A stretch of 64,000 nt of DNA, from assembly GCA_031761875.1 (NCBI GenBank), contig CP134492.1, forward strand, positions 868,001 through 932,000, read 5' to 3'. Below are positions 1-64,000 of this stretch, piece by piece. Below the pieces are notes generated by a model. The model saw nothing but the letters and a program-made list of their open reading frames with translations. It was not told the origin of the DNA and ran no database searches. The position numbers were made by a program, and so were the translations under genes. This DNA comes from Bacillaceae bacterium IKA-2. Lineage in GTDB: Bacteria > Bacillota > Bacilli > Bacillales > Anaerobacillaceae. The first letter of the stretch is position 1; the number at the start of each line of letters is the position of its first letter.

Positions 1-2223
1 ACTCATCGCATGAGCACTTAAAGCAGTTAACGTTATAACAAGACCAACACCAACGGAAACAATAAGGTTGGTAATTTTGAATCGTGGCGTAAAGCTCTCT
101 TTCTTAAGTTCTGGCAGATGGTAAAATGCCAGTAATAAAAGCACAACCATGACCGTTTCAACTAACAATTGAGTTAATGCTAAGTCTGGTGCACGGAAGA
201 CAACAAATAGTAAAGCGATCAAGAAGCCAATGACTCCAACTGCAATAATTGCTGTAATTCGATGTGAAATAAATGGAATAGAAATAGTAGCCGCTAATAA
301 AACGACAACAATGATCAGCATATAAGGTGATATTTCAGCAACGTTCACTAAGTCAATAGCAAATATATCGTATTTAATCATTGTATAACCCATTAAACCG
401 ATTATAAATACGAACATAAATACGAAATAATCTCGAAGTAAGCCAGTCATTTGAAGATTCGTTATTTTAAGTGAACCTGCAACAAGACCGACAAGAGATT
501 TATCATAAACGTTATTAAGTGGATCTCTTTCCCCTAAGAAAAATGCCGTTTCCGTCCATTTCTTCATGTTCAAGAAGATCAGCGCTCCAAAAATAAATAC
601 CCCAAGGGTCATAAATAGCTCAATATTAAAGCCGTGCCAATGATAAATATTCACATAAAAACGCTCGCCTTCACCAGCTAAGACGTTAGGCAAAATTGAA
701 GCCATTGTCGGCTCAATAATTGAATAAGCTAGCAGGTTAGGGAATAATCCAAAGATAATCACTAATGAAGCTAAGATAATTGGGCTAATTAAGAGACCAA
801 TAGGTGCTTCGTGAACCTTCTTTGAAAGTTTTTCTGGTTTGAATTCGCCCAAGAACGTCCGGGAAAACAAGAGCATACAATACGCAAATGTAAAGATACT
901 AGCGATCCAGGCAACAATTGGGAAAAGTAGTCCAATTGATTGCATATTAAAGATATCTAATGTTGTTGCATTAATAGCAGCTGTAAAGAACATTTCCTTA
1001 CTTAAGAAACCGTTAAATGGCGGAACACCAGCCATTGATAATGTACCGATTAAGGCGACAGTGGCTGTAATCGGCATAATTGTCATTAAGCCACCGAGTT
1101 TCCGAATATCTCTTGTTCCAGTTTCATGGTCAACGATTCCAACCATCATAAATAAGCTACCTTTAAAAGTTGCATGGTTTATTAGATGGAATACTGCTGC
1201 TAGAGTTGCAGTGTAATAAATTGTCCCGACCTCAGCAACGTCATAATGGAATGCAGCAGAGCCAAGACCTAGTAAAGCCATGATTAGTCCTAATTGACTA
1301 ATTGTGGAGAAAGCCAGAATAGCTTTTAAGTCTTTTTGGCGGACTGCCGAAACAGACCCCCACAGTAACGTCAAAATCCCGACGCCTGAAACGATCCAAA
1401 ACCATTGTGGTGCTGCGCCAAACACAGGAGTTAAGCGGGCAACCAAATAAATACCGGCTTTAACCATCGTTGCAGAGTGCAGATAAGCACTAACGGGAGT
1501 AGGCGCTTCCATTGCATCAGGTAACCAAATATGAAAGGGAAACTGAGCTGATTTCGTAAAAGCACCAACCAGCACACAAAGCATAGCTGGAATAAATAAT
1601 GGATTAGTAATGATGACATCTGCTTGAGTAATAATTTCTCGAATGCTAAATGTATTTGTCATGACATAAAGTAGTGAAAAACCAGCAAGCATTGTCAACC
1701 CACCGGCGACGGTAATAAGCATTGATTTTAAAGCGCCATACCTAGAGCGTTCCTTATGGAACCAATAGGCAATTAATAATGCAGAAGTCAAGCTTGTAAT
1801 TTCCCAAAATACATAAATAACAATAAGATTGTCCGAGAATACAACGCCCAGCATAGCACCCATAAACAAGATTAGATATACGTAGAAATTATTTAAAGGC
1901 TCTTTTTTCTTATTGTATAAATAGTAAATAGAATACAATACAACAAGCGTTCCGATTCCGGTAATTAAAAGTCCAAACAAAAGACTTAGCCCGTCTAAAT
2001 AAACGTCAAAATTTATCCCCAATGAAGGAACCCACTCTTGAGACCAGTAACTTGTTTCGCCACGTGAAATACTAGGTAGGTATTGAATTAAAAAAATAAA
2101 TAATGTTAATGGCAGGATCATCACGAACCAACCAGTATGTACTTGACGAACATACTTATACAAAAATGGTATAAGTAGTGCGAATATAAATGGTGCTAAA
2201 ACAATTAAATGTAACAACGACAA
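1..2223 (-). CDS. mrpA: Na+/H+ antiporter subunit A (MrpA), partial: runs off the left edge
   Basis: This is the N-terminal 741 codons of the large subunit of the multisubunit Mrp Na+/H+ antiporter, a membrane complex related to respiratory complex I that expels Na+ and supports pH homeostasis. The reverse-strand reading is open throughout and almost wholly hydrophobic. Hallmarks of the NuoL/MrpA family are visible: the segment FPFHIWLPDAMEAPTPVSAY, the IYVFWEITSLTSALLIA segment before it, and INHATFKGSLFMMVG further on. The start is TTG at 2221-2223, preceded by AGGGGGGA about 7 bases away. The C-terminus and the other Mrp subunits would lie beyond the left edge. NuoL/NdhF is the main alternative, but the start at the head of its own unit and the long C-terminal membrane extension favour MrpA. 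Confidence 0.9.
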   Translation of the reverse strand, partial: MSLLHLIVLAPFIFALLIPFLYKYVRQVHTGWFVMILPLTLFIFLIQYLPSISRGETSYWSQEWVPSLGINFDVYLDGLSLLFGLLITGIGTLVVLYSIYYLYNKKKEPLNNFYVYLILFMGAMLGVVFSDNLIVIYVFWEITSLTSALLIAYWFHKERSRYGALKSMLITVAGGLTMLAGFSLLYVMTNTFSIREIITQADVIITNPLFIPAMLCVLVGAFTKSAQFPFHIWLPDAMEAPTPVSAYLHSATMVKAGIYLVARLTPVFGAAPQWFWIVSGVGILTLLWGSVSAVRQKDLKAILAFSTISQLGLIMALLGLGSAAFHYDVAEVGTIYYTATLAAVFHLINHATFKGSLFMMVGIVDHETGTRDIRKLGGLMTIMPITATVALIGTLSMAGVPPFNGFLSKEMFFTAAINATTLDIFNMQSIGLLFPIVAWIASIFTFAYCMLLFSRTFLGEFKPEKLSKKVHEAPIGLLISPIILASLVIIFGLFPNLLAYSIIEPTMASILPNVLAGEGERFYVNIYHWHGFNIELFMTLGVFIFGALIFLNMKKWTETAFFLGERDPLNNVYDKSLVGLVAGSLKITNLQMTGLLRDYFVFMFVFIIGLMGYTMIKYDIFAIDLVNVAEISPYMLIIVVVLLAATISIPFISHRITAIIAVGVIGFLIALLFVVFRAPDLALTQLLVETVMVVLLLLAFYHLPELKKESFTPRFKITNLIVSVGVGLVITLTALSAHAMS

Positions 2224-2485
2224 ATGATATTCCCCCCTATTCTTAAATTTTAATACTCCCCTAAGACCAATAAAATTATATACTAAAATTTACTGTCTTG
2301 CATCCTCTTCACCGATAGAGTATCACGAAATTATGAAAATTATTAAATATGAAGAAACTAGGCAAAAATCCTCGAAAAAAAAATTTAATAACAGTAAATG
2401 TATTTGTATTTTTCCAATAATTCAAACTAAAATAATTCGAAATTTAATGTATATATTCTAGATATCAGTATCATCCTTATAATAC

Positions 2486-2593
2486 GGGTTCAAAAGGGAG
2501 GATAATCAGAGCAGTCGATGAGATTAGACAGCAAGTTCGAAGCTGAATTTGCCGAAAATTAAGCTATGATTACCAAATTTTTTGAACATCCTC
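2486..2593. repeat. Dispersed hairpin repeat, GTTCAAAA family (copy 1)
   Basis: The arms GTTCAAAA (2488-2495) and TTTTGAAC (2580-2587) are inverted, and the right end reads TTTTTTGAACATCCTC, like the other members of this family near 3505, 16335, 26148 and 57598. It lies in the 400-base gap between mrpA and the next gene. The rest of that gap (2224-2485) is AT-rich, and I see no gene in it. Confidence 0.5.
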
Positions 2594-2623
2594 TTTGATT
2601 GATTTTTGTGAAGGATGAAATTA

Positions 2624-2821
2624 ATGATAAAAAAAGTGAGTGTTGCAGTAGGAATATTTACGGTAATGTTTATAAGTGCTTGGTGGGCTAATGAAATTAA
2701 TGAAAAAAGGTATTATATAGATGAGCCAAGTGAGCAAATAGAGATATTTATGGTTGAAGAAGAAGAAGAAGAGATGTTTGAAAGGTTTAGACCAAGGGAA
2801 TATATAAAAGTAAAAAGGTGA
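2624..2821 (+). CDS. Small membrane protein of unknown function
   Basis: This gene would encode 65 residues. Residues 4-22 form one hydrophobic segment, followed by a lysine/arginine stretch and a run of glutamates (VEEEEEEMF) ahead of a basic tail, so it looks like a single-pass membrane peptide with an acidic soluble part. An in-frame ATG at 2615 is possible, but the AAGGAT at 2611-2616 is well spaced (7 bases) only for the ATG at 2624. The stop codon sits inside the stem of a perfect terminator, which supports a real, separately transcribed gene. I do not recognise the family. The reading frame on the opposite strand is an artefact of the acidic codon run. Confidence 0.6.
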   Translation: MIKKVSVAVGIFTVMFISAWWANEINEKRYYIDEPSEQIEIFMVEEEEEEMFERFRPREYIKVKR

Positions 2822-2842
2822 GCATCTGATGCTCACCTTTTT
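2812..2842 (+). terminator. Rho-independent terminator
   Basis: A perfect 14-bp inverted repeat (AAAAAGGTGAGCAT, loop CTG, ATGCTCACCTTTTT) ends in a T run. The TGA of the preceding small gene (2819-2821) lies within the left arm. Confidence 0.85.
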
Positions 2843-2895
2843 ACTTCTAGTTACGATAATTTTAAAACAAGAACATTGTTACTGCAACAAGTATT

Positions 2896-3036
2896 TTATG
2901 AAGTCTTCTTTATTCTATCTAGTAAAGATCTTTTTTCGATTTCTTCTTTAATTAAAAAAATAAAATCGGAACTAAGTTTTAATTTAATGGCTTTGAAATA
3001 GGTCTCAACTAACAGTTCATCAGATAAATTTTTCAT
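2896..3036 (-). CDS. sda: Sporulation checkpoint inhibitor Sda
   Basis: The product is 46 residues, the same length as B. subtilis Sda, and begins [20 protein letters not shown], matching the family pattern (M-x-x-LSDELLxExYxKA) and its helical hairpin with EEIEKRSL. Sda binds the sporulation kinase KinA and blocks the phosphorelay when DNA replication is perturbed. It is too short for ordinary ORF cut-offs. Its place next to yqeH matches the B. subtilis map. ATG codons at 3037-3039 and 3034-3036 and a GTG at 3040-3042 are all possible starts; 3036 is chosen by alignment to the family. A GGAGGTGAG (3057-3065) is separated from the start by a 14-base hairpin (3043-3056). Upstream lie DnaA boxes, as known for B. 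subtilis sda. Confidence 0.9.
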
Positions 3037-3042
3037 CATCAC

Positions 3043-3056
3043 CTGCGTATCCGCAG
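3043..3056 (-). promoter_or_regulatory. Hairpin between Shine-Dalgarno and start of sda
   Basis: On the minus strand CTGCG-GATA-CGCAG forms a 5-bp stem with a four-base loop exactly between the strong GGAGGTGAG and the start codons. Unfolded, the spacing (about 20 bases) is too long for initiation; folded, the two would be brought to about 4-6 bases. Confidence 0.4.
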
Positions 3057-3167
3057 CTCACCTCCATAAAAAAAATTGTCATTTATATTGTTTTGACTTC
3101 ATATATTGATATGTTGTGTGTGTAAATGAATTCTACCATGTCCTAGAAAATGGAACAACCGTTCTAG

Positions 3168-3276
3168 TTATCCACAAAATCGACTGGATGTCTGTTAATA
3201 ACTTGTTAACAACTTGTTTATAATAGTTGAAAAACTATATAACATAGGTATGGATATGTGTATAAAGTTATCCACA
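3168..3276. promoter_or_regulatory. Cluster of DnaA boxes upstream of sda
   Basis: Two perfect TTATCCACA boxes lie at 3168-3176 and 3268-3276. A TTATACACA box on the minus strand lies at 3257-3265, almost touching the last one. Degenerate relatives lie between them (for example TTATAAACA on the minus strand at 3216-3224). In B. subtilis, sda transcription is directly controlled by DnaA through such boxes; position and density agree here. Confidence 0.75.
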
Positions 3277-3499
3277 TATAGGGAGGCTTGTATTTTTTTG
3301 TCGAAAACTTTTTGTTATTTATTTATAAATGTCATTTTAATACCTAAATAGATTGAAACATCGGTCATTAAAGAATATAATAAATATTTTGTAGTAGTAA
3401 TTTACCAAATAGATCGGTTATTAGCTAAAAAAGAAGTATTTAACAGCTATTTAGACTATGATTAGTGATAATACAAGCTATTGTAAATACTAAAAATAA

Positions 3500-3545
3500 G
3501 AAGTCCAAAAAGACCGGTAATAATAACAGTCGAATATCTTCGTTT
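3500..3545. repeat. Partial dispersed repeat, GTTCAAAAAG family (copy 2)
   Basis: AAGTCCAAAAAGACCGGTAA (from 3501) matches the reverse complement of the right arm of the copy at 57598-57664 (GTTCAAAAAGTCCGGTAAC). No right arm is evident. The surrounding gap, 3277-3616, is AT-rich with no gene that I can see; yqeG, usually found here, is absent. Confidence 0.4.
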
Positions 3546-3553
3546 TTAAACAC

Positions 3554-3568
3554 GAATGAAATTCATTC
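3554..3568. promoter_or_regulatory. Palindrome GAATGAA-A-TTCATTC (site 1)
   Basis: A perfect 15-bp palindrome 48 bases before yqeH. The same sequence recurs at 37563-37577 and a 13-bp core version at 25520-25532. It looks like an operator, but the regulator is unknown. Confidence 0.45.
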
Positions 3569-3616
3569 ACACGTACTAAAAAAAATATTTTTACTTGAAT
3601 TTAGGAGGATTTACTA

Positions 3617-4723
3617 TTGAATGATCATGAATATATTTGCTCAGGTTGTGGCGTAAAAGTGCAAACAGAAAATAATACTGAACTAGGGTATGTACCTAAA
3701 TCAGCTCTAGAAAAAGAAATAATTATTTGTCAACGATGTTTTCGGTTAAAGCATTATAATGAAGTTCAAGATGTCTCATTAACTGACGATGATTTTTTAA
3801 AAATTTTAAATACATTGGGCAGTCGAGATGCGTTAATTGTAAAAGTTGTTGATATTTTTGATTTTAACGGAAGTTGGCTTCCAGGATTACATCGCTTTGT
3901 TGGTAAAAATAAAGTATTATTAGTTGGAAATAAAGTAGATTTGTTGCCTAAAGGCTTAAATCATAACAGGCTTATCAATTGGATGAAGCTGTCTTCAAAA
4001 GAATTAGGTTTAAAGCCCGAGGATGTATTTTTAATAAGTGCAGAAAATCGGACAGGTATTTTAGAATTAGCAGACGCTATTGAAAAACATCGAGGTCGTA
4101 AAGACGTTTATGTAGTAGGGTGTACAAATGTAGGTAAATCAACATTTATCAACAGCTTAATTAAAGAATTTGGTGGAGATGAAGGTCAGTTTATCACAAC
4201 GTCTCACTTTCCAGGAACGACATTAGATATGATTGATATTCCGTTGGATGATGGAAGCTCATTATTTGATACACCTGGAATTATTAATCATCATCAAATG
4301 GCTCACTTTGTTACCAAAAAAGAATTAAGGGCGATCACTCCAAAAAAGCAAATTAAGCCAAAAGTATTTCAGCTAAACGAAGGTCAAACATTATTTTTTG
4401 GTGGACTAGCACGCCTAGATTATCTTTCTGGGGGTAGAAATGCGTTAATCTGTTACGTTTCTAATGAACTCAATATTCATCGAACAAAGCTAGAAAAAGC
4501 TGATGAATTATATGGAAATCATCTTGGGGACATGTTGCAACCACCAGGAAAAGAAGATCTGGAAAATTTCCCGCCCCTAGTGAGACATGAGTTTAAACTA
4601 ACAGAGGATAAAACCGATATTGTCTTTTCTGGACTAGGTTGGGTAACGGTTGAGGAGAAAGGTCGAGTCGCTGCTTACGTACCAAAAGGGGTAACCGTTT
4701 CAGTAAGAACAGCACTTATTTAA
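3617..4723 (+). CDS. yqeH: Ribosome biogenesis GTPase YqeH
   Basis: This 368-residue circularly permuted GTPase is needed for 30S subunit assembly. An N-terminal zinc-finger carries C8, C11, C38 and C41. The GTPase motifs then follow in permuted order: NKVD (105-108), SAE (141-143), the P-loop GCTNVGKST (168-176), and DTPG (218-221), before a C-terminal RNA-binding region. The start is TTG at 3617 with TTAGGAGG nine bases upstream; no in-frame ATG fits better. It opens the long plus-strand operon that continues into aroE, 28 bases away. Confidence 0.95.
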   Translation: MNDHEYICSGCGVKVQTENNTELGYVPKSALEKEIIICQRCFRLKHYNEVQDVSLTDDDFLKILNTLGSRDALIVKVVDIFDFNGSWLPGLHRFVGKNKVLLVGNKVDLLPKGLNHNRLINWMKLSSKELGLKPEDVFLISAENRTGILELADAIEKHRGRKDVYVVGCTNVGKSTFINSLIKEFGGDEGQFITTSHFPGTTLDMIDIPLDDGSSLFDTPGIINHHQMAHFVTKKELRAITPKKQIKPKVFQLNEGQTLFFGGLARLDYLSGGRNALICYVSNELNIHRTKLEKADELYGNHLGDMLQPPGKEDLENFPPLVRHEFKLTEDKTDIVFSGLGWVTVEEKGRVAAYVPKGVTVSVRTALI

Positions 4724-4751
4724 TCTGGATCAGATAAAAGGGGGAATGGGC

Positions 4752-5594
4752 GTGAATAAGCTTTTTGGACTTTTAGGTCATCGAATCGGTCATTCAATGT
4801 CACCGCTGATGCAGAATGATGCGTTTTATCAACTGGGATACCCTGGGCATTACCATGCCTTTGATGTAAGTAGTGATCAATTGAAAGATACTGTTGCAGC
4901 AATACGGGTATTGAATATTTCAGGATTTAATGTGACAATTCCTCATAAAGTAGCGATTATCGAATTTTTAGACGAAATCGATGAAGAAGCTAGGATTATT
5001 GGTGCGGTAAATACTGTCGCAAATATTGATGGTCGCCTGATTGGTTATAATACTGATGGCAGAGGTTATTTGAGCTCGTTATTAAAAGTAATAGAAAAGC
5101 CGTTAGCCCAAAGCCAAGTCTTAGTAATTGGAGCTGGTGGTGCTGCACGTGCAGTAGTAACAGCGATTATGAATAGTGGTGTTAGTAGAATGACAATTGC
5201 CAATCGTACAATAGAAAAAGCCGCCAGTATTAAAGAAAATTATCAACAATACAAACGAGGCAATATTAATATCCTCACTCTAAAAGAAGCGGAAGCTATA
5301 ATTGGAACTTATGATATTATCATTAATACTACGTCGGTTGGGATGAGTCCAAATACTGATGAAATACCAATTGATCTAGAAAATATAAAAACAAGAGTAA
5401 TTTTAAGTGATTTAATTTATAATCCTATCTGGACAAAATGGCTACGACTTGGAGAAGAAAAAGGCGCTATTATTCACAATGGCGTTGGGATGTTTGTGGA
5501 ACAAGGTGCTTTAGCTTTTCAAAAGTGGACAGGCCAAGTACCGGACACTGAAAAGATGACACGAATTGTCATGAAAAAATTAGGAGGAATTTGA
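4752..5594 (+). CDS. aroE: Shikimate dehydrogenase (NADP+)
   Basis: The 280-residue enzyme reduces 3-dehydroshikimate to shikimate in aromatic amino acid synthesis. The shikimate site is visible as GHSMSP (13-18) and GFNVTIPHK (58-66, catalytic Lys66) with Asp102. The NADP-binding P-loop is GAGGAARA (127-134), and NRT (151-153) contacts the cofactor phosphate. An in-frame ATG lies at 4746, but it is only two bases from the GGGGG ribosome site. The GTG at 4752 has proper spacing and gives the family N-terminus (MNKLFGLLGHRIGHSMSP). The stop overlaps the yqeI start by one base, so translation is probably coupled. Confidence 0.95.
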   Translation: MNKLFGLLGHRIGHSMSPLMQNDAFYQLGYPGHYHAFDVSSDQLKDTVAAIRVLNISGFNVTIPHKVAIIEFLDEIDEEARIIGAVNTVANIDGRLIGYNTDGRGYLSSLLKVIEKPLAQSQVLVIGAGGAARAVVTAIMNSGVSRMTIANRTIEKAASIKENYQQYKRGNINILTLKEAEAIIGTYDIIINTTSVGMSPNTDEIPIDLENIKTRVILSDLIYNPIWTKWLRLGEEKGAIIHNGVGMFVEQGALAFQKWTGQVPDTEKMTRIVMKKLGGI

Positions 5595-5887
5595 TGTTAA
5601 CCGGAAAACAAAAAAGATTTTTACGATCGGAAGCGAACCATCTTAATTCAATTTTTCAAGTTGGAAAGGGTGGCGTTAATGAAAACATGATAAAACAAAT
5701 TGCCGAAGCACTTGAAGCTCGTGAACTGATTAAAGTTAGTATTTTACAAAATTGTGAAATTGAAAAAGGAGAAGTTGCTGAACAACTGTGTAATGAAATA
5801 AATGCTGAGTTAGTCCAAATGATTGGGAGAATAATCGTTCTTTACAAGGAGTCAACGGAAAATAAAAAGCTGCAGCTGCCAGACTGA
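5594..5887 (+). CDS. yqeI: CRM-domain RNA-binding protein YqeI (YhbY family)
   Basis: The 97-residue protein is a single CRS1/YhbY (CRM) domain, with the family start MLTGKQKRFLRSEANHL and the loop FQVGKGGVNENM. Members associate with pre-50S particles. The ATG at 5594-5596 shares its A with the aroE stop, and AGGAGG (5582-5587) is six bases ahead. A TTG one codon upstream is possible but less well spaced. It lies between aroE and nadD as in B. subtilis. Confidence 0.93.
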   Translation: MLTGKQKRFLRSEANHLNSIFQVGKGGVNENMIKQIAEALEARELIKVSILQNCEIEKGEVAEQLCNEINAELVQMIGRIIVLYKESTENKKLQLPD

Positions 5888-5941
5888 AGTGATTGAGAAT
5901 TTAGGCGTTGGAGCTAGCCACAATGGATAGGAGTGGGTCTT

Positions 5942-6520
5942 TTGCGTAAAATTGGTCTAATGGGTGGCGCATTTGACCCACCACACTATGGGCATTTGTT
6001 AATTGCTGAACAAGCACGGGAAGAATGTCAATTAGACGAGGTTTGGTTTATGCCCACAAAAATTCCACCTCATAAAACAAGCAGTAATCTCTGTAAAGAT
6101 GAACAGAGAATTGAAATGGTGAAACGAGCAATTGAAACAAACGCTAACTACATGTTATCTTTAGTTGAATTTGAGCGGATAGGCCCGTCGTATACAATTG
6201 ATACAATTAAGGTGCTTAAAAACAAATATCCTGAGATTGATTTTTATTTTATCATTGGTGGGGATATGATTGAGTACTTACCGAAATGGAAAGATATTGA
6301 CGAGCTTTTAACGTTAATTGCTTTTATAGGTGTAAAACGCCCTGGACATAATTGTGCCTTTGTTTATAGTGATAAAGTTAAAATTATTAACGCCCCTCAG
6401 CTAGAGATCTCTTCAAGTGAGATTAGAGAACGGTTGCAGAAGGGACGTTCGATACGATATCTGCTTCCAGAGTCTGTAATTGAGTATATAAAGGAGCAGG
6501 GGATTTATGGACAAAGCTAA
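5942..6520 (+). CDS. nadD: Nicotinate-nucleotide adenylyltransferase
   Basis: The 192-residue enzyme transfers AMP to nicotinate mononucleotide, the penultimate step of NAD synthesis. The nucleotidyltransferase signature GGAFDPPHYGH (8-18) is intact, as are the FMPTKIPPHK stretch and the C-terminal ISSSEIRER motif. A GTG at 5933 opens the frame, but it overlaps the AGGAG ribosome site. The TTG at 5942, eight bases after AGGAG (5929-5933), gives the standard start MRKIGLMGG. The next gene begins 14 bases before this one ends. Confidence 0.94.
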   Translation: MRKIGLMGGAFDPPHYGHLLIAEQAREECQLDEVWFMPTKIPPHKTSSNLCKDEQRIEMVKRAIETNANYMLSLVEFERIGPSYTIDTIKVLKNKYPEIDFYFIIGGDMIEYLPKWKDIDELLTLIAFIGVKRPGHNCAFVYSDKVKIINAPQLEISSSEIRERLQKGRSIRYLLPESVIEYIKEQGIYGQS

Positions 6521-7073
6521 AGCGTTGGAAATCGTCAAAGAAACTCTCCCCACTAAGCGTTTTCAGCATACTTTAGGCGTTCTGGAAACAGCAATTAGTT
6601 TAGCAAAAAAATATGGTGGAGATATTAAAAAGGTAGAACTTGCAGCGATTTTTCATGATTATGCAAAATATCGTTCAATTGAGGAAATGAAATCAATTGT
6701 AAAAAATGAGGGCTTAGATCAAAAGTTGCTAAATTACGGAAAAGAGTTGCTTCATGCTCCTGTTGGAGCTTATTATCTAAGTATTGAAATAGGCATTTGG
6801 GATGAAGCTGTCTTAAATGGGATTCGCTATCATACAACAGGAAGAGTGAACATGACTTTGCTCGAAAAAATAATTTATATTGCCGATTATATTGAGCCCA
6901 ACCGAAAATTTAAAGGTGTCGAAGAAGTACGCGAATTAGCAGCAAAAAATTTAGATCAGGCTCTAATCTTGGCAATTGGAAATACGATTAAATTTTTAGT
7001 AACTAAAAGACAGCTTGTGTTCCCAGATACACTAGCCGCATATAACGATCTACTATTAAAGGAGGAATTATAA
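6507..7073 (+). CDS. yqeK: HD-domain diadenosine tetraphosphate hydrolase YqeK
   Basis: The 188-residue HD-superfamily hydrolase has metal ligands at H21, the H50-D51 pair and later histidines (LHAPVGAY, RYHTTGR). Characterised YqeK proteins split Ap4A symmetrically into two ADP. The start ATG lies inside the end of nadD, and AAGGAG precedes it at 6491-6496, so the two genes are translationally linked. Only three bases separate it from rsfS. Confidence 0.92.
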   Translation: MDKAKALEIVKETLPTKRFQHTLGVLETAISLAKKYGGDIKKVELAAIFHDYAKYRSIEEMKSIVKNEGLDQKLLNYGKELLHAPVGAYYLSIEIGIWDEAVLNGIRYHTTGRVNMTLLEKIIYIADYIEPNRKFKGVEEVRELAAKNLDQALILAIGNTIKFLVTKRQLVFPDTLAAYNDLLLKEEL

Positions 7074-7076
7074 TTT

Positions 7077-7430
7077 ATGCATGAAAATAAAATTCTTGAA
7101 TTAGCTGTTAAAGCAGCTGATGATAAAAAAGCAGAAAATATGGTTGTTTTAAATATGAACGGTGTTTCTTTAATCTCAGATTACTTTCTTATTTGTCACG
7201 GAAATTCAGAAAAGCAGGTTCAATCAATTGCTACAGCAATAAAAAAATCAGCTCAAGAAAATGAGATAGAGTTAAAAAGGTTAGAAGGATTTGACCAAGG
7301 ACGTTGGGTGCTTATTGACCTTGTTGATGTTGTTATTCATGTTTTCCATAAAGAGGAACGTCCGTATTACAATCTAGAAAAGCTTTGGGGAGACGCTCCG
7401 ACAGTGGATATAGAAGGGGTTCTTGAATAA
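7077..7430 (+). CDS. rsfS: Ribosomal silencing factor RsfS
   Basis: The 117-residue RsfS/Iojap protein binds ribosomal protein uL14 and blocks subunit joining when nutrients are scarce. Family segments seen are DYFLICHGNSEKQVQSIA, RWVLIDLVDVVIHVFHKEER and the terminal YYNLEKLWGDAP. GGAGG lies upstream of the ATG. The TAA overlaps the next ATG by one base. Confidence 0.94.
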   Translation: MHENKILELAVKAADDKKAENMVVLNMNGVSLISDYFLICHGNSEKQVQSIATAIKKSAQENEIELKRLEGFDQGRWVLIDLVDVVIHVFHKEERPYYNLEKLWGDAPTVDIEGVLE

Positions 7431-8299
7431 TGGAACTAAAACCTGGAATGCTTGTTTCTTTGAATGTTGAACGAGAAACTAATTTCGGCTATTTTCTAAC
7501 CAGTGAAAATGAAGATATTGATGATATTTTACTTCATAAACGTCAGGTGAAAGGTACTATAAAGATTGGTCAAGATCTTGAAGTATTTTTGTTTCATGAC
7601 CACCAAGGTCGACTTTCTGCAACAATGGAAAAACCAATCATTTCATTAGGGGTAGGGGAATTTGCTTGGTTAAAAGTTGTTGCTGTTAATGAGAGGGATG
7701 GAGTTTTTCTTTATAACGGGATCGACCGTGACTTATTTTTATCAATGGATGACTTAGGAATTGATCGGGACTTATGGCCAAGAGTCGGTGAAAAGGTACC
7801 CGTTTCTTTAATTTTTGATAAAAAAGGACGATTGATGGGACGATTACTTCGAGGATCTCCAATTGAAGAGACAGCGGCTCATGCACCAAAGACGATTTTA
7901 AATGAAACTGTAACTGGAACGATTTATTCATTTGCAGAAAAAGGTGTTTTTGTTATGACTGAGGATGACTATGTCGCCTTCCTTCACTTTGACGAGACAA
8001 ATGATGAATTGCACTTAGGAAAAGTAATAACAGGTCGGGTATCCTTTGTTCGTGATGATGGCAAACTAAATATCTCGATGCAGCCAAAAGCGTATGAGCG
8101 TCAGCAGGATGATGCAGAAGAAATTTATCAATTTTTACTAAAGCAAGAAGCAGGGATGCCTTATACAGATAAATCAGACCCGATTCTTATTAAACAAAAA
8201 TTTGGAATGAGTAAAGGGTCTTTCAAACGAGCACTTGGTAAGCTTCTTAAAGAAGGAAAAGTACATCAAAAAGATGGTTGGACGTTTAAGAAGGAGTAG
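7430..8299 (+). CDS. S1-domain RNA-binding protein, CvfB/YitL family
   Basis: The 289-residue protein has three S1-like OB folds (about 1-60, 65-135, 150-215) followed by a C-terminal winged helix (DPILIKQKFGMSKGSFKRALGKLLKEGKV). This is the architecture of S. aureus CvfB and B. subtilis YitL, which bind RNA and affect virulence or expression. In B. subtilis yitL lies elsewhere; here it is inserted between rsfS and yqeM with a one-base overlap, suggesting co-expression with ribosome-linked genes. Confidence 0.85.
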   Translation: MELKPGMLVSLNVERETNFGYFLTSENEDIDDILLHKRQVKGTIKIGQDLEVFLFHDHQGRLSATMEKPIISLGVGEFAWLKVVAVNERDGVFLYNGIDRDLFLSMDDLGIDRDLWPRVGEKVPVSLIFDKKGRLMGRLLRGSPIEETAAHAPKTILNETVTGTIYSFAEKGVFVMTEDDYVAFLHFDETNDELHLGKVITGRVSFVRDDGKLNISMQPKAYERQQDDAEEIYQFLLKQEAGMPYTDKSDPILIKQKFGMSKGSFKRALGKLLKEGKVHQKDGWTFKKE

Positions 8300-8304
8300 A
8301 CCAA

Positions 8305-9051
8305 ATGAATTACGAAAAGTTTGCTTATTTGTATGACGAGTTAATGTCAGACGCCCCTTATGAACAGTGGGTGTCTTTCGTTCTGAAGATTATCAAACAA
8401 ACAGGGATAACTAACCATAAATTGTTAGATGTCGGCTGTGGTACTGGCAATGTCGCTATTCCATTGAGTGAGAGTGGAATAGACGTGACCGCAGTTGATT
8501 TATCCGATGAAATGTTAGTAGTTGCTAAGGAAAAAAGTGAAGCAAAAGGGGTGGATATCAAGTTTTTTCAACAAGATATGAAAGAGTTGGAAGGGCTTGG
8601 CGCTTTTGATATTGTTATCTCCCTTTGTGATTCTGTTAATTACTTAAGTAATCAGGATGAAGTAGCAACAACCTTCCAAAGAGTTTATGACCATTTGAAG
8701 AATAATGGGGTTTTTGTATTTGACGTTCACTCAATTTATAAAATCAATGAAATTTTTAATGATCATACATTCGCACATAGTGGTGAGGAAATTGCTTATA
8801 TTTGGGAATGTTTTGCAGGAGAATGGGATCACAGTGTTGAGCATGAGCTGTCGTTTTTCATTAAAAATCGATTAGGTCTTTATGAGCGGTTTGATGAGTT
8901 ACATAAGCAAAGAACGTACCCCATTAAATTTTATAAACAAGCTCTCGAGAGGGCGGGCTTTACAGTAGAACAAGTTACAGGTGATTTTGCATTTGATACA
9001 CTAGCTGAAGACTCGCAACGTTGGTTTTTCGTTGCAAAAAAAGAGGCATAA
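8305..9051 (+). CDS. yqeM: SAM-dependent methyltransferase YqeM
   Basis: This 248-residue class I methyltransferase has motif I LLDVGCGTGNVAIPL (about 44-58), an acidic residue after the second strand (TAVDLS) and the DIVISLCDSVNYL stretch. The substrate is not known. It follows the CvfB gene by five bases and ends the first plus-strand operon; its stop codon lies inside the terminator stem. Confidence 0.88.
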   Translation: MNYEKFAYLYDELMSDAPYEQWVSFVLKIIKQTGITNHKLLDVGCGTGNVAIPLSESGIDVTAVDLSDEMLVVAKEKSEAKGVDIKFFQQDMKELEGLGAFDIVISLCDSVNYLSNQDEVATTFQRVYDHLKNNGVFVFDVHSIYKINEIFNDHTFAHSGEEIAYIWECFAGEWDHSVEHELSFFIKNRLGLYERFDELHKQRTYPIKFYKQALERAGFTVEQVTGDFAFDTLAEDSQRWFFVAKKEA

Positions 9052-9079
9052 CTCAAAAAATATTGAGTAAGCCTCTTTT
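9039..9079. terminator. Bidirectional terminator between yqeM and comER
   Basis: AAAAGAGGC and GCCTCTTTT pair, with an inner ACTCAA/TTGAGT stem. T runs occur on both strands, so it can end yqeM (+) and comER (-). Confidence 0.8.
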
Positions 9080-9194
9080 CAAATTGATATTTATTTTTTA
9101 TAATGTAAGTAGTTGGTATGGAAAAGCCAAAGGCCAGACCAACATCCCCAGCCATGAGCTAGAACCTCACCCCAACTGTCCAACTTCAACTTAA

Positions 9195-10013
9195 TTATCG
9201 AAATTGTTCTTTAACCTTTTCTAAATCTTCATCGTATTTTGCATGTGTCCGTTGAAATAACAGATCAAACATATCACCAATTTCTTCGTTTAAAATTTTG
9301 AGTCCTTCTCCTGTTACACCTCCTGGCACTGAAACCCGTTCTTGCAAAGTGGCTAGTGTAAAGATCTCCTTTTCAAGCAACTTACCAAAACCAATCATCA
9401 TTTGACTAGCTAATTGTGTTGCTTCTTCTTTAGTAATATCTGTTTGCCGTACGGCAGAATCAATAAAATCTTGCAATAAATAACTAAAAAAGGCAGGTCC
9501 ACAACTGGCAATATCTGAAGAGACGCGAGTGATTTTTTCATCGATTATAACTGGTGTTGAAATATGACTCATCAAGCTAATGATAGTTTCTTTATCGATA
9601 TTAGAACAAGTAGGTCCATAAGTAACTAATGAGGTTCCTGTTAGAGCGCGATTTGTGATGCTTGGTATGACGCGAGCAACTTTACAATGAACGAGTGTTT
9701 GTAGTTGTTGTATTGAAATGGGACTAGTTATTGAAATGACGATTTGATTTTCCGTTAACAAAGGTTGTAAATTTTTTAATAATGGTTGAAATTGCAAAGG
9801 TTTTACACATATGAATAATATATCTGCTACTTTAGCGATATCTTCACAAGACTCGGCGACTTGCAGTCCTGGAAATTTCTCCTTAAAAGTATACGCCTTC
9901 TCAATTGTTCGATTTGTAAGAATAAGTTGAGATGAGGTAACAGCGTTTGATTCAATGAACGCTTCAATTAAAATACTCCCCATACTACCTGTTCCAATTA
10001 TGCCGATTTTCAT
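9195..10013 (-). CDS. comER: ComER, pyrroline-5-carboxylate reductase-like protein
   Basis: The 272-residue protein of the ProC family has an N-terminal Rossmann fold (MKIGIIGTGSMG) and the C-terminal dimer domain with a VPGGVTGEGL segment. In B. subtilis comER is transcribed divergently from the comE operon and is dispensable for competence; effects on sporulation timing and biofilm have been reported. The ATG at 10011-10013 follows GAGGGGG; an upstream in-frame ATG would add eight residues ahead of the Rossmann fold. A dedicated proline enzyme (ProC) is an alternative, but the location argues for ComER. Confidence 0.88.
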   Translation of the reverse strand: MKIGIIGTGSMGSILIEAFIESNAVTSSQLILTNRTIEKAYTFKEKFPGLQVAESCEDIAKVADILFICVKPLQFQPLLKNLQPLLTENQIVISITSPISIQQLQTLVHCKVARVIPSITNRALTGTSLVTYGPTCSNIDKETIISLMSHISTPVIIDEKITRVSSDIASCGPAFFSYLLQDFIDSAVRQTDITKEEATQLASQMMIGFGKLLEKEIFTLATLQERVSVPGGVTGEGLKILNEEIGDMFDLLFQRTHAKYDEDLEKVKEQFR

Positions 10014-10080
10014 GTGGTCCCCCTCTTTCACAAGCATACTTACCCTTAAGTGTATGAAGAGGATATGGTGTTTATGACTA

Positions 10081-10193
10081 AAGTTGGAAAGTTAGAAAAG
10101 TGGAAAGTTGGAAAGTTGGAAAAAAAAGCAAAGAAAAGCAAAGTTAAACCAACTGCTTAAAAAAGCCTTTGATCTCCCTCCTTTCCAACTTCA
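10081..10193. repeat. GTTGGAAAG hairpin repeat (copy 1)
   Basis: Several tandem AGTTGGAAAG/AGTTAGAAAAG units (10081-10120) face CTTTCCAACTTCACTT (from 10180). The same layout recurs in five more gaps downstream, up to 29.4 kb. Confidence 0.55.
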
Positions 10194-10442
10194 CTTATTA
10201 ACAAACTCCTTTACCATTTTATCTGTAACAGTTTTTCGCAACGGAAATCCAAATGATTTACTTAATTGATTAATTTTTTCTGTAATATTATTAACGTCCA
10301 TTAACGAAAATTTTTTTCCTTGTGCTGCTTCTCCGATTACTGCAGCTATTTTTTGTTCCCGTTGCATATCTAATTCTCGATATTTTTTTTCAGCATCAAT
10401 AAATCTATTGATTTGAGTTTTAATTTGTAGATGTACACTCAT
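10191..10442 (-). CDS. Small conserved protein, possibly DUF2533 (YpbS-like)
   Basis: This 83-residue, highly charged, mostly helical protein contains DMQREQKIAAVIGEAAQGKK, followed by a C-terminal TVTDKMVKEFVNK. It resembles my recollection of the Bacillus YpbS (DUF2533) family, but I cannot confirm this. It lies between comER and comEA, only 46 bases from and divergent to comEA, so the comEA promoter must overlap it or its control region. Confidence 0.6.
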   Translation of the reverse strand: MSVHLQIKTQINRFIDAEKKYRELDMQREQKIAAVIGEAAQGKKFSLMDVNNITEKINQLSKSFGFPLRKTVTDKMVKEFVNK

Positions 10443-10488
10443 TGTTATTATTTCTCCTTTTCAAAAAAAATTTAGGGGGTTTTTCAAG

Positions 10489-11097
10489 ATGAATAAATTA
10501 AAGCGAAATACCGTTTTTTTAATAGTGGTTGGTGCGATTGTCTTAGTTTTCAGTGTAAACTTTATTAAAAATTTTAACAACAGTGGAGTTCCAGAAGATG
10601 ATTTTCAGTTTTTTTTGGAAACGGAGCAAGTTCCAGAAATTGAAATAGAAGAGAAGGTAGTAGTAGAGAACGTAGTTGTTGATCTAAAAGGTGCTGTTAA
10701 TGACCCTGGAGTATATGTTATGGAACAAGGTAAGCGAATTGTTGATGTGATTGAACGGGCAAATGGCTTTTTAAAAGAAGCAAACAAGGATGTCATTAAT
10801 TTAGCACTCTTATTAGAGGATGAAATGGTAATTTTTGTTCCGCTTCATGGAGAAGAAGCAGAGGTGACAGAGCAATTTACAATTTCGTCTAGTAAAGATA
10901 ACGGAAAAGTTAATATTAATAGAGCAACAGCAGAACAATTGGAAAAGATACCCGGTATAGGCCCGGCGAAAGCTGCTGCAATTATTGCCTCTCGTGAAGA
11001 GCAAGGAACGTTTAAAAGTGCTGAAGAAATCGTCCGAGTTTCAGGGATTGGTCAAAAATCTTTAGAAGCAATGTTAGAGTTTATTGAAGTGAAGTGA
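10489..11097 (+). CDS. comEA: Competence DNA receptor ComEA
   Basis: The 202-residue membrane-anchored DNA-binding protein receives transforming double-stranded DNA. A transmembrane helix spans residues 8-26, an acidic linker follows, then an SLBB domain (VDLKGAVNDPGVYVMEQG) and a C-terminal double helix-hairpin-helix (VNINRATAEQLEKIPGIG and SGIGQKSLEAML) that binds DNA. The start has GGGGGG ahead. Unlike in B. subtilis, the next gene is not comEB but metY. Confidence 0.93.
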   Translation: MNKLKRNTVFLIVVGAIVLVFSVNFIKNFNNSGVPEDDFQFFLETEQVPEIEIEEKVVVENVVVDLKGAVNDPGVYVMEQGKRIVDVIERANGFLKEANKDVINLALLLEDEMVIFVPLHGEEAEVTEQFTISSSKDNGKVNINRATAEQLEKIPGIGPAKAAAIIASREEQGTFKSAEEIVRVSGIGQKSLEAMLEFIEVK

Positions 11098-11098
11098 A

Positions 11099-12458
<1,360 letters not shown>

Positions 12459-12469
12459 GTCAGAAAAGC

Positions 12470-12500
12470 GCAAGCGCCCTGATCAGCTGCGAGTATGTTG
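12470..12500. repeat. GCGC-type intergenic repeat remnant
   Basis: GAAAAGCGCAAGCGCC followed by CAGCTG is the reverse complement of one end of a repeat common in Bacillus intergenic regions (TGTCTAGC...GGCGCTTGCGCTTTTC, from memory). Shorter relatives occur at 21218 and 36925. Confidence 0.4.
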
Positions 12501-12536
12501 AAATTTTCGCGGGTTGTGGTGCTGGTGTGATAATGG

Positions 12537-12573
12537 TTTCCGCTTTGTGAAGATAGCAAAGCGGAAATTTTTG
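12537..12573 (+). terminator. Terminator of metY
   Basis: TTTCCGCTTTG pairs with CAAAGCGGAAA (11 bp, nine-base loop), followed by TTTTTG. Confidence 0.85.
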
Positions 12574-12639
12574 TTGACGAAATAGTGATAGTTTTACTAA
12601 ACTTAAGAAATAGGAAAGACAAGTTCTTGGAGGTTTTTT

Positions 12640-13209
12640 ATGACACGCATTTCTTGGAATCAATACTATATGGCTCAATGCCATTTATTAGCATTAAGAA
12701 GCACATGTACGCGCCTAATGGTTGGGGCGACAATTGTCCGTGATAAGCGAATTATTGCTGCTGGTTATAACGGCTCTATTTCTGGTGGAGAACATTGCAT
12801 TGATGATGGTTGTTATGTTGAAGACAATCACTGTATCCGAACCATTCATGCCGAGATCAATGCTTTATTACAATGTGCTAAATTTGGTGTGCCAACAGCA
12901 GGAGCAGAAATTTATGTAACTCATTTCCCTTGCTTAAATTGTACAAAGTCAATTATTCAAAGCGGCATTAAAAAAGTTTATTATGATAAAGATTATAAAA
13001 ATCATCCCTATGCTTTAAAATTATTTAAAGAAGCAAATGTCCATGTAGAACAGGTTGAACTTGAGGAAATGATCTTAGATACTAAAACAACTGAAAAAAT
13101 AACTTTTACGGCTTCATTACTTGCTAAGCTTGAGGAATCGGGTGTTAGCGACGAGGAAATAAAAAAATTAACAGGCGAAGCGAATAAACTTTATAAATCA
13201 AACAGCTAG
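12640..13209 (+). CDS. comEB: dCMP deaminase family protein ComEB
   Basis: The 189-residue protein belongs to the deoxycytidylate deaminase family. Zinc ligands and the catalytic Glu are in HAE (70-72) and PCLNC (98-101). It is the second gene of the classical comE operon, although it is not required for transformation in B. subtilis. A C-terminal extension of about 40 mainly charged residues follows the deaminase domain. TTGGAGG is located ahead of the ATG. Confidence 0.92.
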   Translation: MTRISWNQYYMAQCHLLALRSTCTRLMVGATIVRDKRIIAAGYNGSISGGEHCIDDGCYVEDNHCIRTIHAEINALLQCAKFGVPTAGAEIYVTHFPCLNCTKSIIQSGIKKVYYDKDYKNHPYALKLFKEANVHVEQVELEEMILDTKTTEKITFTASLLAKLEESGVSDEEIKKLTGEANKLYKSNS

Positions 13210-13221
13210 GTACAGTAAAAA

Positions 13222-13465
13222 AAAGTTAAAAGTTAAAAAGTTAAAAGTTAAAAAGTTAAAAAGTTAGAAAGTTAGAAAGTTAGAAAGCTGGGAATGAAAA
13301 ACAAACAAGAAAAACTAAATATAAATTACAAAGAGAGTTCGTCCTATCTTCGCTAGAACATCGGAGAAAAGGATGGAGTCTCAGCTTCACTTAGAAATTT
13401 TTTGAACCGTCTTTCCAACTTTATACTTTCCCCTTGCCCTCTTTCCCCTTTCAAACTAACTTCAC
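13222..13465. repeat. GTTAAAAG/GTTAGAAAG tandem and hairpin repeat (copy 2)
   Basis: About ten 7-10 base units (AGTTAAAA, then AGTTAGAA) run from 13222 to 13290. The opposite-sense parts CTTTCCAACTTTA (around 13411-13424) and CTTTCAAACTAACTTCAC lie at the other end. It fills the 319-base gap between comEB and comEC; no gene is seen there. Confidence 0.55.
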
Positions 13466-13528
13466 AGTAAAAGAAAATATTGTATATATCTATTATTTTC
13501 TTGAACAAACTCTATTAGGAGGTTAGCG

Positions 13529-15835
13529 ATGTTCGGTAAATTTTACGTTATCGTTGTAGCTGCTCTTTCAAGCATTATTTTGCGGATTGGGGGCTTACAC
13601 AGTGTTTCTTTCTTCTTTGTGGTAGCCCTAATTTATCTTTTGTATAAGCATAAGTCGAATTATCTATTGCTTAGCATCTGTTTACTTACCTTTGTATTTC
13701 TCTATTTTAACCCCTACTATTTCAAGCCCCCGCCCATGGTACCGACAAGTAACACGATAACTGGCACGATTCACTCTCTTCCAAAACAAGCAGGAAATAA
13801 AACCTCCTTTGAATTTAAAACAATAGAAAATAATAAAGTTCTAGTTAATTCTTTTGCTAAAACTGAGCAAGAAAAAGAAGAACTTGAGAAATTAATTTAT
13901 GGGATGCGCTGCTCTTTACAAGGGCAGTTTAGTGTTCCGCCTGAACCAAGAAATTTTTACGCTTTTGACTATAAAAATTACTTAGCCTCACGCAATATCC
14001 ACTTTCTTTATACCCTCAGCAGTTTTCAAGTGACAAACTGTCATAAAACAACCTTATCAGCTTACCAGCTTTTACAAACGTACCGGCAAGCAGGTATAAA
14101 GCATCTTAGTGAAAATATTCCAAAAGAAAGCAAGGGGGTAATTATTGCGCTAGTTTTTGGTGATCGCGGCGAGATGCAACATGAGATACTCGAAGCTTAT
14201 CAAAGGTTAGGAATTATCCACTTACTAGCTGTTTCTGGCTTGCATGTTGGCCTTATCAGTGCAACTCTCTATTTTTTGCTAATCCGAATCGGAGTTACAA
14301 AAGAAAGGAGTCTTGATTTACTATTAATAATCTTACCTATCTATGCCATTTTAGCAGGGGCAGCACCTTCTGTTTTAAGGGCAACCGCCATGTGTATCGC
14401 AGTCCTCTTATCACTAAAAGCTAGTTTGAAATTAAATCCGCTAGATGGGATAAGCTGTGTTTGTTTATTATTACTTTTTATAAATCCTGCTTACGTCCTC
14501 CACTTAGGATTTCAATTGTCTTTTCTCGTTTCCTTCTCACTAATTATCTCAGCCAAAACAATTCTACGACGCTATACAAGCTTTCCAATCCAACTATTGG
14601 CTGTTACGACATTAGCACAATGTATCTCGTTTCCGATTATTGTTTATCATTTTTACGAAATATCATTATGGAGCATCCCGTTAAATTTACTTTACATTCC
14701 TTTTATCACATTCTTTGTTTTACCATTTTCATTTGTAATTATGATTAGCTCATTGTTTTCAGGACCACTAATTGAGCCAGTTTTATTGTTGTATAATTTT
14801 GCGATTAGTGTGGCACACAATGGTCTAAGCTTTGTCCTTGATTTTAACTATTCTACATTAAAGTTTGGCAAACCGCCTCTCTTCATTATTGTTTTTTATT
14901 ACCTGACGATTGCTGTTAATTTGTATGTGTGGGAGAAGTCTGACTCATTAAATCAATTTCTAAAAAGTAGTACTCCATTCTTTTTTGTTGTTTTACTCCA
15001 TTGGCATTTGCCATATTTAATCAACGAGGGTGAAATTACAATGATTGATGTAGGTCAAGGTGACAGTATTTATATTGAGCTTCCAAGGAGAAAAGCAATT
15101 TATTTAATTGATACTGGGGGTGTAGTTGATTTCGGAATAAAACAAGAGTGGTCACAGCGAAGTAAGTCTTTTGACGTTGGTGAGGATGTCTTACTTGCCT
15201 TTTTAAAAGCAAAAGGAGTTAGAAAAGTAGACAAATTAATTTTAACCCACGGTCACTATGACCACATCGCGGGCGCCAAAGCGTTATTAGGTGTAGTACC
15301 TGTCCAAACCATTCTGTACGGAGTGGGCGCGGTGGAAGGTTCTTTTGAAAGAGAATTATTACAGAGTTATTATCATCAAGGTACAAAAATTAAATTTGTT
15401 CAAAATGGTGATTTTTGGAAGTTGGGAAATTATAAATTTGCAATTTTATCTCCATTGGGAAATGAAGAGTCCCTAAATAATCGATCGATTGTTATTTACA
15501 CGAAAATTGGAGGCTTATATTGGTTGTTCACAGGCGATTTAGAACAAGAGGGGGAAAGGCAGTTACTTGCAAATTATCATAATTTAAACGTCGACGTATT
15601 AAAGGTTGGACACCATGGTAGCAATACGTCTACAACAGACGTGCTGTTAGATGTAATAAAGCCTCAATATGCGTTAATTCCGGTTGGGAAAAGTAATTTC
15701 TATGGGCATCCTCATTCAGAAGTATTAAGTCGCTTAAATGACCGTCAGATCACAATTTTACGAACCGATCAGCATGGTTCAATTCGCTACCGGTTTGATC
15801 ATACAGGAGGGGAGTTTCAATGGCTAATTCAATGA
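13529..15835 (+). CDS. comEC: Competence DNA channel ComEC
   Basis: The 768-residue polytopic membrane protein forms the pore through which single-stranded DNA enters during transformation. Order of parts: N-terminal helices, an OB-like extracellular region (about 70-170), the Competence domain with HLLAVSGLHVGLISATLYFLL, more helices, then a C-terminal metallo-beta-lactamase-like domain with HGHYDHIAG (about 573-581) and VGHHGSNTST. The intact active-site histidines suggest a nuclease role. AGGAGG precedes the ATG. With comEA, comEB and holA it indicates an intact uptake locus. Confidence 0.95.
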   Translation: MFGKFYVIVVAALSSIILRIGGLHSVSFFFVVALIYLLYKHKSNYLLLSICLLTFVFLYFNPYYFKPPPMVPTSNTITGTIHSLPKQAGNKTSFEFKTIENNKVLVNSFAKTEQEKEELEKLIYGMRCSLQGQFSVPPEPRNFYAFDYKNYLASRNIHFLYTLSSFQVTNCHKTTLSAYQLLQTYRQAGIKHLSENIPKESKGVIIALVFGDRGEMQHEILEAYQRLGIIHLLAVSGLHVGLISATLYFLLIRIGVTKERSLDLLLIILPIYAILAGAAPSVLRATAMCIAVLLSLKASLKLNPLDGISCVCLLLLFINPAYVLHLGFQLSFLVSFSLIISAKTILRRYTSFPIQLLAVTTLAQCISFPIIVYHFYEISLWSIPLNLLYIPFITFFVLPFSFVIMISSLFSGPLIEPVLLLYNFAISVAHNGLSFVLDFNYSTLKFGKPPLFIIVFYYLTIAVNLYVWEKSDSLNQFLKSSTPFFFVVLLHWHLPYLINEGEITMIDVGQGDSIYIELPRRKAIYLIDTGGVVDFGIKQEWSQRSKSFDVGEDVLLAFLKAKGVRKVDKLILTHGHYDHIAGAKALLGVVPVQTILYGVGAVEGSFERELLQSYYHQGTKIKFVQNGDFWKLGNYKFAILSPLGNEESLNNRSIVIYTKIGGLYWLFTGDLEQEGERQLLANYHNLNVDVLKVGHHGSNTSTTDVLLDVIKPQYALIPVGKSNFYGHPHSEVLSRLNDRQITILRTDQHGSIRYRFDHTGGEFQWLIQ

Positions 15836-15846
15836 GTCAGGGTATT

Positions 15847-15883
15847 AAAAAAGGACCATTACAGTTAAGTAAGTCCCTTTTTT
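15847..15883 (+). terminator. Terminator of comEC
   Basis: AAAAAAGGAC and GTCCCTTTTTT pair with one bulged base and end in T6. Confidence 0.7.
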
Positions 15884-15892
15884 AAGAAATAT

Positions 15893-16024
15893 TTACATAA
15901 ATAAGTCAATAATTACTGCCGTAGCAAAAATTATTGTAAGAAAGCCGAACGATACTACAAAGCCAATTGCAGAGTCAATAGCATCATTCCGATTGCTTTG
16001 GACCTCATCTTCAAATTGATTCAT
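15893..16024 (-). CDS. yqzM: Small membrane protein YqzM
   Basis: The 43-residue product starts MNQFEDEVQSNRNDAIDSAI and continues with a single hydrophobic helix (GFVVSFGFLTIIFATAVII). This matches B. subtilis YqzM in length, sequence pattern and place (opposite strand between comEC and holA). GGAGGG precedes the ATG. Its function is unknown. Confidence 0.88.
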   Translation of the reverse strand: MNQFEDEVQSNRNDAIDSAIGFVVSFGFLTIIFATAVIIDLFM

Positions 16025-16334
16025 CTAGACATCCCTCCTAATACAATTTAAGTATAAGCCAAAAAAATAAAAAAATCTACAAAGAAACATTTTCCACGGT
16101 GGTTACAAAAGAAACTATTTTGTGAAATGTTGTCACCTATAGATTACGGTAGCATAGGATATGATAACTAATACAAACAAGAGAAAAACACTGATTATCG
16201 TCACCATAAGGATTTCCTAGGCCCTTGTGTTGATGTTTTTCATAAATGGAGGGATTAACATTTCTGTTGATCCTTCTTTTTCACTTGTCAAAGATACTCC
16301 AAACGTCTACAGTAATAGTAAATGTACTAAATAG

Positions 16335-16398
16335 GACGTTCAAAAAGATCACTAATACAAGTTTCCGAAACTGATTATCCTTACTTTTTGAACTGTCC
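16335..16398. repeat. Dispersed hairpin repeat, GTTCAAAAAG family (copy 3)
   Basis: GGACGTTCAAAAAG (16335-16348) and CTTTTTGAACTGTCC (16384-16398) form a 14-bp stem with one bulge. It is the clearest copy and sits directly upstream of holA. The rest of the gap (16025-16334) holds no gene that I can see. Confidence 0.6.
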
Positions 16399-16423
16399 CT
16401 TTAAAGAAAGGGTACCAAAAACA

Positions 16424-17446
16424 ATGAGCTTTTTACAAGTACAAAAAAATATAAAAAAAGGTAATTTTGCATCTATCTATTTGTTATACGGAACAGAAAC
16501 TTTCTTAATTGAAGAAATAATACATACCCTCATAAATGAAGTTTTAACAAAAGATGAGATAGATTTTAATTTATCAAGTTTTGAACTTAAGGAAACAGCT
16601 ATTTCAGTTGCTATTGAAGAAGCATCGACAATTCCTTTCATGGGCAAATATCGGGTTGTGATTGTGAAGGATCCGCAATTTTTAACAGGTAAAGATCAAA
16701 CAAAAGTAGAACATGATTTAAAAGATTTGGAAAACTATCTCAGCAATCCTGCTCCAGAAACGATTTTTATTATTGTTGCACCGTATGAAAAATTAGATGA
16801 GCGAAAAAAAATTGTTAAACTATTGAAAAAAGAAGCGGAAGTTTTAGAAGCACGTCCTTTTAAGGAACAGGAAATGGACAAATGGATTGATGCCCGAGTA
16901 ATTCCGTACGAAGTCAAAATCACCAAACCAGCAAAGGAAAAAATAATTCAGTTACTTGGATTTCGGTTAGTGATGATTGCAGGAGAAATCGAGAAATTGG
17001 CTCTGTATGCTGGCAAAGGCGGGGTAATTGATGAGACGATTGTCGGAAAATTAGTTTCTAAAACAATTGAACAAGATATATTTAGCTTTGTCGATCATGT
17101 TGTGCATCGCCGAAAAACAGCGGCATTACAAGAGTTTTACGACTTATTAAAACAAAAAGAAGAGCCAATAAAGATTTTGGTGCTACTAGCGAGACAGTTT
17201 CGAATTATTTATCAAGTGAAGGAGCTATCCAAACGAGGTTATTCACAGCAAAAAATTGCTGGTACATTAAAAATACATCCCTATGTCGTGAAGTTAGCTA
17301 GCCAACAAGGAAATTTATTTACTGAAAAACAGTTATTGGGATTTATTGATGAACTAGCAGAAGCAGATTTTAATATTAAAACGGGAAAAGTTGAAAAACA
17401 GCTTGCTTTAGAGTTATTTATTATTAAAGTTTTAAGTGGAGTATAA
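16424..17446 (+). CDS. holA: DNA polymerase III delta subunit
   Basis: The 340-residue subunit (YqeN in B. subtilis) opens the sliding clamp in the clamp loader. The family start SFLQVQKNIKKGNFASIYLLYGTE is followed by DEIDFNLSSFE and the middle block APYEKLDERKKIVKLLKKEAE. A TTG at 16388 extends the frame, but it lies within the upstream hairpin repeat. The ATG at 16424 fits the family length. GAAAGGG is present but rather far (about 13 bases). Confidence 0.93.
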   Translation: MSFLQVQKNIKKGNFASIYLLYGTETFLIEEIIHTLINEVLTKDEIDFNLSSFELKETAISVAIEEASTIPFMGKYRVVIVKDPQFLTGKDQTKVEHDLKDLENYLSNPAPETIFIIVAPYEKLDERKKIVKLLKKEAEVLEARPFKEQEMDKWIDARVIPYEVKITKPAKEKIIQLLGFRLVMIAGEIEKLALYAGKGGVIDETIVGKLVSKTIEQDIFSFVDHVVHRRKTAALQEFYDLLKQKEEPIKILVLLARQFRIIYQVKELSKRGYSQQKIAGTLKIHPYVVKLASQQGNLFTEKQLLGFIDELAEADFNIKTGKVEKQLALELFIIKVLSGV

Positions 17447-17449
17447 AAT

Positions 17450-17570
17450 AGTTGGAAAGTTGGAAAGGGAAAGCTAAAAGTCAAAAGCTAAAACCAAAAG
17501 TTCTTAAATATTTTTACAATCCTAACCAACTAACCGCTAATTAACTAACCAACTAGTTACCGTTTAAACG
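17450..17570. repeat. GTTGGAAAG repeat (copy 3)
   Basis: GTTGGAAAGTTGGAAAG (17451-17467) is followed by AAAAG-rich units and, at the far side, repeated CTAACCAACTAACC. It fills the gap between holA and the shared terminator. Confidence 0.5.
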
Positions 17571-17573
17571 GAT

Positions 17574-17632
17574 AAAAAGGCTACTGCTGTCAGGCACTTC
17601 GATGAAGTGATTGACAGCAGTAGCCCTTTTTT
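17574..17632. terminator. Bidirectional terminator between holA and rpsT
   Basis: GGCTACTGCTGTCA pairs perfectly with TGACAGCAGTAGCC. A-runs and T-runs on both sides allow use by both converging genes. Confidence 0.88.
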
Positions 17633-17648
17633 CATTTAATTATAGTTA

Positions 17649-17915
17649 TTATGCTGAAATCTCGTTTAATTTTTTCGCTAGGCGAGATTTTTGACGAGAT
17701 GCCGCGTTTTTATGAATTAAACCCTTTGATGCAGCTTTATCAAGCTTTTTGGTTGCAACCAAGAAGGCTTTTTTAGCTCCTTCAACTTCCTTGCTCTCTA
17801 GAGTAGCTTCGAAAGATTTGATAGCAGTACGAAGTGCAGATTTAATTGAAATATTTTGGACACGACGCTTTTCACTTGTTTTTACGCGTTTGATAGCTGA
17901 TTTAATATTTGGCAT
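17649..17915 (-). CDS. rpsT: 30S ribosomal protein S20
   Basis: The 88-residue basic protein ([18 protein letters not shown]...) binds 16S rRNA in the body of the small subunit. The length equals that of B. subtilis S20. The frame extends further upstream, but the ATG at 17913-17915 follows GGAGGTG and gives the conserved N-terminus. It is a single gene transcribed against holA, as in B. subtilis. Confidence 0.96.
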
Positions 17916-18017
17916 TACATTCACCTCCTTGATGCAACCGATTAATTGCGAATATATAAATACATAAAGTACATAAGTACAACACACTGCATTGTACCAA
18001 AGCTACTGGGCAATTGC

Positions 18018-18058
18018 AATAGTAGAATGAAAAAGTAGAATGAAAAAGTAGAATGAGG
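18018..18058. repeat. Three 13-base tandem repeats before gpr
   Basis: AGTAGAATGAAAA occurs about three times in tandem (the last unit ends GAGG). Each unit carries the GAATG that a forespore sigma factor could use as a -35 element. Confidence 0.6.
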
Positions 18059-18067
18059 GAATTACTA
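18038..18067 (+). promoter_or_regulatory. Candidate forespore (sigma-F/sigma-G) promoter of gpr
   Basis: GAATG (18038-18042), an 18-base spacer and ATTACTA (18061-18067) resemble the sigma-G pattern GNATR-N18-CATNNTA, with two mismatches in the -10. gpr is known to be sigma-F/G controlled in B. subtilis. Confidence 0.4.
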
Positions 18068-18111
18068 CGAGGAAGAGTTTGTATGAATATACAATTAAAG
18101 AGGTGTTCAAC

Positions 18112-19230
18112 ATGGCAAAGGAAATTAACTTAGAACAATATAATGTCCGTACTGATTTAGCACTTGAAGCACACGAGCTAGTAAAAGAAAAAGAAGCAAC
18201 AAAAGCACCGGAACAAAGACAATCGATAAATGGAGTTATTGTTAAAGAGCGAGACGAAGAAGGGGTGCATATCACAACGGTTGAGATTGCTAAGGAAGGT
18301 GCAGAACAATTAGGCAAAAAAGCTGGCAGTTATATAACCTTTGAAATTCAAGGAATTCGCAATCAGGACAGTGAACTCCAGGAAAAGGTTGAGCGGGTGT
18401 TTGCTAAAGAATTTAATCAATTTCTAAAACAGTTAGGAATTAACAAAGATGCTAGCTGTTTAGTCGTTGGGTTAGGAAACTGGAATGTAACTCCCGATGC
18501 GTTAGGACCAATTACTGTTGAAAACTTATTAATTACTAAGCATTTATTTGAGTTACAGCCAGAGCAAGTATCTGATGGATTTCGGCCAGTAAGTGCGATT
18601 ACTCCGGGTGTTATGGGGCTTACAGGAATTGAAACGAGCGATATTATAAAAGGTGTTATTGAAAAAACAAAACCAGATTTTGTTATTGCTATTGATGCGC
18701 TTGCTTCGAGATCAATTGAAAGAGTCAATACAACGATTCAGGTGTCTGACTCTGGAATTCATCCTGGATCAGGTGTAGGTAATAAGCGTAAAGAATTAAG
18801 TAAGGAGACATTAGGGATTCCTGTCATTGCTATTGGTATTCCCACTGTCGTCGATGCAGTTTCTATTACGAGTGATACCATTGACTATGTGCTAAAACAT
18901 TTCGGTAGAGAAATGCGGGAAGGCCATAAACCTTCCAAGTCCCTAACTCCTGCCGGCATGACATTTGGTGAAAAAAGGGAACTTACAGATGAGGATATTC
19001 CTGAACTAGAAACACGAAGAAACATCCTTGGAATGGTTGGTGGTTTAGAAGAGGATGAAAAACGACAACTAATTCAAGAAGTATTGGCACCGTTAGGACA
19101 TAATTTAATGGTTACCCCAAAAGAGGTTGATGTTTTTATTGAAGATATGGCAAATGTCTTAGCAATGGGTTTAAATGCAGCTCTGCATAGCGATATCGAC
19201 CAAGATAATGCCGGCATGTATACACACTAA
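18112..19230 (+). CDS. gpr: Germination protease GPR
   Basis: The 372-residue endopeptidase is made in the forespore as a zymogen and degrades small acid-soluble spore proteins during germination. The N-terminal stretch [18 protein letters not shown] holds the expected pro-peptide processing site. Conserved blocks include [16 protein letters not shown], the [11 protein letters not shown] region and [15 protein letters not shown]. The frame opens at 18079, but AAAGAGGTG directly before the ATG at 18112 fixes the start. It is followed by spoIIP. Confidence 0.95.
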
Positions 19231-19244
19231 TTTTTAAGTGAAGT

Positions 19245-19274
19245 TAGAAGGTTGGAAAGCTTTCCAACCTTCTA
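19245..19274. repeat. Perfect 30-bp palindrome, GTTGGAAAG family (copy 4)
   Basis: TAGAAGGTTGGAAAG is followed immediately by its exact reverse complement. It is the most compact member of the GTTGGAAAG repeats and could act as a terminator for gpr (it is followed by AGTTCTACTTTTT). Confidence 0.65.
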
Positions 19275-19334
19275 GTTCTACTTTTTCAAGCTCATTCATA
19301 TAGATAGTTTAGACGAGCTTGAAGGAGTGAAATT

Positions 19335-20495
19335 ATGTCTTCGCGAAAATTTAAAAGTTTAACGGTCTCGTTAAATGGGACAAGTTTTAGAAGGATTGTA
19401 ATTGTAGTGATCGTGGGTATTATTGCCTTGTTTATCATTACGGGGATGCTTACGGCATTTGAACCAGGTTATGGGCCATCATCGTCAACAGTGCACGCAT
19501 GGAGTTCCTATGTATCGAGCGATGCCTTAGTGTACATGATGGGTACTGAAAACCCATATTTTACTCAAGCATTACCGGAAGAAAGCTACTCACCTAATTT
19601 TTCGAATTTACTGTTTGAATTAGCAACAAGCATAAACCCTGATGATCCGAGAAGTTTGTTAGGGAGAGAATTACCTGGCTTTGCTTTATTCGACGGGAAA
19701 ATAATTGTCGCGGGTGAAGGAACTGACTATACAAATATGCCAATAGAAAGTGCTCCACCGATGGAAGTAATGATGGCAGAGCGGGAAGCATCAAAGGAAA
19801 GCTTGGAAAAATTAAACGAATCAGATCAAGCTCCACCCCAAACACCGGCGAAAGAGAAAAGTATTCATATTATTCATTCACATAATAGGGAATCTTTTTT
19901 ACCTGAATTAAAAAATACTGACGTAGCATTTCATCAATCTGTTAACATCACTCTTGTTGGTGAACGTCTTGGCCAAGAACTAGAAAAGCGTGGCATTGGA
20001 GTCGATGTTGATAAAAGTGATTTTGGAGCAAAGCTTAGTGAGCGTGGCTGGGTGTATGGACAGTCATATGATGTTTCGAGGGAAAAAGTTAAAGAAGCAA
20101 TGAGTACAAATGAAGATTTAGAGTTTTACTTTGATTTACATCGAGATGGACAGCCGAGAAATATAACGACTGTAACGATAAATGGGATTGAGTATGCTAA
20201 AACGATGTTTGTTATAGGAGAAAATCATCCAAATTATGAAAAAAATCTACAATTAGCGACGAAACTTCACGATATGTTAGATAAAAAGTATCCAGGTTTA
20301 AGTCGTGGCGTTATTCAAAAGGGTGGGGCCGGCTCTAACGGGCGCTATAACCAAGATTTATCAGCTAATTCAATATTAATAGAATTTGGTGGTGTCGAAA
20401 ATACTCTTGAGGAAGCATATCGTTCTACAGCAGTTTTTGCTGAGGTGTTTAGTGAATTTTATTTCAATGCCAAAGCCAAAAAAGTAAATAAGTAG
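19335..20495 (+). CDS. spoIIP: Stage II sporulation protein P (peptidoglycan amidase)
   Basis: The 386-residue protein belongs to the SpoIIDMP machine that thins septal peptidoglycan for engulfment. One transmembrane helix lies at about residues 21-43, a linker follows, and the catalytic amidase domain begins near IHIIHSHNRESFLPEL (about 176-191). Further metal-site elements are FYFDLHRDGQPR and NSILIEFGGVENTLEE. AAGGAG precedes the ATG. The order gpr-spoIIP-yqxA is that of B. subtilis. Confidence 0.95.
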   Translation: MSSRKFKSLTVSLNGTSFRRIVIVVIVGIIALFIITGMLTAFEPGYGPSSSTVHAWSSYVSSDALVYMMGTENPYFTQALPEESYSPNFSNLLFELATSINPDDPRSLLGRELPGFALFDGKIIVAGEGTDYTNMPIESAPPMEVMMAEREASKESLEKLNESDQAPPQTPAKEKSIHIIHSHNRESFLPELKNTDVAFHQSVNITLVGERLGQELEKRGIGVDVDKSDFGAKLSERGWVYGQSYDVSREKVKEAMSTNEDLEFYFDLHRDGQPRNITTVTINGIEYAKTMFVIGENHPNYEKNLQLATKLHDMLDKKYPGLSRGVIQKGGAGSNGRYNQDLSANSILIEFGGVENTLEEAYRSTAVFAEVFSEFYFNAKAKKVNK

Positions 20496-20529
20496 GGGTA
20501 TTAGTAGTTAGTCGGTTAAGGAAAGATAG

Positions 20530-20672
20530 AACCAAAGTGGAAAGTAAAAAGTTGGGAAGTTGGAAAAGAAAAGAAAAAAAATAAAAGTCAAAAGAAAATT
20601 CTATTGCGCTTAAATCTTTTGTCTTACATTTCCAACTGCACTTAATTCTTTGGATTTTCCTAACCAACTTTT
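20530..20672. repeat. GTTGGAAAG repeat (copy 5)
   Basis: AGTGGAAAGTAAAAAGTTGGGAAGTTGGAAAAG on one side (split here as two adjoining units) faces ATTTCCAACTGCACTTAATT and CCTAACCAACTTTT. It fills the gap between spoIIP and yqxA. Confidence 0.5.
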
Positions 20673-20690
20673 CTAAGGGGGTGTGAACGG

Positions 20691-21050
20691 ATGACGAAAT
20701 TTTTATTAAAATGCTTTTTTATTACGACCGTTTTATTTCTTGGAGTGCTTGTGGGTATTCAAATTGCAAGTAATAACTTGGTAAATATGACTAACGATAG
20801 CAGCTATTCAACATCTAAACTAGTCGAACCGAGTATAGGTGTTGAATTAAAGTCCGTTAACATAGATAATTTAGAAAGCAATTCCAAATTAACTAGTCAT
20901 GATTTAAAGGGAAAGCAAGAAAAGCTTGAACAAATAGAAACTTTTAATCTTTTTTCACAAGTAGGCATGAAACTATCGGACGCATTAGACAAGTTATTTT
21001 CAGGTTTATTTGAGAAATTAACAAGTACAATTGGAAATGCATTGATGTAA
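20691..21050 (+). CDS. yqxA: YqxA family protein (DUF3679)
   Basis: The 119-residue protein has one N-terminal transmembrane helix (CFFITTVLFLGVLVGIQIAS, residues 8-27) and an extracytoplasmic part ending in an amphipathic stretch (LSDALDKLFSGLFEKLTSTIGNAL). Position between spoIIP and lepA and the overall plan match B. subtilis YqxA. Its function is unknown; the context suggests sporulation. AAGGGGGTGTG precedes the ATG. Confidence 0.83.
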   Translation: MTKFLLKCFFITTVLFLGVLVGIQIASNNLVNMTNDSSYSTSKLVEPSIGVELKSVNIDNLESNSKLTSHDLKGKQEKLEQIETFNLFSQVGMKLSDALDKLFSGLFEKLTSTIGNALM

Positions 21051-21075
21051 AAGGCTGCTAAATGCAGTCTTTTTG
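21049..21075 (+). terminator. Terminator of yqxA
   Basis: AAAAGGCTGC pairs with GCAGTCTTTTT, including one G-T pair, with a short loop and T run. Confidence 0.75.
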
Positions 21076-21217
21076 CATTTTTAAATAGTATTAGTGGTAT
21101 TTATCGTTCTAAATTTCAGATGAAACATTGCCGTTGTAACAAGAAGTTGTTATAATCTATGCTAGTGCGTGTTGGAATGATATCTAGCCATAGGCAGATG
21201 TTTTTTGCTTTTATAAT

Positions 21218-21246
21218 TGTCTAGCCCCAGGCGCCTTGTGCTTTTC
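21218..21246. repeat. GCGC-type intergenic repeat, internally deleted copy
   Basis: TTGTCTAGCCCCAGGCGCC joins directly to TTGTGCTTTTC, as if the two ends of the longer Bacillus repeat had been fused. It lies just before lepA and artificially extends that open frame upstream. Confidence 0.45.
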
Positions 21247-21267
21247 TTATGTAGGAGTGATGAATTA

Positions 21268-23094
21268 ATGAATAAAGAAGAACGATTAATACGCCGATCA
21301 AAAATACGTAATTTTTCAATTATTGCCCATATAGACCATGGGAAATCAACGCTGGCTGACCGTATTTTAGAAAAGACGGGTGCGTTATCGCAGCGTGAGA
21401 TGAAAGATCAAATGCTTGATGCCATGGATTTAGAGAGAGAACGAGGAATTACGATTAAATTAAATGCAGTTCAGCTTACGTATAAAGCAAAAGATGGAGA
21501 AGAATACATCCTTCATTTAATTGACACCCCAGGTCACGTTGACTTTACGTACGAAGTTTCCCGAAGCTTAGCAGCTTGTGAAGGAGCTTTATTAATTGTT
21601 GATGCAGCACAAGGGATTGAAGCACAAACCCTTGCAAATGTATATTTAGCTCTTGATAATGAACTTGAAATCTTAACAGTTATTAATAAAATTGATTTAC
21701 CGAGTGCAGAACCAGAGCGTGTCAAAAAAGAGGTAGAGGATATTATTGGTTTAGATACATCAGATGCTGTATTGGCATCGGCAAAAAATGGAATTGGTAT
21801 TGAAGAAATTTTAGAACAAATAGTCGCGAAAGTGCCTGCTCCAACTGGTGACCCCGAAGGGCCATTAAAGGCACTTATATTTGATTCGTTATATGACCCA
21901 TATCGAGGTGTGATTGTTTACGTTCGAATTGTTGAAGGTACAATTCGTCCTGGACAAAAAATTCGGATGATGGCAAAGGGTGCTGAATTTGAAGTGATTG
22001 AGGCTGGAGTATTTACACCGAAACCAGTCAAGCGTGATGAGCTTACAGTCGGTGATGTAGGATTTCTGACAGCTTCGATAAAAACTGTTGGCGATACTCA
22101 AGTGGGTGACACAATTACAAGTGTCGAAAACCCAGCTAGTGAGGCGTTGGCAGGATATCGTAAAATGAATCCAATGGTATTTTGTGGCTTATATCCATTA
22201 GACACAAATGATTACAATGATCTAAGAGATGCACTTGAAAAACTTGAGTTAAATGATGCGGCCTTGCAATATGAGCCAGAAACTTCCCAAGCACTTGGTT
22301 TTGGTTTTCGTTGTGGATTTTTAGGGCTTTTGCATATGGAAATTGTTCAAGAACGGGTTGAAAGAGAATTTAATATTGATATAATTACGACTGCACCTAG
22401 CGTTATTTACAGTGTGACGTTAACAAATGGTGAGAAAATGAGAATTGATAATCCTTCCAAAATGCCTGATCAACAGCAGACGGAATTTATTGAAGAACCC
22501 TTTGTTAAAGCGACGATTATGGTACCCAATGATTATGTAGGTGCCGTTATGGAAATTTGTCAAAGGAAACGTGGGAATTATCTTGATATGAAATATTTTG
22601 ATGCAAATCGTGTCACATTAATGTATGACATACCGTTATCAGAAATTGTCTATGATTTTTTTGATCAATTGAAATCAAGTACAAAAGGTTATGCATCTTT
22701 CGACTATGAACTGATTGGTTATAGACAATCAAATCTTGTCAAAATGGATATTTTATTAAACAATGAAAAAGTAGATGCCTTATCTATCATTGTGCATCGT
22801 GATTCTTCTTATGAGCGCGGGAAAATAATTGTAGAAAAGCTAAAGGAATTAATTCCTCGTCAACAATTTGAAGTTCCAATTCAAGCGAGTATTGGTCAAA
22901 AAATTGTAGCAAGATCGACAATTAAAGCGATTCGTAAAAACGTATTAGCAAAGTGTTATGGTGGCGATATTTCACGTAAACGAAAGCTTCTTGATAAACA
23001 AAAACAAGGAAAAAAACGGATGAAAAGCGTCGGAAATGTTGAAGTGCCACAAGAAGCCTTTATGGCTGTACTTCGAATGGACGATTCTAAGTAA
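21268..23094 (+). CDS. lepA: Elongation factor 4 (LepA)
   Basis: The 608-residue translational GTPase acts on ribosomes to aid initiation and assembly. The G1 loop AHIDHGKS (20-27), DTPGH and NKID motifs are present, then EF-G-like domains and the LepA-specific C-terminal domain ([25 protein letters not shown]). The frame is open from 21217, but this stretch is intergenic repeat. AGGAG (21253-21257) and the ATG at 21268 give the family N-terminus. Confidence 0.96.
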
Positions 23095-23103
23095 ATTTGC
23101 AAG

Positions 23104-23134
23104 AAACCGTAGAAAACTTCCTTCTGCGGTTTTT
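23104..23134 (+). terminator. Terminator of lepA
   Basis: AAACCGTAGAA pairs with TTCTGCGGTTT over 11 bp with one G-T pair; T5 follows. Confidence 0.85.
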
Positions 23135-23160
23135 CCTATGATATGAAGGAGGATGATTTT

Positions 23161-24303
23161 GTGTCCCCACCAAAAGCAGTTTATGTTCATATACCTTTTT
23201 GTGAGCAAATTTGTCATTATTGCGATTTTAATAAAGTTTTTTTAAAGGGACAGCCTGTTAATGATTATCTTAAGGCGGCTGAAGTAGAAATGGAGGCAAC
23301 TGTTGCTCAGTTCCCATTCGAGAAAATTTCTACAATCTATATCGGAGGTGGAACACCGAGTGCCTTGTCAGCTAGTCAATTGGAAAAACTTTTACAATCG
23401 GTTAATAATCATTTTTCACCTGACAATAGCGTTGAGTTTGCGATAGAGGTGAACCCTGGAAATATTTCAAAGGAAAAGCTTGAGGTTATCAAAGCCTCAG
23501 GGGTTAACCGATTGAGCATTGGTGTACAAGCCTTTCAAGATGACTTACTAAAAGCGATTGGCAGAACTCACGGGGAGAAGGATATTTATGAAACAATCTC
23601 TCTTGTGAGAAAATTTGGATTTGAAAATATTTCAATTGATTTAATGTTTGGACTCCCCAATCAAACAGTTGCGATGTTTAAGGAAACTCTCAAAAAGGCT
23701 ATTGAGCTTGAAGTTCCACATTTTTCAGCGTATTCATTAAAAGTTGAACAAAAAACAGTGTTTTATCAATTGCAACGAAAAGGAAACTTATCATTACCAA
23801 CTGAAGATGATGAAGTAGCGATGTATGATCTGTTAATAGATCGCTTAACAAATCAGGGGTACAACCATTATGAAATAAGTAATTTTGGAAAACGAGGATA
23901 TGAAAGTAAACATAATCTAACATATTGGAATAATCAAGAATATTACGGTATTGGTGCTGGTGCGCATGGATACGTGGCTGGTAATCGTTATGCAAATGTT
24001 GGTCCGATTAAAAAATATCTTTCGCTTATCGAAACTAATCAACGTTCTGTCATTGAAAACCATCTAGTAACAGAAGAAGAAAAAATTGAAGAAGAGATGT
24101 TTTTAGGACTAAGAAAGCTTGAAGGTGTTTCAATTACTGATTTCATAAAAAAGTTTGGTAAATCTCCTTTTGACCTTTTTGGTAAAGAAATTACGACTTT
24201 GATTGACCAAGGTTTATTAGAAATTATCGACGGAAGGATACGTTTAACGAGAAGAGGGCTTTTTGTTGGTAACGAAGTGTTTGAAAAATTCTTAATTTCT
24301 TAG
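23161..24303 (+). CDS. hemW: Heme chaperone / radical SAM protein HemW
   Basis: The 380-residue radical SAM protein was long annotated as oxygen-independent coproporphyrinogen oxidase; HemW proteins bind and deliver heme. The cluster motif CEQICHYC carries C14, C18 and C21, followed by IYIGGGTPSAL. The family-specific HNLTYWNNQEYYGIGAGAH is present. An ATG at 23143 is in frame, but AAGGAGG (23146-23152) lies after it, so the GTG at 23161 is the start. It directly precedes the hrcA operon, as in B. subtilis. Confidence 0.93.
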   Translation: MSPPKAVYVHIPFCEQICHYCDFNKVFLKGQPVNDYLKAAEVEMEATVAQFPFEKISTIYIGGGTPSALSASQLEKLLQSVNNHFSPDNSVEFAIEVNPGNISKEKLEVIKASGVNRLSIGVQAFQDDLLKAIGRTHGEKDIYETISLVRKFGFENISIDLMFGLPNQTVAMFKETLKKAIELEVPHFSAYSLKVEQKTVFYQLQRKGNLSLPTEDDEVAMYDLLIDRLTNQGYNHYEISNFGKRGYESKHNLTYWNNQEYYGIGAGAHGYVAGNRYANVGPIKKYLSLIETNQRSVIENHLVTEEEKIEEEMFLGLRKLEGVSITDFIKKFGKSPFDLFGKEITTLIDQGLLEIIDGRIRLTRRGLFVGNEVFEKFLIS

Positions 24304-24313
24304 TGCTATAACG

Positions 24314-24343
24314 TTGACAAATCAGCTAGATATTTGGTAATTT
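24314..24343 (+). promoter_or_regulatory. Candidate heat-shock operon promoter
   Basis: TTGACA (24314-24319) is a perfect -35 box. The best -10 at 18 bases is the weak TAATTT (24338-24343). Its place just before the CIRCE operator supports it. Confidence 0.5.
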
Positions 24344-24354
24344 ATTAATAGGAT

Positions 24355-24381
24355 TTAGCACTCGCTCATCTAGAGTGCTAA
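24355..24381. promoter_or_regulatory. CIRCE operator (HrcA binding site)
   Basis: TTAGCACTC-N9-GAGTGCTAA matches the CIRCE consensus exactly. It lies 15 bases before hrcA, so HrcA should repress its own operon hrcA-grpE-dnaK-dnaJ and release it upon heat shock. Confidence 0.98.
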
Positions 24382-24396
24382 CAGAGGTGATAAATT

Positions 24397-25431
24397 ATGT
24401 TAACGGAGCGTCAATTATTAATATTAAAAGCTATTGTTGATGATTACATTCGTTCAGCGGAACCCGTCGGATCCAGAAGTGTTTCCAAGCGGGAAGATAT
24501 TTCTTATAGTCCTGCAACGATTCGTAACGAAATGGCCGATTTAGAAGAACTTGGTTATTTAGAAAAGCCGCATAGTTCTGCTGGAAGAATTCCATCCCAA
24601 AAAGGTTATCGATATTATGTTGATCACCTATTATCACCAGGAGCATTACAAAAATCTGAGATTGTTGACATTAAAGCTTTATTGGCCCAAAAAATTCACG
24701 AAGTTGAACAAGTGATTGAAGAGTCAGCGCAAATTTTATCAAACTTAACAAGCTACACCTCTATCGTTTTAGGACCGGAAATTTTCGAAGCGAAATTACA
24801 ACACCTACAGATCATACCGATTTCTGGAGATTCAGGTGTAGCAATTATCGTCACGAATACTGGGCATGTTGAAAAACAAGCAGTAACGATTCCAAAGGGG
24901 ATGGAACTGTCAGATATTGAAATGATGGTAAATATCTTAAATGATCGTCTAAGAGGAGTGTCGATGCTTGAGTTAAGAGGTAAGATTTATTCTGAAGTTG
25001 GTGATGTTCTAAAAATGCATATAAGTAATTACAAAGATATGATGCAAATGATGGAGCAGACACTTAAACAAGAGAAAAATGATAAAATCTTTTTTGGTGG
25101 AAAGACAAATATCTTTACGCAGCCTGAATTTAGAGATGTAGAAAAAGTACGACAATTATTAGAAATGTTTGAAGAAAAACAACTGGTTCACAAATTATTT
25201 CGTTCAGATAGCTCTGGAATAACTGTTAAAATCGGAGCAGAAAATAATTTTCAAGCAATCGATCATTGTAGTGTTATTACAGCTACTTATACGGTGGACG
25301 GCAAGCATTTAGGTACAATCGGTATTCTCGGACCGACTAGAATGGAGTACCGTCATGTGATCGGAGTATTAGACTATCTTTCTAAAGGAATGACAAATAC
25401 TTTAACAAAATTGTATCAAAGAAATAAGTAA
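24397..25431 (+). CDS. hrcA: Heat-inducible transcription repressor HrcA
   Basis: The 344-residue repressor binds CIRCE elements and needs GroEL for activity. The N-terminal winged helix begins MLTERQLLILKAIVDDYI and contains the recognition region SYSPATIRNEMADLEELGYL; the C-terminal GAF-like dimer region ends with IGILGPTRMEYRHVIGVLDY. AGAGGTGA precedes the ATG, only 15 bases after the perfect CIRCE. Confidence 0.97.
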   Translation: MLTERQLLILKAIVDDYIRSAEPVGSRSVSKREDISYSPATIRNEMADLEELGYLEKPHSSAGRIPSQKGYRYYVDHLLSPGALQKSEIVDIKALLAQKIHEVEQVIEESAQILSNLTSYTSIVLGPEIFEAKLQHLQIIPISGDSGVAIIVTNTGHVEKQAVTIPKGMELSDIEMMVNILNDRLRGVSMLELRGKIYSEVGDVLKMHISNYKDMMQMMEQTLKQEKNDKIFFGGKTNIFTQPEFRDVEKVRQLLEMFEEKQLVHKLFRSDSSGITVKIGAENNFQAIDHCSVITATYTVDGKHLGTIGILGPTRMEYRHVIGVLDYLSKGMTNTLTKLYQRNK

Positions 25432-25519
25432 TGGAAATATTGACAAGTAATGTAAAAATGTAAAACCGCTCAATTTTGAATTGAAATACCAGGGGTATAG
25501 CTTTTAAAACAAGGATGAT

Positions 25520-25532
25520 AATGAATTTCATT
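25520..25532. promoter_or_regulatory. Palindrome AATGAA-T-TTCATT (site 2)
   Basis: A 13-bp palindrome 42 bases before grpE, sharing its core with the 15-bp sites at 3554 and 37563. Its presence inside the heat-shock operon suggests a second level of control or an internal promoter region. Confidence 0.4.
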
Positions 25533-25574
25533 CGATTAATAATAAAATAGTATTATATTAGGGAGGTGAAATAG

Positions 25575-26132
25575 TTGGATCAAACAAAACAAGAATTAAA
25601 AGAAGAAAGAATTGAAGTTGAAGATGAATTACTTGTAGAAGAAGTAGAAGAAGAATTAGAAGAAGTAATCTTAACAGAAGAACAAGTGAAAATTGAAGCT
25701 CTTGAGACAGAGATGAAAGAGTTAAAGGATCGTCTCGTTAGGATTCAAGCTGATTATGATAATTTTCGTCGCAGAACGAAACAAGAAAAGGAAGCTGCGG
25801 CTAAATATAAAGCGCAAAGCCTAATCGAAGAAATCATTCCAGCCGTTGATAATTTTGACCGTGCACTAGGAGTTAAGGCCGAAAGTGAAGAAGCAAAAGC
25901 AATACTTCAAGGGATGGACATGGTTTATCGTCAACTAGCGGATGCGTTAAAAAATGAAGGTTTAGAAATAATTGAATCTGTTGGTCAAAGCTTTGACCCT
26001 CACTTTCATCAAGCAGTGACACAAGTTGAAACAGATGAATTTGAATCTAATCAAGTTGTAGAAGAACTGCAAAAAGGTTATAAGCTTAGAGATCGAGTGT
26101 TAAGGCCTGCAATGGTAAAAGTCAATCAGTAA
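25575..26132 (+). CDS. grpE: Nucleotide exchange factor GrpE
   Basis: The 185-residue co-chaperone releases ADP from DnaK. A very acidic N-terminus and a long coiled coil (about 35-90) precede the head with the GrpE signature ([18 protein letters not shown]...[15 protein letters not shown]). The start is TTG at 25575 with GGGAGGTG at 25561-25568; no in-frame ATG is nearby. Confidence 0.96.
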
Positions 26133-26147
26133 TTGAAATGAGTAATG

Positions 26148-26187
26148 AGTGTTCAAAAGGAGGATTACCTGACTTTTGAAGATCCTA
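26148..26187. repeat. Dispersed hairpin repeat, GTTCAAAAG family (copy 4, short)
   Basis: TTCAAAAG (26152-26159) and CTTTTGAA (26173-26180) are perfect arms with a 13-base loop; the outer bases resemble the other members (GTGTTCAAAAGG, GAAGATCC). It lies between grpE and dnaK and could modulate read-through. Confidence 0.5.
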
Positions 26188-26222
26188 GGCAATTACATAT
26201 AATAAATTAGGAGGAATAAATA

Positions 26223-28076
26223 ATGAGTAAAGTAATCGGTATTGATTTAGGAACAACAAATTCTTGTGTAGCAGTAATGGAGGGTGGGGAAGCAGTAGTT
26301 ATTCCTAACCCTGAAGGCAATAGAACAACACCATCTGTCGTAGCTTTTAAAAATGGCGAGCGTCTAGTAGGAGAAGTAGCGAAGCGTCAAGCAATTACAA
26401 ACCCGAACACAATTCAATCAATAAAACGATTTATGGGTGAAGATCACAAAGTTGATGTCGATGGAAAGAGCTATACGCCTCAAGAAATTTCAGCGATTAT
26501 TTTGCAAAAATTAAAAGAAGATGCAGAGGCTTATTTAGGGGAAAAAGTTACAAAAGCTGTCATTACAGTTCCAGCATATTTTAACGATTCCCAACGTCAA
26601 GCGACAAAAGATGCAGGTAAAATTGCTGGTTTAGAAGTTGAGCGTATCGTCAATGAGCCAACTGCTGCAGCTTTAGCGTACGGACTTGAGAAGCTAGAGG
26701 ACCAAACAATATTAGTTTTTGACTTAGGTGGCGGAACATTCGACGTTTCTATCCTTGAGTTAGGTGAAGGTTTCTTTGAAGTGAAATCAACTTCTGGTGA
26801 TAATAAGCTTGGTGGCGATGACTTTGACCAAGTTATCATTGACTATTTAGTAGCAGAATTTAAAAAAGAAAATAGTATTGATCTTGGTAAAGATAAAATG
26901 GCTTTACAACGTTTGAAAGATGCGGCTGAAAAGGCGAAGAAAGACCTTTCAGGTGTTACTTCAACACAAATCTCATTACCATTTATTACAGCGGACGCTT
27001 CTGGTCCTAAACACTTAGAAATCACATTAACGCGTGCGAAGTTTGAGGACATTGCTAGTCAATTAGTTGAACGTACAATCGGCCCTGCACGCCAAGCGAT
27101 TCAAGATTCAGGTTTATCAGCAAGTGAGATTGATAAAATTGTACTGGTTGGTGGTTCAACTCGTATTCCAGCTGTACAAGCAGCAATTAAAAAATTAACA
27201 GGTAAAGAACCTCATAAAGGTGTTAATCCAGATGAAGTAGTTGCTCTTGGTGCAGCAGTTCAAGCCGGAGTTCTCACAGGAGAAGTTAAAGACGTTGTTT
27301 TACTAGACGTAACACCACTATCCCTTGGTATTGAAACAATGGGTAGTGTGTTTACAAAGTTAATTGATCGCAATACAACAATTCCGACAAGTAAATCTCA
27401 AACGTTTTCAACGGCAAGTGACAACCAGCCATCAGTTGATATTCACGTACTTCAAGGCGAGCGCCAAATGGCAACTGATAACAAATCATTAGGAAGATTC
27501 CAATTAACAGATATTCCGCCGGCACCACGTGGAGTTCCGCAAATTGAAGTAACATTTGATATTGATGCTAACGGAATCGTTAATGTTAAAGCGAAAGATA
27601 TAGGCACGAATAAAGAACAGTCAATTACAATTACTTCTTCTTCAGGATTAAGTGATGAAGAAGTTGAAAAAATGATAAAAGATGCTGAAGCAAATGCGGA
27701 AGAAGATAAAAAGCGTCGTGAAGAAGTAGATCTTCGTAACGAAGCAGATCATTTAGTATTTACAACAGATAAAACGTTAAAAGACCTTGCAGAGAAGGTT
27801 GATGAAGCGGAAGTAGCAAAAGCTAATGAAGCAAAAGATAAGGTAAAAACTGCTCTTGAAGGAACTGATATTGAGGCAATTAAAGTAGCGAAAGATGAGC
27901 TCCAAGAAGTTGTTCAAGCACTGTCAACAAAGTTATATGAAGAAGCGGCTAAGGCAGCACAAGAAGCTCAAGGTGAAGGCGACCAAGGCAGCGGAGCCAA
28001 AGAAGATGACAATGTTGTTGATGCAGAATACGAAGAAGTAAAAGATGAAGAAAAGGTAGAAGAAGAAAAGAAATAA
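26223..28076 (+). CDS. dnaK: Molecular chaperone DnaK (Hsp70)
   Basis: The 617-residue chaperone has an N-terminal ATPase domain ([46 protein letters not shown]), a substrate-binding domain beginning near [15 protein letters not shown] and a helical lid. The acidic tail ends EEKVEEEKK. It works with GrpE and DnaJ from the same operon. TTAGGAGG precedes the ATG. Confidence 0.98.
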
Positions 28077-28084
28077 GTAACTTG

Positions 28085-28123
28085 AAAAAAGTCAAAGTCA
28101 GATTAAGCGGCTTTGACTTTTTT
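28085..28123 (+). terminator. Terminator after dnaK
   Basis: AAAAAAGTCAAAG and CTTTGACTTTTTT are perfect arms with a 13-base loop. It partly separates dnaJ from the hrcA-grpE-dnaK transcript. Confidence 0.85.
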
Positions 28124-28154
28124 CACGATATAAAAGATACCAATACGCTGATGC

Positions 28155-28183
28155 TTCACTTTTTATAGTGATAATGGTAAGAT
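28155..28183 (+). promoter_or_regulatory. Possible dnaJ promoter
   Basis: TTCACT (28155-28160), 17 bases and TAAGAT (28178-28183) match four of six consensus positions each. A separate promoter is expected, since a terminator follows dnaK. Confidence 0.35.
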
Positions 28184-28220
28184 GTTTTCTAATGTGATAA
28201 ATTCGGGAGTGGATAGAAAA

Positions 28221-29339
28221 ATGAGTAAACGTGACTTTTATGAAGTATTAGGTGTAGACAAGAACACATCTGGTGATGAAGTGAAAAAAGCATATCGAAA
28301 GCTTGCACGCAAATATCATCCAGACGTAAATAAAGAAGCAGATGCAGAAACAAAGTTTAAAGAAGTGAAAGAAGCTTATGATACATTAGCAGATCCGCAA
28401 AAGAAAGCTCAATACGATCAATTTGGTCATACTGATCCAAATCAAGGCTTTGGTGGTGGTGCGGGTGCAGGTGGTTTTGGTGATATTTTCGATATGTTCT
28501 TTGGCGGTAATGGTTCAAGAAGAAATCCGAACGGCCCAAGACAAGGTGCTGATTTGCAATATACAATGACATTAGAATTTAAAGAAGCAGTTTTTGGTAA
28601 AGAAACAGATATTGAGATTCCTAAAGAAGAAACATGTGAAACCTGTCATGGTAATGGAGCGAAGCCTGGAACAAAACCAGAAACCTGTTCTCATTGTAAA
28701 GGTACAGGGCAATTAAGTGTCGAACAAAACACGCCATTTGGACGTGTTGTAAATCGCCGTGTTTGTCATCATTGTGAAGGAACAGGAAGTTTTGTGAAAA
28801 ACAAATGTACTACTTGCGCAGGTCAAGGAAAAGTTCGTAAACGTAAAAAAATCCATGTGAAAATTCCAGCAGGTATTGACACTGGTCAACAAATACGTAT
28901 TTCTGGTCAAGGGGAAGCTGGCGCAAACGGAGGTCCGGCGGGAGATTTATATGTCGTATTTAATGTAAAACCACACGAATTCTTTGAACGTGATGGTGAT
29001 GATTTATATAGTGAGATGCCGATTACGTTTGTCCAAGCTAGTCTTGGTGATGAAATCGAAGTGCCAACCCTAAAAGGTAAAATTAAATTGAAAGTACCAG
29101 CTGGGACACAAACAGGTACAAATTTCCGCTTGCGGGGCAAAGGTGTGGCTAATGTTCGCGGTTATGGTCAAGGTGACCAACATATTCAAGTTCAAATCAT
29201 TACGCCGAAAAATTTATCAGAAAGACAAAGAGAGTTACTTAAAGAGTTTGGAGAAATAAGTGGCACTCAAGCACCAGACGAACAAAGTGATAACTTTTTT
29301 TCCAAGGTTAAAAGAGCATTTAAAAGCTTTAACGATTGA
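28221..29339 (+). CDS. dnaJ: Chaperone DnaJ (Hsp40)
   Basis: The 372-residue co-chaperone has a J domain with HPD (33-35), a Gly/Phe-rich linker with [10 protein letters not shown], four zinc-binding repeats ([32 protein letters not shown]), and C-terminal substrate-binding domains. Upstream in-frame starts exist, but the ATG at 28221, after GGGAGTGG, gives the universal [12 protein letters not shown] start. Confidence 0.97.
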
Positions 29340-29357
29340 GCAGAAAAGATTCTTTAG

Positions 29358-29445
29358 TAAAGTTGGATAGTAGATGGTTAGGCAGGCCAGAGGCTTTAAG
29401 AACTATAGGTTTAGCTTTTTCTTTCCAACTAACCAATTTTCTTAT
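29358..29445. repeat. GTTGGAAAG-type repeat (copy 6, degenerate)
   Basis: AAAGTTGGATAGTAGATGG on the left faces CTTTCCAACTAACCAATT on the right, in the gap between dnaJ and prmA. Confidence 0.45.
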
Positions 29446-29483
29446 CTTTTCAACATTCTTTTGGAATACGGAGTTGGTAAAAA

Positions 29484-30422
29484 ATGAAATGGTCAGAAGT
29501 TAGTATTCATACAACGCAAGAAGCGGTCGAACCTATTTGTAATATTTTTCATGAGGCAGGTGCCAGTGGGGTTGTTATCGAAGATCCAGCTGAACTTGTC
29601 AAGGAGCGGGAAGACCAATTCGGTGAAATTTACCAACTCTCTCCTAGTGATTACCCCGAAGAAGGGGTAATCGTCAAGGCTTATCTTGTTGTTAATAATA
29701 CTTTAGAGGAAACAATTGAAGCGATTAAAGAAGCAATTACTGGTTTATTACAATTTGATATTGATATCGGTTTTAATAAAGTTACCAGCAGCGAAGTAAA
29801 TGAGGAAGATTGGGCGACAGCTTGGAAAAAGTACTACAAACCAGTCAAAGTTTCAAATCACATTACCATTACGCCGACGTGGGAAGAATATCAGCCTGAA
29901 AGTGATCAAGAATGTGTTATTGAACTTGACCCTGGAATGGCTTTTGGAACAGGAACCCACCCAACAACAGTACTTTGCATCCAAGCAATTGAAAAAAAAC
30001 TTACGAATGGCGATAATGTCATTGACGTTGGAACAGGAACTGGTGTATTGAGTATTGCTGCTGCAAAACTTGGCGCAGCGAAGGTACTGGCTCTTGACTT
30101 AGATGAAGTAGCCGTTAATAGTGCAAAACTTAATATAAAATTAAACAAGGTTCAAGATGTCGTTACAGTTAAACAAAATAACTTACTTGACCAAGTAGAG
30201 GAGAAGGCTGATTTAATTGTCGCGAATATTTTAGCTGAAGTAATTATCCGCTTTGTTGACGAAGCTAGTTCACTATTAAAGAAAGATGGAATTTTTATAA
30301 CGTCGGGAATCATTAAAGCAAAGAAACAAGAAGTCAAAGCAGCTCTTCTTGCTGAAGACTTTATTATTGAGGAAACACTTGAAATGGACGATTGGGTAGC
30401 TTTTATTGCTAAAAAAGGTTAG
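29484..30422 (+). CDS. prmA: Ribosomal protein L11 methyltransferase
   Basis: The 312-residue enzyme trimethylates L11. An N-terminal substrate-recognition domain is followed by the SAM domain: [13 protein letters not shown] (about 153-165), [11 protein letters not shown] (about 180-190) and [11 protein letters not shown] with the NxxA motif. It follows dnaJ, as in B. subtilis. Confidence 0.96.
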
Positions 30423-30513
30423 TAAGATACGTTCAGAAAATAGCAGTTCTAATGATTGAACCGATCTATTCTTATCTTGGACATCCCTAAATAAAGATTT
30501 GGTGGTGGAGTTT

Positions 30514-31266
30514 GTGCAAAGGTATTTTGTAGCTAATGAACAGCTAAGTGATTCTTCTTTCGTCATTAAGGGAGAAGACGTTAAACATATTAGTCGAGTA
30601 ATGAGAATGACCGAAGGAGATCAGCTTATATGCATTAATAATGCTGGTCTTGTTGCACAATGTGAAATTCTCCAGATGTCTTCTAATGAAATTAGCGGGA
30701 AGATAATCGGTTTTTTAAGGGAAAATACGGAATTGCCGATAAAAGTTACTGTTGCCCAAGGACTGCCCAAAGGAGATAAATTAGAACTGATTGTTCAAAA
30801 AGGTACTGAGCTTGGAGCACATCAATTTATTCCTTTTCAGGCAACGCGTTCGATTGTTAAATGGGATGAGAAAAAAAGTCAAAAAAAACAAGAGCGTTTA
30901 GGGAAAATTGCCAAAGAAGCAGCAGAGCAGTCATACCGAAATAACGTTCCGAAGATAATGAATCACTTATCTTTTCAACAGTTAGTCACCGTAAGCGAAG
31001 GTTTTGATATAAAAATTGTCGCTTATGAAGAAGAAGCAAAGCTTGGTGAAATAAAAAAATTAGCGACTACCCTTCAAGGTACAAAGGAAGGTTCAACTAT
31101 TTTGGTCGTCATTGGACCGGAGGGTGGTTTAACAACCAAAGAAGTTGCGGCACTTGAACAAGTAGGATTTATTTCTTGTTCTTTTGGACCAAGGATATTA
31201 AGAACTGAAACTGCAGCACTTTATTTTTTAGCGGTAGTTTCATATCATTTTGAAATGTTGAGGTGA
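30514..31266 (+). CDS. rsmE: 16S rRNA m3U1498 methyltransferase RsmE
   Basis: The 250-residue SPOUT-family enzyme methylates U1498 of 16S rRNA. An N-terminal PUA-like domain is followed by the knotted domain with GLPKGDKLELIVQKGTELGA, IGPEGGLT and FGPRILRTETA. The frame opens at TTG 30499, but the GTG at 30514 gives the family start (M)QRYFVANEQ. Its ribosome site is the purine-rich GGTGGTGGAG just ahead. It overlaps mtaB's upstream region, so coupling is likely. Confidence 0.94.
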   Translation: MQRYFVANEQLSDSSFVIKGEDVKHISRVMRMTEGDQLICINNAGLVAQCEILQMSSNEISGKIIGFLRENTELPIKVTVAQGLPKGDKLELIVQKGTELGAHQFIPFQATRSIVKWDEKKSQKKQERLGKIAKEAAEQSYRNNVPKIMNHLSFQQLVTVSEGFDIKIVAYEEEAKLGEIKKLATTLQGTKEGSTILVVIGPEGGLTTKEVAALEQVGFISCSFGPRILRTETAALYFLAVVSYHFEMLR

Positions 31267-31271
31267 TGAGT

Positions 31272-32615
31272 ATGGCGTCAGTTGCATTTCATACGTTAGG
31301 GTGTAAAGTAAACCATTATGAAACAGAAGCAATTTGGCAGTTATTCAAACAAAAAAATTATCAAAAGAAAGAATTTGAAACAATAGCCGATGTTTATGTA
31401 ATCAATACGTGTACGGTTACCAATACAGGTGATAAAAAAAGCAGACAAGTGATTCGACGTGCGATTCGGTTGAACCCCGATGCTGTAATTTGCGTTACTG
31501 GCTGTTATGCACAAACATCTCCGGCGGAAATTTTGGATATTCCTGGTGTTGATATTGTTGTTGGTACTCAAGATCGGACTCGTTTGCTTGAATATATTGA
31601 ACGATTTAAACAAGAGCGCCTGCCTATTAATGGAGTAGGAAATATTATGAAAGCTCGTGTCTATGAAGAACTTGATGTCCCTGCCTTTACCGATCGGACG
31701 AGGGCCTCATTGAAAATTCAAGAGGGCTGTAATAATTTCTGTACATTTTGTATTATTCCGTGGGCACGAGGATTAATGCGTTCTCGTGATCCAAAAGATG
31801 TCCTGAAGCAAGCGCATCAACTGGTTGCCGCCGGCTATAAAGAGATTGTTTTAACTGGGATCCATACAGGTGGATATGGTGAAGATTTGAAAGACTACAG
31901 TTTAGCATATTTACTCAAAGAGTTAGAAACAGTAAATGGGTTGATGAGAATTCGTATTTCATCGATAGAAGCTAGTCAAATTACAGATGACGTTATTGAA
32001 GCAATTAATAAATCAAATAAAATTGTTCGACATCTTCATATACCGCTTCAGTCGGGTTCAGATACTGTTTTGAAGAGAATGCGTCGTAAATACACAATGG
32101 ACTATTTCGCCGAGCGCCTAGAGCTGTTAAAGGAAGCTTTACCAGGGCTTGCAGTTACTAGTGATGTAATTGTTGGCTTTCCTGGGGAAACTGAGCAAGA
32201 ATTCCAAGAAACATACGATTTTATTGCTAAGCATAAGTTTTCTGAACTACATGTTTTTCCCTATTCAAAACGAACAGGAACACCAGCAGCACGAATGGAA
32301 GATCAAGTAGAAGAAAATTTGAAAAATGAGCGAGTCCATAAGTTAATCGAACTTTCAAACCAACTTGCCAAAGAGTATGCATCCTTTTTTGAAGGGGAAG
32401 TTGTTGAAGTTATTCCAGAAGACCGCGATGACCAAGAAAAAGGATATTTTATTGGTTACACAGATAACTATTTAAAAGTGAAATTCGCAGCAACAGAAGA
32501 CATGATTGGTAAGCTAGTCAAGGTTAAACTAATTAAAGCTAGTTATCCAGTTAATAGTGGTGAATTCGTTACTGTTGTTGAAGATAATATGTATGAAGAA
32601 AAAGTAAATAATTAA
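31272..32615 (+). CDS. mtaB: tRNA t6A37 methylthiotransferase MtaB
   Basis: The 447-residue radical SAM methylthiotransferase converts t6A to ms2t6A in tRNA. Cysteines of the auxiliary cluster are C11, C47 and C78; the radical SAM cluster is CNNFCTFC (C153, C157, C160). A TRAM domain closes the protein. GTG (31263) and ATG (31266) starts are also in frame, but GAGGTGA (31260-31266) suits the ATG at 31272, giving MASVAFHTLGCKVN. Confidence 0.95.
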   Translation: MASVAFHTLGCKVNHYETEAIWQLFKQKNYQKKEFETIADVYVINTCTVTNTGDKKSRQVIRRAIRLNPDAVICVTGCYAQTSPAEILDIPGVDIVVGTQDRTRLLEYIERFKQERLPINGVGNIMKARVYEELDVPAFTDRTRASLKIQEGCNNFCTFCIIPWARGLMRSRDPKDVLKQAHQLVAAGYKEIVLTGIHTGGYGEDLKDYSLAYLLKELETVNGLMRIRISSIEASQITDDVIEAINKSNKIVRHLHIPLQSGSDTVLKRMRRKYTMDYFAERLELLKEALPGLAVTSDVIVGFPGETEQEFQETYDFIAKHKFSELHVFPYSKRTGTPAARMEDQVEENLKNERVHKLIELSNQLAKEYASFFEGEVVEVIPEDRDDQEKGYFIGYTDNYLKVKFAATEDMIGKLVKVKLIKASYPVNSGEFVTVVEDNMYEEKVNN

Positions 32616-32626
32616 CAATGAAATAG

Positions 32627-32662
32627 ATATAGACCAGTTTAATGAATTGGTCTATATTTTTT
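32627..32662 (+). terminator. Terminator of mtaB
   Basis: ATATAGACCA pairs with TGGTCTATAT, followed by T6. Confidence 0.8.
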
Positions 32663-32694
32663 ATTTATTTTTCTCTTTGAATCGACCAATGAGC

Positions 32695-33621
32695 TTATGC
32701 TTTGCCATGTAATTTAGTTACAAACTTAGCAAATAAACTAACAAATGGTAAAACGGCTAAAGACGATATAATGTTAAAGAGTGAACCGGCATGAGCTAAC
32801 TGTAAGTTTGGTAGGGAGGTTAAGCTAGCTGCTAGTGTAGCTAGCCAGCCGATAAATGGAAAGAAAGCTAAAACGCCAATGATATTTAACCAAATATGAG
32901 CAAAGGCAACTAGCTTTGCTTGACGAATTGCACCGGCACTTGCTAAAAACGCTGTAAAACAAGTTCCGATGTTAGCACCTAAAATAATCCCGATGCCTGC
33001 TGGGAGCGCTAAAATTTGATCACTGATAAAGCCCATTGCAATTGCTGTTGTAGCGGTACTTGATTGGATTAGCGCAGAAAGAACAGCACCAACGCTGACG
33101 GCGATAAGGTTATGTTCATTTGTTAATTGTAAAAAATAATAAGCAGTAGGAATAGATGCTATTGGGTATGCCAATTTTTCTAAGCCTTCCATGGCAACAA
33201 AAATAGAGCCAAGACCAAAAGAAATACAGCCTAAACAATAGGTAAAGTGTTTTTTCATATTTAATAAAATTACGCCAATAATTAACAAAGGAATAATGAT
33301 TGACGTTATATTAAAAGCAATAATTTCTGTTGTGAAACAAGTCCCTATGTTTGTACCAAGAATAATTCCTATTGATTGTTTAAAGGTAAAATAACCGGCC
33401 GCTACTAGCCCAACAGTCATAACCATAACTGCAGAGCTGCTTTGAAGCATTGCTGTTATAATCGTCCCAGCTAATAGACCTTTAAAAGGGGTACTAGTCA
33501 TCCTCATTAACACTGATTTTAAGCGATCTTGAGATAAATTTAGTAAACCAGTTCTCATTACAGTCATGCCAAAAAGAAAAATCGTTATATATACAGCAAA
33601 TAAAGAAAATAACTGTTCCAT
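32695..33621 (-). CDS. Na/Pi cotransporter family protein (YqeW type)
   Basis: The 308-residue membrane protein of the PhoU/Na-Pi (NptA) group has about eight helices in two inverted halves. Each half carries the QSSS motif (AMLQSSSAVMVMTVGL and ALIQSSTATTAIAMGF) and a GTNIGTCFTT / GANIGTCFTA repeat. It presumably moves phosphate with Na+. The frame opens further upstream, but AGGAGAGGTGAAG sets the ATG at 33619-33621. B. subtilis yqeW occupies the same map position. Confidence 0.88.
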   Translation of the reverse strand: MEQLFSLFAVYITIFLFGMTVMRTGLLNLSQDRLKSVLMRMTSTPFKGLLAGTIITAMLQSSSAVMVMTVGLVAAGYFTFKQSIGIILGTNIGTCFTTEIIAFNITSIIIPLLIIGVILLNMKKHFTYCLGCISFGLGSIFVAMEGLEKLAYPIASIPTAYYFLQLTNEHNLIAVSVGAVLSALIQSSTATTAIAMGFISDQILALPAGIGIILGANIGTCFTAFLASAGAIRQAKLVAFAHIWLNIIGVLAFFPFIGWLATLAASLTSLPNLQLAHAGSLFNIISSLAVLPFVSLFAKFVTKLHGKA

Positions 33622-33764
33622 TTTCGCTTCACCTCTCCTTACCATTTTTATGGACAAGTGAGGCCGAGCATGACAAAAATTAATAAAAATGTGATTGAGA
33701 CAAGCAGAAGTTTCAAATAATGCTCTTAAATCATGACAACAATAGGCAATAATTAATAAATGAG

Positions 33765-33793
33765 TTGACCTAAAAAACGCCTTATACTATAAT
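33765..33793 (+). promoter_or_regulatory. Sigma-A promoter of rpsU
   Basis: TTGACC, a 17-base spacer and TATAAT (33788-33793) form a strong vegetative promoter. Transcription would begin near 33800 and give a leader of about 160 bases. Confidence 0.8.
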
Positions 33794-33799
33794 GTTAAA

Positions 33800-33959
33800 A
33801 GACATGTTTTTTAGCAGTAGTATGAAGTGCCGATTTAATAAGTTTGCTAAGGGAAATTAAAACCTTTTGTTTATGCCAAGTAGCTTGGCTCAAGCTTATG
33901 TATAAATTTGCTAAGGAAACATGTTTTCATTGGTTGTTCCGGAGGGAGGGAAATTAAAG
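33800..33959 (+). promoter_or_regulatory. Structured rpsU leader with mutually exclusive helices
   Basis: ACATGTTTTTTAGCA at the 5' end of the leader (33802-33816) can pair with TGCTAAGGAAACATGT (33909-33924) over 15 bp with one bulge, closing the whole leader just upstream of the ribosome site. A near-copy of the right arm, TTTGCTAAGGGAAA (33843-33856), could pair instead with the same 5' strand. A separate GCCAAG-TAG-CTTGGC hairpin lies at 33875-33889. This is an unexplained, switch-like layout. Confidence 0.5.
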
Positions 33960-34133
33960 ATGGCAGAAACTCGTGTTCGTAAAAATGAATCGATTGACGC
34001 TGCTCTTCGTCGCTTCAAAAAGTCAATATCTAAAGAAGGTACTTTGGCAGAAGTGAAAAAGCGTAAGCACTATGAAAAGCCTAGTGTTAAACGCAAGAAA
34101 AAGTCAGAGGCGGCTAGGAAGCGTAAGTTCTAG
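33960..34133 (+). CDS. rpsU: 30S ribosomal protein S21
   Basis: The 57-residue protein [20 protein letters not shown]...[12 protein letters not shown] has the exact Bacillus S21 length, and its basic C-terminus is typical. It helps base pairing near the anti-Shine-Dalgarno end of 16S rRNA. The frame extends upstream without a stop, but GGAGGGAGG at 33941-33949 fixes the ATG at 33960. It was followed by yqeY, now broken. Confidence 0.96.
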
Positions 34134-34151
34134 TAAGAGAGGGTGTTGGAT

Positions 34152-34412
34152 TTGAATCTTCTTGATCGTTTAACTGTTGCCATAAAGGAAGCGATGAAGA
34201 ATAAGGAAAAGCAAAGACTCTCTGTTATTCGTATTGTTAAGTCAGCTTTACAAAATGAAGCGATTAAACTTAAAAAAAGAACTTACAGAAGACTAAGCGC
34301 TGACTGTTCTTAATCGTGAACTTAAACAACGCAAAGATTCCCTCCATAAGTTTAAAAAGGCGGGTTGTGAAGATCTAGCCGAAAAAGTACGAGAAAATAT
34401 TGAAATCTTAAA
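34152..34412 (+). pseudogene. yqeY: Decayed yqeY (GatB/YqeY domain protein)
   Basis: From a TTG at 34152 with GAGAGGGTG upstream, the translation starts MNLLDRLTVAIKEAMKNKEK and reaches LQNEAIKLKK, which is clearly YqeY. In the A7 run at 34272-34278 one extra base shifts the frame, so that the first frame stops at 34311-34313 (53 codons). The homology resumes in the next frame (ELTED, then LTVLNRELKQRKDSLHKF...ENIEIL) but contains a TAA at 34294-34296. The remaining 60 or so C-terminal residues of the family are absent; a terminator follows directly. The intact family has about 148 residues and may act in tRNA-dependent amidation or stress. Confidence 0.88.
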
Positions 34413-34418
34413 TAAAAC

Positions 34419-34447
34419 AACGCCTTGCCTTCCGCAAGGCGTTTTTT
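34419..34447 (+). terminator. Terminator of rpsU
   Basis: AACGCCTTGC pairs with GCAAGGCGTT (five-base loop), then T4. Confidence 0.88.
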
Positions 34448-34468
34448 ACAATTTATTTTTAATAATAG

Positions 34469-34496
34469 TGTAACCTAGACATACTATATACGTATA
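34469..34496 (+). promoter_or_regulatory. Sigma-W-type promoter of nfeD-floA
   Basis: TGTAAC (34469-34474), 16 bases, and CGTATA (34491-34496) match the ECF sigma-W consensus TGAAAC-N16-CGTATA with a single mismatch. The orthologous yqeZ-yqfAB operon of B. subtilis is a sigma-W target. Confidence 0.75.
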
Positions 34497-34530
34497 TCTA
34501 ATATAGTCATTTGTGAAAGGAGGTGTGTGG

Positions 34531-35865
34531 ATGAAATGGTTTGCGTTAATAAGGAAAATGATGTATTTCTCCTTAATAGCTATGGCAGTGGTTATTTCGA
34601 TGACGAAACCGCCTGTACATAGTCAGTCAAATAATGAAGTGGTTTACTTTATCCCTGTTGAACAAGCCGTTGAGCGGGGCCTAGAAGCGTTTTTGAGAAG
34701 AGCTTTAGAAACTGCTGAAGCAGGAGGTGCCGATCATATTGTTTTAGAAATAGATACTCCTGGTGGACTTGTTGATGCAGCAACAAATATCGCGTTTCTG
34801 ATTGTTAATACTGAGACACCGATTACGGCTTACGTTACAGTAAAAGCATTATCAGCAGGAGCATATATTGCTTTAAACGCCGATCAAATTGTTATGGCTC
34901 CAGGAACAACGATGGGCTCAGCGGCAGTTATTGATGGAACTGGAAATGCAGCAGAGGATAAAATGCAGTCGTCTTGGCTTGCGACAATTGAAAGTGCTGC
35001 TGAATTACAAGGCCGCGATCCTATTTATGCAAGGGCAATGGCTGATAAGGACGTTGATTTGCCGGAGTACGGAGCAGGTGCTGGTAAACTTTTAACTTTT
35101 AAGACCTCTGGGGCATTGGAAGCGGGTTACGCTGAAGCAATTGCAAGTGATAGAGATGAACTGCTAGCGTTTCTTGGCATGGAAAATGCTGAAGTTAGGG
35201 AGCTGGAAGTTAGTTTTTCAGAAAAAATAGCTCGAATTGTTACTCACCCAATTATCATTCCAATTTTATTGTCTATCGGTAGCTTAGGTTTAGTATTAGA
35301 GTTGTATTCGCCAGGCTTCGGTATACCAGGTATAATGGGTATATCTGCATTAATGTTATTCTTTTTCGGCCATTTATTTGCAGGATTTGCAGGTTTCGAA
35401 GTGTTAATTTTGTTTGTAGCAGGAATAATATTAATTATAGTTGAAATATTTTTCCCGGGCTTTGGAATCTTTGGCGTTTTAGGTATTGCTGCAATTACTG
35501 GAAGTATGGTGCTAGCCTCCTATTCAACGGTAAACATATTACTGTCTATTTTAATAGCCTTATTTATAACTGTTATTGCTTCAGTATTGTTCTTTAAATA
35601 TTTTGGTTATAAAGGACCGTTGAAAAAAATGATTTTAACCAATGCTACTACTACAGAGCTAGGTTATGTTTCAAATGAAACACGCAAAGAGCTTATCGGG
35701 AAAGTTGGTTATGCCCAAACGATGCTGAGACCATCAGGAACAGCTATCTTTGAAGATGAACGACTTGACGTAGTTTCCGAAGGGGAATATATTGGACATG
35801 GAAAGAATGTAAAGATTATCGCCACACAAGGTTCGAGAATTATCGTTCGAGAAGTGAAAGAATAG
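34531..35865 (+). CDS. NfeD family membrane serine protease homologue (YqeZ)
   Basis: The 444-residue protein has a signal/anchor, an extracellular ClpP/SppA-like domain with the nucleophile region ALSAGAYIALNADQIVMAPGTTMGSA, four to five membrane helices (about 235-360), and a C-terminal OB-fold of the NfeD type (GKVGYAQTMLRPSGTAIFED). NfeD proteins pair with flotillins, and floA is next. AAAGGAGGTG sets the ATG at 34531 instead of an upstream GTG. Expression is probably sigma-W dependent (envelope stress). Confidence 0.9.
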   Translation: MKWFALIRKMMYFSLIAMAVVISMTKPPVHSQSNNEVVYFIPVEQAVERGLEAFLRRALETAEAGGADHIVLEIDTPGGLVDAATNIAFLIVNTETPITAYVTVKALSAGAYIALNADQIVMAPGTTMGSAAVIDGTGNAAEDKMQSSWLATIESAAELQGRDPIYARAMADKDVDLPEYGAGAGKLLTFKTSGALEAGYAEAIASDRDELLAFLGMENAEVRELEVSFSEKIARIVTHPIIIPILLSIGSLGLVLELYSPGFGIPGIMGISALMLFFFGHLFAGFAGFEVLILFVAGIILIIVEIFFPGFGIFGVLGIAAITGSMVLASYSTVNILLSILIALFITVIASVLFFKYFGYKGPLKKMILTNATTTELGYVSNETRKELIGKVGYAQTMLRPSGTAIFEDERLDVVSEGEYIGHGKNVKIIATQGSRIIVREVKE

Positions 35866-35922
35866 TTTAGGGCCTTACGCTTTTCTATTTTCTAGCTTCT
35901 CTATTAAAAAGGAGGAAATTAA

Positions 35923-36903
35923 ATGCCAGAAGAAATCTTTTTACTCATTATTGTCGGTTTAGTTATTATCGGGTTTGCAGTTCTATTTACGTTTGTTCCA
36001 GTTATGCTCTGGATCTCAGCTTTAGCAGCTGGAGTAAAGGTTGGTATTTTCCAACTAGTCGGAATGAGACTTCGTCGTGTAATTCCGACTCGCGTTGTTA
36101 TTCCATTAATTAAGGCTGTAAAAGCAGGCCTTGAATTAAGTACAAATCAATTAGAAGGTCATTACCTTGCAGGTGGTAACGTTGACCGTGTTGTTAACGC
36201 GTTAATAGCTGCGCAAAGAGCGAACATCGAGTTAACATTTGAGCGCGCAGCAGCGATTGACCTAGCAGGACGTAACGTGCTAGAAGCTGTACAAATGAGT
36301 GTTAATCCTAAGGTTATTGAAACGCCATTTATCGCTGGTGTTGCAATGAATGGAATTGAAGTAAAAGCGAAAGCACGAATTACAGTTCGAGCTAATATTG
36401 ATCGTTTAGTTGGTGGTGCTGGTGAAGAGACAATCATCGCTCGAGTAGGTGAAGGAATTGTCTCGACTATAGGTTCGGCGGTAAGCCATAAAAAGGTCCT
36501 AGAAAATCCGGATATGATTTCACAAACAGTTCTTTCCAAAGGTCTAGATGCCGGTACTGCTTTTGAAATTTTATCGATCGATATTGCAGATATTGATATC
36601 GGTAAAAATATCGGTGCCGAGCTTCAAACTGACCAAGCTGAAGCAGATAAGAAGATTGCTCAAGCGAAGGCTGAAGAGCGTCGCGCAATGGCTGTAGCGC
36701 AAGAACAAGAGATGAAGGCAAGAGTAGAAGAAATGCGAGCTAAAGTTGTTGAGGCAGAGGCTGAAGTGCCGTTAGCGTTGGCTGAAGCGTTACGTTCAGG
36801 TAATATTGGTGTAATGGATTATTTGAACATCCAAAATGTTACAGCTGATACTGATATGAGAGATTCAATTGGTAAAGCTACGGATGACGACAAGAAAGCT
36901 TAA
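35923..36903 (+). CDS. floA: Flotillin-like protein FloA
   Basis: The 326-residue membrane scaffold protein (YqfA) organises functional lipid microdomains. A hydrophobic hairpin lies at about residues 5-42, followed by the SPFH-like region ([21 protein letters not shown] onwards) and an Ala/Glu-rich coiled coil ([20 protein letters not shown]...). AAGGAGG precedes the ATG. It is co-transcribed with the NfeD gene. Confidence 0.95.
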
Positions 36904-36924
36904 AATAATTAGAAATTGATACTT

Positions 36925-36950
36925 TTCTGTGTCCAGCTGCACTTTTCTAG
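36925..36950. repeat. GCGC-type intergenic repeat remnant (short)
   Basis: TGTGTCCAGCTGCACTTTTC resembles the fused ends of the repeat at 21218-21246 (TGTCTAGC...GTGCTTTTC). Confidence 0.35.
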
Positions 36951-36976
36951 TGATATTCAGAAAGGAGGCCAAAAAA

Positions 36977-37513
36977 ATGGAGGATCTCCTCAAGATAGTA
37001 ACAGGTAATCCGATATTACTTTTTATCATTATCGGTGCGCTATTAAGCTTTATAAAAAGGGGTAAAGAGAAGGAAGCGAATCAAGAATCGCAAAAACCGG
37101 GAGCTCCCGAAACAGAAGAAACGCCAAACGCTGAAATTGATTGGCGGGATATCTTTCGTCAAGAAGAGAAGCCTGTGCCAGTTTCTAAAAGTGAAAGAGG
37201 ACAGTCATATACTTATACTGAGCAATCAGTGCCGTCCTCTGTTGCTGGTAGTAATCGCGTGGGTAATGAGCTTCTAGAGAAGTATGAAAAAGCGAAGCGA
37301 AATAAAGAAGCTGCAAAGATATACGAACCTAATCTAGGAAATTCACCTATTTATAAAGGGGACATTGCAGCTCAAGCAGAAGTTAAATTAGATTTCTCAA
37401 GGATTACGAAAGAAGAGGCTATAAAAGGAGTTGTCTGGGCGGAAATATTAGGTAAGCCAAGGTCAAAAAATCCACATCGTCCAACTCTAAATACAAGAAG
37501 ACAAAAAGGTTAA
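36977..37513 (+). CDS. YqfB-like single-pass membrane protein
   Basis: The 178-residue protein has one transmembrane helix (ILLFIIIGALLSFI, about 11-24) and a long, hydrophilic, probably disordered tail containing a conserved-looking end block (ITKEEAIKGVVWAEILGKPRS). It follows floA, in the place of B. subtilis yqfB, within the sigma-W unit. AAAGGAGG (36961-36968) sets the ATG at 36977; the upstream frame extension is repeat sequence. Its function is unknown. Confidence 0.78.
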   Translation: MEDLLKIVTGNPILLFIIIGALLSFIKRGKEKEANQESQKPGAPETEETPNAEIDWRDIFRQEEKPVPVSKSERGQSYTYTEQSVPSSVAGSNRVGNELLEKYEKAKRNKEAAKIYEPNLGNSPIYKGDIAAQAEVKLDFSRITKEEAIKGVVWAEILGKPRSKNPHRPTLNTRRQKG

Positions 37514-37540
37514 GCATATGCTTAACCTTTTTTTTTTGCA
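37503..37540 (+). terminator. Terminator of the nfeD-floA-yqfB unit
   Basis: AAAAAGGTTAAGCAT and its exact reverse complement form a 30-bp palindrome followed by more T. The yqfB stop (37511-37513) lies in the stem. Confidence 0.88.
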
Positions 37541-37562
37541 TAGTAATCAGTTCTTTGTTTGT

Positions 37563-37577
37563 GAATGAAATTCATTC
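37563..37577. promoter_or_regulatory. Palindrome GAATGAA-A-TTCATTC (site 3)
   Basis: Identical over 15 bp to the site at 3554-3568. It lies just upstream of the candidate sigma-E promoter of yqfC. Confidence 0.45.
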
Positions 37578-37592
37578 TTTTAAATAAAAGTG

Positions 37593-37620
37593 ATACCTTT
37601 TCTACTTCAAACATAAAAAT
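37593..37620 (+). promoter_or_regulatory. Candidate sigma-E promoter of yqfC-yqfD
   Basis: ATA (37593-37595), 16 bases, and CATAAAAA-T (37612-37620) resemble the mother-cell sigma-E pattern ATA-N16-CATANNNT. yqfC and yqfD belong to the sigma-E regulon in B. subtilis. Confidence 0.5.
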
Positions 37621-37645
37621 GATATGAAGGGGGGTTCACTACATT

Positions 37646-37936
37646 ATGAGGAAGATAAATAGGATGGTTCGAAGATGGATGACAGATAAAATGGAACTTC
37701 CTGCTGATGTTACGATGAATCTGCCAAGAATTACGATGATTGGACAACTGCATATATATATCGAAAATCACCGCGGGGTCTTAAAATTTACAACGGCGGA
37801 ACTTAGACTCTTATTGGAACAAGGTCAATTAATAGTTAAAGGGAAGAACTTTGTTATTAAAACGATTTTACCAGAAGAACTCTTGCTAGAAGGGACGATT
37901 GAACAAGTTATTTACATAAATGAAAAAGATAAGTAA
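37646..37936 (+). CDS. yqfC: Sporulation protein YqfC
   Basis: The 96-residue protein has the YabP/YqfC fold pattern (MELPADVTMNLPRITMIGQLHIYIENHRGVLKF read in two parts, with a C-terminal beta-rich end). It is made in the mother cell during sporulation in Bacillus; its exact role is unknown. GGGGGG precedes the ATG by about eleven bases. It is followed by yqfD after 22 bases. Confidence 0.88.
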   Translation: MRKINRMVRRWMTDKMELPADVTMNLPRITMIGQLHIYIENHRGVLKFTTAELRLLLEQGQLIVKGKNFVIKTILPEELLLEGTIEQVIYINEKDK

Positions 37937-37958
37937 AAATGCCAGTTAGGAGGAAATG

Positions 37959-39146
37959 ATGAAAAATACATGGACAAATTCTATTGTTGGTTTTACAAGA
38001 ATTAAAGTTGCTGGAAAATATACTGAATTATTTTTAAATAGGTGTATTCACGAAAATATTTCAATTTGGGATATTCGCAGAGTAGGAAACGAGACAATTG
38101 TTTGTTATTTAGCATTAAACGACGTTAAGAGAATTCGCCCCCTTGTTAAAGAAACTAAAGTGAAGCTATTTTTCATTGAAAAGAAAGGTATTCCATTTTT
38201 GATTAAAAAAATGGTTTCTCGAAGTGGATTCGCTGTTGGTTTAGTAAGTTTTATTGCAATTCTGTTCATTTTATCAAACATGGTATGGAACATTGCCATA
38301 GATGGTGCTTCTCCAAAAATTGAACATCAGTTAACTCAGGTAATTAATGATATGGGTATTAAAAGAGCGAAATTTCAATTTTTAATCCCTAGTGTTGAAG
38401 ATATTCAATTAAATGTAACCGAAAAAATTGAGGAAGCGACATGGATTGGGGTCACGCTAAAGGGTACGACAATCCATTTTAATGTTGTCGAAAAAGCCTT
38501 TCCAGAAAAACAGGAACCTGTTTCACCAAGACATTTAGTAGCAAAGAAGAAAGCTATTGTCTATGATATTTTTGTAGAGAAGGGGCAAGGGAAAGTTTCT
38601 CCTAATGATTTTGTTGAAAAAGATGACCTATTAATCAGTGGCTTTATCGGTAAAGAAGGAAAGATGGAAATAGCACCAGCAAAAGGAAAGGTTTTTGGTG
38701 AAATTTGGTACAAGTCTAATGTTACAGTTCCATTAGTGAGTGAATTTATAACGTTAACTGGGGAAAAGAAAGTCAAACAATCTATCTCAGTATTCAACGT
38801 AACGATTCCTGTATGGGGGTTTGGAAAACCTGATTTCGATAAATATGAAATAAACGAATCAGTTAATAGCTTTCGGTTTTTTAGTTGGCAGTTACCAATA
38901 GAATATAGGCGGAAAACTCTTTTAGAAAAAGAAACATTAATTCGTGAATATACTGAGGCCGAAGCAAAGCAAGCGGCAATTATTATGGCAAGAGAGGAAC
39001 TTACCAAAAAATTAGCTGAAAATACAGTAATAAAAGCTGAAAAAGTTTTGCACGAAACTATTGAGAATGGTAAAGTTATATTAATGATACATTATCAAGT
39101 AATAGAAGATATTGTAAAAATACAGCCAATCATTCAAGGAGATTGA
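37959..39146 (+). CDS. yqfD: Sporulation protein YqfD
   Basis: The 395-residue membrane protein has one helix near residues 85-108 (SGFAVGLVSFIAILFILSN) and a large extracytoplasmic part with IEEATWIGVTLKGTTIHF and VAKKKAIVYDIFVEKGQGKV. The match with B. subtilis YqfD is strong over the full length. AGGAGG (37948-37953) suits the second ATG at 37959; an ATG at 37956 is too near. The stop overlaps an in-frame TTG upstream of phoH. Confidence 0.92.
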   Translation: MKNTWTNSIVGFTRIKVAGKYTELFLNRCIHENISIWDIRRVGNETIVCYLALNDVKRIRPLVKETKVKLFFIEKKGIPFLIKKMVSRSGFAVGLVSFIAILFILSNMVWNIAIDGASPKIEHQLTQVINDMGIKRAKFQFLIPSVEDIQLNVTEKIEEATWIGVTLKGTTIHFNVVEKAFPEKQEPVSPRHLVAKKKAIVYDIFVEKGQGKVSPNDFVEKDDLLISGFIGKEGKMEIAPAKGKVFGEIWYKSNVTVPLVSEFITLTGEKKVKQSISVFNVTIPVWGFGKPDFDKYEINESVNSFRFFSWQLPIEYRRKTLLEKETLIREYTEAEAKQAAIIMAREELTKKLAENTVIKAEKVLHETIENGKVILMIHYQVIEDIVKIQPIIQGD

Positions 39147-39151
39147 GACTA

Positions 39152-40117
39152 TTGCCAGAGAAACTTATTGATTTACAATTAGAAAAGGCTAATGAAGCTC
39201 AAAGTTTATTTGGGCCAAATGATTTACATTTAAAAAGAATTGAAGAAAAATTAGCAGTAACAATTGTAACACGAGGAGAAAAGATTTTAGTTTCTGGAGA
39301 AGAAAACAAAATTATCATAGTTGATGATGTTGTTACTGCGTTGCTTATTTTAATTCGAAAAGGGATCAACGTATCTGAACGTGATATTATTTATGCTGTG
39401 CAGCTGGCAGAGCGAGGTATGATAGATGAGTTACTTGAACTTTATCAAGAGAAAATTGCAGTAAATGTAAAAGGAAAGCCAATTTTAGTAAAAACTCTTG
39501 GTCAACGACATTACGTTTCAGCGATAAGAAAGCGCGATATAGTTTTTGGTGTTGGTCCAGCTGGTACTGGAAAAACGTATTTAGCGGTTGTCATGGCGGT
39601 GACAGCTTTAAGGGATGGTCTCGTTAAACGGATCGTTTTAACAAGACCGGCAGTAGAAGCAGGTGAAAGTTTAGGTTTTTTACCTGGTGACTTAAAAGAA
39701 AAAGTAGATCCTTATTTAAGGCCGCTATACGATTCTTTGCATGATGTTTTAGGGGTTGAACAAACCGCAAGACTAATGGAAAGAGGAACAATTGAAGTGG
39801 CGCCCTTGGCTTATATGAGGGGCAGAACCTTAGACGACTCTTTTGTCATTTTGGATGAAGCGCAAAATACCACATCCGAGCAAATTAAAATGTTTTTAAC
39901 AAGACTGGGCTTTGGTTCGAAAATGGTTATTACTGGAGATTTAACACAAATTGATTTACCAAAAGGAAAAAAGTCAGGTTTGAAAATAGCGGTTGATATA
40001 TTACAGGAAGTTCACGGGATTGAGTTTATTCACTTACAGGCAGCAGATGTTGTTCGTCATACACTAGTTCAAAAGGTTATTCACGCATATGAGAAAGTAG
40101 ACGGTCAAGGATTGTAA
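39152..40117 (+). CDS. phoH: PhoH family ATPase
   Basis: The 321-residue protein has an N-terminal KH-like part and a C-terminal PhoH NTPase domain with Walker A GPAGTGKT (135-142), RPAVEAGESLGFLPGDL and Walker B-like VILDEAQN. It is probably an RNA helicase/ATPase linked to ybeY. A TTG at 39143 touches the ribosome site; AAGGAGA (39136-39142) suits the TTG at 39152. Confidence 0.92.
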   Translation: MPEKLIDLQLEKANEAQSLFGPNDLHLKRIEEKLAVTIVTRGEKILVSGEENKIIIVDDVVTALLILIRKGINVSERDIIYAVQLAERGMIDELLELYQEKIAVNVKGKPILVKTLGQRHYVSAIRKRDIVFGVGPAGTGKTYLAVVMAVTALRDGLVKRIVLTRPAVEAGESLGFLPGDLKEKVDPYLRPLYDSLHDVLGVEQTARLMERGTIEVAPLAYMRGRTLDDSFVILDEAQNTTSEQIKMFLTRLGFGSKMVITGDLTQIDLPKGKKSGLKIAVDILQEVHGIEFIHLQAADVVRHTLVQKVIHAYEKVDGQGL

Positions 40118-40287
40118 ATTATTGGTAACGATCTTGTAACTAAATTACAAACTGAATATAGTATAATAATTGGGAATTAACATGTTGTTAATTCTCGATT
40201 TGTTCTTTATGAAGATAGTAACTTGAAAATTCATACTAAAGTATTAGATGAGTTTAGATAAATGAAAAAAACTAAGAGGTGAGAAGT

Positions 40288-42510
40288 TTGGGGAGAAGGG
40301 CACCGATTGATCAACAAAAGTGGTGGAAAATGCTAAAAGATCACCGGTATATTAGAGTTATTTTATTTATCAGTTTAGGAATAATTATGTACTTATCAAT
40401 GGTCAGCAACGTAATGCCCAAGACGTTAAACGTCAGTCTAGGTTCCTATGCTTTAGAAGATATCCGCGCCCCGCTAACAATTGAGAATAAACATGAAACC
40501 GAAGAAAAGAAAAAGTTAGCTGCTGAATCTATTGATCCACAGTATACAAATAATAAAGCTTTTGCGCAAAAACAAGTGAAGAAAATTAATGATATATTTG
40601 GTTTAGTTAATCAAATTAACACAGAAGCAGAACTGCTCTACACTGAACAATTAGAAGAAATAAATGATCAACAATTTGAAGCAGAAGAAGAGCGAAAAGA
40701 AAGATTAGCAGATGTTGAAATGATTTCTTTAGAAACAAAATTAGAAAATTTACGAACAATCATTTCAAGTCAAACAAGTGATGATTTATCTGATCAGACT
40801 TTAAAAACATTTTTAGAATCGGACAAGTCTGATTTGGAAATTGCAAGAGAAACAACAACAAATGCTATTTATAATGTTATGAGTGAAGAAGTCCGCATTA
40901 ACGATGTCGACGATGCAAAAGCTTTGGTGGAACAGAAAATTGTTATTTCAACATTAAGTCCAAAATTGTTTCAAGCAATGGTCGAGATGGCGAGGTTTGC
41001 GATTACCGCAAATTATATATATGATGATGAAGCAACAGAGTATGCAAGAAAAATAGCTATTGAAGCAGTAGACCCGATTATGATTCTTGAGGGGCAATTA
41101 ATCGTAAAGGAAGGGGAATTGGTTACTTCTTCCGTATATAATCAGTTGGCTTTGTTAGGTTTACTCGAGGATCAAGTTACTATATTTCCTTATATCGGCC
41201 TAGTTATTCTCGTATTATTACTAGTTTTCATGTTAGCGTATTATTTAAGTGATTCAAAAACAACATTAAAAAATAATAATAGCCATTTACTCATGTATGT
41301 GCTTATCTTTCTTGTAACTGTTGTGATTATGAAGATTACAAGCTTCACTTATATCCTCAATTTTAAAGGGATCACATTAATTGCGCCAGTTGCATTAGGC
41401 TCAATGTTACTGTCAATGCTGATACATCAACGTGTTGCCTTGTTTACAAGTATGATTTTTTCAATTATCGCTAGTTTTATTTTCAATGCTGAATCAGCTA
41501 GTATTGTAAATTATACGGTAGCAATTTACGTATTTTTTAGTTCAGTGGCAGGCGTGTTCTTCTTAAGCGAATCAAATCGAGTATCAAGAATTTTACAAGC
41601 TGGTTTTTTTGTTTCTATTATTAACATTTGTACAATTGCTGCACTACTAATGATAAGAAATGGTCAATACAGTTGGCTTGAGATTAGTTCTAATATTGGC
41701 TTTGCCTTTCTGTCTGGTTTTTTAGCAGCTGTATTAACTCTAGGGCTCTTACCGTTTTTTGAAGCGGCGTTTGGAATTTTATCAACAATGAAATTAATTG
41801 AGTTATCTAATCCAAACCATCCTTTATTACGTAAAATACTAGTGGAGACTCCTGGTACATACCATCACAGTGTTATTGTTGCTAACTTAGCGGAATCTGC
41901 CTGTGAAGCAATTGGTGCCAATGGCTTGTTAGCGCGTGTTGGTTCTTATTATCATGATTTAGGGAAAACGAAGCGCCCTCATTTTTTTATTGAAAATCAA
42001 ATGAAAATGGACAATCCTCATGATAAATTGTCACCACAAATTAGTAAAACGATTATCATTGCTCACCCTTATGATGGATCTGAAATGTTAAGGAACTTTA
42101 AAATGCCAAAAGAAATTATTGATATAGCAGAGCAACATCACGGGACAACTTTATTAAAGTACTTTTACCATAAAGCAAATAAAGAAACAGAGGAATCGAC
42201 TCCGGAAGAAGAATATCGTTATCCGGGACCGAAGGCACAAACTGTGGTAGCTGCAATCGTCGGTATTTCAGATTGTGCAGAAGCTGCAGTAAGGTCTATG
42301 GCAAAACCAACATCTGAAAAAATTGAAGCTTTAGTCAAGAAGATTATTACTGACCGCCTTGAGGATGGACAGTTTGATGAATGCGATTTAACTATGAAGC
42401 AGCTTAATATTATCTCTCTGTCTGTATGTGAAACGTTAAAAGGGACATTTCATTCGCGGATAGAATACCCCGAAGATATAAAAGTGAAAGGAGAAAGTCA
42501 AGATGATTGA
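40288..42510 (+). CDS. pgpH: Cyclic-di-AMP phosphodiesterase PgpH (7TM-HD)
   Basis: The 740-residue protein (YqfF) has one N-terminal helix, a long extracytoplasmic 7TMR-HDED domain (about 45-300), seven membrane helices (about 300-480), and a cytosolic HD domain with HHSVIVANLAE and YYHDLGKTKRPHFF (about 552-565). It hydrolyses c-di-AMP. AAGAGGTG at 40274-40281 fits the TTG at 40288; the GTG at 40279 is inside it. It overlaps ybeY by eight bases. Confidence 0.93.
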   Translation: MGRRAPIDQQKWWKMLKDHRYIRVILFISLGIIMYLSMVSNVMPKTLNVSLGSYALEDIRAPLTIENKHETEEKKKLAAESIDPQYTNNKAFAQKQVKKINDIFGLVNQINTEAELLYTEQLEEINDQQFEAEEERKERLADVEMISLETKLENLRTIISSQTSDDLSDQTLKTFLESDKSDLEIARETTTNAIYNVMSEEVRINDVDDAKALVEQKIVISTLSPKLFQAMVEMARFAITANYIYDDEATEYARKIAIEAVDPIMILEGQLIVKEGELVTSSVYNQLALLGLLEDQVTIFPYIGLVILVLLLVFMLAYYLSDSKTTLKNNNSHLLMYVLIFLVTVVIMKITSFTYILNFKGITLIAPVALGSMLLSMLIHQRVALFTSMIFSIIASFIFNAESASIVNYTVAIYVFFSSVAGVFFLSESNRVSRILQAGFFVSIINICTIAALLMIRNGQYSWLEISSNIGFAFLSGFLAAVLTLGLLPFFEAAFGILSTMKLIELSNPNHPLLRKILVETPGTYHHSVIVANLAESACEAIGANGLLARVGSYYHDLGKTKRPHFFIENQMKMDNPHDKLSPQISKTIIIAHPYDGSEMLRNFKMPKEIIDIAEQHHGTTLLKYFYHKANKETEESTPEEEYRYPGPKAQTVVAAIVGISDCAEAAVRSMAKPTSEKIEALVKKIITDRLEDGQFDECDLTMKQLNIISLSVCETLKGTFHSRIEYPEDIKVKGESQDD

Positions 42511-42973
42511 TATCGATATTCAAGACGAGACAAATGAACTTTCAGATGAACAAATACAGTTAGTGGAAAATATATTGAACGAGGCTGCCTCGTTTGAAAA
42601 AGTTTCTAAAGGAACTGAAATTTCGGTAACTTTTGTAGATGATGAGGCTATTCGAGAAATTAATCGACAGTACCGGGATAAAGATCAAGTAACTGATGTG
42701 ATTTCATTTGCTTTAAATGATTATGATGAAGATGAAACCGAACTTGTTATTGATGAGGCAATACCTAATCTTTTAGGAGATATTATTGTTTCATATCCAC
42801 GTCTACTAGAGCAGGCAGAGGAATATCAACACTCTGTAGATAGAGAATTAGGTTTTCTAGTTCTTCATGGTTTTCTCCACCTTTTAGGTTATGATCATAT
42901 GACCGAGGAGGAAGAAAAGATTATGTTTAAAAAACAAGAGGATATACTAATGGCTTATGGACTTCAAAAATAA
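42503..42973 (+). CDS. ybeY: Endoribonuclease YbeY
   Basis: The 156-residue metallo-endoribonuclease is involved in 16S rRNA 3'-end maturation and ribosome quality control. The zinc site HGFLHLLGYDH (about 122-132) is intact, as is YRDKDQVTDVISFAL. It overlaps pgpH at its start and dgkA at its end. GAAAGGAG precedes the ATG. Confidence 0.95.
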   Translation: MIDIDIQDETNELSDEQIQLVENILNEAASFEKVSKGTEISVTFVDDEAIREINRQYRDKDQVTDVISFALNDYDEDETELVIDEAIPNLLGDIIVSYPRLLEQAEEYQHSVDRELGFLVLHGFLHLLGYDHMTEEEEKIMFKKQEDILMAYGLQK

Positions 42974-43346
42974 CTATGACCGTTATTGGAAAAGGTTTAC
43001 TAGCAGCTTTGTTTATGCTTGGACCGGGGTAAAGCAAGCTTTTCGTCATGAACAAAATTTAAAAATTCAGCTTATTATTGCAGTAGCAGTTATTACTTTG
43101 TCGATTGCCTTAACTGTTCCTTTTCTTGAAAAACTGATCCTTTTACTTGTCATCGGAATTGTCATTTCACTAGAAATGATTAATACAGCTCTTGAAAGGC
43201 TAGTAGATCTTGTAACAAAGGAATATCACCCGCTAGCTAAAGTAGTCAAAGATGTGTCTGCCGGAGCGGTAATGATTTTCAGTGTTTTTGCAGTAGTTAT
43301 TGGTATATTAATCTTTTACGAACCGATAATGCAGCTATTGAGATAG
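42957..43346 (+). CDS. dgkA: Undecaprenol / diacylglycerol kinase DgkA
   Basis: The 129-residue integral membrane kinase has three helices. The DagK signature is seen as LEMINTALERLVDLV with KDVSAGAVMIFSVFAVVIG. The Gram-positive enzyme recycles undecaprenol. The start lies 17 bases inside ybeY. Confidence 0.93.
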   Translation: MDFKNNYDRYWKRFTSSFVYAWTGVKQAFRHEQNLKIQLIIAVAVITLSIALTVPFLEKLILLLVIGIVISLEMINTALERLVDLVTKEYHPLAKVVKDVSAGAVMIFSVFAVVIGILIFYEPIMQLLR

Positions 43347-43382
43347 AGTAGTTATTGTAAAGAATGAGAGAGGGAACTTCTC

Positions 43383-45428
<2,046 letters not shown>

Positions 45429-45447
45429 AATTAGTAACAAAATGTTA

Positions 45448-45477
45448 AACAATGGTCTTTTACAGCCATTGTTTTTT
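45448..45477 (+). terminator. Terminator of era
   Basis: AACAATGG pairs with CCATTGTT, followed by T4. Confidence 0.8.
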
Positions 45478-45601
45478 GTTTCTGAAATAAGTTAAAATAA
45501 AGTTATGCGAGAAAATAATTAGTAATTATTCCTTAACATGTTTTTAGCAAACAAGGTCACTCTAATTTGTATAGCGAAGTCTAAGCTATCTTTTTATAAG
45601 C

Positions 45602-45640
45602 ATTACATTGACGTAAAGTTATCGAATAATGTAATTCGAT
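45602..45640. promoter_or_regulatory. Overlapping inverted repeats upstream of yqzL
   Basis: ATTACATT (45602-45609) faces AATGTAAT (45628-45635) around a TTGACG (45608-45613). ATCGAAT (45621-45627) faces ATTCGAT (45634-45640). The two pairs overlap. The rest of the 240-base gap from era shows no gene. Confidence 0.35.
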
Positions 45641-45668
45641 TTTCTCGAAAAGAAAGGTGGATTCTCTT

Positions 45669-45812
45669 ATGTTAGATTTTTCCTGGAAAGTATTTTCGAT
45701 GACAGGTTGTGTCGATACTTACTTAATTATGAAGGAAATTGAAAGAGATACTGTTGAACCAACAGAGGAGTATTTAGAGAAGCTAGACGAAGTAGACAAT
45801 ACTACAAACTGA
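45669..45812 (+). CDS. yqzL: Small protein YqzL
   Basis: The 47-residue product begins MLDFSWKVFSMTGCVDTYLI and has an acidic tail. Length, N-terminus and place between era and recO equal those of B. subtilis YqzL. AAAGGTGG precedes the ATG. Its function is unknown. Confidence 0.88.
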   Translation: MLDFSWKVFSMTGCVDTYLIMKEIERDTVEPTEEYLEKLDEVDNTTN

Positions 45813-45852
45813 TCTTGTTTGCCATCTTAAAAAATGGTGCGGTGATTAACAG

Positions 45853-46602
45853 ATGCTACAAAAAGTAGAAGGAATCGTGATTCGCACGACCGATTATGGA
45901 GAAGCGGATAAAATTTTGACATTGTATACGAGGGAAATGGGTAAAATTGGGGTGATGGCTCGAGGGGTTAAACGTCCAAAGAGCCGTCTGGCATCTATTT
46001 CACAATTATTCACTCACGGTAATTATGTTTTTCAAAAGACGACAGGGCTCGGTGGCTTAAATCAAGGCGAAATTATTCGATCGTTTCGGGATTTAAAAAG
46101 CGACATTTACTTAACCGCCTACGGAGCATATGTAATCGAGTTACTAGATAAATTAACTGAACAAAATGATATAAATCCTTATTTATATGAATTGTTATTG
46201 CAAACATTACAATATATCGATGAAGGTTTAGACTATGAAATATTGACAAGGATTTTTGAAGTAAAAATGCTAAGAGTTGCCGGAATCGGCATTAATGTCG
46301 ATAACTGCACCCGCTGTGAGGCAGTTGAAGGAGAATTCACATTTTCAATTAAGGAAGGTGGATTTCTTTGTCATCGTTGTTTGCATGTTGATAACCGAGG
46401 ATTGAAAATCAATTCAGCAACGGCCAAATTACTTCGTTTATTTTATCACTTTGACTTAAACAGAATAGGGTCAATCTCAGTTAAGAGTGAGACAAGGGAA
46501 CAGTTAAAGCAAGTATTGGCAGTTTATTATGATGAATATTCAGGTTTGCGGCTAAAGAGCAAACGTTTTTTGAACCAATTAGATAAAATGAAATTAGATT
46601 GA
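45853..46602 (+). CDS. recO: DNA repair protein RecO
   Basis: The 249-residue protein loads RecA on SSB-coated DNA with RecR. An N-terminal OB fold (VEGIVIRTTDYGEADKILTL) and a zinc finger with C152, C155, C173 and C176 are visible, with a helical remainder. In B. subtilis glyQS follow; here they are absent and a terminator comes next. Confidence 0.95.
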   Translation: MLQKVEGIVIRTTDYGEADKILTLYTREMGKIGVMARGVKRPKSRLASISQLFTHGNYVFQKTTGLGGLNQGEIIRSFRDLKSDIYLTAYGAYVIELLDKLTEQNDINPYLYELLLQTLQYIDEGLDYEILTRIFEVKMLRVAGIGINVDNCTRCEAVEGEFTFSIKEGGFLCHRCLHVDNRGLKINSATAKLLRLFYHFDLNRIGSISVKSETREQLKQVLAVYYDEYSGLRLKSKRFLNQLDKMKLD

Positions 46603-46610
46603 TAATATCG

Positions 46611-46647
46611 AAAAGGCGTCTCTTTAGGGTATCGTTTAACTAAAGAG
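46611..46647 (+). terminator. Terminator of recO
   Basis: CTCTTTAG pairs with CTAAAGAG; the outer AAAAGGCGT and CGTCTTTTTT add to the stem. Confidence 0.75.
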
Positions 46648-46776
46648 TACGTCTTTTTTATATTTAGATTGGATATAACTTATGGCTAATATTCCAAAAA
46701 AAATTTTTATAGTATATAATTAGTAAAAATGACTGATAAAACATCAATTTGAAATTATTTATTTTCTTTTGGGGCG

Positions 46777-47418
46777 GTGAAAAAAATCCAACTAAATAAG
46801 AGGCAAGAACATATTTTACAAATTGTAAAAGATGGAGGTCCGATAACGGGCGAAAAAATAGCTGAAAAATTATCTTTATCGAGGGCGACATTACGTCCAG
46901 ATTTAGCAATATTAACAATGGCAGGGTATTTAGATGCGCGCCCTCGGGTCGGTTATTTTTATACTGGAAAAAGTGGGATGCAACTGCTAACTGAGAGAAT
47001 AACAAAATTAACAGTTCAACAATATTCCTCAATACCCATTGTCGTAACTGAGTCATCGAACGTTTATGATGCTATTTGTACGCTGTTTTTAGAAGATGTC
47101 GGTACAATCTTTGTCGTTGATAATGAAACACACCTTGTAGGAGTTCTCTCAAGAAAAGATTTACTTAGAGCAAGTATTGGAAAGCAAATGCTTGAAACGG
47201 TACCGGTTAGTATTATCATGACAAGGATGCCAAATATAACGGTTTGTTTAAAAGATGATTTAATCATTGATGTAGCTAAAAAGTTGATTGAAAATCAAAT
47301 TGATGCTCTTCCAGTCGTTAAAATTAAGGCGGACGATAAATACGAGGTGGTCGGAAGAATTACAAAAACAAACATTACAAGGACAATTGTTGACCTTGCT
47401 AATGATGAGATAGTTTAG
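46777..47418 (+). CDS. ccpN: Gluconeogenesis repressor CcpN
   Basis: The 213-residue protein has an N-terminal helix-turn-helix (LNKRQEHILQIVKDGGPITG...LSRATLRPDLAILTMAGYLDARPRVGYFY) and two CBS domains that in B. subtilis sense ATP/ADP. There it represses gapB and pckA during growth on glucose. The start is uncertain: the GTG at 46777 gives the family length but overlaps GGGGCGGTGA, the only ribosome-site-like sequence. An ATC at 46786 would be at proper spacing. Confidence 0.92.
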   Translation: MKKIQLNKRQEHILQIVKDGGPITGEKIAEKLSLSRATLRPDLAILTMAGYLDARPRVGYFYTGKSGMQLLTERITKLTVQQYSSIPIVVTESSNVYDAICTLFLEDVGTIFVVDNETHLVGVLSRKDLLRASIGKQMLETVPVSIIMTRMPNITVCLKDDLIIDVAKKLIENQIDALPVVKIKADDKYEVVGRITKTNITRTIVDLANDEIV

Positions 47419-47455
47419 ATTTAGAGTGAAAATATTTTAGAAAATGGAGGAAAAA

Positions 47456-48271
47456 ATGAACCTAATAAACAAACACCCTATAGTATATGTTGTTTCCGAT
47501 TCTGTTGGAGAAACTGCAGAATTAGTAGTAAAAGCTGCAGCAAGTCAGTTTAATCACTCTAATATCGATATTAGAAGAATTCCCTATGTAGAAGATTTTG
47601 AGACAATTGAGGAAGTAGTAGCAATAGCTAAAGAAGTTAATGCCATTATTGCTTATACACTCGTTGTTCCAGATAAGAAGTTACACTTAATTAAACTAGC
47701 TGAAAAAGAAGGAGTAACAACTGTTGATATAATTGGTCCGATGATGAAGGGAATTCAGGATTTAACGCAAAGTGAACCGCGCTATGAGCCTGGTTTAGTA
47801 CATAAACTCGATGAGGACTATTTTCGAAAAGTCGAGGCGATAGAGTTTGCAGTTAAATATGATGACGGTAGAGACCCTAGAGGGATTATGAGAGCAGATA
47901 TAATTTTGGTTGGTGTATCAAGAACGTCTAAAACCCCCCTTTCTCAATATCTAGCACATAAAAGGTTAAAAGTTGCTAATGTTCCTTTAGTTCCAGAAGT
48001 CGATCCACCAGCAGAGCTTTTCTCTGTATCGCCTGAAAAGTGCGTTGGATTAACAATAAGTCCTGAAAAACTAAATGATATCCGTGCAGAACGATTAAAG
48101 GCATTAGGCTTAAAGGCAGAGGCTAATTATGCAAATATGGAAAGAATAAAAACAGAATTAGAATATGCCGAAAGAATAATGAACAAAATTGGCTGCCCTG
48201 TTATAAATGTCTCAAACAAGGCTGTTGAGGAAACAGCAAATTTAATTTGGAACATGTTTAATAAGAAATAG
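47456..48271 (+). CDS. Pyruvate, phosphate dikinase regulatory protein (PpsR/YqfL)
   Basis: The 271-residue bifunctional ADP-dependent kinase / Pi-dependent pyrophosphorylase has the P-loop-like GVSRTSKT (153-160), the start [13 protein letters not shown] and the C-terminal [10 protein letters not shown]. In B. subtilis yqfL modulates CcpN-controlled gluconeogenesis and is co-transcribed with ccpN, as here. TGGAGG (47445-47450) sets the ATG at 47456, not the one at 47444. Confidence 0.93.
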
Positions 48272-48276
48272 GTATC

Positions 48277-48317
48277 AAAAAGTACAGAGGTTTAGTTAAC
48301 CTTCTGTGCTTTTTTTT
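48277..48317 (+). terminator. Terminator of ccpN-yqfL
   Basis: AAAAAG-ACAGA-GGTT pairs with AACC-TCTGT-CTTTTT with small bulges, then T8. Confidence 0.75.
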
Positions 48318-48476
48318 GTTGATCTAAAAGCTAGGCGAGGGATCCTCAAAAAAAATAGTAGCAAAAAGAGAGGAATTAGCTTATAATTAAATATTGTAAT
48401 AAAAAATCATACATAATTTGTTACTAGAACAAATAAATTAGAAAAGTCAAGATATAATCTATTTTTTTTGGTAATG

Positions 48477-48508
48477 ATAGTAAAGGAAGATTATCCTTAC
48501 TATTTTTC
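48477..48508. other. AT-rich gap with one hairpin, no gene
   Basis: Between 48318 and 48615 no coding region is seen. ATAGTAAAGGA (48477-48487) and TCCTTACTAT (48494-48503) form a hairpin with one bulge, followed by TTTTC; it could be a relic terminator. Confidence 0.35.
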
Positions 48509-48615
48509 GGTTGTTGATTGCTACAGTCAAGAGATATAACGCTTTTGTAGCTACTTCCTAATAAGTGGAAAAAGAAAAAAGAAGGTTTTCTATAGGAGAT
48601 GTAGAATAGTAAATT

Positions 48616-48841
48616 ATGCGAAAAAGTCAGCAAACTGGATATGTTGACGCTGACGCTTTCCCTGTTAAAGGAGAGATTGAAAAGCTACACCAAAAGTACA
48701 ATCGCAAATTAGTGTTTGTAGCATCATACGCCTACATGATGCCCTAGTAAGTTTACAAGTAATGATATTAAAAATTTTTGTGAGGAATTTGAAAAAAAGT
48801 TGTCTAATAAAGCAGGATTTCAGCAAAAAAACTCGAATTAA
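48616..48841 (+). pseudogene. yqxD: Decayed yqxD (YaiI/DUF188 family)
   Basis: Frame 1 (48616-48747) reads GYVDADAFPVKGEIEKLHQK...KLVFVASYAYMMP and stops after 43 codons. It is the N-terminus of the YaiI/YqxD family, but with Phe for Cys in the DADACPVK motif. The next frame (48743-48841) reads PSKFTSNDIKNFCEEFEKKL..., the usual C-terminus. Roughly 70 middle residues are missing and the two ends are out of frame, so an internal deletion created the junction near 48740. yqxD is located between yqfL and dnaG in B. subtilis, exactly as here. Confidence 0.85.
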
Positions 48842-48878
48842 TATATTCCGGAGTGCTTAGTGAGAATGGTGTGAAAAA

Positions 48879-50687
48879 ATGGGTAGTAGAATTTCTGAAG
48901 AAAAACTCGAAAAAATAAGAAATTCTGTAGACATTGTAGATGTAATTAGTGAATATGTTCAACTAAAGAAACAAGGACGAAATATGATTGGCTTATGTCC
49001 GTTTCATGGTGAAAAAACGCCTAGTTTCTCAGTTTCAGCAGAAAAACAGTTATATCATTGTTTTGGTTGTGGAGCAGGTGGTAATGCCTTTTCTTTTATA
49101 ATGGCTATTGAAGGCCTTGAGTTTTTGGATTCTGTAAAGCGGCTTGGAGCACAAGTGAACATTGACTTACCAGAATTGGAAAAAAATGATGCGCCCGCTG
49201 CAACAAATGAACAAAATACAATGGTTGCTGGAAGTGAATTAGCTGCCAAACTGTATCATCATCTTTTAGTTCAAACAGAACAAGGTCAGGGTGCAAGAGA
49301 GTACTTATTACAAAGAGGTTTCAATACTGAAATGATTGAAACGTTTTCGATTGGATTTGCACCTGACACTTGGGATACATTAACTCTTTTTTTTGAAAAG
49401 CGAAATGTCCGCCTTGAACCGATGGAGCAAATTGGACTATTAGCTAGACGAGATTTTGACGGCAAGTTATTTGACCGCTTTAGAAATCGGATTATCTTTC
49501 CGATTTGGAACAAGGATGGAAAGGTAGTTGGGTTTGGGGGGCGAGTTTTAGGGAATGAGCAACCTAAATACTTAAACAGCTCAGACTCAAAAATTTTTAA
49601 TAAAAGTAATATTTTGTATGGATTACACATTGCAAGAATGGAAATCAGAAAAAAGAATGAAGCTGTTCTTTTTGAAGGATATGTAGACGTTATTAGTGCG
49701 TGGCAAGCTGGTGTTAAAAACTCTGTTGCCACGTTGGGTACAGCTATTACAGATCAGCAGGCAAAATTGATTAGAAGAAATGCGGAAACGGTAATTATTT
49801 GCTATGACTCAGATCAGGCTGGACTAAAGGCAACGTATCGCGCAATTGGTATTCTTGAGGCGCATAACTGTTATATTAAGGTGGCTAGACTCCCAGAAGG
49901 ATTCGACCCTGATGACTTTATCCAAAAATATGGTCAAGATAAGTTCCGAAGTGAGGTTATCGAAGCTAATCAAACACCGATGGCATTCAAAATGGATTAT
50001 CTAAGAAAAGGAAGAAACCTTCAGAATGAAGGAGAGAGAATGAAATATATAGAGGAAGTCCTCTATGAAATCACCTCCCTTTCTCGTGTTATTGAGAGAG
50101 ACCATTATTTGAGACAATTGGGAGAGGAGTTTTCCCTATCACTAGATGCCCTAAAGCAAGAGCTTTACCGGCTTAATAAACATAAAAAACGTCAAGGGAA
50201 TGATCAGACTACAAATGATATTCCTAAAGTGAAAACTACGTTTATAACGCAGAAAAAACTGTTGCCGGCATTCCATAATGCAGAGAAAATCCTTTTAGCA
50301 TACATGATGAAGGACATTACAGTTGCGCTAGCCGTGCAAGAAAAAATTAAAGGTAATTTTAATATTGACGAATACCACGCGATAGCTGCTCATTTATATG
50401 CATATTATGGAGAAGGTAATGAACCGAATTCAAGTCAATTCATTCAGAGACTTCAAGATGAAAAATTATCAAGGATTGCAACGGAAATTGCGATGATGGC
50501 GATAAGCGAGGAATTGTCGGAGCAAGAATTGAATGATTATTTAAAACGAATTACTAACTACCCAAAAGTAGTTGAAATCGAGAAAAAAGAAAAAGTTCGC
50601 AAAGAGGCTGAGAACAAGGAAGATCATTCTCAAGCTGCAAGAATTGCAATGGAAATCATTCAAATGAAAAAGGAATTAAAGCAATAA
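48879..50687 (+). CDS. dnaG: DNA primase DnaG
   Basis: The 602-residue primase synthesises RNA primers at the replication fork. The CHC2 zinc finger has C40, H43, C61 and C64; the catalytic TOPRIM core includes EGYVDVI and CYDSDQAGLKA; the C-terminal helical domain binds DnaB/DnaC helicase. GGTGTGA precedes the ATG. It starts the macromolecular synthesis operon with sigA. Confidence 0.96.
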   Translation: MGSRISEEKLEKIRNSVDIVDVISEYVQLKKQGRNMIGLCPFHGEKTPSFSVSAEKQLYHCFGCGAGGNAFSFIMAIEGLEFLDSVKRLGAQVNIDLPELEKNDAPAATNEQNTMVAGSELAAKLYHHLLVQTEQGQGAREYLLQRGFNTEMIETFSIGFAPDTWDTLTLFFEKRNVRLEPMEQIGLLARRDFDGKLFDRFRNRIIFPIWNKDGKVVGFGGRVLGNEQPKYLNSSDSKIFNKSNILYGLHIARMEIRKKNEAVLFEGYVDVISAWQAGVKNSVATLGTAITDQQAKLIRRNAETVIICYDSDQAGLKATYRAIGILEAHNCYIKVARLPEGFDPDDFIQKYGQDKFRSEVIEANQTPMAFKMDYLRKGRNLQNEGERMKYIEEVLYEITSLSRVIERDHYLRQLGEEFSLSLDALKQELYRLNKHKKRQGNDQTTNDIPKVKTTFITQKKLLPAFHNAEKILLAYMMKDITVALAVQEKIKGNFNIDEYHAIAAHLYAYYGEGNEPNSSQFIQRLQDEKLSRIATEIAMMAISEELSEQELNDYLKRITNYPKVVEIEKKEKVRKEAENKEDHSQAARIAMEIIQMKKELKQ

Positions 50688-50809
50688 TGCTTTTATTATA
50701 TAAGTGAATTTCATAACATCAATAAATTAGCCATATCAAGCTACACGGCGTTTAATCAGTTTTATGAAATTTATTAATAAAAACCAAAATCACATCTGCT
50801 CTATTACTA

Positions 50810-50824
50810 ACAACAAATTGTTGT
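50810..50824. promoter_or_regulatory. Palindrome upstream of sigA
   Basis: ACAACAA-A-TTGTTGT is a perfect 15-bp palindrome 47 bases before the sigA start. No function is assigned. Confidence 0.3.
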
Positions 50825-50871
50825 GTGAATAAGTATAAGTTGTAGTTGAACTATTGGAAGGAGGGGTCGCA

Positions 50872-51984
50872 ATGGCAGATAAATCGCTTCGCCCTGTGGC
50901 AGAAGGAGAATTGTCAATCGATCAAGTAAAGGAACAATTAGTAGAACTCGGAAAAAAGCGAGGTGTACTAACGTTTGCCGAGGTAACAGAAAAATTATCT
51001 GTTTTTGATCAAGACTCAGATCAAATGGACGAGTTCTTTGAATATTTGGGTGAACAAGGTATTGAGGTATTAAATGAAACAGAGGATACACCGAACGTTC
51101 GAGAAACTGTAAAAGAAGAATTTGATTTAAATGATTTAAGCGTCCCACCTGGGATTAAAATCAATGATCCTGTTCGGATGTATTTAAAAGAAATTGGTCG
51201 CGTCCCACTTCTTTCTGCAGAAAATGAGATTGAGCTAGCAAAAAAGATTGAAGCAGGCGACGAAGAAGCGAAGAGAAGATTGGCTGAAGCTAACTTGAGG
51301 CTAGTTGTTAGTATTGCCAAGCGTTACGTTGGTAGAGGAATGTTGTTTCTTGATTTAATTCAAGAAGGTAATATGGGCCTAATCAAAGCTGTTGAAAAGT
51401 TCGACTATGAGAAAGGTTATAAGTTTAGCACTTATGCAACATGGTGGATACGTCAGGCGATAACAAGAGCTATTGCTGACCAAGCAAGAACAATTAGAAT
51501 ACCAGTGCATATGGTTGAAACAATTAATAAACTAATTCGTGTCCAACGTCAATTACTCCAAGATCTTGGTCGTGAACCAACACCAGAAGAAGTATCAAAA
51601 GAGATGGATCTATCTCCAGAAAAAGTAAGAGAAATTTTAAAAATAGCTCAAGAACCGGTTTCTTTAGAAACACCAATTGGGGAAGAAGACGACTCTCACC
51701 TTGGTGATTTCATTGAAGATCAAGAAGCGCTAGCTCCGTCTGATGCAGCAGCTTACGAACTTCTGAAAGAGCAGTTAGAAGATGTTTTAGATACATTAAC
51801 AGATCGTGAGGAAAATGTCCTTCGGCTTCGTTTTGGATTAGATGATGGACGTACTCGTACTCTTGAAGAAGTTGGTAAAGTATTTGGCGTAACTCGTGAA
51901 AGAATTCGTCAAATTGAAGCGAAAGCGTTGCGTAAACTTCGACATCCAAGTAGAAGCAAACGACTTAAAGATTTCTTAGAATAA
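50872..51984 (+). CDS. sigA: RNA polymerase major sigma factor SigA (RpoD)
   Basis: The 370-residue group 1 sigma factor has region 1.1 ([21 protein letters not shown]), region 2 ([40 protein letters not shown]), region 3, and region 4 ([28 protein letters not shown]). The frame is open from 50854, but GGAAGGAGGGG sets the ATG at 50872, giving the usual MADKS start. Confidence 0.97.
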
Positions 51985-51994
51985 AGGTATTTTT

Positions 51995-52034
51995 AAGGTT
52001 TACTTCGCCAATCGGACGGAGTAAACCTTTTATT
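51995..52034 (+). terminator. Terminator of sigA
   Basis: AAGGTTTACT pairs with AGTAAACCTT, followed by TTATTCTT. Confidence 0.78.
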
Positions 52035-52093
52035 CTTCCTTACAAGACAAACCATGTTAAAATGTAGTAACTTGGTCCGAGGAGGATACGATA

Positions 52094-52633
52094 ATGGAAA
52101 GAAAAAAGATTATTGTTGACGAATTAAAATATTGGAAAAAAAGTCGTCTCTTACCTGAGCGGTATTGTGATTTTTTGCTAACCCTTTATACAGGAGGGGT
52201 CGAAACTGGTGATGTTAAACCTAAACAGAAAAAGATAAGTTCTAATCAGCTAGCATTATTAAGTTTTACAACTATCGGCTTAGCTATATTTGGATTAACA
52301 TTTCTTGTAATTTATTTTACTGATTTTTCGCTACTAATGCAAATGACCATCGTATTTTTTTTAAGTGCGGTCATGTTTGCTTTAGGAAAACAAGTCAAAA
52401 AATATGATGGTCGCTTTGTACACTTATATATACTTATGACTGTGCTAATGCTATTTTTAGCAACAATTCATAGTGTTAGCTTGATTTTTCTAGATAAACC
52501 TGGCGCAATAATGTTGGCAGTTATTTTCACATGCTTGGTGTGGATAATAATTGGCAAAAAATATAATCTAAAGTATTTACTTTTTTCTGGTGCTATAGGT
52601 TTGCTTGTCGCTATTTATTTTTTACTTTCTTAA
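52094..52633 (+). CDS. Membrane protein of unknown function
   Basis: The 179-residue protein has a basic N-terminal domain (about 1-55, with LKYWKKSRLLPERYCDFLLTLYTGG) and five to six closely spaced membrane helices. The N-terminal motif recalls small-membrane-protein domains such as DUF2157, but I cannot assign it. It sits between sigA and cccA. GAGGA precedes the ATG. Confidence 0.7.
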   Translation: MERKKIIVDELKYWKKSRLLPERYCDFLLTLYTGGVETGDVKPKQKKISSNQLALLSFTTIGLAIFGLTFLVIYFTDFSLLMQMTIVFFLSAVMFALGKQVKKYDGRFVHLYILMTVLMLFLATIHSVSLIFLDKPGAIMLAVIFTCLVWIIIGKKYNLKYLLFSGAIGLLVAIYFLLS

Positions 52634-52650
52634 TAACCCATTATCGAGTG

Positions 52651-52678
52651 TTTACAACTGTAAATATTGTGATAAGAT
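52651..52678 (+). promoter_or_regulatory. Possible cccA promoter
   Basis: TTTACA (52651-52656), 16 bases, TAAGAT (52673-52678) is a moderate match to sigma-A. TTTACA-AC-TGTAAA (52651-52664) is a perfect inverted repeat covering the -35. Confidence 0.35.
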
Positions 52679-52798
52679 GAATAAAAAAGTTAAGAGTACA
52701 TATATTTCAGGATATTTTCCTTTTCTAGAAGCGTTTTTTCAAGTAAAATAAAAATAGTTTGAAATTAAAGACCTAAAAAAATTTAAAGAGGTGATATT

Positions 52799-53185
52799 AT
52801 GAGAGGAAAACCATTATATCCGTATGCTGGTATTGCAATTGTTGGTATAGCACTTATAATTCTTTTGTCTTTAGTCGGCGTTAACCAAAAAGACGCAAGA
52901 ATAGCTCTAGAAGAGAGTGGAGAAACGGCTCAGGAAGAAACAATGGATTCAACAACTCCTGTAGGATTAGGTGAAGAAATCTATCAAACCTCATGTATAG
53001 GTTGTCATGGTGGCAATTTTGACGGACCTATGGCTAGCTTAATGGGTCTAGAAGAGAGATATACTAAAGAAGAAATAGAAAAAATCATTTCCGAAGGTAT
53101 TGATGGAACAGCTATGGCAGCATATGATTATGAAACAGATGAATTAGATGCACTTGTTGATTACTTGCTTGAAGCTACAAAATAA
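52799..53185 (+). CDS. cccA: Cytochrome c-550
   Basis: The 128-residue membrane-anchored cytochrome has one helix at 9-27 and a heme c domain with CIGCH (C66, C69, H70) and the probable axial Met106. It passes electrons to the terminal oxidase on the outer membrane face. GAGGTGA precedes the ATG. It neighbours sigA, as in B. subtilis. Confidence 0.93.
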   Translation: MRGKPLYPYAGIAIVGIALIILLSLVGVNQKDARIALEESGETAQEETMDSTTPVGLGEEIYQTSCIGCHGGNFDGPMASLMGLEERYTKEEIEKIISEGIDGTAMAAYDYETDELDALVDYLLEATK

Positions 53186-53199
53186 TATAATAAAAAGGA

Positions 53200-53228
53200 G
53201 GATTGTTTGTTGCAATCCTTTTTTTTTA
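53200..53228 (+). terminator. Terminator of cccA
   Basis: AGGATTG pairs with CAATCCT around TTTGTTG, followed by T8. Confidence 0.82.
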
Positions 53229-53298
53229 TTTGCTTAGATGTTTTGAAACAATTAAGATTAGTGAAAAGAATACATAAAATTTATAGGTGGATCAAATT

Positions 53299-54006
53299 AT
53301 GAATGAGAGTAATTTATCAAAACGATTAACATTAGTAGCGGAGCAAATTCCCTACGGAAGTACGATAGCGGATATTGGTTCAGACCACGCTTATTTGCCA
53401 TGTTATGCATTAAAGCATCAAATAATCAAGTCAGCTATTGCTGGTGAAGTAAATGATGGACCATTTCGATCCGCGGTGGAACAAGTTGAAAAGTTAAACT
53501 TGAAAGACAAAATTTCTGTTCGAAAAGGAAACGGGTTACAAGTTTTAAGCGAAGGCGAAGTAGAGGTCATTACAATTGCAGGTATGGGTGGCACTTTAAT
53601 TTCAACTATTTTGGAAGAAGGAAAAGAAAAACTAATAGGAGTTAAAAGATTAATACTACAACCAAATGTCGCCGCTAATCAAGTACGGGTTTGGCTTGTG
53701 TCAAACGATTGGGTACTTATTAATGAGGAAATTATTGAAGAAGATGGAATCGTTTATGAAGTGTTAACAGCAGTACGAGAAGAAGAAACACCCTATACCG
53801 AAGAAAATCAGAAACTTGAATTAATGCTAGGACCTTTTCTAATGAAAAAGAAAAGTCCGATTTTTATAAAAAAATGGGCAAAAGAAATCGCAGCATGGAA
53901 GAAAATTGTTGAACAATTCGAAAAAGCAAAACAAAATAGGGTTGTAATTGAAAAAAAAGAGGAAATAATACAGAAAATAAATCAAGTAGAGGAGATACTT
54001 AGATGA
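53299..54006 (+). CDS. trmK: tRNA m1A22 methyltransferase TrmK
   Basis: The 235-residue enzyme (YqfN) methylates N1 of A22 in tRNA. Its SAM motif is DIGSDHAYLP (25-34); the catalytic region TIAGMGGTLI and QPNVAANQVR follow, then a C-terminal coiled coil. GTG at 53287 is in frame but lies in the ribosome site (TAGGTGG); the ATG at 53299 is better. The stop overlaps the next ATG. Confidence 0.93.
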   Translation: MNESNLSKRLTLVAEQIPYGSTIADIGSDHAYLPCYALKHQIIKSAIAGEVNDGPFRSAVEQVEKLNLKDKISVRKGNGLQVLSEGEVEVITIAGMGGTLISTILEEGKEKLIGVKRLILQPNVAANQVRVWLVSNDWVLINEEIIEEDGIVYEVLTAVREEETPYTEENQKLELMLGPFLMKKKSPIFIKKWAKEIAAWKKIVEQFEKAKQNRVVIEKKEEIIQKINQVEEILR

Positions 54007-55124
54007 CAAAGCTCGCAAATGGGCAAACGATCATTCAAGCATTTGAAGGTTGGTCACCAAAATCACTGGCAGTTGAAGGAGATAAAGTTGGTTTACAAAT
54101 CGGTACATTAAATAAACGAATCAATAAAGTAATGGTTGTTTTAGATTTATTAGAAACTGTCGTAGACGAAGCGATTAGTGAAAACGTCGATTTAATAATC
54201 GCTCATCATCCGATTATTTTTCGCCCACTTAAAGCAATTCAGACAGATCGCCCTTATGGACGGATTGTTGAAAAATTAATTAAACATGATATTGCTGTTT
54301 ATGCGGCTCACACGAACTTAGATGTTGCTAAAGGCGGCGTGAACGACATAATGGCAGAAAAGTTAGGACTAGAAAATATCGAGGTTTTAGCACCAACTAC
54401 CGAAATTCAACTAAAAAAACTTGTCGTATTTGTTCCGCTCGACTATGCTGAATCTGTGCGAGGGGCACTAGGAAGAGCTGGAGCGGGCTATATAGGGAAT
54501 TATAGCCATTGCACCTACAATTCAGAGGGTACAGGAACATTTCAACCAGAAGCCGGTACTGATCCCTTTATTGGCGAACAAGGTAAGTTGGAAGTGGTTA
54601 AAGAAGTTAAAATTGAAACTGTATTTCCGGCACCCATCCAAAATAAAGTCATTTCAAGCTTGAAAAAAGCACATCCATATGAGGAAGTGGCTTATGATAT
54701 TTATTCATTAGATAATAAAGGTGAACAATTAGGTTTAGGAAGAATTGGCTATTTGAAAGAAGAATTGTCATTACAAGACTTTGCATTACTAACAAAAAGG
54801 GTTTTTTCAGTCGATGGTTTACGAGTAGTTGGTAAGCTTGATGAAAAAATAAGAAAAGTTGCTGTTTTAGGCGGAGACGGAAATAAATATGTTTCGCAAG
54901 CCCTTTTTAAGGGAGCAGATGTTTTTGTAACAGGAGATGTTTATTATCATGTGGCACATGATGCGATGATGGATGGTTTAAACATTGTTGACCCAGGTCA
55001 TAACGTTGAAAAAGTCATGAAAGAAGCAGTAAAGAATTTTTTAGAGAAATTTCTAAATGAGAATAAATATGATACTAAGGTAGTTTTTTCGAAGATAAAC
55101 ACAGATCCTTTTACTTTTTTATAA
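54003..55124 (+). CDS. yqfO: Nif3-like dinuclear metal centre protein YqfO
   Basis: The 373-residue Nif3/DUF34 protein forms a toroid; some members act as GTP cyclohydrolase I type 2 homologues. Metal ligands include HHPIIF (about 65), AAHTNLD, and the C-terminal GDVYYHVAHDAMMDG. The middle PII-like (CutA-like) insert (KLVVFVPLDYAESVRGALGRAGAG) is present. It is co-transcribed with trmK. Confidence 0.92.
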   Translation: MTKLANGQTIIQAFEGWSPKSLAVEGDKVGLQIGTLNKRINKVMVVLDLLETVVDEAISENVDLIIAHHPIIFRPLKAIQTDRPYGRIVEKLIKHDIAVYAAHTNLDVAKGGVNDIMAEKLGLENIEVLAPTTEIQLKKLVVFVPLDYAESVRGALGRAGAGYIGNYSHCTYNSEGTGTFQPEAGTDPFIGEQGKLEVVKEVKIETVFPAPIQNKVISSLKKAHPYEEVAYDIYSLDNKGEQLGLGRIGYLKEELSLQDFALLTKRVFSVDGLRVVGKLDEKIRKVAVLGGDGNKYVSQALFKGADVFVTGDVYYHVAHDAMMDGLNIVDPGHNVEKVMKEAVKNFLEKFLNENKYDTKVVFSKINTDPFTFL

Positions 55125-55127
55125 ATA

Positions 55128-55152
55128 AAAAACGGGCGTGAAGCCCGTTTTT
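55128..55152. terminator. Bidirectional terminator between yqfO and ispH
   Basis: AAAAACGGGC-GTGAA-GCCCGTTTTT is symmetrical and can serve both converging genes. The ispH stop lies in its edge. Confidence 0.88.
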
Positions 55153-56092
55153 ATTTGTCTTTCACTTTCGGCAGTATTTTATTTAAAGGGACTTTCTTTT
55201 CAATAGACCAAGTAGATGAGTCAGTTTCATCAAACTGTTCTAAAAAGGTAATAACTTCTTTTGTAATTGGTGTTGGTGTTGATGCGCCGCTTGTAACTGC
55301 TACTTTATCTATTCCTTTTAACCAATCAAGATTCAACTCTGAGATGTCTGAAATTCGATGCGATGTAGTTCCGGCAATCTCCTTTGAAACTTGGGCTAAT
55401 CGGTTTGAATTGTTACTTTTAGGATCACCAACAACGATAAGAAGATCTGCTTCCTTGGCTTGCTCAGCTACTGCTTCTTGACGAACTTGTGTAGCAAAAC
55501 AAATTTCATTATGAATTTCTGATATTGGATATTTATCGGTGGCAGCTTTCATAATATGAGATACATCCCATTGGCTCATTGTCGTTTGGTTTGTAATGAT
55601 AATATTTTCACTGTTGAGCGTAAGTTTTTCTACATCTTCCTCATTTTCAACGAGGTGAACATGTTTTGGTGCGACACCTACTGCCCCTTCTGGTTCAGGG
55701 TGATCTTTTTTGCCGATGTAGATAACTTCATATCCAGCGGCAACTTTATCTTTAATTAGATCATGAGTTTTTGTCACATCTGGACATGTTGCATCAACAG
55801 TTGTAAGTCCTCTCTCTTTAGCTAATTTACGTACTTCGGGTGAAATCCCGTGAGCGGTAAAGATAACGGTTCCTTTTTCAACCTTTTTTAAAATTTCGAT
55901 TCTGTTGGGACCATCTAGTGTAGTAATCCCATCTTCCGAAAAAGCATCTGTAACATGCTTATTATGAACGATCATCCCTAATATATAAATTGGTCTTGGC
56001 AAATCTAGGTTCTTCGCCGCTTGTCTAGCCAATACCATTGCATCTACAACACCATAGCAATAGCCACGTGGAGATATTTTAATAACTTTCAA
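55151..56092 (-). CDS. ispH: 4-hydroxy-3-methylbut-2-enyl diphosphate reductase
   Basis: The 313-residue Fe-S enzyme (LytB, YqfP) makes IPP and DMAPP in the MEP isoprenoid pathway. Cluster cysteines are in PRGYCYGV (C12), VDATCPDV and NEICFATQ. The start is TTG at 56090-56092 with AAGGAGGC ten bases upstream. Convergent with yqfO. Confidence 0.95.
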
Positions 56093-56196
56093 TTAAGAAC
56101 AGCCTCCTTGTCTCTTACTTTTTAATTTTTCACCTTAATTATAATGTAATCGTTACTTTTAGTACAAGGGATCAAACTTCGACTATCTAAATAGAC

Positions 56197-56221
56197 AAAA
56201 AAGACACCTGTTATGGTGTCT
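56197..56221 (-). terminator. Terminator of the CarD-family gene
   Basis: On the minus strand AGACACC and GGTGTCT pair (six-base loop), followed by T runs. Confidence 0.8.
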
Positions 56222-56226
56222 CTTTC

Positions 56227-56724
56227 TTAAGCGCCTTGTGATATTTGAACGTACTTTTCAATAAATTTATAAGCATCTTCCTCGGACATATCATTGGCTA
56301 GCATTAACTCACTAACAATAAACTGTTTAGCTTTGTCTAAGTTTTTTCGATCTTGAATATGAAGACCATTTGTGCGTTCATAATCTTTTAGGCTTAAATT
56401 TGCAATAACATGAGCTGCATCAACGATACTTCCGGTTTTTAAAAGATTTTCATTTTCCCTTGAGTATTGTTTAGGGTTTTCAGCTTTTGTTGGAATTCCG
56501 TTTTGAAGAGCATGGATAAGTCCATCTACTTGATCTTCTTCAATAACTTTTCTTAATCCGGAGCTATTAATTCGACCTTCTGGAAGCATTAGGGTAACAT
56601 CGTTTAAGGGGAAATATAGAACGAAATAAGATAATTTTTCACCTAAAACTTCTTTTTCTTCAATATCTTGTATCGTTCCAGCACCGTGATATGGGTAAAC
56701 AACGTGATCACCTATATTGAACAT
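56227..56724 (-). CDS. CarD-family transcription regulator
   Basis: The 165-residue protein has an N-terminal Tudor-like RNA polymerase-interaction domain (MFNIGDHVVYPYHGAGTIQDIEEKEVLG read in parts) and a C-terminal helical domain (ANLSLKDYERTNGLHIQDRKNLDKAKQFIVSE). CarD binds RNA polymerase beta and stabilises open complexes. GGAGGT six bases before the ATG at 56722-56724 favours it over the ATG at 56730. It lies between ispH and yqfQ, where B. subtilis has none. Confidence 0.88.
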   Translation of the reverse strand: MFNIGDHVVYPYHGAGTIQDIEEKEVLGEKLSYFVLYFPLNDVTLMLPEGRINSSGLRKVIEEDQVDGLIHALQNGIPTKAENPKQYSRENENLLKTGSIVDAAHVIANLSLKDYERTNGLHIQDRKNLDKAKQFIVSELMLANDMSEEDAYKFIEKYVQISQGA

Positions 56725-57014
56725 GAGCATACCTCCAAAGAATGTAATAACAATAAACAGCTAATTCTCCAATTGGACGATCCTAAAATTGGCAATCTAA
56801 TAAGTTGCTTCTAGAGGATATTTAAGGAGAATAATACAAATTATGTGAAAATAAGCAAAATATGTAAAAAATAGTAATGAGATTAATGGCTAAGATTTTA
56901 AGGTTGAAAATAGTATAACATGTTTGTGTGAAAAAGAGAAACTTTACAATAATTAACTTTTTTTCCTACTTAATACTATACTATACTATGTCCAATGAAT
57001 ACAAAAATATGTAT

Positions 57015-57040
57015 GAAAAAGAGGAGATAGACTCTTTTTC
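57015..57040 (-). terminator. Terminator of yqfQ
   Basis: GAAAAAGAG and CTCTTTTTC are perfect arms with an eight-base loop just after the yqfQ stop. The gap 56725-57014 is AT-rich with a short TATAC tandem (about 56977-56994); it probably carries the CarD-gene promoter. Confidence 0.65.
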
Positions 57041-57046
57041 TCAATA

Positions 57047-57568
57047 TTAAATATAAAGCTTTGGCGCTGGAATCCCCTTAGAAATACTTTTTGGAGCGCT
57101 TTTCTTACTTTTTTTTTGTTGCTTACGGGATTTTTTTATATTAGCTTTTTTTTTCGTTGGAGTCATGGTAGTTGATTTTTTCTTGGTGTTGTTAGAATGG
57201 CTGTCTTTTACAATTTCATTATGATCATCGCTAGCCTCTTCGGCGGAGCTACCACTACTGGTCATAGCGCTAATAAGAGCTGGTAACGATTTAACTAATG
57301 GACCGTATTGTTGAACGAAAGGCGCTACACTTTGAAGAGTACCAATCGCTTTTTGGGCGTTTTGTAACATATTTATTATGCTTGTTATGCCACCTCCGCC
57401 AGCTTTAACCCCTCCGATTAGTTTAGATAACAATCCGCCAGATTGGCCCAGCATACCTTGTTGGAGAGGTAATTGGCTAAGTTGGCCCGCGCCTTGAAGC
57501 ATTCCTGGGGATAAAAATGAAGCGCCAGGAGCGAATGGTTGTATTGGTGTTGTTGGCATTGGATACAT
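57047..57568 (-). CDS. yqfQ: VrrA/YqfQ family protein
   Basis: The 173-residue protein has a Pro/Gln/Gly-rich N-terminus (PGMLQGAGQLSQLPLQQGML), a middle helical part (SIINMLQNAQKAIGTLQSVAPFVQQYGPLVKSLPAL) and a very basic Lys-rich tail. It corresponds to B. subtilis YqfQ in place and composition, though shorter than it; length varies between species. The function is unknown; a spore role has been suggested for the family. AAAGGG is nine bases from the ATG at 57568 but touches the one at 57577. Confidence 0.8.
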   Translation of the reverse strand: MYPMPTTPIQPFAPGASFLSPGMLQGAGQLSQLPLQQGMLGQSGGLLSKLIGGVKAGGGGITSIINMLQNAQKAIGTLQSVAPFVQQYGPLVKSLPALISAMTSSGSSAEEASDDHNEIVKDSHSNNTKKKSTTMTPTKKKANIKKSRKQQKKSKKSAPKSISKGIPAPKLYI

Positions 57569-57597
57569 GAGTTCCATCCCTTTCTAATATATACATG

Positions 57598-57664
57598 TGC
57601 TCAAAAAGGGGGAACCAATGAAGAAATTTAAAGCTAAGGTTACCGGACTTTTTGAACGTCCTCT
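57598..57664. repeat. Dispersed hairpin repeat, GTTCAAAAAG family (copy 5)
   Basis: TCAAAAAG (57601-57608) and CTTTTTGA (57648-57655) are the arms; the right part reads GGTTACCGGACTTTTTGAAC, whose complement matches the partial copy at 3501. It lies in the divergent gap between yqfQ and cshB (57569-57893), which holds no other gene. Confidence 0.55.
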
Positions 57665-57893
57665 AAAACAAAATTCCTCTAATTAGGTATATGCATGACT
57701 AGTAATGGGTGTGCATTTTGAGGACGAAAAATAAGTAAAAATAAAATTTCAATTAAAATATAAAGAACTTTTGATTTTGTGAAAAGAATGGTATAGTATA
57801 ATGTCTAGAATACAAGTGCGGATACTCATTAATTTTGAACTTTTTATGTATTTCTGGGTGTCAGACACCGAAATTAAAGGTAGGAGAATGTAA

Positions 57894-59234
57894 ATGGATA
57901 TAAAATCGAACTTTGAAAGGTTTAAATTAAAGCCTTTTATTATCGAGGCTCTAACTAGTCAGCGCTTTATTATGCCGACGGACATACAGGAACGGTTAAT
58001 ACCGGCGATCATTTCAGGTAAGGATGTTATTGGACAGTCACAAACAGGATCAGGAAAAACATTAGCATTTTTAATACCAATTGTAGAAACAATTGATGTA
58101 ACAAAAGACGAGGTTCAAGCAGTTATCACCGCCCCAACAAGGGAGTTAGCGGCGCAGATTTTTGCAGAACTAGAAAAAATTCTTCATTTTTCTAAAGATG
58201 AAGAAATTACTGCTAAGCTTATTGTTGGTGGTACAGACCGATTAAGAACAATTGAGAAGTTAAAAACACAGCCGAAAATTGTTGTTGGAACTCCAGGGCG
58301 GATTTTAGACTTAGTCGAAGAACAGGCGTTAAAGGTCTATACTTCGCGAATTTTAGTTGTCGATGAAGCAGATCAAATGTTAGATATGGGTTTTATTGAA
58401 GATGTTGATAAAATTGCGACACGAATGGGTGAGGAGTTGCAAATGCTTGTTTTTTCTGCAACGATTCCAGAAAAGTTACAACCATTTTTGAAAAAATATA
58501 TGAATAGCCCACGCCATGTTGAAGTTGATCCTGGTCAGTCAGGAGCCAAAAGAATTGCTCATTACTTACTACCAGCTAAGCACCGTGATAAGCTAAAGCT
58601 TGTTATTGATGTGGCACGAAAATATAATCCTTATTTTGCAATTGTTTTTGCTAATACGAAAGAAAAAGTTGATGTAATAGCAAATGCGATGTTGCAAGAC
58701 GGTTTAAACGTTGGTCGAATTCACGGGGGGCTAAATCCTCGCGAACGTAAGCAAGTAATGAAAGATGTAAACTCTGCGAAAATACAGTTTTTAGTGGCAA
58801 CAGATTTAGCAGCTAGAGGGATTGATATTAAAGGGGTAACTCATATTATTAATTATGAATTACCGAAAAATGATTTAGATTGGTATGTCCATCGTGTTGG
58901 ACGTTCTGCACGAGCCGGGGAATCTGGTATTGCTCTTTCGATTTATGAAGAAGAAGATGAACAGGACATTCAAAAATTGATGAATCGAAAAATCAATTTT
59001 TCTTTTGTGGATATAAAAAATGATGAATGGGTCGAGCTTGAACAAAAATTTAATCGCCGTGTAAGAAAAACGACGACAACAACAGTAGCTTCAAATAAAG
59101 GTTCCGCTACTCCGGCAACAGGTGGAAAAGCAAAAGCAAAGCAAAAAAATGTAAAGCCCGCGTATAAGAAAAAAGCAAGGTGGGCTCAAGAAAAGCAAGA
59201 TCAGAAGGAAAAGCGCTCGAATCGGAAAAAATAA
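57894..59234 (+). CDS. cshB: DEAD-box RNA helicase CshB
   Basis: The 446-residue ATP-dependent RNA helicase (YqfR) has motif I SQTGSGKT (49-56), PTREL (81-85), DEAD (157-160), SAT, ARGID and HRVGRSAR, and a basic Lys/Arg-rich C-terminal tail. In B. subtilis CshB acts in cold adaptation and RNA turnover. AGGAGA precedes the ATG. It is followed by nfo after 27 bases. Confidence 0.95.
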   Translation: MDIKSNFERFKLKPFIIEALTSQRFIMPTDIQERLIPAIISGKDVIGQSQTGSGKTLAFLIPIVETIDVTKDEVQAVITAPTRELAAQIFAELEKILHFSKDEEITAKLIVGGTDRLRTIEKLKTQPKIVVGTPGRILDLVEEQALKVYTSRILVVDEADQMLDMGFIEDVDKIATRMGEELQMLVFSATIPEKLQPFLKKYMNSPRHVEVDPGQSGAKRIAHYLLPAKHRDKLKLVIDVARKYNPYFAIVFANTKEKVDVIANAMLQDGLNVGRIHGGLNPRERKQVMKDVNSAKIQFLVATDLAARGIDIKGVTHIINYELPKNDLDWYVHRVGRSARAGESGIALSIYEEEDEQDIQKLMNRKINFSFVDIKNDEWVELEQKFNRRVRKTTTTTVASNKGSATPATGGKAKAKQKNVKPAYKKKARWAQEKQDQKEKRSNRKK

Positions 59235-59261
59235 TATTTTTTACAAAGGGGAAACAAGAAG

Positions 59262-60149
59262 ATGAAACTAGGTTCACACGTATCAATGAGCGGAAAGAAA
59301 ATGCTTCTTGGTTCAAGTGAAGAAGCTCTCTCTTACGGTGCTAATACCTTTATGATTTATACTGGTGCACCACAAAATACGAGAAGAAAACCGGTAGAAG
59401 AACTAAATATTCCGGCCGGTTTAGCACATATGCTTGAGTATGGTCTTGCAGAAATCATTGTTCACGCTCCTTATATCATTAACTTGGGGAATTCTCAAAA
59501 ACCAGAAACATTTGAGTTGGGGGTTAATTTCTTGAAGTCAGAAATAGCCAGAACCCATGAATTAGGAGCGAAACAAATTGTTCTTCATCCAGGCGCCCAT
59601 GTTAAGGCAGGCGCCGATGTAGGGATCCAAAAGATTATAGATGGTTTAAACGAAGTGTTAGAAAAAGATCAAGAAGTACAAATTGCATTAGAAACGATGG
59701 CTGGAAAAGGTTCAGAGTGTGGTCGTAGTTTTGAAGAATTAGCTGAAATTATCAATGGAGTTCATTTAAATGAAAAGTTATCGGTTTGCTTAGATACTTG
59801 CCATATTCATGATGCGGGCTATGATATTGTAAAAGACTTTGATGGCGTCCTAAATGAATTTGACAAAATTATCGGTCTTGATCGATTAAAAGTTCTCCAC
59901 ATTAATGATAGTAAAAATGAACGAGGAGCTCAGAAAGACCGCCATCAAAACATCGGTTTTGGTCATATTGGCTTTGAGGCTTTATCCTACATCGTTCATC
60001 ACCCACAACTCACTGAAGTTCCGAAGATATTAGAAACACCGTATGTTGGAGAAGACAAAAAAGATAAAAAGCCTCCATACAAGTATGAAATTGAAATGCT
60101 GAAAAATAAGAAATTTGATCCACATCTACTAGAAAAAATTATTTTATGA
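59262..60149 (+). CDS. nfo: Endonuclease IV (AP endonuclease)
   Basis: The 295-residue zinc enzyme (YqfS) cuts abasic sites in DNA repair. AP2 signatures are visible: [28 protein letters not shown] and [22 protein letters not shown] (read in two parts). It protects spores during germination in B. subtilis. Confidence 0.97.
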
Positions 60150-60151
60150 TA

Positions 60152-60193
60152 AAAAAATTCCCTTTGCTAACTTATAGTAGCAGAGGGATTTTT
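60152..60193. terminator. Bidirectional terminator between nfo and yqfT
   Basis: TCCC-TTTGCTA pairs with TAGCAGAGGGA (one G-T pair), flanked by A7 and T5. Confidence 0.8.
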
Positions 60194-60197
60194 CCAT

Positions 60198-60461
60198 TTA
60201 CAAGAGTTGTTCATATTGCTTTAACAATTGATTTACTTGTACTGCAGTTTTTGAATCTACTTGCTGCTTAAGCTTTGCAAGTATTTTCTCGCGCTGAGCA
60301 TGGTTCGTGACGTCGATTGGTTCTGAACGTAAAATAGAAATTATTTTTTTAGCTTGAGTTTCAGTAATTTTAAATTGATGTTGTTTGGCAAGTTTTAATA
60401 GTTCATCTTTCCTGATCGTGTTAAGCTTCTGATTAACCATTTGTAAAATGAATGGATTCAT
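60198..60461 (-). CDS. yqfT: YqfT family protein (DUF2624)
   Basis: The 87-residue helical protein begins MNPFILQMVNQKLNTIRKDELLKLAKQ and is Gln/Lys-rich. It matches the short YqfT protein that lies downstream of nfo in Bacillus. The open frame extends upstream, but AGGGGTG sets the ATG at 60459-60461. Its function is unknown. Confidence 0.8.
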   Translation of the reverse strand: MNPFILQMVNQKLNTIRKDELLKLAKQHQFKITETQAKKIISILRSEPIDVTNHAQREKILAKLKQQVDSKTAVQVNQLLKQYEQLL

Positions 60462-60578
60462 ATGCTGACGCACCCCTATCTGCTTTAATTTTGTCATAGT
60501 AGTCTATGTTTGCAAAAGAGAAAGGTGAATAGATCATAATTGAAAATAAAAATGGTACTAAAAAAGAGAAGAAAATGT

Positions 60579-60607
60579 TTGCATTTGTTTCACATTGATA
60601 ATATAAT
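60579..60607 (+). promoter_or_regulatory. Possible promoter of the metal transporter operon
   Basis: TTGCAT (60579-60584), 17 bases, TATAAT (60602-60607). Only the -10 is strong. The leader to the first ATG would be about 190 bases. Confidence 0.45.
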
Positions 60608-60619
60608 TGCACAAACGAT

Positions 60620-60770
60620 AAAAAGTTTCCTCGAGGCAACTTTTTTATTTTGTATGTAATAAAACAGGCACAAACAAATACAATAGTTCATATATTGAAT
60701 TTATAATTGTCAGGCTCTGCATTTCTATTAGTATTTTTTTTGAGTAAATGTTGCCTTAGGGCAACATTTA
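60620..60770 (+). promoter_or_regulatory. Leader with a terminator-like hairpin and a second, competing hairpin
   Basis: AAAAAGTTTCC-TCGA-GGCAACTTTTTT (60620-60646) looks like a rho-independent terminator with one mismatch. TAAATGTTGCC-TTAG-GGCAACATTTA (60745-60770) is a perfect 11-bp hairpin. AGGCAAC of the first (60634-60640) is exactly complementary to GTTGCCT of the second (60750-60756), so an alternative structure could break the terminator. No gene of which the first hairpin would be the terminator is seen upstream on this strand. Confidence 0.45.
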
Positions 60771-60801
60771 TCGAGTATCTAAACGTAAGGAGGAAACTGA
60801 T

Positions 60802-61563
60802 ATGGCGAGTATGCAATCTGAAATAAAAGTTGAACATCTTTCAGTTAATTATAGTGGTCATCCTGCTTTAAATAATGTTAGTTTCAGTTTTCGATCTGGT
60901 CAGATTATTGGAATTATTGGACCAAACGGGGCTGGTAAGTCGACTTTAATAAAAGCACTTTTGGGATTAGAAAAATTCAAAGGAAAAGTAGAATTATTTG
61001 GAAAAACAATTAAAGAAATGCAGAAGAAAATTTCTTATGTTCCGCAGAGAAGTACAATTGATTTTGACTTTCCTGTTCTTGTTGAGGATGTCGTAATAAT
61101 GGGGCGATATGCGTTTATTCCCTGGTATAAAAAAGCAGGATTAAGAGATAAGCAGATTGCTAGAGAAGCTCTTGCACAAGTCGGAATGACCGAGTTTGCT
61201 AAACGTCAAATAGGTCAGCTCTCAGGAGGACAGCAGCAACGAGTGTTTATAGCGCGTGCATTGGCACAAAAAGCAGATTTATTTTTTTTAGATGAACCGT
61301 TTGTTGGCATTGATGCTACAAGTGAAGAGATTATTGTCGGAATCCTGCGTAAGTTGCAACAACAAGGCAAAACAATTTTTGTTGTTCACCATGACTTAAG
61401 TAAAGTTGAAAAGTATTTTGACCAACTGTTACTTTTAAATCAAGAATTAGTAGGCTCTGGAGATGTGGCAGATGTTTATAAACCAGAATTACTCTCAAAA
61501 GCTTACAAAGGAAGTGTTACATTATTTGGTGATCACGACCAGATGATGGTGGTGAACAGCTAA
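60802..61563 (+). CDS. Metal ABC transporter, ATP-binding protein (Zn/Mn type)
   Basis: The 253-residue ATPase has Walker A GPNGAGKST (40-48), the signature LSGGQQQR, Walker B LFFLDEPF and the H-loop VVHHDLS. It belongs to the ZnuC/MntB/TroB group. AAGGAGG precedes the ATG. Its stop overlaps the permease ATG by one base. Confidence 0.92.
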   Translation: MASMQSEIKVEHLSVNYSGHPALNNVSFSFRSGQIIGIIGPNGAGKSTLIKALLGLEKFKGKVELFGKTIKEMQKKISYVPQRSTIDFDFPVLVEDVVIMGRYAFIPWYKKAGLRDKQIAREALAQVGMTEFAKRQIGQLSGGQQQRVFIARALAQKADLFFLDEPFVGIDATSEEIIVGILRKLQQQGKTIFVVHHDLSKVEKYFDQLLLLNQELVGSGDVADVYKPELLSKAYKGSVTLFGDHDQMMVVNS

Positions 61564-62453
61564 TGCAACAAGTAATGAACTTCATTGATCAAGTATCAAG
61601 ATATCAATATTTACAGAATGCTCTAATCGCAGCTATTTTAGTTGGAATCATTTGCGGTGTTATCGGCTGCTTCATTATTTTAAGAGGGATGGCACTGATG
61701 GGAGATGCAATCTCTCATGCGGTCTTGCCAGGTGTTGTCATTGCCTACATGGTGGGAGCTAGCTTTTTTGTTGGTGCTGTAATCACAGGTGTTTTAACGG
61801 CATTAGGAATCGGCTTTATCTCACAAAATAGTCGTATAAAAGATGATTCTGCAATTGGGATTATGTTTACAGCAGCTTTTGCACTTGGGATTGTTCTTAA
61901 CTCTAGTCTAAAGGGAACGAGTGTTGATTTATGGCATATTCTTTTTGGTAATGTACTAGCGGTATCAAGAACCGATTTATGGATTACGTTAGGGATGGGG
62001 ATTTTTGTCATTTCAGTAATCATTATTTTTTACCGACCATTATTACTAAGTACCTTCGATCCTATAATGGCAAAAGCGACTGGGTTACCAGTTAAGTTTA
62101 TTCACTATATGCTAATGTTGTTGTTGTCGCTTGTAACAGTAGCATCGTTACAAACAGTAGGAATTATTCTTGTTGTTGCAATGCTTATTACACCAGGAGC
62201 TACTGCGTACTTATTAACAGACCGTTTATCAACAATGCTTGTCTTGGCAGCAACTTTCGGGGTTATTTCAGGAGTCGTTGGCCTGTATTACTCAGTTCTT
62301 TTTGATGTCAGCTCAGGCTCAACGATTGTTCTAGTGGCATCGCTACTGTTTGGCTTAGCGTTTTTCTTTTCTCCTAAACAGGGTTTAGTGTGGCGAAGTT
62401 TACGAACATATACAGAAAATAGAAAATCCACAGAATTGGAAGGGGAAAAATAA
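61563..62453 (+). CDS. Metal ABC transporter, permease (Zn/Mn type)
   Basis: The 296-residue membrane protein has eight to nine helices of the ABC-3 family, with GDAISHAVLPGVVIAY and the DLWHILFGNVLAVS stretch that recalls manganese-type permeases (MntC/MtsC). It overlaps the genes on both sides by one base. Confidence 0.92.
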   Translation: MQQVMNFIDQVSRYQYLQNALIAAILVGIICGVIGCFIILRGMALMGDAISHAVLPGVVIAYMVGASFFVGAVITGVLTALGIGFISQNSRIKDDSAIGIMFTAAFALGIVLNSSLKGTSVDLWHILFGNVLAVSRTDLWITLGMGIFVISVIIIFYRPLLLSTFDPIMAKATGLPVKFIHYMLMLLLSLVTVASLQTVGIILVVAMLITPGATAYLLTDRLSTMLVLAATFGVISGVVGLYYSVLFDVSSGSTIVLVASLLFGLAFFFSPKQGLVWRSLRTYTENRKSTELEGEK

Positions 62454-63373
62454 TGTTTAACCAAAAATGCTCTGCTTTGCTAATTTTCTTAGTAGCTTCA
62501 ATATTCCTAATGGTGGGGTGTAGTGCTGAAAAAACTGAAGGAGAGGTAGAAAACAACGTAGAAAAAGAAGGTCTTTCTATTGTTACAAGTTTTTCAATAG
62601 TCGATAATATTGTTTCTGAGATAATTGGTGATAGGGGATCAACTAGTCATATTGTGCCTGTTGATGGTGCGCCAGAAGAGTATGATCCAATTAATAGTGA
62701 TTTTCAAAAAGTAAGTGATGCAGATGTATTCTTTGCGAATGGGATGGGACTTGAAGCTTGGTTATCTCGAGTAACAAGTCAAGTAACAGATACTCCAATT
62801 GTTGAAGTTAGTGATGGAATTGAAAAAATTCTTTTGGTAGGTTCTGAAGATGAGTATGATCCTCATGCTTGGTTAGATGTTAGTAATATTGAAATTTATG
62901 TGAAAAATATCGTTAATACGCTAATTGAGCTTGATCCTGAAGGGGAAACGGTCTACAGAGAAAATAAAGAGGACTATTTAAAAGAACTTGATGAGCTCCA
63001 TAATTGGATATTGGAAGAAACGAATAAAATAGCTATAGAGAATAAAATCATCGTTATTAGTGAAAATGCGTTTAAATACTATGGAGATGCATACGGTTTT
63101 CATACAGAGGGGATTTGGGAATTGAATGCCCATGAAGAAGGTACGCCCGGACAAATATCTCGAGTTATTGACTTAGTAAACGACCGCAGTGTTCGTGCGC
63201 TATTTTTAGAGAAAACTGTTGATCGACGATATATGGAGCAAATTTCAACGGAAACAGGTGTTGAGATAGCGGGGAGTGTCTATACAGATTCTATAAGTAG
63301 TGCTGAAGATACAAATTCTTATCTAAAAATCATGAGAGCGAATACAGAAGCATTTATAGAGGGTTTAAAATAA
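62453..63373 (+). CDS. Metal ABC transporter, substrate-binding lipoprotein (TroA family)
   Basis: The 306-residue lipoprotein has a lipobox ending MVGC (C23). The metal site resembles that of PsaA/MntA: H138 in YDPHAWLD, a glutamate in HEEGTP (228/229) and D279 in YTDS are conserved. The first ligand His (DPHEYEP in the family) is replaced by Glu75 (APEEYDP). No His-rich loop is present, which argues against a ZnuA-type zinc binder. GGGGA precedes the ATG. Confidence 0.9.
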   Translation: MFNQKCSALLIFLVASIFLMVGCSAEKTEGEVENNVEKEGLSIVTSFSIVDNIVSEIIGDRGSTSHIVPVDGAPEEYDPINSDFQKVSDADVFFANGMGLEAWLSRVTSQVTDTPIVEVSDGIEKILLVGSEDEYDPHAWLDVSNIEIYVKNIVNTLIELDPEGETVYRENKEDYLKELDELHNWILEETNKIAIENKIIVISENAFKYYGDAYGFHTEGIWELNAHEEGTPGQISRVIDLVNDRSVRALFLEKTVDRRYMEQISTETGVEIAGSVYTDSISSAEDTNSYLKIMRANTEAFIEGLK

Positions 63374-63375
63374 AT

Positions 63376-63407
63376 AAAAAGAGGCTGATGCATTCAGCCT
63401 TTTTTTA
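63376..63407. terminator. Bidirectional terminator between the metal transporter and ppk
   Basis: AGGCTGA-TGCAT-TCAGCCT is flanked by A5 and T7. Confidence 0.85.
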
Positions 63408-63456
63408 TTTCGGTGTACCAGCTAAGGTACGATAGGCGATGGAATGTCCTTCTTTT

Positions 63457-64000
63457 TTAACTATCTTCAAAAAACTTAGCGGCCATCTGATAAAAAATCA
63501 TTTGGCTTTGAATCTCAACATCATTCTCCGCTTTCTTTACATAATTGTAACTTCCATCTTCATCTTGTTGTCTTGCTTTCATATTATCTTTTAAAGTAAT
63601 CTCTAAAATTTCTATAACACGTTTTTTAATTTGCTCATTAAAAATTGGGAAGAGGATTTCAATCCGTTTTTCCATATTTCTTGTCATCCAGTCAGCGGAA
63701 GATAAATAAATTGCTTGTTCATCGCCATGTTGGAAATAAAAGATGCGACTATGTTCTAAAAAGCGATCAACAATACTCGTTACAGTAATATTGTCACTTA
63801 CTCCGGCGATTTTAGGACGCAAGCAGCAGATCCCCCTAATGATCAAATCAATTTTAACACCAGCCTGGCTTGCCTGATAAAGTTTGATAATAATCGGCTT
63901 ATCAGTAAGGGAATTCATTTTCGCAATAATTCTTCCGTTCCCATTTTTTTTATGGTATTGAATTTCTTCCTCGATTAATCTTAAGAAAGTTTCTCTTATT
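63457..64000 (-). CDS. ppk: Polyphosphate kinase 1, partial (C-terminal part; runs off the right edge)
   Basis: About 180 codons of the C-terminal domain are present. ARIIAKMNSL-like IIAKMNSLTDKPIIIKLYQA, VKIDLIIRGICCLRP and VDRFLEHSRIFYF are PPK1 signatures; the last includes the His (EHSR) of the second active-site motif. The enzyme makes polyphosphate from ATP reversibly. The frame continues upstream of an internal ATG to the window edge, so this ATG (63918) is not the start. Confidence 0.93.
   Translation of the reverse strand, partial: IRETFLRLIEEEIQYHKKNGNGRIIAKMNSLTDKPIIIKLYQASQAGVKIDLIIRGICCLRPKIAGVSDNITVTSIVDRFLEHSRIFYFQHGDEQAIYLSSADWMTRNMEKRIEILFPIFNEQIKKRVIEILEITLKDNMKARQQDEDGSYNYVKKAENDVEIQSQMIFYQMAAKFFEDS

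Follow-up and report, generated by a model that had tools for sequence, protein, structure and literature searches.

Remnants of yqxD between yqfL and dnaG

The window (the whole 64,000-nucleotide stretch analysed, from Bacillaceae bacterium IKA-2) carries two separate ends of yqxD between yqfL and dnaG (Table 1). Upstream of yqfL lies a regulator that we take to be of the ccpN/yqzB type, and yqfL precedes the yqxD slot in all seven genomes of the genus alignment. The N-terminal end reads MRKSQQTGYVDADAFPVKGEIEKLHQKYNRKLVFVASYAYMM over 42 codons from its ATG and is followed by CCC and the stop TAG (48745-48747). The C-terminal end reads PSKFTSNDIKNFCEEFEKKLSNKAGFQQKNSN and then stops; because the TAG with which most relatives end this frame is CAG in the window, it continues for 6 more codons to TAA (48839-48841). 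In the alignment of the seven genus genomes both ends line up with the yqxD of the relatives, in register and between yqfL and dnaG, and the DnaG protein of the window is 78-81% identical to the dnaG matches of the six other members.

Table 1. Features in and around the yqxD slot (window coordinates)
Feature	Coordinates	Strand	Basis or remark
HTH-CBS regulator, upstream neighbour	46777..47418	+	Pfam HTH_11 and CBS
yqfL (Kinase-PPPase), left flank of the slot	47444..48271	+	PF03618, E 1.1e-103
Distal sigma-H-like box, overlaps yqxD start region	48581..48607	+	Differs at one base from the strict pattern
yqxD N-terminal remnant, 42 codons, Cys-to-Phe in DADACPVK	48616..48741	+	Alignment, shuffle test
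Deletion junction, frame change	48741..48743	+	Alignment with six genus relatives
yqxD C-terminal remnant, frame shifted by one	48743..48841	+	Alignment
Proximal sigma-H-like box in C-terminal remnant	48812..48838	+	Fits only with second element NNNGAAT
dnaG (primase), right flank, ORF intact	48879..50687	+	602-aa ORF

The identity of the two pieces was established by alignment to orthologues at the same place and not by Pfam, in which neither fragment any longer matches the DUF188 model (PF02639, the YaiI/YqxD family), the first giving one chance-level row and the second none. The N-terminal piece shares 24 of 42 residues with the YqxD of the genus member G006 and 26 of 42 with that of G005. 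Its alignment with the intact G006 protein scored 118 (maximum of 46 in 5000 shuffles), and that of the C-terminal piece scored 66 (shuffle maximum 48). An earlier note on this DNA had described yqxD as two out-of-frame ends joined near 48740, with the cysteine of DADACPVK changed to Phe and about 70 residues deleted. The two ends and the junction are borne out by the alignment, as is the altered motif, which reads DADAFPVK in the window and DADACPVK or DADSCPVK in the relatives; the deletion is instead larger, with ~254 nt (~85 codons) missing relative to the 153-codon G006 gene. An alignment of 27 DUF188 proteins revealed five invariant Asp (D6, D8, D58, D69 and D75), and the counterparts of D58, D69 and D75 fall inside the deletion. 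Judged from its sequence, the remnant would not be able to work as a DUF188 protein.

An intact DUF188 gene elsewhere in the genome

A PF02639 search of the window genome (G000; one contig, 4.42 Mb) for an intact paralogue found a full-length gene at G000:C1:2545628-2546017 (E 3.8e-40); its two other matches are weak and lie below the cut-off. The weak match at G000:C1:923582-923710 (window 55582-55710, minus strand; E 0.046) was taken as chance. The protein of the 2.546-Mb gene (L001) is a full family member, matching model positions 2-129 of 130 with 138.3 bits (cut-off 24.3, E 1.5e-40), and counterparts of all five invariant Asp of alignment A1 could be read by eye in its sequence. Since this gene is intact, DUF188 function need not be lost in the window genome.

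The closest relatives of the 2.546-Mb copy, in a scan of named genomes whose use of this protein as query favours its relatives, belong to Salipaludibacillus (86 and 83% identity) and Salsuginibacillus (78%), and no dnaG was found in flanks of up to 5 kb at the 18 closest loci (L057-L074). DnaG of the window genome is 78-81% identical to that of the other genus members, and over its first 100 residues at most 75% identical outside it in the genomes compared, a set without Salipaludibacillus itself; the 86% identity of the 2.546-Mb copy to a protein of another genus therefore looks like horizontal transfer.

Broken yqxD and second DUF188 copies in the genus and order

We compared the seven genomes of the genus, the window genome included, whose completeness ranges from 62 to 100%. 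G003, G005 and G006 have an intact dnaG-linked yqxD and no second DUF188 copy was found in them, one that could be missed in G003 (80% complete) and G005 (62%). G000, G001, G002 and G004 each combine a broken dnaG-linked yqxD with a second, intact DUF188 gene elsewhere (Fisher p 0.029). The four lesions differ: G001 has one frameshift; G002 combines an internal deletion with two in-frame stops and an additional frameshift; G004 retains ~25 N-terminal codons and the C-terminus, and its deletion breakpoints are not the same as those of G000. Mapped on a dnaG tree of poor resolution, the broken state takes two changes, a number not exceeded in 223 of 500 shuffles, and we regard the seven-of-seven pattern as suggestive only. 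A frameshift divides the dnaG of G006 (L027/L028) into two overlapping frames, probably a sequencing error since the gene is essential. Searches of family-level genome sets added nothing, the family holding only this genus.

The comparison was extended to an even draw of 249 genomes from the order (completeness of 90% or more, five from the genus), 237 of which contain a DUF188 match. The 12 genomes without a match at E 1e-4 (G018, G022, G097, G124, G130, G135, G150, G163, G174, G213, G222 and G244), seven of them in one family (f13), may have lost DUF188 completely. For 142 genomes outside the genus the position of dnaG was known, and among the best matches listed 85 have a single copy beside dnaG (25 families), 49 a single copy that lies elsewhere (11 families) and 8 have the gene in both places. 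Because the best-match list favours strong matches, 80 of the 90 remaining single-copy genomes were rescanned; each of the 80 copies is free of stops and covers almost the full model, a result that concerns completeness and not dnaG linkage. In four of the eight two-place genomes the dnaG-linked copy is broken (G013, G092, G108 and G171, the last by one frameshift), and the single-frameshift lesions of G001 and G171 could be sequencing errors. The other four (G055, G105, G147 and G166) keep both copies intact; redundancy thus need not lead to decay.

The gap between yqfL and dnaG was then searched for remnants at E 1e-3 or better, a threshold stricter than the best match to reversed sequence (E 0.014). 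Remnants of yqxD were found in 6 of the 49 genomes whose only copy is unlinked and in one of the 12 genomes without a DUF188 match (G135). Together with the genus and the two-place genomes, 14 genomes in all (4, 4 and 6, respectively) have a remnant beside dnaG and an intact unlinked copy, and the 15 remnants are spread over seven families. The presence of an unlinked copy differs between remnant loci (14 with, 1 without) and intact linked loci (4 with, 88 without; Fisher p 3.6e-13), a value that is descriptive since the genomes are related. The 43 unlinked-only genomes that show no remnant are presumed to reflect displacement as well.

These data bear on the reading that yqxD was simply dispensable here and decayed at random, the second copy being a coincidence. 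It is compatible with the 12 genomes that lack a DUF188 match, and G135, with a remnant and no such match at E 1e-4, indicates that loss without replacement does occur. The window also holds a broken yqeY (34155-34425), an N-terminal piece with a frameshifted continuation whose two overlapping out-of-frame parts at 34164-34425 cover model positions 2-88 of 143, for which a whole-genome search found no other place over the family cut-off. Against plain loss, 237 of the 249 genomes keep at least one DUF188 match and 14 of the 15 remnants, including all four in the genus, accompany an intact unlinked copy, which makes it unlikely. The gene loss in a conserved core block proposed in the earlier note is thus correct insofar as yqxD is dead and yqeY broken at their places; for yqxD, with its intact homologue elsewhere, the loss is better described as displacement of the resident gene by a homologue of different ancestry, a well-supported description.

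Sigma-H-like boxes at the retained ends

Sigma-H promoters have the consensus elements RnAGGAwWW and RnnGAATww, 11-12 nt apart. We searched with a strict pattern (RNAGGAWW, 10-14 nt, RNNGAAT) and with a relaxed second element (NNNGAAT). The distal box fits the strict pattern in six of the seven genus genomes, the window being the miss by one base, and the proximal box fits the relaxed pattern in five of seven, including the window genome. The same search was applied to 61 loci of the order in which the slot holds no intact yqxD, 49 from unlinked-only genomes and 12 from genomes lacking a DUF188 match. Of these loci, 35 have the distal box and 28 the proximal box (relaxed), as against none in reversed and reverse-complement controls and averages of 0.55 and 0.29, respectively, in mononucleotide shuffles. 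In a recount by eye without the seven remnant loci, the numbers were 31 and 22 of 54. A strict box anywhere in the gap occurs in 50 of the 61 loci, and several missed loci were seen by eye to depart from the first element at a single base. Of 20 loci examined upstream of unlinked copies, one has the strict pattern.

In B. subtilis the sigA operon is described as having seven promoters, two of them sigma-H dependent, in the passages on this operon in PMC2824700, and the yqxD entry in PMC12456014 places the gene under sigma-A and sigma-H; the title of Qi and Doi 1990 refers to a second SigH promoter regulating dnaE. By their sequence and position, the two retained yqxD ends may carry promoters of dnaG-sigA. 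A sigma-70 promoter search of window 48260-48900 gave 2 hits, both on the minus strand (2.8 expected), and an Rfam search of window 47000-50000 found no family at the gathering threshold. Two blocks upstream of yqxD (window 48375-48400 and 48430-48483) show strong conservation across the seven genus genomes, reading GGCTTATAATGAAATATTGTGAT and GTCAAGATTTAAT...TTTTGGTAATGATAGTAA in the relatives, and are possibly the main promoters of the operon. In the genus alignment the blocks that precede yqxD are conserved whether the gene itself is dead or alive.

Comparison of the window with G006 by blocks showed that 105 of 131 nt are kept in the upstream block and 35 of 39 in the distal box; the N-terminal remnant keeps 76 of 125, the C-terminal remnant 60 of 80 and the sequence after the stop 45 of 58. 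The differences in the N-terminal remnant fall mostly at third codon positions (10, 10 and 30 at the three positions), and those between the intact genes of G003 and G006 are distributed as 8, 8 and 18. From this bias, most of the divergence of the N-terminal piece probably arose under constraint before the gene died, and its death would be recent. The kept ATG and the third-position bias also accord with a second possibility, that the 43-aa N-terminal ORF is still translated as a leader peptide or a small protein aiding dnaG expression. This we consider improbable, since the corresponding stretch of G002 has two in-frame stops, the N-terminal part of G004 is down to ~25 codons, the N-terminal remnant has the lowest share of kept nucleotides of the five blocks, and the bias also fits recent death after long constraint.

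Ancestry of the unlinked copies

A tree was built of 64 DUF188 proteins from the fetched loci, with broken copies and near-duplicates excluded. In it the 43 unlinked Bacillota rows form one clade (99/99), apart from the 18 dnaG-linked rows. Within the genus, the second copies fall in two places: that of the window genome groups with Salipaludibacillus and Salsuginibacillus (99/91), and those of G001, G002 and G004, to which it is 64-67% identical, belong to a different shallow clade together with genomes of five other families. The genus has thus gained such a gene at least twice. That the distant copy is the old yqxD, moved and leaving a partial copy behind, would explain why one intact DUF188 gene remains in the genome, and was rejected as highly improbable, since that copy is only 44% identical to the dnaG-linked YqxD of G006 and lies in another clade (99/99), the remnant matching the dnaG-linked type.

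A two-gene unit carried by relatives

Eleven genomes of six families carry the DUF188 gene followed by a 63-aa ORF; the two lie in a block of ~0.7-1 kb that these genomes share at 82-95% nucleotide identity. By family, the carriers are G001, G002 and G004; G147 and G171; G055 and G092; G105; G108; and G154 and G203. The blocks of G001 and G147, which belong to different families, are 94.2% identical over 980 nt. Homology runs out close to the block boundaries in all comparisons but that of G154 with G203, which are of one genus, and the copies lie at unrelated chromosomal sites (contexts of second copies, L162-L171). Among the fetched contexts (12.5-13.5 kb from 13 genomes), nucleotide matches of >150 nt outside the block occur in only two pairs, each within one family. 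The 63-aa ORF is open in 10 of the 11 block copies; its Pfam search gave seven rows, none over the cut-off. Terminal inverted repeats at the block ends did not exceed shuffles in the five copies tested of the eleven. By eye, group II intron reverse transcriptase-like proteins were seen in the contexts L162, L164 and L165.

A 333-kb plasmid of Peribacillus asahii carries the block, with 91.4% identity over ~1 kb and both ORFs annotated, and in 15 Priestia plasmids the match is confined to the DUF188 gene (~84%). At the nucleotide level the 2.546-Mb copy of the window genome shares 68-71% identity with the copies in the two-gene units, and no small ORF was found after it, so it is not the unit of the relatives.

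Probable displacement of the resident yqxD

Taken together, we think it likely that the dnaG-linked yqxD has been subject to recurrent xenologous displacement, its ends being kept as promoters. The slot in the window would be the carcass of a vertically inherited, dnaG-linked yqxD, once the first gene of the sigA operon. A second DUF188 gene would have been acquired from a Salipaludibacillus- or Salsuginibacillus-like lineage and kept at 2.546 Mb, making the resident gene redundant and open to decay, in the course of which its middle was lost, with three of the five invariant Asp positions. Both gene ends would have been retained because putative sigma-H-like promoters of dnaG-sigA extend over them, at the start and at the stop of yqxD. 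We infer that acquisition came first and decay second, and the resident and acquired proteins are presumably equivalent in function.

As in xenologous gene displacement generally, a homologue of foreign ancestry takes the place of a resident gene, and plasmids can carry the replacement; the plasmid-encoded pantothenate genes of Rhizobium are an example (PMC3082293). Here, the resident gene is inactivated at its ancestral locus and an intact homologue of different ancestry lies elsewhere in the genome. Unlike the known cases, the displacement is recurrent in several families and strikes the first gene of a core operon, the states of decay are still visible, and promoter-like ends outlast the gene. 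None of the titles listed on DUF188/YaiI/YqxD and the sigA operon concerned displacement of yqxD. We regard the locus as a new and well-supported example of an evolutionary process that is already known; the retained promoter-like ends are unusual, and a plasmid-borne vehicle is seen for the copies of relatives.

In the sigA (macromolecular synthesis) operon of B. subtilis, yqxD (P23) occupies the same place before dnaG; unlike there, the window gene is dead and reduced to two ends. The slot without an intact yqxD resembles the Staphylococcus epidermidis operon, for which the passages on it in PMC2824700 give yqxD as absent between the yqfL homologue and dnaG and mention neither a remnant nor a replacement. 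An apparently trivial pseudogene amounts to a natural experiment: the DUF188 copy of the sigA operon, from a family found in 237 of 249 sampled genomes of the order and uncertain in function, appears exchangeable for one from elsewhere. This suggests that the job of the DUF188 protein is independent of its place beside dnaG and that sigma-H-like control of dnaG-sigA is independent of yqxD.

More speculatively, and with low probability in our estimate, the acquired DUF188 gene might be spreading in Bacillales as a small unit, plasmid-borne among other places, of a PIN-like nuclease and its 63-aa partner, entering scattered sites and time and again driving out the core copy, after which selection would keep no more of the dead gene than a two-promoter skeleton before dnaG. 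If that were true and the unit were toxin-antitoxin-like (addiction), this would amount to a selfish element reshaping the sigA operon.

Fold and possible function of DUF188 proteins

YqxD of B. subtilis is described as PIN-like and recovered among RNA-binding proteins, and yqxD affects the initiation of sporulation, according to the passages on the gene in PMC12456014. A DUF188 protein may act as a PIN-like RNase. A search for solved relatives by sequence returned 11 rows (EscU and others; best E 0.0035) that were taken as chance. The AlphaFold model of a Salipaludibacillus copy has a pLDDT of 91.7, and its best Foldseek row is Rae1/YacP (E 1.3e-3); a fold comparison of this model gave Z 9.1 (rmsd 3.4, 97 aligned residues), with unrelated rows reaching 8.7.
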